The notes below the pieces were generated by a model. The model saw nothing but the letters and a program-made list of their open reading frames with translations. It was not told where the DNA came from and did not search any database. Of a stretch of DNA of 33,372 nt, positions 1 through 33,372 are shown piece by piece (the stretch's first letter is position 1; each line of letters opens with the position of its first letter). The translations under genes and the position numbers were made by a program. The stretch comes from Deltaproteobacteria bacterium. Lineage in GTDB: Bacteria > Desulfobacterota > Desulfobacteria > Desulfobacterales > C00003060. The DNA lies in the NCBI GenBank assembly GCA_019309815.1, contig JAFDFO010000001.1, positions 1 to 33,372 on the forward strand, read 5' to 3'.

Positions 1-508
1 TTGCGGAGAGCCAAACGTAGAGTTTAAGATGCATTCGTCCAAGCCCGCCCTGATCCATCCGTCCCGATCTCAAATAGTGAATCCGTCTTTTGTCAAACTC
101 GCTTGCCCATATGCAGATCTGTTCTTGTTCCTCTGGAGTTATCTTTCCTCCTTTTCCCCTGTGTCGATATGGCTCTATAACCCGTCTCACCTCGGGTTTG
201 ATAAACGGCCAGAAGACATCTTCAATCTCATCCACGCCTGGCGTCACACCCAAAGAGGAGAGGCTGTCTTCCACTACTTCATCGATATAGAAGGCACGTC
301 CCCCAGGATAAATCACATACTTTGCCAGGTTCGTACCCAAACCAAAGAGCTCTCGGCTTCTAAACAGATCGCCATCTTTTTTGTATGACTCCCTGATAAA
401 ATAGTGGCGCTTACCCTTTATTGTGCGTTGTGCAAGATACAACAGCACCTCCACAAGTACCAACTCGTAAGTATCAATGACTGATTGCCAGGCAACCTTA
501 TTGGATAG
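1..508 (-). CDS. Partial hypothetical protein, open at the left window edge; start codon unresolved
   Basis: Not in the ORF track (no ATG). Reading the minus strand from 508 gives an uninterrupted frame ...WQSVIDTYELVLVEVLLYLAQRTIKGKRHYFIRESYKKDGDLFRSRELFGLGTNLAKYVIYPGGRAFYIDEVVEDSLSSLGVTPGVDEIEDVFWPFIKPEVRRVIEPYRHRGKGGKITPEEQEQICIWASEFDKRRIHYLRSGRMDQGGLGRMHLKLYVWLSA. An in-frame TAA lies at 509-511. Confidence 0.6.
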
Positions 509-610
509 TTAAAACATATGACACTGGGGGGTTGTTTTCAAGTATTCACGGGAATAGCGCGTGTCGAGTTTCGCAGAAGATGGTGGTGACAAGGGCCAAA
601 ATGGGAAGCC

Positions 611-1912
611 CTAGTCGGATGTAACATGAGAACGGAAGACTCGGAATTTGCCATTCGGCTCGCACTGTATCTCCGGAACCAATTCAATTCGGAACTCAAC
701 AGACGCACCGACCCGCTCCTTAACGAAGCTTTCTATCTTTTTTATCTCTTCTTCCGGTGCATTGTCTCTTGGCACAATCTGTGAAACTATCCGATCCTCA
801 CGTTCCTGAATTAGTCTATACTCTCGAATCCAGGAAGCTATGTCGATCAAATACGACAGTTCCCAGGGGTGTATCAGCCTTCCTCCCGGCAGCAGGAAGT
901 AATCCATTACACGCCCCTGAATGTTGCGTATGGTCGAAAATGGTTGTCCGCATTTGCAGGTATCGGTTCCTCTTGTCACAATGTCATCCAACCGATATCG
1001 AATGAAAGGCATTGCAAACGAATGAAGATTTGTTACCACCACTTCACCCTGCTCTCCTTCTTTTGTCGGGGTGCCATTCTTCAACACTTCCACAATTGTA
1101 CAGTCATCGCACGTATGCAGTTCGCCTGTTTCCTTGCATTCCCAGGCAAGCACGTTAGATTCGTAGCTACCATAAATATTGAAGACGGGTACCCTAAAAG
1201 CTTCCCTCACATGCTCGCGCATCAAGGGGGTGAGCACCTCACCTCCCACCACTACGAAGCGAGGACAAATCGGTTTCTTATCGTGTTCTTGTAGGAGGTG
1301 AGACAGGCGGTGTACAACTCCAGGGTAGCTTTTCAAAATATCAGGGTTCACGTCCTGAACTTTTCGAAGAATGTCCCTCAATGGAAAACGGCAATCAATG
1401 TTGGTCCACTTATAGAGGCCTAAGGTTTGTATGGATCGTCGAACGAGCTGGTAGTCGCGGGGGTGTGTTTCTTCAATGAACGAAATGCGTGCAATGTGGT
1501 CCGTGCTTCGCTGTCCATAGTAATGCATGGCACGCCATCGGAACGCTTGGAGTAACCTTTCCTCCGCCCAGGTTCGCCTGACAACCATGGGCTTACCCGT
1601 GGAACCTCCTGTTCTGAGGACAATAAGACGTTCCAGATTCGCCCGGCGTGACACCAATTCTCGTGCATGAAGCATTTGCAGGTCACTCTTTGAAGTGATC
1701 GGAATGGCTGAAAGATCATCGACGCTTCTGATATCTTGAGGCTTTAGACCCTCTCGATCAAAGAGCCTTCTGTAATAGGGGACGTTTTCATAGGCGTGGG
1801 TGACGACACGGCGTAACTGTCTATCTTGGAAGCTGACTATTTCCTCTCGTTCCAAATATGGATGACGTATCAATGAAAACAGACTATGAAGTCGATTTGG
1901 CAGCATATTCAT
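611..1912 (-). CDS. PaaK/CapK-type adenylate-forming enzyme (phenylacetate-CoA ligase family)
   Basis: 433 aa; LRTGGSTGKPMVVRR P-loop-like motif, NIYGSYESNVLAWECKE, GEVVVTNLHSFAMPFIRYRLDD, CKCGQPFSTIRNIQGR. Confidence 0.85.
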   Translation of the reverse strand: MNMLPNRLHSLFSLIRHPYLEREEIVSFQDRQLRRVVTHAYENVPYYRRLFDREGLKPQDIRSVDDLSAIPITSKSDLQMLHARELVSRRANLERLIVLRTGGSTGKPMVVRRTWAEERLLQAFRWRAMHYYGQRSTDHIARISFIEETHPRDYQLVRRSIQTLGLYKWTNIDCRFPLRDILRKVQDVNPDILKSYPGVVHRLSHLLQEHDKKPICPRFVVVGGEVLTPLMREHVREAFRVPVFNIYGSYESNVLAWECKETGELHTCDDCTIVEVLKNGTPTKEGEQGEVVVTNLHSFAMPFIRYRLDDIVTRGTDTCKCGQPFSTIRNIQGRVMDYFLLPGGRLIHPWELSYLIDIASWIREYRLIQEREDRIVSQIVPRDNAPEEEIKKIESFVKERVGASVEFRIELVPEIQCEPNGKFRVFRSHVTSD

Positions 1913-2014
1913 CGAACTGGATTAAATGTCTCTTATGAATAATTCAGGGTTTTATGTTCTGACTTGTGCTCGGGTGGACGCCCCCGTGGGGTATTCCGCT
2001 TGATGGAAACAGCT

Positions 2015-3172
2015 TCAACCCTGGTTGCCGAGCTTGGACACAATGTCTTTGGCCCGCTCTCCCAGTGTCCGTCTTCCTCTATTTCTCTCCTCCTCTAGGA
2101 AAACCTTCCACCTCTTCTTGCAATCACACTTCGGCAAATTATCAAATGCCGATAACACCCTCGTGTTATTATATTCTGCTATACAATCTTCAACCGCCGC
2201 CGAACAGGCACACGCTTCTCCCTTTTTGTCATAGTTGTGCCTCCTGTCCAGAACCTTAGGCACTTCCTCCGGAATCCCCACCCTTAACCGGCCCTTGGAG
2301 AACTCGTGCGTCTCAAATATTACTCTCACCACAGACCAAAGCCAAGGAGTAGTATACAGGTCATTGGCATACATCTCCGTGAGCAGACAATCTCCCTGCA
2401 CCACGCCGGGCTCGAGCGACATCTTCAAGGAAATGTTCTTTTTCGATGATAAGCTCGAAAGATATTTGATAGTATTCACACCATCATCAATCGCTTCCCT
2501 CTCAGTCAAAATTGCCGGCTTAAACATCACATAGGAAAACAGATGCACGCCGCATGACTTCAAGACATCCACCGCTTTTTCAAAGTCGATCAATGAGAAG
2601 TTCTTGTTGATGCAGAAGTTGCGAATGGTATCATCTGCCGTTTCAAGACCAATCCCTACCCACAGCCGCCTTTGTCCGATTTTGTCTTTTATCTCCAATA
2701 TCTTTTTCTCGTCTATGTCTTCCGGTCTTGAGTCAATAAGAATATCCTCAATGCTGTTGATCCCACCAATCTTTTCAAAAAGCATTGACCTGATTTCCGG
2801 AGAAACCTGCCAATCATTCAACAGAGACCCGGCGTTGAACAAGTCGAACTCGGTGATATTCTGTCCGGCAAAGTCTTGTGTCCTCAGGATCTTCTCAATC
2901 TGCTGTTCGGTTTCTGCACAAGAGACGGCTTCCCCTTGGCTCGAAGCTGTTACCAAACCGCAATTGAAACAAGGCCCGGCATTGTTAATGGCGTAGGAGC
3001 AACCTCGACTGTTGAGTATGACAATGAGCCTCTTTTGAAGCCCCTGCTTTTGCGATTCAACCACTTGGTGCCAGATATGACTGGATGTTGAGGTCTTTTC
3101 AAAGTTCTCCCTTCTGTGCACAACGCTCTTATTAATCCTTTGTAGGTCTTTTAGTAATTTGGTTTCTAGCAT
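2015..3172 (-). CDS. Radical SAM protein resembling archaeosine-biosynthesis RaSEA (TIGR01210-like)
   Basis: 385 aa; CX9CX2C cluster motif (RGCSYAINNAGPCFNCG), DLFNAGSLLND, SRPEDI, GLETADDTIRNFCINKNFSLIDFEKA, YTTPWLWSVV, and C-terminal CDCKKRWK, all reminiscent of RaSEA. Confidence 0.75.
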   Translation of the reverse strand: MLETKLLKDLQRINKSVVHRRENFEKTSTSSHIWHQVVESQKQGLQKRLIVILNSRGCSYAINNAGPCFNCGLVTASSQGEAVSCAETEQQIEKILRTQDFAGQNITEFDLFNAGSLLNDWQVSPEIRSMLFEKIGGINSIEDILIDSRPEDIDEKKILEIKDKIGQRRLWVGIGLETADDTIRNFCINKNFSLIDFEKAVDVLKSCGVHLFSYVMFKPAILTEREAIDDGVNTIKYLSSLSSKKNISLKMSLEPGVVQGDCLLTEMYANDLYTTPWLWSVVRVIFETHEFSKGRLRVGIPEEVPKVLDRRHNYDKKGEACACSAAVEDCIAEYNNTRVLSAFDNLPKCDCKKRWKVFLEEERNRGRRTLGERAKDIVSKLGNQG

Positions 3173-3215
3173 GATCTAAAATAGTCAAGTCGCCTACGAC
3201 AGAAAACGCAGCCGA

Positions 3216-4313
3216 CTACCTTTTACGGGCAATCAGGCCATGGGCAAAAAACACCTCGAAAAAACGCTCGAAAATCCAGAATATCCAAGGAATGTAGGCT
3301 TTCTCATCGAGAATCTCAAAGTTCTGCAAAATACGCCCGCGGATTGCATCCGCCGTTCGAACACCCTTCGTTCCCCCGATCCACCGTTTTCTCCCAGTGA
3401 GGGCGGTGTTCCAATTGTATGGCGAAGTCAACGAAAGAATCCCTTCCGGCCTTAGCACCCGCTCTTGTTCTGCAATTGTCCCTTCCGGGTCCGCCAATCG
3501 GTCGATAATGTTCCAGCTGTTAGTAACGCCGAAACTGTTTGGGGAAAAGGGCAGATTGGCGGCAGACGCAACCACGATTTCCACATTGTCTCGGCTGAAA
3601 TCCGGGAGAAGACGCTTCTCGCCGATGTCCCCATCGAATTTTAGCCAGTAGTCATTCATAGGGCAGGGGAAATGGCGCAGGACACGGCGTGCCACAGAAG
3701 CTGACCTGAAGGCGAATTCTACTCCATAGACCAGCTTGCAGTGCCCGGCCAATTCGTAGACACCACGTCCCACGCTGCAGCCGAGATCAAGAGCCAGCAT
3801 GGTCGGATCCAGGAACGGTTCGAGCATTCCAACTGCGACAGAGTAGAAATCAGAGCCGTAATGATCATGCACGATGGCTCGAAAGGGGTGACCTTCTGGC
3901 AAAGTCCTCCAGAAATCGTCGAAGTGAACGGCCAGATATTCGTGCGTTGTCGCCAGACTCTCGTACTTGTCTTCCTTCTCTGTTCTTGGAGCTGTGTCTG
4001 CATTCTTTGTCCGGATCAACTGATCCATGGTCTGTCCAACCGGAAAGCCTGCCTCCCTTGCGAGGCCGGTAATGGTGTCGTACCTGTCCCACAGATAGTG
4101 CCACGGGTCCGTAACGAGGATGGGAAGGCCGCACAAAACAGGGTAGGCGCCTCCGCAGTCCTGGCAGGCCAGGATCCCCTCGACAAGTTCATCTTTGTCC
4201 TGTCGCGCATGAACAGGCGTAACGGTCTCATTACCCAACACCAGGCGGCCATGACAAGCGTCACCTTCCATCCTTGCAGGGCAGCAAATATCATCCAAAA
4301 CGAACTTCTGCAT
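3216..4313 (-). CDS. Class I SAM-dependent methyltransferase with N-terminal Trm112-like zinc domain
   Basis: 365 aa; N-terminal CCP...CQDCGGAYPVLCGLPILV (Trm112-like), then LALDLGCSVGRGVYELA (motif I). Confidence 0.8.
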   Translation of the reverse strand: MQKFVLDDICCPARMEGDACHGRLVLGNETVTPVHARQDKDELVEGILACQDCGGAYPVLCGLPILVTDPWHYLWDRYDTITGLAREAGFPVGQTMDQLIRTKNADTAPRTEKEDKYESLATTHEYLAVHFDDFWRTLPEGHPFRAIVHDHYGSDFYSVAVGMLEPFLDPTMLALDLGCSVGRGVYELAGHCKLVYGVEFAFRSASVARRVLRHFPCPMNDYWLKFDGDIGEKRLLPDFSRDNVEIVVASAANLPFSPNSFGVTNSWNIIDRLADPEGTIAEQERVLRPEGILSLTSPYNWNTALTGRKRWIGGTKGVRTADAIRGRILQNFEILDEKAYIPWIFWIFERFFEVFFAHGLIARKR

Positions 4314-4438
4314 GGCAGTGATGCACCTTCAAATCTGAGATTCTTACCGAGAATAGAGTGAAGCGCTCATGAATCCCTGGCTTAAAGCATCTGTGTAAGA
4401 TCGCCGCCCCCGTGTCGAAAGACAACTTCTGCCTTTCC

Positions 4439-6145
4439 TCAGTGCCTGCCATCCACCACATAGTTCCCTATTACTAGCGCATCGAGGTTTGACTTCTTAA
4501 ACGTTTCGAGGGCGTCGTGAGGCGTACAGACAATTGGCTCTTTTATGTTAAAAGACGTATTCAAGACCATGGGAACGCCGGTCCTCTCACGGAAAGCTTT
4601 TATGAGTTTGTAAAATTTCGAATTGTCCTCGTATTTTATCAATTGAACCCTTGCCGTAAGGTCGGCATGAACAACAGCCGGTATTATTGGCACTTTATCA
4701 CGCCTAACAGGACAAGCAAAGACCATGTACGCCAGGCTTTCGGAGCAACGGCCAAGGGAGAACCATTCATCCGCTGCTTCCGCTAGAACACTTGGAGCGA
4801 GTGGTCGGAAGTTCTCCCTGTGTTTGATCTTCTTGTTCAATCTCTCACGCGCCTCGCTCGTTCGTGGGTCTGCGAGTATGGATCTGTTGCCCAAACCGCG
4901 AGGTCCGAATTCCATACGACCTTGAAACCATCCTATGATTTGGTCTTTGGCAAGCAGCGCTGCTGCTCTTTCCCAAGGTTCTTCCGTATAGTCAGCTTTG
5001 AGGCCCAAACGAGCAACTTCTTCCTCAATCTCTCTGTTGGAAAAAGTTGGCCCAAGATACGGGCTTGGAGGTACAGCGCCCAGCCCGCTGGAGTTTGCGT
5101 CGAGCTTGAAGTTGATTATGAGAGCGGCGCCGGCCGCAGTCCCGGCGTCATGTGGCGCCGGGGGAATATACAGGTTTTCAAATGGGCCCCGGTCTTTTAC
5201 TAGTTGATTGGTTTTACAATTCAAGGCCAGGCCCCCGGCCATACACAGATTCTTCTGGGGAAACAGATCAAAGGCTTTTCTTGCCAATGCAAGAATCGCC
5301 TGGTCAGTGAATCTTTGAAGAGATGAGGCAATGTTGTAATGCCGATGCGCCATTGCCTCTGAGTGCATCCTCTTGGGTCCCAACAAGCTCGCCAGCTTGT
5401 CAAAGCGGGGCTGCCGAAACTGGGCCAAAGAACGGTTCACCCGAAATTCATCCGTGTCCATCCAGCATAGAGTATCAAAGGTCTTCGAGAATCCGTTTTC
5501 GTCTCCATACGCCGCCAACCCCATGACTTTACTTGCATCGCGGCTGGTAAAGCCCAAGAACTCACTTAGCTTCTCCCACAAGAACCCCAGAGAGTGTGGG
5601 TAGTGGATCTCTTCCAGCTCCGTGATTTTGGTGCCGCTTGCTTTGGCTATCATGGTGCTGGCGTTCTCAGCTATCCCGTCTGCCACAAGAACGGCCGCCT
5701 CTGGGAATCGGGAGGCAAAGAATGCGGAGGCAGCATGAGCCAAATGGTGTGTTACCCAATGGAATCGCTCCTGGAGATCTACACCCAGAAAGCGGGACAA
5801 TACCACGGGGACTTTTTGGAGACATGCCCTGAAGACCTCTTCCCCCTCGGCACTTCCCCAGCCACCATCGTGGGCCTCTGTATCCAATTGAAACTGATCG
5901 GCCCGAAGGTGGGGGTTAAAGGAGTAGCAGAATGCGTCGATTTCATCGGGGCCTACGCCGACGCTATCCAGACAGTACTTAATGGCTTTGAGGGGCAAAT
6001 CATGAGGATTGTCAATCCTTGCCTCCTTGGCGTGCTTCTTTCGTGAGAACCGTTCCTCTTCTGCTGCTGCCAATAACTCCCCATCGACTACCAATGCGGC
6101 AGAGGATTCATGGTAAACCGAGTTTATTCCCAGGACTCTATTCAT
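4439..6145 (-). CDS. Carbamoyltransferase, NodU/CmcH/TobZ family
   Basis: 568 aa; MNRVLGINSVYHESSAALVVDGELLAAAEEERFSRKKH, HHLAHAASAF, GRMEFGPRGLGNRSILADPR, FRPLAPSVL, LNTSFNIKEPIVCTP. Confidence 0.93.
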   Translation of the reverse strand: MNRVLGINSVYHESSAALVVDGELLAAAEEERFSRKKHAKEARIDNPHDLPLKAIKYCLDSVGVGPDEIDAFCYSFNPHLRADQFQLDTEAHDGGWGSAEGEEVFRACLQKVPVVLSRFLGVDLQERFHWVTHHLAHAASAFFASRFPEAAVLVADGIAENASTMIAKASGTKITELEEIHYPHSLGFLWEKLSEFLGFTSRDASKVMGLAAYGDENGFSKTFDTLCWMDTDEFRVNRSLAQFRQPRFDKLASLLGPKRMHSEAMAHRHYNIASSLQRFTDQAILALARKAFDLFPQKNLCMAGGLALNCKTNQLVKDRGPFENLYIPPAPHDAGTAAGAALIINFKLDANSSGLGAVPPSPYLGPTFSNREIEEEVARLGLKADYTEEPWERAAALLAKDQIIGWFQGRMEFGPRGLGNRSILADPRTSEARERLNKKIKHRENFRPLAPSVLAEAADEWFSLGRCSESLAYMVFACPVRRDKVPIIPAVVHADLTARVQLIKYEDNSKFYKLIKAFRERTGVPMVLNTSFNIKEPIVCTPHDALETFKKSNLDALVIGNYVVDGRH

Positions 6146-6368
6146 AACAACTTGTTTTTTGGCGCAGCGACTATAAGAAAACCGACGTCACCGGTCAAGG
6201 AGAAATCTTTGGAACGCGTTGTGTTACAGCGATTATCGCCCTTTACTTACCACAAGCCAAAGTAGTTATTGGGATGCAAGAATCAGGAACATGTCCGGTC
6301 AAATCAGGGTTGGCAGGAAAAACATTGGAGTCAAGTAGCGACTTTCGGCACAAGCGAATGCAAAACAG

Positions 6369-7118
6369 CTATACGGGCGGCACCCATCTTTTTCTTGAGG
6401 CATCATAGCACCAGCTATTCGGTAGGGCTGCCCTGGAATGGAACCTGGGGTTTTCTGCCCAATTGAGGAGTTCTGCATGGGCCTCATTGATCTGGACAAA
6501 TCGATTACTCGTATCACCCTTGTCTGGATGAAACAGTTTTGCCTGCTTCCTATAGGCAGACTTGATGCGCTGCATGCTGTCTTTGGACACAATCTGTTCT
6601 CTGGTCAACTCCAGAAGTCTCAGCGCGTTTTTCGCTTTATAGTTCAACTGGGGCGTCTTCTTTGAAGTCGGAACGATGGCGCTCGCAGGAATGTCCCTGC
6701 GCGATGCTTCATCCAGGAGATGCTGCGATGCCCACCACCTTGAACCCGTTTGTTCCTCGCGTTTGTACCATTCGCGCCCTGCTTGTTCAATCATACCCAG
6801 AAGATCTTCGGCCACCTTCTTGTGTCCGTCCCTCTGCCATACAAATCTTGATATTGTCTTGGCCCCCACCGGCAGAATATCCAGGATAAGAATGGTGTCC
6901 GTGTACGAAAACGCTGCGTAACGTGCACGCAGGGTCTGGACAAGTCCTGTCGCAATGTATAGGGCAAACTCCAGCCTTTTTCTGCATTTATCAGCACAAT
7001 ACCGACGCCTTCCCTTGGGAAGTTCATTTTCTCCGCAGGAAAGACAAAACTTCCTCCTGGTCGAAGACGCCACTGGTCGTAGGGTTTCTGTTTTCATGTG
7101 TGCTGTCTTCAGGCTCAC
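6369..7118 (-). CDS. J-domain protein with N-terminal zinc finger
   Basis: 249 aa; N-terminal CLSCGENELPKGRRRYCADKC, C-terminal IKSAYRKQAKLFHPDKGDTSNRFVQINEAHAEL (HPD motif). Confidence 0.75.
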   Translation of the reverse strand: MSLKTAHMKTETLRPVASSTRRKFCLSCGENELPKGRRRYCADKCRKRLEFALYIATGLVQTLRARYAAFSYTDTILILDILPVGAKTISRFVWQRDGHKKVAEDLLGMIEQAGREWYKREEQTGSRWWASQHLLDEASRRDIPASAIVPTSKKTPQLNYKAKNALRLLELTREQIVSKDSMQRIKSAYRKQAKLFHPDKGDTSNRFVQINEAHAELLNWAENPRFHSRAALPNSWCYDASRKRWVPPV

Positions 7119-7201
7119 GAAAATCTCGCTCTCAAAAATTCTACCGGCAAGTTATTATACGGTCATCCGTGCTGTCAAATCATATTGCTCCACGAAACCA
7201 C

Positions 7202-7459
7202 CTATGGTGACATGCCTTTCTTGGTTCTATAATATCCGCGCTCGTAGTGTTTGTTAGCATGCTTGTCGAACACAGCTTCGTTTTGATGTATATATTTGTA
7301 GCCGTGCCACCTCCCTCGGGCCAAGACCACCTCGTCTCCAAGACTGAACTTCTTGCCGCATGCCGGGCATCCCTCTGTATTAAGTCTGTTTTGCTTTTCA
7401 AGGTCTATCAGCACCTTGAACTCTCTCTTGCGTTCCACTGGGACAGCACCCCCTCTCAA
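7202..7459 (-). CDS. Small CxxC-containing hypothetical protein
   Basis: 85 aa; TTG start overlapping the pyrE stop (TTGA); [19 protein letters not shown] motif. Confidence 0.6.
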
Positions 7460-8031
7460 GTGTTGCTCACCACTTCTCTCTTTTGGTACACGGCCATAAG
7501 GTCTGCTACTGTGACGATTGCTTCGATGGAGTCCACATGCGCCTTTACGGCCTCCATGCCTCCCTCTTCGCGATCCACCAGCACAACGACCTTGACCACC
7601 TCAAGACCTTCTGCCCGGGCCCGTTCCACGGCCTTTATGGTAGAACCCCCGGTGGTGACGACATCTTCAACAATAACTACTTTCTCCCCTGGTTGCATAT
7701 CCCCCTCGAGCCACTTGACGATACCGTGATCCTTCTGCGTTTTGCGGATTGAAAATGCCCTCAGAGGCTTTTCCTTCAAATAAGAGACAAAAGCTGCAGC
7801 TAAGGCCACAGGATCCGCCCCAAAAGTCAGGCCGCCTATCCCTTGTGCATCAGCCTCCTTGACACAATCGAAAACCATGTGACCGACAAGAAACATCCCC
7901 TTCGGATGTAGTGTCGTGGGTTTACAGTTCACGTAGAAATGGCTCTGGCGACCAGAAACCAGTCGATATATGGGCTCTTTGCTGTACATAAAAGACTTCT
8001 CGCAAAGCATCTCGATAAGCTCTTGTTTCAT
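7456..8031 (-). CDS. pyrE: Orotate phosphoribosyltransferase
   Basis: 191 aa; PRPP-binding [31 protein letters not shown]. Confidence 0.92.
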
Positions 8032-8121
8032 GGTCTCCTCCTTGCTGCCATGCAGCCACGCCGATCAGGCTCAGGTCCCGGGTGGAATTGCGTATCAAGC
8101 GCATGATCTTGCCTGGTCGAA

Positions 8122-8300
8122 TTGAAGCTCCCCGCAGTCCCGCCATAGCGGGACAGGGAATGTTCTGCTCGACGGCAGTGCCTCGCAGCGACTGTGAGGA
8201 ATTCTGCCATTCTTAGATTGCTTGCATCCCTTGCTCCGCACGGGTATGCAAACTTGAATAACAGCAGTTGGTTACTCAGGCGCTCGCTATTGCAGTTCAA
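8122..8300 (+). mobile_element. MITE-like intergenic element, copy A
   Basis: TTGAAGCTCCCC...GCTATTGCAGTTCAA; shares ATGTTCTGC...ACGGCAGTGC.TCGCAGCGAC...AGGAA..CTGCCATT and GCTATTGC(A/G)GTTCAA with 32381-32575; hairpin GTCCCGC-CATA-GCGGGAC near the left end. Confidence 0.65.
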
Positions 8301-8876
8301 GAAAACCCCATAGATAGGGCTTGCAATACTCAGGCTATGATATTAAACAACCCAAATCAATGAATAAAAAACCCCCACCGAACCGGAAGAAGCCCATTCT
8401 TACGCGTCCAGTGGAGGCTTGTTGAGCAAGGAAAACCGAAGGCGGCACCCCCCGCTCAGGTTCTCCTGTATCAAGACTGGCCAAAATGGTCAACAGGAAA
8501 CTCAAACCCTGATCCACCGCCTGTCAAGTTTGCCGGAGATTCGCGGCGGTGGGTGCGCCGACGTACTAAGGTACTTCAAGTGCCCACCAACAAAGAAGAT
8601 CCGGTGAAATCGGCAGACCCGAAGGGGCAAAAAAACGAAGGAAAGAATAGCCTAGCAACTAACTCGGCAAGGTGACAGATTTCGACGGCCCTGCTCTGAG
8701 ATAACCCGTTGCAATGATGTCGATTATTGTTGGTCCGTCGTTTTTTTTGGCGGTGGATTTGGGCAAACAGCCCCCGATTCAGGCACTGCTCGCCAAGCGG
8801 GACTTGCCCGACTGGCAGTTGAGCTTGCGATGTGTCCGGGAACCGGGGAAGATGAAGTATAGGAGGCAATGAACCC

Positions 8877-10226
8877 ATGCAACACCACACCACACATAGA
8901 AAAAAGCCAGATTACTTGCGGATAACCCTCTCGCTTCTTGTTGTGGTTTTGGCGGGATCCCCCTGGCTTTGCCGGGCCGAAGAACCCCCGCCAAACTTCA
9001 CCCTGCAATCGAGCATTCAGCACGCCCTCGAGCACAGCACCCAAGTTCTCTCGGCAATAGAGGGTGTGGGAGCTGCCGAGGCTAACAAGAAGAAGCAGTT
9101 CACGGAGTTCCTTCCAAAGCTGAGCGCCGATTATACGTACAGGCGTGCAGATGGAGAGACCACACTTAACGGCTTTGTTATTAACCCGGAAGACTTATAT
9201 GAGTTCACCGCAACAGCCAGGCAGCCCATTTTTTCGGGCTTTTCCAGGTTGACCCAGTACAATATCTCCACTCTAGGTCTTGATATAGCTGAACTTGTTG
9301 AACAGGAAACCCGCCAGGACCTTATTTTGCAGGTCAAGACAGCATACTTCGAAGTCCTTCAGAAGGAAAAACTCGAGAAAGTGGCTCAACAGGCCGTAAC
9401 CCAGTTGCAGGCACAGAGCAAGGTTTCCAGAAACTTCTATGAAGTGGGGATGGTACCCAAGAACGATTTCCTCCAGGCTCAGGTAGAGCTGGCTAATACC
9501 CAGCAGGATCTCGTGGTTGCACAAAACAATGTTCAGCTCGCAAGGTCGCGTTTTAACACCGTCCTGAGGCGTCCCGTTGATGCCACTTTCACCATAGAAG
9601 ATGTCTTGACCTACGAGGTTTTCACCCGAACCTATGAAGACTGTGTGGAAACTGCCATGGAACAAAGGACCGAAATGAAGGTTGCAGACCTGGAAGTAGA
9701 AACTGCGGAGAAAGAGGTGAGATTGACGAAATCAGATTACTATCCATCAATAGATCTTCTGGCAAACTACTACAAGAGGGGCGAAGACTTTGCGTTGGAC
9801 GGAGGAGAGGGGATCCTCAAAGAAGAAGAGTGGGATGTTATGGCCGTTGCATCGTGGACCTTCTGGGAATGGGGAAAGACACGCTATGGTGCCCAGGAAA
9901 AAGTGAGGCGCGGGAATCAGGCAAAGCTTAACAGGACTAGCGTTGAGGACAATATCCGCCAACAAGTCAAAGGGGCCTACCTCACGGTGAAGGCAGCAGA
10001 AAACGCGGTGACAACGGTGGAAAAGGCGGTGGAACAAGCCACGGAAAACTACAGGATGAACGAGGAACGATACAAAGAACAGATCGCAACATCAACCGAC
10101 ATGCTCATCGCTCAAACCCTTCTAACCCAGACACAGAACAACTATTACAATGCCTTGAGTGCCTTCAACGTTGCAAAAGCAGGGCTCCACAGGGCAATGG
10201 GACTCGAGGTGCTCACTCAGCCTTAG
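8877..10226 (+). CDS. TolC-family outer membrane efflux protein
   Basis: 449 aa; signal-like N-terminus, repeated TolC coiled-coil segments (LELQ-rich, VAQNNVQLARSRFNTVL, NNYYNALSAFNVAKAGLHRAMG). Confidence 0.88.
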   Translation: MQHHTTHRKKPDYLRITLSLLVVVLAGSPWLCRAEEPPPNFTLQSSIQHALEHSTQVLSAIEGVGAAEANKKKQFTEFLPKLSADYTYRRADGETTLNGFVINPEDLYEFTATARQPIFSGFSRLTQYNISTLGLDIAELVEQETRQDLILQVKTAYFEVLQKEKLEKVAQQAVTQLQAQSKVSRNFYEVGMVPKNDFLQAQVELANTQQDLVVAQNNVQLARSRFNTVLRRPVDATFTIEDVLTYEVFTRTYEDCVETAMEQRTEMKVADLEVETAEKEVRLTKSDYYPSIDLLANYYKRGEDFALDGGEGILKEEEWDVMAVASWTFWEWGKTRYGAQEKVRRGNQAKLNRTSVEDNIRQQVKGAYLTVKAAENAVTTVEKAVEQATENYRMNEERYKEQIATSTDMLIAQTLLTQTQNNYYNALSAFNVAKAGLHRAMGLEVLTQP

Positions 10227-10480
10227 GGACAAAGGTTTCGCCTCGTGAAACTTTTTGTTCTGCAGACGGGCAAGTTGAAAAACCGGGTTTAATGGCAACG
10301 AAGATTGTAATCTTTGGGTTTTTTTGGTATATTTATTGCTTGTAAATATTGAACTTGTAGCGCATCGCGACAGAATTCGTTTGGGTCGAGATGGTTCCTG
10401 TAAGACCCCCCACCAATAGGCGGTGGCTGAATACACGCAGTAGAGTGCAAGGACTTCACGAATTCGGCCAAGGAGGCACT

Positions 10481-11839
10481 GTGGCAAAATTGATCAGAAG
10501 ACACAAGGCAATTGTTGGATTGTTGCTTATTGCTTTCCCCATCCTTTGGTTGGGGGTCAGTGGCGTCCGCCAACATCTTTTGGCCGGTACGGACCAGACC
10601 TACGAGGAGCTTAAGGTGTTCAGTGATGTTCTGGATATCATTGAAAAGAACTATGTAGATCCGGTGGAGTCAAAGGAGCTTATCAGAGGAGCAATCCAAG
10701 GCATGATAAACTCTATTGATCCTCATTCTGCATACCTCCTCCCCGATGCCTACAAAGACCTGCAGATAGAGACCAAGGGAGAATTCAGCGGCATAGGTAT
10801 TGTGATTACCATGCAAGACAAAATGATCACAGTCATCTCTCCAATTGAGGGAACCCCAGCCTATAAAGCCGGGGTCAAGGCTGGAGACAGGATCATCAAG
10901 GTAGATGGCGAAGAGACCAAGGCAATGATGCTGTGGGAAGCCGTTAAGAAGATGCGCGGAAAGAAAGGCACCGAGGTTGTGATTACTGTCTGGCGCAAGG
11001 GAGTAGCCGAACCTATTGATTTCACTCTTATGCGCGACATCATTCCGCTTGAGAGTGTTCGGGCGCATCTGCTCAAACCTGGCTATGGCTATGTCCGGAT
11101 TACTAACTTCAGAGAAAAGACCGGGCTAGACGTGATGGCAGCTTTGCAGAAGCTGGAACAGGACAAAGAGCCTCTGAAAGGGTTGATACTGGACCTTCGC
11201 GACAACCCAGGAGGGCTTCTGGATCAAGCTATCGAGGTGGCAGACATCTTTCTTGATACCGGACAGATTGTTTCTATCAAGGGACGGCGGGAGGCCCATT
11301 CCAAGACCTACATGGCCCGCAAGAACAAGGTTAAGCGTCCATATCCTATTGTGCTGCTGACAAATGGGGGAAGTGCAAGCGCAGCAGAGATCGTAGCCGG
11401 GGCCTTGCAGGACCATGGCCGTTGTGTGGTGCTGGGAACGACCTCGTTTGGAAAAGGCTCGGTTCAAACGGTTGAGCCCCTACGAGACGGCTCAGGCCTA
11501 AAGCTTACCATTGCCAGATACTACACGCCGAACGGCAACGCCATTCAGGCCAGTGGGATTGTTCCAGATGTAGTGGTGGAGCGTAGAGACCTCTCCCCAA
11601 GCGACGACCCAACACACCCGCGAATGAAGGAAAAGGATCTCAAAAACCATATATTGGCTGATCCGTCGGAGGATATGCCCCAGGATGTGAAAGAGAAGAT
11701 TCTGGACATGCGCGGTGTGAAGGTGCCTGGTGAAGGCGCGTCCGACGTGGTGAAGCGCCTCGTTGAGGAGGACAATCAGGTTCAGCGAGCACTTGATATT
11801 CTTACCAGCTGGCAAATATTGTCAAAGATGTCGAAGTGA
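10481..11839 (+). CDS. S41-family C-terminal processing peptidase (PDZ-containing)
   Basis: GTG at 10481 preceded by AAGGAGG fits better than the ORF-track start at 10391. PDZ (GIGIVITMQDKMITVISPIEGTPAYKAGVKAGDRI), GLILDLRDNPGGLLDQA, NGGSASAAEIVAGALQDHGR, GKGSVQT. Confidence 0.92.
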   Translation: MAKLIRRHKAIVGLLLIAFPILWLGVSGVRQHLLAGTDQTYEELKVFSDVLDIIEKNYVDPVESKELIRGAIQGMINSIDPHSAYLLPDAYKDLQIETKGEFSGIGIVITMQDKMITVISPIEGTPAYKAGVKAGDRIIKVDGEETKAMMLWEAVKKMRGKKGTEVVITVWRKGVAEPIDFTLMRDIIPLESVRAHLLKPGYGYVRITNFREKTGLDVMAALQKLEQDKEPLKGLILDLRDNPGGLLDQAIEVADIFLDTGQIVSIKGRREAHSKTYMARKNKVKRPYPIVLLTNGGSASAAEIVAGALQDHGRCVVLGTTSFGKGSVQTVEPLRDGSGLKLTIARYYTPNGNAIQASGIVPDVVVERRDLSPSDDPTHPRMKEKDLKNHILADPSEDMPQDVKEKILDMRGVKVPGEGASDVVKRLVEEDNQVQRALDILTSWQILSKMSK

Positions 11840-11843
11840 CGCC

Positions 11844-11867
11844 CCCCGCGGCAAGCCGCGGGGAGGG
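11844..11867 (+). terminator. GC-rich hairpin downstream of the S41 peptidase gene
   Basis: ccCCGCGGcaagCCGCGGgg immediately after the stop codon; no clear T-tract. Confidence 0.4.
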
Positions 11868-12197
11868 TCTGCAAAGGATTTGGCTAAACAAGCATACTTG
11901 TCGGTTGATCCCGGGCCCGGCCACTAGACACGGATTTGCCCTGGCAGGCTCCCCCCACAAGAACCCCCGCCTCGTCCCAACCCTGCACCTGTCCCCGCAA
12001 GAACCCCTCGGACTGGTGAAGCATCTCTGCGCGGGTTCGTTGTTGGTTTCTCGGCCCGGCCTATGGGCCCCAAATTGCTTTCCTCAAGCGAATTTGTTAT
12101 GCTTTTCCAGCGGTTTTTTCCGTGAACCAAAGATCCTTATCGCGTGCCCGCGAGTAATCCTGACCAACTCGGCGGGCACTAGAAACGAGGCAATTTC

Positions 12198-13481
12198 ATG
12201 ACCCAGTTGGAGCAGGCTCGCGCGGGAACCATCACCGAGGCCGTGCAACTTGTGGCACAAGCGGAGTGTGTGGAGCCGGACGTGCTCTCCGCCCGCGTGG
12301 CCGAAGGAACGGTGGTTATCCCTTTGAACAAAAGGAACACCGGCATCCGGCCCGTGGGCATTGGCAAGGGCCTAACCATCAAGGTCAATGCCAATATCGG
12401 CACCTCAGGAGATCAGGCCGACCCCGAGGAAGAACTAAAGAAGCTCCGGGTGGCTATCGACGCCAAGGCGGATACCATTATGGATTTGAGCACCGGGGGA
12501 GACATCACACGGTTACGCCGGGCTGTGATGGAAAACTCCACGGTTCCGGTTGGTACAGTTCCAATCTATCAAGCCGCAGTAGAAGCCGTCAGAAGCAATG
12601 GGGGCATCATACACATGACCCCGGACCTCGTCTTTAGCGCGGTAGAAGACCACGCCCGTGATGGGGTAGACTTCATGACCATCCATGCCGGGGTTACCCT
12701 GGCTGCCCTTGAACAGCTTCGCTCCCAGGGGCGAACCACGGACATCGTCAGCAGGGGGGGTGCGTTTCTGGCAACCTGGATGCTATACCACAAGGCTGAA
12801 AACCCCCTCTATGAGCAATATGAAAGACTTCTTTCTATTGCCAGAGAGTATGACATAACCCTTAGCCTGGGAGATGGTCTGCGACCCGGATGTCTGGCCG
12901 ATGCCACAGATCGCGCCCAAATCCACGAGCTTCTTACGTTGGGAGAATTGGCACAGAGGGCGAGCGATGCAGGCGTTCAGGTAATGATAGAGGGGCCGGG
13001 TCATGTCCCCCTTGATCAGGTAGAGGCGCAGGTGGTCCTGCAAAAGAGGTTGTGCAACGGGGCCCCTTTTTATGTACTAGGGCCCCTAGTCACCGACATC
13101 GCCGCTGGCCACGATCACATTGCGTGTGCCATTGGAGGGGCGGTCGCCGGAATGGCCGGAGCAGACTTCCTTTGTTATGTTACGCCCTCTGAACACTTGA
13201 AGTTACCGTCTGTAGACGATGTTAGAGAGGGTGTTATAGCGGCAAGGATAGCAGCTCATGCGGCAGACATAGCGCGGGGGCTTGAGCGCGCAATAAATAC
13301 GGATAAAGAGATGTCAAAGGCGCGGAAGGGCTTGGACTGGGACAAACAAATATCCCTTTCCATCGACCCGGTAAAAGCAAAAGCATATCGTTCAAGCAGC
13401 CAGCCTAGTTCGAACGACGTCTGTACGATGTGTGGAGGTTTCTGTGCAATTAAGATTATCAAAGACTATTTTGACTCTTAA
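12198..13481 (+). CDS. thiC: Phosphomethylpyrimidine synthase (ThiC family)
   Basis: 427 aa; KVNANIGTS, DLSTGGD, PVGTVPIYQA, DGVDFMTIHAGV, SRGGAF, EGPGHVPL, GPLVTDIAAGHDHI, C-terminal CTMCGGFCAIK. Confidence 0.92.
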   Translation: MTQLEQARAGTITEAVQLVAQAECVEPDVLSARVAEGTVVIPLNKRNTGIRPVGIGKGLTIKVNANIGTSGDQADPEEELKKLRVAIDAKADTIMDLSTGGDITRLRRAVMENSTVPVGTVPIYQAAVEAVRSNGGIIHMTPDLVFSAVEDHARDGVDFMTIHAGVTLAALEQLRSQGRTTDIVSRGGAFLATWMLYHKAENPLYEQYERLLSIAREYDITLSLGDGLRPGCLADATDRAQIHELLTLGELAQRASDAGVQVMIEGPGHVPLDQVEAQVVLQKRLCNGAPFYVLGPLVTDIAAGHDHIACAIGGAVAGMAGADFLCYVTPSEHLKLPSVDDVREGVIAARIAAHAADIARGLERAINTDKEMSKARKGLDWDKQISLSIDPVKAKAYRSSSQPSSNDVCTMCGGFCAIKIIKDYFDS

Positions 13482-13778
13482 GCTTTGGTGAAATGGAATA
13501 AACTCGCCGTCCAAAGATTTTAGTAATATACCTCCCTCTCTTCTTCTTTTTTTTGTCTATATTTGTGTTGATATTTTTCTGATAATTCATTAGTTTATCA
13601 ACAAGTCAACAATATGTCCTTTTGGGGATTTTTTCTTGCGGGTTTATTGACATAAACGTGCCAATGTTTTCTTTTTATTTCAATATATTATTGTGGTTTT
13701 TGACATAACAAACATGTCTTATTATTATGATTATCCTTTGAAAAATAAATATTAATAAAACAACCAAAGGAGTTACCT
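13482..13778. other. AT-rich intergenic region, candidate oriC (no dnaA adjacent)
   Basis: Inverted pair of one-mismatch DnaA-box-like sites, TGTTGATAT (13566-13574) and TTATCAACA (13595-13603), plus AT-rich tracts (CTTTTTATTTCAATATATTATTG, AAAAATAAATATTAATAAAACA), directly upstream of dnaN. Confidence 0.45.
13700..13728 (+). promoter_or_regulatory. Sigma70-type promoter for dnaN
   Basis: TTGACA (13700-13705), 17-nt spacer, TATTAT (13723-13728). Confidence 0.6.
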
Positions 13779-17299
<3,521 letters not shown>

Positions 17300-17300
17300 C

Positions 17301-17322
17301 GCCCCGACAGAGGGGGCCTTTT
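17301..17322 (+). terminator. Hairpin downstream of gyrB
   Basis: GCCCC gacagag GGGGC CTTTT just after the gyrB stop. Confidence 0.4.
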
Positions 17323-17355
17323 GGCTTCATGCCTTTAGCCGGGGTCTGGGTTGCA

Positions 17356-18090
17356 ATGAAAGTAATCTCCATAGAAGCCAGGGACCTATCCGATGCATGG
17401 TTCCAATGTGTCTACGAGATTCTGGACAAGGGGCACGAGTACGTCATCGATCATGGCAGCTACGCAGGACAGAAACGCTTGGAGTTTGACTATGTGACGG
17501 TTCACATCAGGTATCCTGGTGTGCGGCCCCTGATCCCGGATATTCCGGCGTCTCTGGGAATACCGAATCCGGTTGCCGATGGATATGTTGAAGAGTACCT
17601 TCCATATCTCATGACTCCGGCCAAGCAGCCGAACGAGGACTATACTTATGGAGAGCGCCTTGCCGGTTGGGCATATCTTGTCTCGGGGGACGGGCAGACA
17701 CCAACAGCCGACACATTGAAGGAGAAGGTTGCGGCGCATGTGGTTAATCAGATTCAGGAAGTTATCGAAATGTACAAGACGAAGGGGTATGGAACGAATC
17801 AAGCTGCGATGAGCGTTTCTGCTCCGTCGGATGTTTTGCTCGGAGACCCACCCTGCCTGCGCCACATCGATACACGTATCCGCTACGGGAAACTCCACTT
17901 CATGGTCTATTTCAGGTCGTGGGATTTGTGGAATGGATTTCCGGCCAACCTGGGCGGCATTCAGCTCCTTAAGGAGTATATGGCAGGAGAGATAGGAGTT
18001 GAAGACGGTGAAATCGTTGCGGCCAGTAAAGGACTTCACCTCTACGATTATGTCTGGGAGCTGGCCCAGCTCCGCACCATGCGGACCTGA
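17356..18090 (+). CDS. Thymidylate synthase-like protein (ThyA superfamily, noncanonical)
   Basis: DPPCLRHIDTRIRYGKLHFMVYFRSWDLWNGFPANLGGIQLL and ASKGLHLYDY resemble TS catalytic Cys, Arg/Asp and C-terminal motifs; ATG at 17356 preferred over the ORF-track start at 17329. Confidence 0.75.
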   Translation: MKVISIEARDLSDAWFQCVYEILDKGHEYVIDHGSYAGQKRLEFDYVTVHIRYPGVRPLIPDIPASLGIPNPVADGYVEEYLPYLMTPAKQPNEDYTYGERLAGWAYLVSGDGQTPTADTLKEKVAAHVVNQIQEVIEMYKTKGYGTNQAAMSVSAPSDVLLGDPPCLRHIDTRIRYGKLHFMVYFRSWDLWNGFPANLGGIQLLKEYMAGEIGVEDGEIVAASKGLHLYDYVWELAQLRTMRT

Positions 18091-18132
18091 GGGGCCTGGA
18101 AGCCTAATTGTTAAGGATTTCAAAGCGATAGG

Positions 18133-18381
18133 CTAGATGATCACGCGCATCTCGTCGCTTCCCCGTACGACCTTGGTTCCTACGGAGGTTGCACACACGG
18201 CGCACAAATACTCGTACTTATCTCCTTCGGGAAGGACCAGAAGTAAGCGCTTGCGGACAGGAACCGCTTGACCGCATTTGGGGCAGTACAGCTCAACGGC
18301 GTCGAATTCCTTGAACGATTCTACCGAACGAGACTGTCCTGAAGCACGCGGGCGTGGATTTACAAAGAATTTGTGTTGCAT
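18133..18381 (-). CDS. Small zinc-ribbon hypothetical protein
   Basis: 82 aa; YCPKCGQAVPV...YLCAVCATS (two CxxC knuckles). Confidence 0.65.
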   Translation of the reverse strand: MQHKFFVNPRPRASGQSRSVESFKEFDAVELYCPKCGQAVPVRKRLLLVLPEGDKYEYLCAVCATSVGTKVVRGSDEMRVII

Positions 18382-18530
18382 GGCCGTAAGGTCCCAGTGT
18401 TCATAGAGTAAGAAAATATAGTCGTTCGGCTATACATTGTCAACCCGCACACAGTGGGAAACGCGGAGGCAGCGGTAATGGACAACCTTATGGAATTGCA
18501 ATTTTTATCAGAGATTGGAGGGGCGATTGG

Positions 18531-18947
18531 ATGGCACCAAACAAGATCGATCATATCGGGATCGCAGTCATAGACCTTGAATTGGCGAAGGCGTTCTATG
18601 CCGGGTCCCTCGGCCTGAGTGTGGAGCACGAAGAGACGTTGGGGGACATGAAAATCGCTTTTATCCCCGTAGGAGAAGTGAATCTCGAGCTGATCCAGTG
18701 TACTTCGGATAACGGCGTGATTGCCAAATTTATTGCCAAAAAAGGAGAAGGAATTCACCACATTGCATATGCTGTGGAGGATGTGTCCTCCGCCCTTGAA
18801 GCACTCAGGGCTCAAGGGGTGAAACTCGTGGATGAGGCACCGAGAAAGGGTGCGCATGGGACAGAGGTCGCTTTTGTGCATCCGAAGAGCGCCTTTGGTG
18901 TGTTGACTGAGCTTGTAAGCGGGGGGAGAAAAGAGCAAGGGGCTTGA
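18531..18947 (+). CDS. mce: Methylmalonyl-CoA epimerase
   Basis: 138 aa; NKIDHIGIAVIDLELAKAFY, EVNLELIQ, GEGIHHIAYAVEDV, GAHGTEVAFVHPKSAFGVLTEL (VOC fold). Confidence 0.92.
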   Translation: MAPNKIDHIGIAVIDLELAKAFYAGSLGLSVEHEETLGDMKIAFIPVGEVNLELIQCTSDNGVIAKFIAKKGEGIHHIAYAVEDVSSALEALRAQGVKLVDEAPRKGAHGTEVAFVHPKSAFGVLTELVSGGRKEQGA

Positions 18948-19056
18948 CATAGGTGAATTGATATGCTTAAAATTTACGTTTCGGTGTTTGAAGCACCGCA
19001 TTCTACAAGAAAGGGAGAGGGAAGCGCCAGATAGTCTGGCACGAAGGTGACTGCAA

Positions 19057-19191
19057 ATGAAACGAACTTATCAGCCGAGTCGAATCAAACGTCGTAGAGA
19101 CCATGGATTCCTGTCAAGGATGTCCACAAAACAAGGGAGACGAATCATCAATCGCCGTCGTGCAAAAGGGAGAAAACGCCTAGCCGTGTAA
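19057..19191 (+). CDS. rpmH: 50S ribosomal protein L34
   Basis: [44 protein letters not shown]; 44 aa, below the ORF-track length cutoff. Confidence 0.98.
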
Positions 19192-19206
19192 AGGGTCTGA
19201 GAGTCC

Positions 19207-19587
19207 GTGCGAACTTTTTCGTTAGGAAAGGGAGAGCGCCTTCCAAAGCCGAAAGATTTTCAAAAATTGATTAAGGGGGGCACAAGGATAGACTCTGACT
19301 GTTTCGTCGTACTCTATGCCCCAAACGGTCTTGGGAGATCACGCTTAGGAGTTACTGTCAGCAAGAGGGTTGGGCGTGCCGTGATACGCAATCGCGTTAA
19401 GCGATTGGTGCGAGAGCATTTTCGTCAGCACAAGGGTTTGTTCAGTGACAGCTATGATGTAAACGTCATAGCAAAAGGTGGCATCCCTGATCTGTCGTCT
19501 GGGCGGGTTAGAGGGGCGCTGGATGGTGTCGTTCGAGATATATTAAAGGATTGCAAGCATGAGGCCGTTTCTGCTGGCACTCATTAG
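19207..19587 (+). CDS. rnpA: Ribonuclease P protein component
   Basis: GTG start; [28 protein letters not shown]. Confidence 0.95.
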
Positions 19588-19768
19588 AGCCTATCAATAC
19601 ATCCTTTCACCAATTTTCACACCGGCTTGTCGCTTTCACCCAACCTGCTCGGAGTACGCGTTTGATGCCATAAGACGTCACGGCGCATTGAGGGGGTCCT
19701 TGATGGCCCTGGCAAGAATCGCACGGTGTCATCCCTTTCACAGAGGCGGATTTGATCCTGTTCCGTAG
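19559..19768 (+). CDS. yidD: Membrane protein insertion efficiency factor YidD
   Basis: 69 aa; [32 protein letters not shown]; overlaps the rnpA 3' end by 29 nt. Confidence 0.95.
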
Positions 19769-19838
19769 AGACGGGCAGGGTCAGGCTCGCAAGTCAAGCC
19801 TTTTCCAAAAGTCTTTTCTGTTCGAGGAGAAGTGATCC

Positions 19839-21524
19839 ATGTCAATGGAAGTGAGGATGTTGCTGGCTATCGTTTTGTCCTTTTCGATTTTTCTATTGTA
19901 CCACGTGTTGTTTGTAAAGGCGCCCCCGGCGCCCGTGGATCAGAGAGGTGCAGTTCAGGAGACACAAGAAGTAGAAGGCCAATCAGTTGCAGAGCTTGAA
20001 GGTGTCAAGGCGTTGGATGAGGAGCCACCACCAGAATCATTACCAGAAGAAGTTGTTGTCACAACGCCGGCCCAAGAGGGGAGAACAATTGTTGTCTCGA
20101 CACCGCTGTATTTGGCCGAGTTCACGGAGAACGGCGGGACCCTTAAGAGCTTCAAGCTGAAGAAGTATAGAGAGTCTTTGGAACCCGAGTCTCCGTTGAA
20201 GGAGCTTGTCCAATTGCCGGAAGACCCCAGAGGGACCCTAGTCGTCTCCTTCATGGGACAGCGTATCCTTGGGTTAACGAATGCCGTATTTGTTGCAGAT
20301 GTGGAAGGGGATTCTGTGGACATCAACGAGGGACAGGAACGTCTGTCCTTTGCGTGGAGATCATCAGATGGCGTGACGATCCAGAAAAGCTACACATTTT
20401 CAGCAGACACCTATGAAGTAGGGCTTGAAATCAAGGTCAGAAATTTATCATCAGAGCCCATAGATGACAACCTGGCCATTTCGTTAAGGAACAGCTTTGG
20501 AGAGGATTCCGAGTCGCGATACGTCTTTTCGGGTCCCGCGGTCCTGCTCGACGGGAAACTTGAGGAGATCGACGTTAAAGATCTTTCCAAGCCCAAAGAC
20601 CGCGAAAAGGCCGGCACCATAGGGTGGGTGGCCCAGGTTGATCGCTACTTTTTGTCAGCGATCGTACCGAAAGAGCCACGGAAGGCCGCTGTAAAGATGG
20701 CAAAGCCCTCGGACATCCTCAGGACGACTTACATAGACCCTTCGGGGCCCGTACCCCCCAAGTCGGAGCGAACCTATCAATACAAGGTCTATTTTGGGCC
20801 CAAAAGCATTGAAATCCTTGATTCCGTGGGGGCGGACCTTACACGAATCCTTGATTTTGGATTTTTTGACATCATTGCCAAGCCATTGCTCCATGCCATG
20901 AACTTCATCTTCCGCTTTATTCCAAACTATGGGGTCGTCATCATTATCATTACGATTATCGTCAAGCTACTCTTCTGGCCGCTGAGCAACAAAAGCTATA
21001 AGTCCATGAGCCAGATGAAGAAGTTGCAGCCAAAGATGGCGGAGATTAAGGCAAAATACAAGCACGACAGGAAACTGATGAACCAGGAAATGATGAGCCT
21101 TTATAAGCTGTACAAGGTGAACCCCCTGGGTGGCTGTCTCCCAATGGTTCTGCAGATACCTGTGTTTTTTGCGTTTTATAAGATGTTGTATCAGGCCATC
21201 GAACTGAGACATGCACCGTTTTGGTTGTGGATCAATGATCTGTCTGCGCCTGACCGCTTGTTCCACTTTGACATCACACTACCTCTGATGGCACCACCCT
21301 ACGGGATTCCCGTGTTGACCCTTGTTATGGGGGCATCGATGTTTCTTCAGCAGAAGATGTCTCCGCCACCCGGGGACCCCACGCAGGCCAAGATGATGAT
21401 GTTTATGCCGATCTTTTTTACGTTCATATTCATAAATTTTCCGTCAGGGCTCGTCTTGTATTGGCTCGTAAACAACATCCTTTCAATGGTTCAGCAGAAG
21501 TACGTGAGCAAGAGAACCGCTTAG
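19839..21524 (+). CDS. yidC: Membrane protein insertase YidC
   Basis: 561 aa; N-terminal periplasmic domain, NYGVVIIIITIIVKLLFWPLSNKSYKSMSQMKKLQPKM, LGGCLPMVLQIPVFFAFYKML. Confidence 0.97.
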   Translation: MSMEVRMLLAIVLSFSIFLLYHVLFVKAPPAPVDQRGAVQETQEVEGQSVAELEGVKALDEEPPPESLPEEVVVTTPAQEGRTIVVSTPLYLAEFTENGGTLKSFKLKKYRESLEPESPLKELVQLPEDPRGTLVVSFMGQRILGLTNAVFVADVEGDSVDINEGQERLSFAWRSSDGVTIQKSYTFSADTYEVGLEIKVRNLSSEPIDDNLAISLRNSFGEDSESRYVFSGPAVLLDGKLEEIDVKDLSKPKDREKAGTIGWVAQVDRYFLSAIVPKEPRKAAVKMAKPSDILRTTYIDPSGPVPPKSERTYQYKVYFGPKSIEILDSVGADLTRILDFGFFDIIAKPLLHAMNFIFRFIPNYGVVIIIITIIVKLLFWPLSNKSYKSMSQMKKLQPKMAEIKAKYKHDRKLMNQEMMSLYKLYKVNPLGGCLPMVLQIPVFFAFYKMLYQAIELRHAPFWLWINDLSAPDRLFHFDITLPLMAPPYGIPVLTLVMGASMFLQQKMSPPPGDPTQAKMMMFMPIFFTFIFINFPSGLVLYWLVNNILSMVQQKYVSKRTA

Positions 21525-21543
21525 TGACGGAGGTGGCAATCCA

Positions 21544-22320
21544 ATGCTGGCTATCTACGAATTTGAAGGAAAGACAAAAGAAGAGGCTATTAGGAGCGCA
21601 TGTGAAGAGCTCGGAGTTTCAGAGGAGAAACTCAAAATTGAAGTGCTGTCTTACGGCTCAACCGGCATATTCGGACTTGTTGGTGTTAAAAAGGCCCAGG
21701 TAAGGGTGACGCTGCGGGATGCTTCTGAAGCCAAAAAGGGTGTTCCTGAAGCCAAAAGGGATGCTCCTGAAGCTAAAAGGGATGCCCCCAAGGCCAAACC
21801 CGATGTTACTGAGGCCCAAGGCGATGAGGAAGCTCCAGACGCCGAGGAGGACATAGAAGCCGTTGGCGAAACAGCCCGTAGCACTTTGGAAGGGATCATT
21901 TCCTATGTCGTGGATGATGCGACCGTGGCTGTGGCGAGACTTCCCGACAACATTAGACTTAAGATAGAAGCAAGCAATCCCGCTATCCTGATAGGAAGGC
22001 ACGGCAGGACGCTGGATGCCCTCCAATACCTTGTTCGTAAGATTGTTCGCAAGAAGCACAACACAAAAATGCGAATCTCCTTTGACGTTGAGGGATACAG
22101 GGACCGACGGAAGGAGTCACTTACGCAACTGGCGCTGCGCTTGGGTGAAAAGGTCAAGCTCTCCGGGAAACCGGCTACGATCAGCCCCATGAACGCCTAC
22201 GACCGAAGAATTGTGCACATTGCACTCAAAGATGACACCTTGGTCAAAACACAGAGCAAGGGTGGCGGGGAATTTAGAAAGCTGGTAATATTTTCACAGA
22301 AGAAGCAGCAACACAGATGA
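21544..22320 (+). CDS. jag: Jag/KhpB RNA-binding protein (Jag_N, KH, R3H)
   Basis: 258 aa; FEGKTKEEAIRSACEELGVSEEKLKIEVLSYGSTGIFGLVG; GRHGRTLDALQYLVRKIV; PMNAYDRRIVHIAL (R3H). Confidence 0.93.
   Translation: MLAIYEFEGKTKEEAIRSACEELGVSEEKLKIEVLSYGSTGIFGLVGVKKAQVRVTLRDASEAKKGVPEAKRDAPEAKRDAPKAKPDVTEAQGDEEAPDAEEDIEAVGETARSTLEGIISYVVDDATVAVARLPDNIRLKIEASNPAILIGRHGRTLDALQYLVRKIVRKKHNTKMRISFDVEGYRDRRKESLTQLALRLGEKVKLSGKPATISPMNAYDRRIVHIALKDDTLVKTQSKGGGEFRKLVIFSQKKQQHR
21718..21822 (+). repeat. 21-bp in-frame tandem repeat inside jag (5 imperfect units)
   Basis: GATGCTTCTGAAGCCAAAAAG / GGTGTTCCTGAAGCCAAAAGG / GATGCTCCTGAAGCTAAAAGG / GATGCCCCCAAGGCCAAACCC / GATGTTACTGAGGCCCAAGGC. Confidence 0.9.
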
Positions 22321-22567
22321 TTCGCTTCCTCCACGCCTCGGTGTAAAAGACTGCTGGCATTTTTGCATGGCCGATTCGGGAGAACAGCACCAACACTGGC
22401 ACACAAGGTTTGATGGACATGGGCACCGTGAGCATGCCGACCGCAAAGCAAGAAGCTCCAGATGCAAGGCGCGCGAGCCTTGAGGAATGAGGCGTAGACA
22501 AAAGGCCCAAGGCGAAACAACGTGAGTCCGATTTCCCTGAACCCTGCGCCACATTCATACATGGATT

Positions 22568-23947
22568 ATGGATAGCGATACTATAGCCGCAATTGCTACC
22601 CCTCCAGGGGCCGGCGGTATCGGTGTCGTGAAGATCTCGGGGCCGCGGGCTATCTCCATAGCGCTTCCACTCTTGCACCCACCGAAGGACCTACATCGCC
22701 TTCAATCCCACCACCTCTATTACGGGTCTATTATCGATCCTGAAGCAAAAAGGAGTCTGGACGAAGTCCTTTTTTCAGTCATGAGGGCCCCTAATACCTA
22801 CACCAGAGAAGACGTGGTTGAGATTCAGGCTCACGGGAGCAGGTGTGGGCTGGGGGCGATCCTGGAGCTGGTCTTGAAACGGGGGGCGCGCCTCGCAGAC
22901 CCTGGGGAGTTTACCAAACGAGCTTTTCTGAATGGTCGCCTCGACCTGAGCCGGGCCGAGGCTGTTATTGATCTGGTCAACGCCCAGACGGCGGAAGGCC
23001 TGGAGCTGGCTGCGAGACAGCTGGAAGGTCACCTTCTGGAATCGATCGAGGCGATTCGTGCGCCACTCGAGATGATACGGGTTGAGGTGGAGGCTGCGAT
23101 CGATTTCCCGGAGGATGTTGAGGATATTATCCGTCCAGACGTGTTTGCCGACACCATGACACGGGAGGTTATCACCCCCCTGGAGGAATTGCTGGATCAC
23201 TACGATGAGGGGCACGTCTATCGGGAAGGAATTGCGGCCACGATTGTTGGACGTCCCAACGTGGGGAAGTCGAGCCTGATGAACAGGCTCCTTCAGAAGG
23301 AGCGTGCTATCGTCACCGCCATTCCCGGGACCACGCGGGATTTCATTGAAGAGACGGTCAACATTGGAGGGGTCCCGCTGAGGCTTATAGACACCGCCGG
23401 CCTGCACGATACGGAGAGTGATTTGGAAGCGGCCGGGATCCGATTCACTAGACAACAATTGGACGAAGCAGACCTCGTCCTGTTTATGGTCGATTGTAGC
23501 ATCCCCTTAAGCGGAGAAGACGTACGGATTTACGATTTGGTGCGGAGGCGAAAGGCGATTCTGGTGATCAACAAAATAGACCTTGGAGATGGCCATGTTG
23601 TCAGAGCTATTGTTGAACGCCTCGGGGGGCTTTCGTGGGTCGAGATCTCGGCCCTATACAATCAGGGCATTGAAAAACTGAAAGCCGCAATATTTGGGGA
23701 GGTGACACACCAGCGTGGGACCTCCGACCTTCCCTCTGTTGTGCCGAATTTGCGCCACAAGTTAGCCATTGAGAGGGGTTTGACAGCCGGTAGAGAAGCC
23801 GTGGAGGGGTTCAGGACACAACGGCCACCCGAGTTGGTCGCGGTTGATCTGAAGGAAGCCGTCGACGCCCTCGGGGAGATTACAGGCATCGTGACCACGG
23901 AAGAAATGTTGGATCAGATTTTCAGTCGGTTTTGTGTTGGGAAGTAA
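22568..23947 (+). CDS. mnmE: tRNA uridine-5-carboxymethylaminomethyl(34) synthesis GTPase MnmE
   Basis: 459 aa; DTIAAIATPPGAGGIGVVKISG, GRPNVGKSSLMN, IPGTTRD, DTAGLHDTES, C-terminal FSRFCVGK. Confidence 0.98.
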   Translation: MDSDTIAAIATPPGAGGIGVVKISGPRAISIALPLLHPPKDLHRLQSHHLYYGSIIDPEAKRSLDEVLFSVMRAPNTYTREDVVEIQAHGSRCGLGAILELVLKRGARLADPGEFTKRAFLNGRLDLSRAEAVIDLVNAQTAEGLELAARQLEGHLLESIEAIRAPLEMIRVEVEAAIDFPEDVEDIIRPDVFADTMTREVITPLEELLDHYDEGHVYREGIAATIVGRPNVGKSSLMNRLLQKERAIVTAIPGTTRDFIEETVNIGGVPLRLIDTAGLHDTESDLEAAGIRFTRQQLDEADLVLFMVDCSIPLSGEDVRIYDLVRRRKAILVINKIDLGDGHVVRAIVERLGGLSWVEISALYNQGIEKLKAAIFGEVTHQRGTSDLPSVVPNLRHKLAIERGLTAGREAVEGFRTQRPPELVAVDLKEAVDALGEITGIVTTEEMLDQIFSRFCVGK

Positions 23948-23953
23948 GGTTCT

Positions 23954-24207
23954 TCTCCAATTTAGTTGGAGAAGAGGGTCCAAGGATTCAAGGGTTTGTC
24001 TTCTAAAAACTTCATTGGCGCCGTTAACATTCTTTCGATTTCTGCGTTGGCTTTTTTGGTGTACTCAATTCGCTTTTTTCAATGAAGCCCAAACCTCCTG
24101 CCAACAAAATCTGGGTTGCTTTCTTTGAATATTTTTTTGCTTTTCACTTGAATCCTTGGATCCTTGAACCCTTGAACCCTCTGGGCTCACACCTGCTCAA
24201 TTGGAGA
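23954..24207 (-). repeat. MITE-like repeat, unoccupied copy, carrying a degenerate C-terminal remnant of a four-helix-bundle (S23/avd-like) gene
   Basis: Bounded by 9-bp inverted repeat TCTCCAATT (23954-23962) / AATTGGAGA (24199-24207); its reverse complement closely matches 32246-32763. Contains CCTTGAA-type minisatellite. Confidence 0.75.
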
Positions 24208-24265
24208 TGACACATTTATTCTACCCCAACTAACTGCAGATAGTCGGGAGATGATCCGGAAGTAA

Positions 24266-25711
24266 TTACTCTTCTTCTTGTTCCACGTGAAACACTACGG
24301 CTTCGTCCCGCTCGTCCATTACTGAATACTCAATAGCTTCCCTTTTGAGGATGTCATAGTAGGTCACGATGTTTTGCACGTGAATAACGGGCTCGCGGCC
24401 ACGGCAGTATCCAAAACGGCTCTTCTTGTAGTACCTGGGCTCGCTGAGTAGCGGCAGGGTCTTTTCCAGTGAAGACCACTTGTTCGGATCGAGGTCCTTT
24501 CTGGAAGCTATCCTCCGGGCATCCAGGACATGTCCCTTTCCAACATTGTATGCAGCGAGGGCTATGCGAGTCCTGTCCGGTTCAGAGGCCTTGTCGTAGA
24601 GGTCGTGGAGCTCCCTGAAGTATCGCACCCCTCCCATGATGCTCTCTCGGGGGTTAATCCGGTTTTCGATCCCCATGTCTTCAGCTGTGGGCAAGGTGAG
24701 TTGCATCAGCCCCCTCACCCCGGAAAAGCTTTTGGCCCAGGGGTTGAACTGGGACTCCTGATAGATAAGAGCGGCTACCAGTCGCCAATCAAATCCGTAC
24801 AGATCACAGGCTTCTTTGATTGTCTTTTTGTATCTTGGAAGGCGGGTCTGCATCCTCTCCTGAAATCTCTTGATATCCACATGATCGAACCTTTCCACGT
24901 TAGCGTAGTACCGGTCGCGTATGTCGTCAAGGGTGCCATCTTGCTTAATTCTTTCAAAGAACTTGTTTATCTTCCTCCGGAGTGCCCTTTCTCTCTTTGC
25001 CACAGCCCAGCCCAAGGACTGGCGTATCTCCACTGGAAAGGCAATATGAATGTCAGGGTAATAACGGCGGTTCAAGAGTGCCACGTTCGAGTCCGCGATG
25101 GTGATGCCGATTTTCCTGTTGGCCACGGCCTCAATCAGTGCCTCAGTGAGCACGTCTTCGTGTAAGACGATCCGCACATCCCGGCCTTCTTGCTTGAGCT
25201 CTCTTAACCTTTCCTCATAAGATGTTCCCCGGCGGATGTGTACGCTTTTCCCATCCAGGTCCTCTGTGGATCTGATTTTCGTGTTGTTCTTATGTACGAT
25301 GACCATCTGTTGAACGGGAAGGTATTCCCTCGAAAAATCAGCCCTGTCAGACCTTGAGGGGGTTATTGTCATGCTTGCGGCTACGAACTCTCCCTCTCCC
25401 CTCTCCAGCGACGGAAGCAAGTCGTCCCATGATGCGGCCACCTTCACCTTGAGTTCAACCCCCAGGAAATCAGCAAAAGCCTTTGCCAGGTCGTACTCAA
25501 AACCCATGTCCTGGCCTCTGTAGGTGTAGTAACAGTGTGCGTTGTTGCGGGTGATTACCGTAATTGTTCCTGTTTCTTCGATTCTCTTCGTGGCCTCGTT
25601 TCTGCTGCAAGCGAAAGCGCACAGCAGGACCATGACCATGAAGACCAGCCATCTCTTCACGGGTATGCCAAGGGTTCTTTCAATCATTGATGTGCGCATT
25701 AAAGGGGCCAC
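24266..25711 (-). CDS. mltF: Membrane-bound lytic murein transglycosylase F (SBP_bac_3 + SLT)
   Basis: 481 aa; GTITVITRNNAHCYYTYRGQDMGFEYDLAKAFADFLGVEL, then LIYQESQFNPWAKSFSGVRGLMQLTLPTAEDMG, IALAAYNVGKGHVLDAR. Confidence 0.93.
   Translation of the reverse strand: MAPLMRTSMIERTLGIPVKRWLVFMVMVLLCAFACSRNEATKRIEETGTITVITRNNAHCYYTYRGQDMGFEYDLAKAFADFLGVELKVKVAASWDDLLPSLERGEGEFVAASMTITPSRSDRADFSREYLPVQQMVIVHKNNTKIRSTEDLDGKSVHIRRGTSYEERLRELKQEGRDVRIVLHEDVLTEALIEAVANRKIGITIADSNVALLNRRYYPDIHIAFPVEIRQSLGWAVAKRERALRRKINKFFERIKQDGTLDDIRDRYYANVERFDHVDIKRFQERMQTRLPRYKKTIKEACDLYGFDWRLVAALIYQESQFNPWAKSFSGVRGLMQLTLPTAEDMGIENRINPRESIMGGVRYFRELHDLYDKASEPDRTRIALAAYNVGKGHVLDARRIASRKDLDPNKWSSLEKTLPLLSEPRYYKKSRFGYCRGREPVIHVQNIVTYYDILKREAIEYSVMDERDEAVVFHVEQEEE
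24279..24294. promoter_or_regulatory. parS-consensus centromere site (TGTTCCACGTGAAACA)
   Basis: Exact match to TGTTNCACGTGAAACA; inside the 3' end of mltF (codons V-F-H-V-E-Q). Confidence 0.9.
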
Positions 25712-25720
25712 CTGATACCA

Positions 25721-27130
25721 CTATGCTTCTGTCTTAATCGTCACGTAATACTGCTGGTTACCTCGCTGTATCAGAAGGGCGGCTGTTTTCTTCTGCCGGT
25801 ATTTAATGACCGCTCTTTTGAAATCATCGAGGGCCTTAACTTCCACTTCATTGACCCTGCGAATGACATCGCCTGGCTGGGCACCTATGCGATCAAGGTA
25901 GCAGTCGGGGCGGACCTCCGTCACCATCACACCGTCCTTGGCGGCTATCTTGTACTTGAGACGCGCCGAGGAAGAGATACCTATCACACGCACCCCGAAT
26001 GACTTGTAGCCCAAATCCTCTGCCAATTCTTCGGGAAACGTACGCGAGTGAACCCGAAAAGGCTGGGCTTTGCCCTGTCTCCATATGGCTAGCGGGATCG
26101 TGTCTCCGGCAGAAAAGTCCTCAATGCCGGCATGGTAGATTTCCTCGGAGGTGACACGCCTTTTGCCTATCTTGGTGACGACATCACCCGGTTTCAGGCC
26201 TGCTTCCTGGGCCGGGCTGTGGGCTGTCACGTCAGATACCAGAACACCATCTCCCTGGGGGATCTGGAGGTACTGAGAGAGCTTCTCATCGACATCCTGG
26301 ATGCTGAGGCCGAGCCACGGGATGTGGATTTCCCCGTACCTTATGAGGTCTTCTACAACCCGCCTCGCCTTGTTGATTGGTATGGCAAAACCGATCCCCT
26401 GGGCTTTGGAATAGATGGCGGTGTTTATCCCGATCAGCTCCCCGTTGATGTTCAGGAGAGGGCCCCCGCTGTTTCCAGGGTTGATCGAGGCATCAGTCTG
26501 GATGAAATCCCGATATGTACGGTTTTCAGCCTGAATGGAACGGTTCAGGGCGCTGATCACGCCGGTGGTCACTGTATTGGAAAATCCAAAAGGGTTCCCG
26601 ATGGCAATCACGGTTTCTCCGATCATGAGATCTTCTGAATTGCCCATCTGAATCGCAGGCAGTGGATCATTGGACTGGATATGAAGGACCGCGAGGTCAA
26701 AATCAGGGGCCGCACCCACAAGCTTCGCCTCGAATTCCCGTTCATCCCTCAGGACAACAGTAATTCTAGCGCTTCTGGCAATGACATGTTCATTGGTGAG
26801 GATGTAGCCGCGCTCCCCATCAATGACGACCCCCGACCCCAAACTGCTTCGTTTGTAACGTCTCTGGTAGTTGGGTTCGAAAAAGTCCTTGAAAAAAGAG
26901 TCGAAAAACGGATCTATGCCAAAATCAAAGAATGGGTTGGAGCGAGCCCGCACCTCATATTCACTGCTGATATTGACCACCGCAGGACTCACGTTTCTTA
27001 CTGCCTTTACAACAGCGCTTTCCCTCGGAAAATCCGCCGGGGCGGCACTACCGGACAGAAAGAGATTAAGGCCGAGCGCCACAAGGGCCATAGCCGGAAG
27101 TCTACAGAAAAGAAGCCTTGCACGAAACAT
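25721..27130 (-). CDS. DegP/HtrA-like periplasmic serine protease with two PDZ domains
   Basis: Catalytic contexts ILTNEHVIA, DFDLAVL, NPGNSGGPLLN; two PDZ regions. Start chosen at MFRARLLFCRLPAMALVALGLNLFLSGSAA (signal peptide); the track ORF extends to 27334. Confidence 0.92.
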   Translation of the reverse strand: MFRARLLFCRLPAMALVALGLNLFLSGSAAPADFPRESAVVKAVRNVSPAVVNISSEYEVRARSNPFFDFGIDPFFDSFFKDFFEPNYQRRYKRSSLGSGVVIDGERGYILTNEHVIARSARITVVLRDEREFEAKLVGAAPDFDLAVLHIQSNDPLPAIQMGNSEDLMIGETVIAIGNPFGFSNTVTTGVISALNRSIQAENRTYRDFIQTDASINPGNSGGPLLNINGELIGINTAIYSKAQGIGFAIPINKARRVVEDLIRYGEIHIPWLGLSIQDVDEKLSQYLQIPQGDGVLVSDVTAHSPAQEAGLKPGDVVTKIGKRRVTSEEIYHAGIEDFSAGDTIPLAIWRQGKAQPFRVHSRTFPEELAEDLGYKSFGVRVIGISSSARLKYKIAAKDGVMVTEVRPDCYLDRIGAQPGDVIRRVNEVEVKALDDFKRAVIKYRQKKTAALLIQRGNQQYYVTIKTEA

Positions 27131-27383
27131 ATGGACTCCCCCCAACCTCACTAAGGCGTTAAGAAGCCGGTGCATACTCTGATCCTGGGCCTGTGGCCGT
27201 TTACTACCCAACAAATGTGCCACTTCTTTAGGCTTCAATTCCTTTTCCAGGTATGCCATCATTGTTTGTGGAAACGGTTGAATGTTTGAACCAGCAATTT
27301 TCGTGCCTGGATAACCGAGAATAAACCAATGCATGGAGTTTGGGTGTCAAAGAAAAAGAAATACTATAATTAACAAGGAAGCC

Positions 27384-29900
27384 ATGTCCCGTCAATCTTT
27401 GGAAGAGATATTACCTTTGGTCCAGAACCCCAGCCATTATCTGGGCACAGAGATCAATGCGCTCAAAAAGGACCCGGGGACAATCAGGCTACGGTTTGCT
27501 CTCGCTTTCCCCGATCTATACGACATAGGGACGAGCCACGTTGGCATCCAGATCTTGTACCATATCCTCAACGCCCGGGAGGGGGTCGCAGCAGAAAGAG
27601 TTTTTGCACCGGGAAGAGACCTTGAGGCAAGGATGCGGGATGAAGGCTGCCCCATTTGTTCGCTTGAGAGCCGCACCCCTCTTTCAGCCTTTGATATCAT
27701 AGGGTTCAGCCTGCTGTATGAACTAAATTTTACAAACATTTTGACGATGTTAGACTTGTCCGGGGTGCCGTTTTATTCGCGGGATCGAGATGCATCGCAT
27801 CCTTTTATTATTGCCGGGGGCCCATGCACCTTCAATCCGGAACCGCTTGCCGACTTCTTCGATGCTATGGTCATCGGAGATGGCGAGGAGGTGGCAATTG
27901 AGCTTGCTCAAGCCTGGCTGGAATCAAAGGATGCCGGAGACGACCGCGAGGGGACCCTCAAGAGGTGGTCAAAACTGCAGGGGGTCTACGTGCCGTCGTT
28001 CTTTGAAGCAGATGCGGACCCTGAAGGCTTCCAGACTCTAAAGCCTCGTTTTCCAGAGTACGGGACCGTGCATAAGGCCGTAGTCAATGACCTGAACCAG
28101 TCTCCTTATCCCGATTGTCCGGTGGTACCTTTTGGAAAACCCGTTCACGATCGGCTGAGTCTTGAGATTTCGCGCGGTTGCACCAGGGGGTGCCGGTTCT
28201 GTCAGGCCGGGATGATCTATCGCCCCGTGCGGGAAAGGGCGCCCGACACGGTTCTCTCCTTGGCGGAACGTGCCCTGGCGAACACGGGCTACGGAAACCT
28301 CTCACTCCTCTCGCTAAGTACCGGTGATTACTGTGCAATCCACACGCTTATGGAGGGCCTGATGGACCGGTGCGCGCCAGAGAGAATCGCGGTGTCCCTC
28401 CCGTCCCTTCGGGTTGGAAGTCTCACCGAGTCGCTTATGACCCAGATCAAGCGGGTCAGAAAAACGGGGTTCACAATAGCCCCGGAGGCCGGAAGCCAGC
28501 GACTCCGCGAAGTGATCAACAAGAATATTAGCGAGCAGGACCTGGAAGAGACGGTTCAGAACGCTTTTGGCTTGGGATGGCAGCTGATCAAGCTCTACTT
28601 TATGATCGGTTTGCCTACGGAAACAGAAGCAGATTTGGATGCGATTGTTGAATTGGTGAAGCGACTCCAAAAGGTTCGTGGCCGGAACGGACGCAATAGG
28701 CAGATTACCGTGAGCGTCTCCACCTTTATTCCAAAGGCTCACACCCCTTTCCAGTGGTGTTCCCAAATGTCGGTCGATGAGAGCCGGGACAAGATCCACA
28801 TGCTCCGAAGCGAGTTGAGGGGCGGTCGCCTTCGCTTCAAGTGGCAGAACCCCGAGATGAGTCTTCTTGAGGGACTGTGGGCGCGAGGTGACAGAAGATT
28901 GAGTCGGCTGTTGGTCAAGGCCTATGAGGCGGGCTGCCGTTTTGACGGATGGAGCGATCACTTTCAGTATAAACGATGGAAAGAGGCCATTGAAGCGTGC
29001 GGCGTGGATGTGGACTTCTACACGACGCGGTCAAGGGATCTTTCGGAACCCCTTCCCTGGGACCATATTAACTCCGGGGTGTCCAAAGAGTTTCTCAAGC
29101 AGGAGTGGGGAAGGGCCTTGGATCGGCAGGAGACTCCGGATTGCCGGCATGGGGACTGCCACCTGTGCGGCCTCTGCGACTTTGACGTACTTAAACCCGT
29201 GGTATTTGAGACGCATGAGGCGGTCCAAGCAGGTCGTGAGGTTCGGCGTAGTGAAGAAGAGGGCCCTTACAAGAAGCTTCGGGTTTCTTACGCCAAGCGC
29301 GGACCTGCCCGTTACTTCGGACACCTGGAACTTGTTAATATCTTCGTCCGGGCCTTGCGGCGAGCGGGGATTCCCTTGCGATTCTCGATGGGGTTTCATC
29401 CGGCCCCAAAGATTTCCTTCGAATGTGCCCTTCCTGTGGGGACCGAGAGCCTGGAAGAGCACTTCACGATCCAGGTCCCCCTGCGTGTTTCACGTGAAAC
29501 AATCCTGGAGCGGGTAGGCCCGCAGCTCCCAGAGGGACTCACCTTTTCGGCGTGCAAAGCGGTAGATCGGTCTCCTGCGGAGGCAGGGCCAAGACGCTTT
29601 CACTACACGGTGACTTTGAAAGAAGGGGCTTTTTCGGAGAGCAAGCTTAGTGAATTTTTGAAAAAAACCGAATGGCCGTTCACGCGGACGAACCGGAAAG
29701 GCCGGTCCAGGACCATAGATCTCAGGCCCGTCGTGAAGGAGCTGAATCTCCCGTCCGTGGACAGAGCTGACATGATCCTTGAGGAAAGCGATGGTTACAG
29801 TGTCCGGCCAACAGATGTGCTTGGTTCTGTCTTTGGCCTGTCTGAAGAAGCCTTGAAGCCGGTCAGCATCATAAAAAGCCCTGCTTCTAAGGATGATTGA
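27384..29900 (+). CDS. B12-binding/radical SAM protein fused to DUF2344 (TIGR03960 + TIGR03936-like)
   Basis: LSLEISRGCTRGCRFCQAGMIYRPVRER (CX3CX2C), FTIAPEAGSQRLREVINKNI; C-terminal RVSYAKRGPARYFGHLELVNIFVRALRRAGIPLRFSMGFHPAPKISFECALPVGTES (DUF2344). Confidence 0.92.
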   Translation: MSRQSLEEILPLVQNPSHYLGTEINALKKDPGTIRLRFALAFPDLYDIGTSHVGIQILYHILNAREGVAAERVFAPGRDLEARMRDEGCPICSLESRTPLSAFDIIGFSLLYELNFTNILTMLDLSGVPFYSRDRDASHPFIIAGGPCTFNPEPLADFFDAMVIGDGEEVAIELAQAWLESKDAGDDREGTLKRWSKLQGVYVPSFFEADADPEGFQTLKPRFPEYGTVHKAVVNDLNQSPYPDCPVVPFGKPVHDRLSLEISRGCTRGCRFCQAGMIYRPVRERAPDTVLSLAERALANTGYGNLSLLSLSTGDYCAIHTLMEGLMDRCAPERIAVSLPSLRVGSLTESLMTQIKRVRKTGFTIAPEAGSQRLREVINKNISEQDLEETVQNAFGLGWQLIKLYFMIGLPTETEADLDAIVELVKRLQKVRGRNGRNRQITVSVSTFIPKAHTPFQWCSQMSVDESRDKIHMLRSELRGGRLRFKWQNPEMSLLEGLWARGDRRLSRLLVKAYEAGCRFDGWSDHFQYKRWKEAIEACGVDVDFYTTRSRDLSEPLPWDHINSGVSKEFLKQEWGRALDRQETPDCRHGDCHLCGLCDFDVLKPVVFETHEAVQAGREVRRSEEEGPYKKLRVSYAKRGPARYFGHLELVNIFVRALRRAGIPLRFSMGFHPAPKISFECALPVGTESLEEHFTIQVPLRVSRETILERVGPQLPEGLTFSACKAVDRSPAEAGPRRFHYTVTLKEGAFSESKLSEFLKKTEWPFTRTNRKGRSRTIDLRPVVKELNLPSVDRADMILEESDGYSVRPTDVLGSVFGLSEEALKPVSIIKSPASKDD
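29486..29501. promoter_or_regulatory. parS-consensus centromere site (TGTTTCACGTGAAACA, perfect palindrome)
   Basis: Exact 16-bp palindrome inside the radical SAM/DUF2344 gene (codons R-V-S-R-E-T). Confidence 0.93.
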
Positions 29901-30085
29901 ACTCCGATAGCGTGAGCATGGCGGGTCCTGCGGGGAAACATTGGACCGCAACAGCCGAGCTCTAGTCCGATCGAAAATGCCGTGACATGAGTCTGTTATT
30001 TCTACTCCAGGTATATCAAAGACGATCACAAGTGTCTTCTAGAGCGGTTGTGAAAAATATGTTCCGTTTTGAACCATTTGTGAGG

Positions 30086-30310
30086 AGCTGGCAGGGGGTA
30101 TCTCTTTTGGAAGTCAGGTCACCGAATATTTCCTGACAGGTACCACGACGGCACGGATCTTCTACACAGCCTTGACCCATGTACAAACACGCTACCCAGC
30201 GTGTAAGGGGTGCTGCCGTGTGCCTGGCCTGTAGCGTTCCGTACATGTTGCCTCCGATGAGCGGAGAGGGGAATTGACCTGATTCAAAAAGAGATACCCC
30301 CTGCCAGCCT
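30086..30310. other. Structured intergenic inverted-repeat element (candidate ncRNA or nonautonomous mobile element)
   Basis: Terminal arms 30086-30121 and 30275-30310 pair over GCTGGCAGGGGGTATCTCTTTT (22 bp perfect) plus TCAGGTCA; internal hairpins ACACGCT-ACCC-AGCGTGT and CTCCG-ATGAG-CGGAG; pairs ACGGCA/TGCCGT and CATGTAC/GTACATG. Confidence 0.8.
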
Positions 30311-30385
30311 AACAAGACTGCCGTGAAAGGAATATATTTTTGACAATCACTATATGCCTGGACTCTGCCATGGGGGAGTTGGACA

Positions 30386-30841
30386 ATGAAGGGAATAATG
30401 TTGAAATGTATGTGGTCAGCAATCCTTGTGTTGCTCTTCTCCTTTCCGAAGGCAGTGGTTGTGAGTGCTTCGGAGGTTGGCAAAATCACGTTGTCCTACG
30501 ATATTATTGAGAAGGACACCGCTGACACTGGCCATACATTGACTCTCACCGTCCACCTCAAGATCAAGAATATCGGGGGAAGTGCCATCGACAACGTCAC
30601 TGCACATGTGGCCGGAACCGAAGGAATGGCCGTGGGTCTCGACAATATCTTCTTCGGACTAATAGAAAACGGCCAAACGCTGACAAGCGAACAATTTGAC
30701 CTTGTTGTTGAAACAGGCAATTCGCAGGACGTTCAACCGGGAATTGTGTGGGAAGTTGAATACTGGACGAGATATGGGACCGGTGTTGTCGAGCAGGTCT
30801 CGACCCCTTTTGGACAGAGTTCCTGCAAGCCCCTTCGTTGA
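30386..30841 (+). CDS. Secreted hypothetical protein (signal peptide, beta-rich)
   Basis: 151 aa; MKGIMLKCMWSAILVLLFSFPKAVVVSASE signal peptide, then LTVHLKIKNIGGSAIDNVTAHV, QTLTSEQFDLVVE. Confidence 0.7.
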   Translation: MKGIMLKCMWSAILVLLFSFPKAVVVSASEVGKITLSYDIIEKDTADTGHTLTLTVHLKIKNIGGSAIDNVTAHVAGTEGMAVGLDNIFFGLIENGQTLTSEQFDLVVETGNSQDVQPGIVWEVEYWTRYGTGVVEQVSTPFGQSSCKPLR

Positions 30842-30921
30842 CAAGGGATTGCATGCCCTGGCGAACCTATCTTTCAGTTTCCGATGATTATCCGAGGCCC
30901 TGCCTCTTAGGAGTGTAACTA

Positions 30922-32193
30922 ATGAAGAAACATGTCAAGGAGAAGGTGAACCCGGATCACGTGGGGGAGGTGTTGAAAGAGATTGGGTTTGATTGTGAGA
31001 CCCTTCTGAATAACATTAACGACGGTGTGGCCATAGTAAACAATCAAGGATACATTGTATTTCAAAACACAGTCAGCCGGCAAAGGACAGGGATGTCGTT
31101 TAAGGGTTTACATTTTTCGAAGATTGTCAGTGACAATGACCTAGACAGTGCCAACTTGCTTTTTGAAAGGGCCATGAGTGGAGAACAGCGCGCCCCCTTT
31201 GAATTCACACATTCCAAACCTGACGGTGAAGAATTGACAGTGGAGTTCAGTGCCCGAACAATTCTGAGAGACGGTAAGGCCATCGCCTTTGTAGTGGTTT
31301 CGCGGGACATTACAGAGCGCAGAAAGATGGAGGCAGCTTTGCGGCAAAGCGAGGAGAAATATCGGATCCTGGTTGACCATTCCCTGGAAGGAATCGCCAT
31401 TGCTCAAGGACTTCCACCTCGCCTCATATTCGCAAACCCTGCCCTGGCAGAGCTCCTTGGCTATACTGTTGAAGAACTCACATCCCTTGAACCCGATCAG
31501 TTGGCAACACTCGTAGACGTTGAATATCAAGACATGTTCTGGGGACGCTATAGAGATCGTGTCCAGGGGAAATCTGTTCCACCTCAGTATGAGGTCCTGG
31601 TAGTCAGAAAGGACGGCCGCAAACGCTGGATAGAAATGTTCGCCAACCGAATCGAATATCATGGAGAGCCCGCGGTTCAGGCAGTCTTCATTGACATCAC
31701 AGAGCGGAAATTGGCACGGGAAGCACTCAAGAGCGCCCACGATGAATTGGAAGAACGGGTGAAAGAGCGCACCACCCAGCTTGAGGAGGTAAACAGTGCA
31801 TTGAGAGTTTTGCTCAAGCAACGAGATCGCGACAAGGCAGAGCTTGAAAACAAGGTTGTGTTAAACGTCAAAGAGCTTGTTGTCCCCTATGCGGAAAAGC
31901 TGAGGACGAGGCTTACGGATGAGAAACAAATCGCCTACCTGAACGTACTGGAATCGAACCTGAACGACATTATTTCACCATTCGCTCACAAGTTGTCCTC
32001 CAGGTATTCGAGTCTCACGCCCATGGAGATTCGAACGGCACAATTCATAAAGGACGGAAGAACTTCGAAAGAGATAGCCGACTTACTTAATTTGTCCAGC
32101 AGAACGATTGAGTCTCACAGGAAGAATATCAGAACGAAGATGGGCTTGCATGGCAGGAAGGCAAATCTCAGGTCCTACCTTTTGTCCATGTAA
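30922..32193 (+). CDS. PAS-PAS-coiled coil-LuxR/GerE HTH regulator
   Basis: 423 aa; two PAS S-box segments (VVSRDITERRKMEAAL; AVFIDITERKLAREAL) and C-terminal LTPMEIRTAQFIKDGRTSKEIADLLNLSSRTIESHRKNIRTKMGL. Confidence 0.9.
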   Translation: MKKHVKEKVNPDHVGEVLKEIGFDCETLLNNINDGVAIVNNQGYIVFQNTVSRQRTGMSFKGLHFSKIVSDNDLDSANLLFERAMSGEQRAPFEFTHSKPDGEELTVEFSARTILRDGKAIAFVVVSRDITERRKMEAALRQSEEKYRILVDHSLEGIAIAQGLPPRLIFANPALAELLGYTVEELTSLEPDQLATLVDVEYQDMFWGRYRDRVQGKSVPPQYEVLVVRKDGRKRWIEMFANRIEYHGEPAVQAVFIDITERKLAREALKSAHDELEERVKERTTQLEEVNSALRVLLKQRDRDKAELENKVVLNVKELVVPYAEKLRTRLTDEKQIAYLNVLESNLNDIISPFAHKLSSRYSSLTPMEIRTAQFIKDGRTSKEIADLLNLSSRTIESHRKNIRTKMGLHGRKANLRSYLLSM

Positions 32194-32245
32194 AAATACG
32201 GATCATCTCCCCATTAGTTGTAATTAAGGCCAAATAAAAGGGTTG

Positions 32246-32763
32246 TCTCCAATTGAACAGGCGTTATCCCAGAGGGGTCAAGGGGTCCGGGATTCAAGGG
32301 TTCGAGTGAAATACTTTAAGAACTACTGAAGGATCCAGGGGGTCGAGGGTCCAGGGATTCAAGTGAAAAGCAAAAAAATATTGAAGACCCCTCCAGCAAG
32401 CTGGAAGTAATGTTCTGCCTCACGGCAGTGCTTCGCAGCGACCGAAAGGAACACTGCCATTTTCAGAGTCGCACGCTAACCTTTATCCACACTCTGGCGG
32501 GCCGCAGCCCCGCTTAACGGGATCTCTGCTAGGCTCCGACAAGCTACGGGGAATGCGCTGGCTATTGCGGTTCAAAGAAACGAAGCCAGATTTTGTTGGC
32601 AGGAGATTTGGGCCTCATTGAAAAAAGTGAATTGGGCACACTAAAGAAAGACATCGCAGAAATCGAAAGAATGTTAACGGCGCTGATAAAGTCTTTAGAA
32701 AACAAGCCCTTGAATCCTTGACCCCTTGATTCCTCGAACCCTCTTCTCCAACTAAATTGGAGA
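32246..32763 (+). repeat. MITE-like repeat, second copy (inverted relative to 23954-24207), interrupted by a ~190-bp insertion
   Basis: TCTCCAATT (32246-32254) / AATTGGAGA (32755-32763) ends; contains QILLAGDLGLIEKSELGTLKKDIAEIERMLTALIKSLENKPLNP*, a truncated four-helix-bundle C-terminus. Confidence 0.75.
32381..32575 (+). mobile_element. MITE-like intergenic element, copy B, nested in the repeat above
   Basis: TTGAAGACCCC...GCTATTGCGGTTCAA; homologous to 8122-8300; absent from the otherwise matching repeat at 23954-24207. Confidence 0.7.
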
Positions 32764-32808
32764 AGAACCAAAAATACTGATTTTCACTATTCAGTCGTCC
32801 GATAGCAG

Positions 32809-32836
32809 GCAGGGTAAGAAATGGCCCTGCTTTTTT
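32809..32836 (+). terminator. Rho-independent terminator-like hairpin
   Basis: GCAGGG taagaaatgg CCCTGC TTTTTT. Confidence 0.6.
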
Positions 32837-33049
32837 GTCTCAATGTGCATATATGTTGGGATTTGGTCATTTCCGCCGAAATAAAAGAGTACTGCTAAGG
32901 CCCCCCTGCCTGTGCGGTTTGTTTTATTGCTGACAGGTGGCATTTTGTTGACAGATTACAACCTCAAATACCCGACGTCGAGGGTCTTTCTTTGTGCATC
33001 AGGGGTTAATTACATGAAACCTATAGATAAAAGCTTGGGAATGATTTTT

Positions 33050-33065
33050 GGGTACGGTTCTTGCT
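33050..33065 (+). promoter_or_regulatory. Sigma54-type promoter upstream of the cytochrome gene
   Basis: GGGTACGGTTCTTGCT: GG-N10-GC spacing, two mismatches to TGGCACGNNNNTTGCT. Confidence 0.6.
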
Positions 33066-33136
33066 ATTGATTCAATAGCGCAGCATTGTAGTATTTACGC
33101 CATGATAAGCAGGACCATAGTCAGGGGGAGTGGACA

Positions 33137-33372
33137 ATGAAAATGGCAAGATTCAGGGTACGATATCTGCCCAAGATAGGTCTAATCATTTTCGGAGTAT
33201 TGGTGTGGGTATTGATGGCGAGTGATTCCATTGCATGGTTCCCCGCCACGTACGTTGATTCGGCTCATGGCAATACCTCGCAAGGGGTCAATCGCTCAAA
33301 CGTCGTGACGGATCCGGATCATCCGGATGCCTACAATATAGGAGAGTGTGCGCACTGCCATGACACCTTTAA
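33137..33372 (+). CDS. Truncated c-type cytochrome (CxxCH heme motif), runs off the right edge
   Basis: ATG at 33137 after GGGGGAGTGGACA; MKMARFRVRYLPKIGLIIFGVLVWVLMASDSIAWFPATYVDSAHGNTSQGVNRSNVVTDPDHPDAYNIGECAHCHDTF; signal peptide and CAHCH. Confidence 0.8.
   Translation, partial: MKMARFRVRYLPKIGLIIFGVLVWVLMASDSIAWFPATYVDSAHGNTSQGVNRSNVVTDPDHPDAYNIGECAHCHDTF

What the first reader, a model, noticed from the sequence alone, without database searches (positions are those of the whole stretch)
30086..30310. 225-bp highly structured intergenic element with a 22-bp perfect closing stem and possible pseudoknot
The outer arms pair over 22 perfect bp (GCTGGCAGGGGGTATCTCTTTT) plus a further 8 bp. 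Inside are two clean hairpins (30187-30204, 30252-30266) and the helix CAGG.ACCAC.ACGGCA with TGCCGT-GTG..TGG-CCTG (30137-30153 / 30214-30229). CATGTAC (30178-30184) and GTACATG (30241-30247) cross that helix, which would make a pseudoknot. This is too organised for a simple terminator. It ends about 75 bp upstream of a secreted protein of unknown function and could be a novel structured RNA, a cis-regulatory leader or a nonautonomous mobile element.
Basis: seen in the sequence. Interest (0 to 1): 0.75.

Follow-up and report, generated by a model that had tools for sequence, protein, structure and literature searches.

The report
Miniature transposon with long hairpin
The hairpin-rich stretch is the middle of a 311-bp transposon remnant that makes no protein and sits in about 15 copies in this genome; it is not a regulatory RNA, but the same middle piece also turns up between quite different transposon ends in related bacteria, which is mildly unusual.

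Summary
The folding described is really in the sequence: a 22-bp perfect closing stem, an 8-bp extension, two hairpins, and a crossing 7-bp complement. The marked stretch, however, is only the centre of a larger element, window 30042-30352 (311 bp). That element has 24-bp terminal inverted repeats (consensus GAGCGGTTGTCAAAAATATGTTCC) and a TA on both sides. About 15 copies or partial copies lie dispersed in the same genome, mostly 90-98% identical. Shorter deletion derivatives with the same ends also occur, and 14 of 16 complete elements are flanked TA/TA.

Across species the long palindromic arms covary. The pseudoknot and most interior helices hold only in this genome and its nearest relative, and no neighbouring gene or orientation is conserved.

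The unexpected part is the ~225-bp core. In congeners (uncultured Desulfobacterales) it is conserved at roughly 70-80% but sits between unrelated ends: two IS630-type, one IS1182-type, one unassigned. Within one genome (G008), cores mostly 83-93% identical carry three end types. The core therefore behaves as a module that changes transposon ends.

The parts
30042..30352 (+). whole element: 311-bp MITE
   Evidence: common borders of aligned copies; flanking DNA unrelated
30040..30041 (.). TA, left target-site copy
   Evidence: 14 of 16 complete elements in the genome are flanked TA/TA
30353..30354 (.). TA, right target-site copy
   Evidence: as above
30042..30065 (+). left terminal inverted repeat GAGCGGTTGTGAAAAATATGTTCC
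   Evidence: 21 + 21 matches to its inner 20 bases in the genome with up to 3 mismatches, none to the reversed control
30329..30352 (-). right terminal inverted repeat, read on - strand TAGTGATTGTCAAAAATATATTCC
30066..30086 (+). left subterminal spacer
   Evidence: swapped with the right spacer in copies L064 and L068, i.e. the middle is inverted there
30309..30328 (+). right subterminal spacer
   Evidence: most variable part among G000 copies, 0.237 pairwise difference
30087..30121 (+). left arm of the inner palindrome (22 bp perfect, then 8 bp at 30114-30121)
   Evidence: 92.5% and 96% of cells paired across species, nine of 22 pairs changed on both sides
30275..30308 (+). right arm of the inner palindrome
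30122..30274 (+). interior of the core, conserved in sequence between species but without a well supported common fold

Best explanation
The element is a MITE: a nonautonomous DNA transposon of 311 bp whose 24-bp ends are recognised in trans by an IS630 (Tc1/mariner)-type transposase, which inserts it at TA. Shown: dispersed copies, sharp common borders, terminal inverted repeats, TA on both sides, no conserved coding frame, and internal-deletion derivatives that keep the ends. Inferred: mobilisation by an IS630 transposase. The strong folding follows from nested inverted repeats (terminal repeats plus a second, ~34-bp inner palindrome), not from a demonstrated RNA fold. The inner ~225-bp core is a module that has been re-flanked several times by ends of different insertion-sequence families. 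The route, inferred from chimaeric elements in G006, is probably one MITE inserting into or recombining with another and then losing ends.
For: 14 long matches in the own genome, most at 90-98% identity. Common borders and unrelated flanks. TA/TA at 14 of 16 complete elements. Short derivatives with identical ends. Mostly intergenic sites with differing neighbours and gene directions. An IS630 transposase (PF13358) with type-B ends on both sides in G010, and another with a type-A-like end on one side in G015. An IS1182-like broken transposase with type-C ends on both sides in G001. Core between four end types, three of them within one supported G008 clade.
Against: No IS630 transposase was found in the own genome (the assembly is incomplete) and no autonomous element with both type-A ends was found. 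No empty orthologous site could be shown for the window copy. Some end-type assignments are uncertain.
Confidence: 0.9

Rival explanations
1. A functional structured RNA (leader, riboswitch-like or sRNA), with or without the proposed pseudoknot, that happens to be multicopy.
For: Strong folding; interior conserved between species while spacer DNA is not; hairpin 30187-30204 is 89% paired with two pairs changed on both sides.
Against: Both strands fold nearly equally; pseudoknot and most interior helices are not kept outside G000/G021; top interior couplings do not form helices; no Rfam match; no constant gene context.
Confidence: 0.05
2. The ~225-bp core is itself a mobile unit that inserted repeatedly into the middle of other MITEs; the inner arms are its terminal repeats.
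For: Core borders are sharp and the same in all end types, and spacers differ.
Against: No clear solo core outside outer ends among the copies examined; core-less short elements have varying junctions and often keep arm sequence, so they look like deletions, not empty sites; no transposase with such ends was identified.
Confidence: 0.12
3. A transcription terminator or insulator between the two flanking + strand genes.
For: It lies in a 485-bp gap between two + strand genes.
Against: No terminator-like site in 29900-30450, and other copies lie in other gene contexts.
Confidence: 0.03

Closest known systems
RUP of Streptococcus pneumoniae, a MITE attributed to IS630-Spn1 (PMC2229807)
   Same: Small, dispersed, intergenic, with terminal inverted repeats and insertion at TA; strong stem-loop folding; an IS630-type transposase in trans is the proposed driver.
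   Different: RUP is 107 bp (PMC2229807); this one is 311 bp, has a second long palindrome inside, and shares its core with elements that have other ends. Different host lineage.
Other bacterial MITEs: Correia/NEMIS, ERIC (PMC2229807)
   Same: Dispersed palindromic repeats with TA at the termini whose transcripts fold into long stem-loops.
   Different: Larger; no sequence relation tested; no evidence here of promoters, host-protein sites or processing.
TIMEs, Tn3-derived miniature elements that form mosaic nonautonomous transposons (PMC4133298)
   Same: Shuffling of noncoding transposon parts into mosaics.
   Different: There mosaics form with ends of one family (Tn3); here one core lies between ends of IS630, IS1182 and a further type.

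Membership tests
MITE (nonautonomous DNA transposon) | many dispersed near-identical copies | tested here: met
MITE (nonautonomous DNA transposon) | terminal inverted repeats at the common borders | tested here: met
MITE (nonautonomous DNA transposon) | target-site duplication | tested here: met
   TA/TA at 14 of 16 complete elements; TA is short, so chance matches exist for single copies but not for the set
MITE (nonautonomous DNA transposon) | no transposase gene inside | tested here: met
   311 bp; the one ORF across it runs on beyond the element, and indels in the core are not in multiples of three
IS630-derived MITE | insertion at TA | tested here: met
IS630-derived MITE | ends shared with an autonomous IS630 element | tested here: inconclusive
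   type-A-like end next to an IS630 transposase in G015 on one side only; none in the own genome
IS630-derived MITE | mobilised by an IS630 transposase | not testable with these tools
   needs an excision/insertion assay
structured RNA family | interior helices supported by compensatory changes | tested here: not met
   outer arms only, with weak support for one hairpin
structured RNA family | match to a described RNA family | tested here: not met
   Rfam 15: none at gathering score; best below it E 0.3, an animal miRNA family

The most novel reading that the evidence does not exclude
The ~225-bp core is a selected, transferable module (a DNA structure or RNA that helps the transposon it sits in), taken up independently by IS630-, IS1182- and other-ended elements and kept because it raises their spread.
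Probability: 0.15. Interest if true: 0.65.

Novelty: new variant of a known kind. Interest (0 to 1): 0.33.

Why it matters
As an element of this window it is an ordinary MITE, and a useful warning that strong folding and a drawable pseudoknot come free with nested inverted repeats. The wider point is that one noncoding core occurs between ends of different insertion-sequence families in related genomes. That makes it a natural case for studying how nonautonomous transposons change the transposase they depend on, and whether something in the core is selected.

Tried and rejected
Structured RNA: rejected on covariation, both-strand folding and Rfam. Terminator: none found. Plasmid origin: no match in PLSDB. 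Viral contigs: two pattern matches, not followed up. Empty orthologous site of the window copy: not found; only the upstream gene aligned in congeners. Core derived from the inside of an IS630 or IS1182 element: no meaningful match in six transposase loci. Core-less short elements as pre-insertion sites: rejected, since junctions vary and often retain arm sequence. Parent of type-D ends: one single-ended locus checked, no transposase. A first attempt at pair counting used a wrong register for two helices and was redone. In alignment A1 the left arms of four G000 copies were cut short by my choice of coordinates, so arm counts for those rows are missing. Pattern hits in Rhodococcus, Bradyrhizobium and Anaerolineae are probably chance and were not examined.

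Full report
OBSERVATION. The stretch folds far better than dinucleotide shuffles on the + strand (z -7.0) and almost as well on the - strand (z -5.7). Folding of both strands is what a DNA palindrome gives and is no evidence for an RNA. Rfam has no match.

WHAT IT IS. A search of the window's own genome found 14 long matches, most at 90-98% identity. Aligning them with their flanks moved the borders outward: the copies share TA|GAGCGGTTGTCAAAAATATGTTCC on one side and the inverted counterpart on the other, and the DNA outside is unrelated. In the window the element is 30042-30352, with TA at 30040-30041 and 30353-30354. A count over fetched loci gave 16 complete elements, ten of 305-311 bp and six of 82-103 bp; 14 have TA on both sides. 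The short ones keep the ends and lose the middle, with differing junctions that often retain part of one inner arm. Several copies end contigs, as repeats do in a fragmented assembly. Neighbouring genes and their directions differ from copy to copy. This is a MITE.

WHICH TRANSPOSASE. TA duplication points to the IS630 (Tc1/mariner) superfamily; a published parallel is RUP with IS630-Spn1 (PMC2229807). In congeners, two IS630 transposase loci carry related ends. G010 has an intact gene with type-B ends on both sides. G015 has a gene with a type-A-like end on one side only. The own genome has no recognisable IS630 transposase, but its assembly is incomplete. The step from type-A ends to movement by an IS630 transposase is therefore inference.

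STRUCTURE ACROSS SPECIES. A sequence-only model of the core found it in congeners: 71 matches in G008, 29 in G006, 28 in G015, 26 in G001, 15 in G000 and 12 in G021, fragments included; single copies in G018 and G020; and one clear match in another family of the order, G026. Named records are uncultured Desulfobacterales and Deltaproteobacteria MAGs, among them CP070769. Column covariation in 65 copies supports the outer palindrome; the best interior couplings do not line up as helices. Outside G000/G021 the pseudoknot falls to 54%. Covariation of the arms need not mean an RNA: recombination between arms, visible as inverted middles in L064 and L068, would homogenise them too.

THE UNEXPECTED PART. 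In other species the core has different ends: type A, GAGCGGTTGTCAAAAATATGTTCC; type B, GGAGAGCATCTAATAGTTTGCAT; type C, CGGGCTGTTGCCCAAA with apparent 4-bp duplications such as TTAA and TTGA in several but not all copies; type D, GAGACCTTTGCATAAC. Type C flanks a broken IS1182-like transposase (DUF772 plus DDE domains) in G001. Type-C elements also carry other palindromic interiors, shared between species. Among type-C elements of different species the ends and the core are alike, but the DNA between them is no more alike than shuffled sequence (identity 0.717 against 0.707 shuffled; core 0.806 against 0.717). On the core tree, nine cores of G008, mostly 83-93% identical across end types, form one clade (support 100/96) and carry B, C and D ends; over all labels the tree needs 17 changes of end label. 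G006 has elements with a type-B end, then a type-C end, then the core, then the other type-B end. That is direct evidence of chimaeras. Ends were assigned by pattern matching with mismatches; some rows are unassigned or doubtful (L061 'AC', L189 'A'), and part of the 17 changes may be assignment error. The G008 case does not depend on those rows.

HOW IT MOST LIKELY WORKS. A transposase acting in trans on the outer 24-bp ends cuts and inserts the element at TA (inferred). The inner palindrome makes the element prone to inversion of its middle and to internal deletion (both seen as products). Re-flanking of the core by new ends probably happens when one MITE inserts into another and outer or inner ends are then lost (inferred from G006). 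Why this core has been kept and re-used is not known. Within G000 its interior is not less variable than the ends, so selection on it is not shown.

COMPARISON AND NOVELTY. Dispersed TA-flanked palindromic MITEs are a known kind (PMC2229807), and mosaics of miniature elements are known for Tn3 relatives (PMC4133298). Four literature searches, covering open-licence papers only, gave no title or abstract reporting one MITE core shared by IS630-, IS1182- and other-ended elements. I therefore file it as a new variant of a known kind, of modest interest; the window copy taken alone is an ordinary new member.

Noticed in passing
L277, L280, L283, L284, L286; L269, L285: Type-C (IS1182-like) ends also enclose at least two other palindromic interiors that recur between species (one beginning CCCTTTTCGCTYG, one with GCCGCGATAATAT). 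Whether these also change ends was not tested.
   Followed up: no
L207, L214 (next to the core copies): A further short palindromic repeat, GCCCTGTTAGATA...TATCTAACAGGGC, lies against or inside the core-bearing elements in G006 and G015, like a nested small element.
   Followed up: no
G008 (about 90 pattern matches): GAGACCTTTGCATAAC ends are very abundant and often stand at contig ends, so this genome seems heavily loaded with type-D elements; their transposase was not found.
   Followed up: partly
G118:C243:466-1363: A tandem array with a period of about 72 bp gave 13 weak matches to part of the right arm; probably chance similarity, but a regular array.
   Followed up: no
window 30386-30841: The 151-aa protein with a signal-like start downstream of the element has no Pfam match, and the joined flanks found no match to it in congeners.
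   Followed up: partly

Follow-up and report, generated by a model that had tools for sequence, protein, structure and literature searches.

A putative single-strand-mobilised miniature element of Desulfobacterales with predicted in-frame copies in conserved genes

A 190-bp insert that splits a repeat in the window (the whole 33,372-nucleotide stretch analysed, positions 1 to 33,372 of contig JAFDFO010000001.1, assembly GCA_019309815.1) is, as judged by sequence comparison, a member of an independent dispersed family and not part of the repeat that hosts it. We interpret the family as a non-autonomous miniature element of Desulfobacterales that is mobilised in trans by a Y1 HUH transposase and whose in-frame survivors within genes are translated, a reading to which we give a probability of about 0.6. 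On this view a Y1 HUH transposase of IS200/IS605 or RAYT type, acting in trans, would cut the element out as single-stranded DNA and insert it elsewhere. Among insertions into genes, only those whose orientation, phase and length maintain an open frame would persist, and these would be translated as ∼ 30–46 extra residues.

The host repeat at ∼ 32233–32769 (minus strand) carries the insert with repeat sequence on both flanks, and an inverted copy at ∼ 23948–24230 (plus strand) is uninterrupted at the empty site TTTGAA/TATT (a slash marks the insertion point throughout), so that the occupied and empty sites seen within the window in a preliminary description are confirmed. Matches to the 24-kb copy cover 32233–32311, 32330–32385 and 32571–32769, and the ungapped arms of the two copies are 86–94% complementary. 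On the plus strand the junction reads AATA/TTGAAGACC...TATTGCGG/TTCAAAG versus the uninterrupted AATATTCAAAG. In the functional orientation (R, read on the minus strand), the occupied site is TTTCTTTGAA/CCGCAATAGCC...GGGGTCTTCAA/TATTTTT versus TTTCTTTGAATATTTTT in the 24-kb copy. Written without duplication, the insert (CCGCAATAGCC...GTCTTCAA) is 190 bp long and lies at 32381–32570 (minus strand); two bases are common to both junctions, so a 2-bp TT/AA duplication is indistinguishable from none, in keeping with the earlier limit of at most 2 bp (TT). The same boundaries recur across copies, which bears out the nearly exact boundaries first described. The TTGAA...TTCAA ends first proposed are both present, but only one belongs to the element: TTGAA at the left end in R orientation (32571–32575, minus strand) is retained target, found in empty sites and, as TGAA, before the left end of nearly all copies, whereas the other is the element terminus. 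The left hairpin is expanded and rearranged in this copy; its region has a guide-like CATT at the foot (32552–32555, minus strand). The right subterminal hairpin, ACTTCCAGCTTGCTGGAGGGG, occupies 32388–32408 (minus strand), with a guide-like CATT at its foot (32409–32412, minus strand). We take the 32-kb copy to be an old one; it is expanded, intergenic and nested within another repeat. That host repeat is itself a dispersed family of ∼ 40 copies with ends TCTCCAATT...AATTGGAGA, and it appears to derive, by internal deletion, from an element that carries a full 23S_rRNA_IVP/four-helix-bundle gene, present as a 142-aa ORF at locus L254 on contig C213 of the same genome.

The BLASTN check proposed in the preliminary description gave 46 matches to the insert in its own 2.88-Mb genome (best non-self E=8.6e-81), a recurrence far beyond chance. 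Most of these lie outside the host repeat in unrelated surroundings, and the copies are mostly 80–90% identical to one another. With a covariance model of the canonical form, 43 matches were obtained in the same genome and 136 in G001, a congener assembled as a single contig, where the median spacing is ∼ 14 kb; copy number per genome ranges from dozens to > 100 in these uncultured sulfate-reducing bacteria. Matches are present in 16 of the 22 genomes of the genus, counting that of the window, and beyond the genus in two other families of the order. Scanning GTDB with an exact pattern gave 114 stretches; the ones listed come almost entirely from MAGs that carry the labels Desulfobacterales, Desulfobacteraceae, Desulfosarcina, Desulfaltia or Deltaproteobacteria. 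The viral contigs searched gave 0 matches.

Occupied and empty sites can be paired well beyond the window. About 20 host-repeat copies of the same genome are empty at TTTGAA/TATT, and copy C208 is occupied at a second site instead, CCTTGAA/TCC. A GxxExxY-type (PDDEXK_3) gene of Candidatus Desulfaltia bathyphila (L137) contains a 114-bp copy, and its orthologue in Desulfaltia sp. E21 (L214; 90% identity over 393 bp) is empty at exactly CTTGAA/TTAAAG. Similarly, truA is occupied in the sister MAGs G040 and G042 and empty in their close relatives G041 and G053, whose genes are 89–91% identical to that of G040 on both sides of the site; the insert is also absent from truA in five more genomes. Together with exact boundaries and subterminal hairpins, the empty sites uphold the original description of the insert as MITE-like, that is, a non-autonomous mobile element. 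They also bear on whether the sequence might be a structured RNA, terminator or regulatory palindrome and not a mobile element at all, which the stable hairpins and the mostly extragenic location would suit. We consider this scarcely credible given the precision of the occupied and empty sites, the copies within coding genes, the occurrence of all combinations of neighbouring-gene orientation around copies and the lack of any match in an Rfam search with the element. As the primary nature of the sequence it is refuted by the empty sites; a secondary role of this kind is possible.

The canonical unit is 114 bp, TTGAA/CCGCAAAAGCGAGCG-CATT-[CCCCGCAGCTTGCTGCGGGG]-TTAGCGAGCGAATCTAAAAATGGCAAACTTCCTTACGGTCGAA-GATT-[CCCTGCAGCTTGCTGCAGGG]-AGCTTCAA/W, with asymmetric ends and two subterminal hairpins, each 3′ of (C/G)ATT. 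The left subterminal hairpin described at first therefore exists but has a counterpart at the other end. Neither size nor interior is fixed across the family: copies run from 47 to about 230 bp, with further size classes at 47–48 bp (one hairpin), 80 bp, 138 bp and up to ∼ 230 bp, which look like the outcome of hairpin modules lost or gained. The hairpins covary across the family, including the helix equivalent to the right hairpin of the 32-kb copy: 95.8% of cells pair, both-side changes number 27 versus 8.3 in shuffles, and no slid version of the pairing approaches the true register. Global folding of the whole insert was not significantly better than that of shuffles, a point against the preferred reading. 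Among scored copies the left foot is CATT in 65/67 and the right foot GATT in 30/49 and CATT in 13/49 (together 43/49). In the pooled flanks, TGAA stands before the left end in 169 of 171 cases, and the base after the right end is T or A (+1 W) in 102 of 106. The GTDB subset was chosen with TTGAA in the pattern and right ends were chosen with CTTCAA; since the pattern already contained these motifs, only the BLAST-found set and the empty sites give unbiased evidence on the target. The comparisons place the insertion point exactly 3′ of TTGAA, with no clear duplication of the target. A classical DDE MITE with 5-bp TTGAA/TTCAA inverted repeats would account for the outermost bases, which do make a short inverted repeat, and a 2-bp AA/TT duplication is possible. 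However, empty sites hold TTGAA once, placing it in the target; beyond TTGAA the ends are not inverted repeats, and there is no duplication beyond the ambiguous AA/TT. A DDE origin is therefore very improbable.

The arrangement matches that of IS200/IS605 ends. In IS608, TTAC is retained on the left and TCAA forms the terminus; guide tetranucleotides lie at the hairpin feet on the 5′ side, and there is a +1 base preference (PMC5934647). The present element resembles IS608 and ISDra2 in bearing a subterminal hairpin at either end, each preceded by a tetranucleotide on its 5′ side, in inserting 3′ of a short retained target without duplication and in its +1 base preference, and its terminal TCAA is the same as that of IS608 (PMC5934647). 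By analogy it may work like an IS200/IS605 element, and the layout of its ends is consistent with HUH mobilisation. It differs in its target (TTGAA versus TTAC or TTGAT) and in having neither tnpA nor tnpB inside; we do not class it as a member of IS200/IS605, since nothing that was searched contains a tnpA gene with such ends. A point against strict guide pairing is that the right foot varies (GATT/CATT) while the terminus stays TCAA.

No transposase is present in the window, as noted at the outset. Inspection of ∼ 80 Y1 loci and 20 Y2 loci and a TnpB search in the genus yielded no gene inside these ends, and no TnpB gene was found in that search. The Y1 gene with matching ends that the preliminary description proposed to look for was not among the ∼ 80 loci, and none of the inspected Y1 loci from the genus or from 18 other genomes that partly overlap with it has the element ends. 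Its suggestion of an HUH/Y1 passenger agrees with the end anatomy but lacks a Y1, Y2 or TnpB gene within these ends. The genome of the window has two Y1_Tnp matches, one degenerate and one RAYT-like; the latter is intact and is accompanied by its own, different palindrome family. Congener G006 has element copies and no Y1 match. These absences (own genome, genus and 18 others), the Y1-less G006 and the lack of orientation bias in G001, where copies show no orientation, strand or replichore bias along the chromosome, all count against HUH mobilisation. The mobiliser could be an unlinked Y1 enzyme acting in trans, or one since lost. Long left-to-right intervals were considered as autonomous elements and proved to be two separate copies around ordinary genes.

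Two other histories bear on the missing transposase. The family might be a passenger of an IS91-type (Y2) rolling-circle transposase, likewise tetranucleotide-specific without duplication, and Y2_Tnp genes do occur in 11 of the 22 genus genomes, the Y1-less G006 included. Yet none of the 20 Y2 loci bears the element ends, the one copy nearby being an insertion into a Y2 gene remnant, and the genome of the window has no Y2_Tnp match; hairpins with guide-like feet at both ends also suit Y1 better, and we regard a Y2 passenger as improbable. Alternatively, the family could be a relict of REP/REPIN type whose own transposase is gone, with copies persisting by descent and recombination and genic copies being survivors of old insertions, now immobile. 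The absence of a linked transposase anywhere searched and the mostly 80–90% identity among copies of the genome speak for this, and CGTC-type REPs likewise have no dedicated transposase (PMC3733652). The element is, like REPs and REPINs, short, high-copy and hairpin-rich, and RAYT-type genes occur in the same genomes. Its hairpin foot, however, is CATT/GATT, without the GTAG/GTGG or CGTC tags that define REPs (PMC6006769, PMC3733652); it is not associated with RAYT genes, and copies flanking a cognate RAYT gene were not found at the inspected loci. Moreover, relatives at 89–91% identity differ in occupancy and near-identical canonical copies are present in several genomes, which argues that insertions are recent on the genus scale. 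We therefore consider a relict unlikely, although a good deal less so than a Y2 passenger, and retain Y1 mobilisation in trans as the preferred reading.

The preliminary description overlooked that the element has a protein-readable frame and resides in frame in conserved genes of relatives. In R orientation and phase 0 the canonical unit is a stop-free frame of 38 codons (PQKRAHSPLLAAGLASESKNSKLPYGRRFPAACGGELQ), and its other two R frames contain stops. When copies were gathered irrespective of frame, eight were found by inspection inside recognisable genes (the gene-edge copies L011, L065, L066 and L067 being excluded from this set). Seven of the eight (L137, L138, L151, L172, L177, L221 and L222; 114, 123 or 129 bp) are in R orientation and phase 0 and leave the gene open, and the eighth disrupts a KilA-N/ORF6N-like gene (L155). 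The chance of at least 7/8 at random orientation and phase (p = 1/6) is ∼ 2e-5. The in-frame genic copies follow the peptide pattern ...E-PQKRAHSP...GELQ..., have lengths that are multiples of three and add ∼ 38 amino acids to the predicted proteins. A protein search of 14 genomes with the 38-mer revealed ∼ 18 more long open frames running through the insert, two or three of which (L365, L366, L355) are less certain, with a partial peptide match or a position near the gene end. Pfam and NCBIfam matches that adjoin or span the insert identify the genes as TruA, LpxK, RecB, RecC, FtsX, TrpE, RimP, an RNB-domain RNase, an SRP54-type GTPase, a TIGR03960 radical SAM protein, a CbiE/CbiT-like methylase, asparagine synthase, a ComF-like protein, bactofilin, FecR and a polyketide synthase. 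Four of these cases (methylase, asparagine synthase, bactofilin and ComF) were found in G047, G057 and G051, which, judged by contig coordinates, seem to correspond to G002, G015 and G006 of the same genus as the window.

Segments that align to solved homologues flank the insert in both TruA and TrpE. One MAG has a TruA insert of 114 bp and the other one of 138 bp, in frame in both, the genes being 90.5% identical. Assembly chimeras are an unlikely explanation, given that the MAGs are independent and the frames intact. By sequence, the copies lie in frame within otherwise intact conserved genes of relatives. We attribute the excess of in-frame copies to survivorship, because frame-breaking insertions into needed genes are lost; the element's own contribution is to be readable through at all.

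To our knowledge, protein-coding palindromic elements are recognised mainly in obligate intracellular Rickettsiales, and their means of movement is unexplained. Rickettsia palindromic elements (RPEs) and the Wolbachia palindromic elements are short palindromes, intergenic and coding, whose open frame is fused in frame into conserved genes (PMC2229807, PMC10969869). By description, the present element is alike in being palindromic and ∼ 100–150 bp long, in its dispersal over intergenic and genic sites and in its in-frame fusion, and by analogy it may work like these coding palindromes. It differs in its hosts, which are free-living and unrelated Desulfobacterales, in its fixed TTGAA target without clear duplication, in its two short subterminal hairpins and in showing one invariant orientation and phase in genes. 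The literature covered, which took in only a minority of subscription papers, contains no report of coding palindromes from these lineages or of the element sequence. A family comparable to RPEs would thus exist in sulfate reducers that are free-living, and it has a fixed target and exact empty sites in orthologous genes. More tentatively, and with some doubt, we speculate that a single-strand (HUH-type) miniature element became a protein-coding parasite of free-living bacteria, in which the combination of a fixed target (TTGAA), a single open frame and hairpin modules sized in triplets allows it to settle in important genes as a translated, tolerated and inherited insert of 38–46 residues. 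If this is true, the RPE phenomenon would acquire a defined target together with a candidate mechanism of transposition. The end anatomy points to single-strand transposition, and both the mechanism of mobility and the tolerance of in-frame inserts become testable. For annotation, conserved predicted proteins of these genomes would carry selfish-DNA inserts.

The window holds a second, diverged copy at 8122–8295 (minus strand; 24.8–29.8 bits with the covariance model), with ends and target as in the family and the target TTGAA beside it at 8296–8300 (minus strand). An isolated perfect palindrome, CCCCGCGGCTTGCCGCGGGG, at 11844–11863, just beyond an S41-type protease ORF, is similar to the left hairpin of the element but has no element ends. 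Elsewhere in the genome, a RAYT-like Y1 gene (L062; contig C333, ORF 1459–2478) has a long palindrome, ACTAGGGGACGTCCATGA...TCATGGACGTCCCCTAGT, on both sides, which is a separate REPIN-like family. Several contigs end inside host-repeat-type copies. On contig C112 (L005, ∼ 1460–1614) an element copy in the host repeat has flanks from different repeat positions, which suggests recombination between two occupied repeat copies. In G001, a single-hairpin copy (L306, 929637–929689) lies inside a remnant of an IS91-type Y2 transposase gene.
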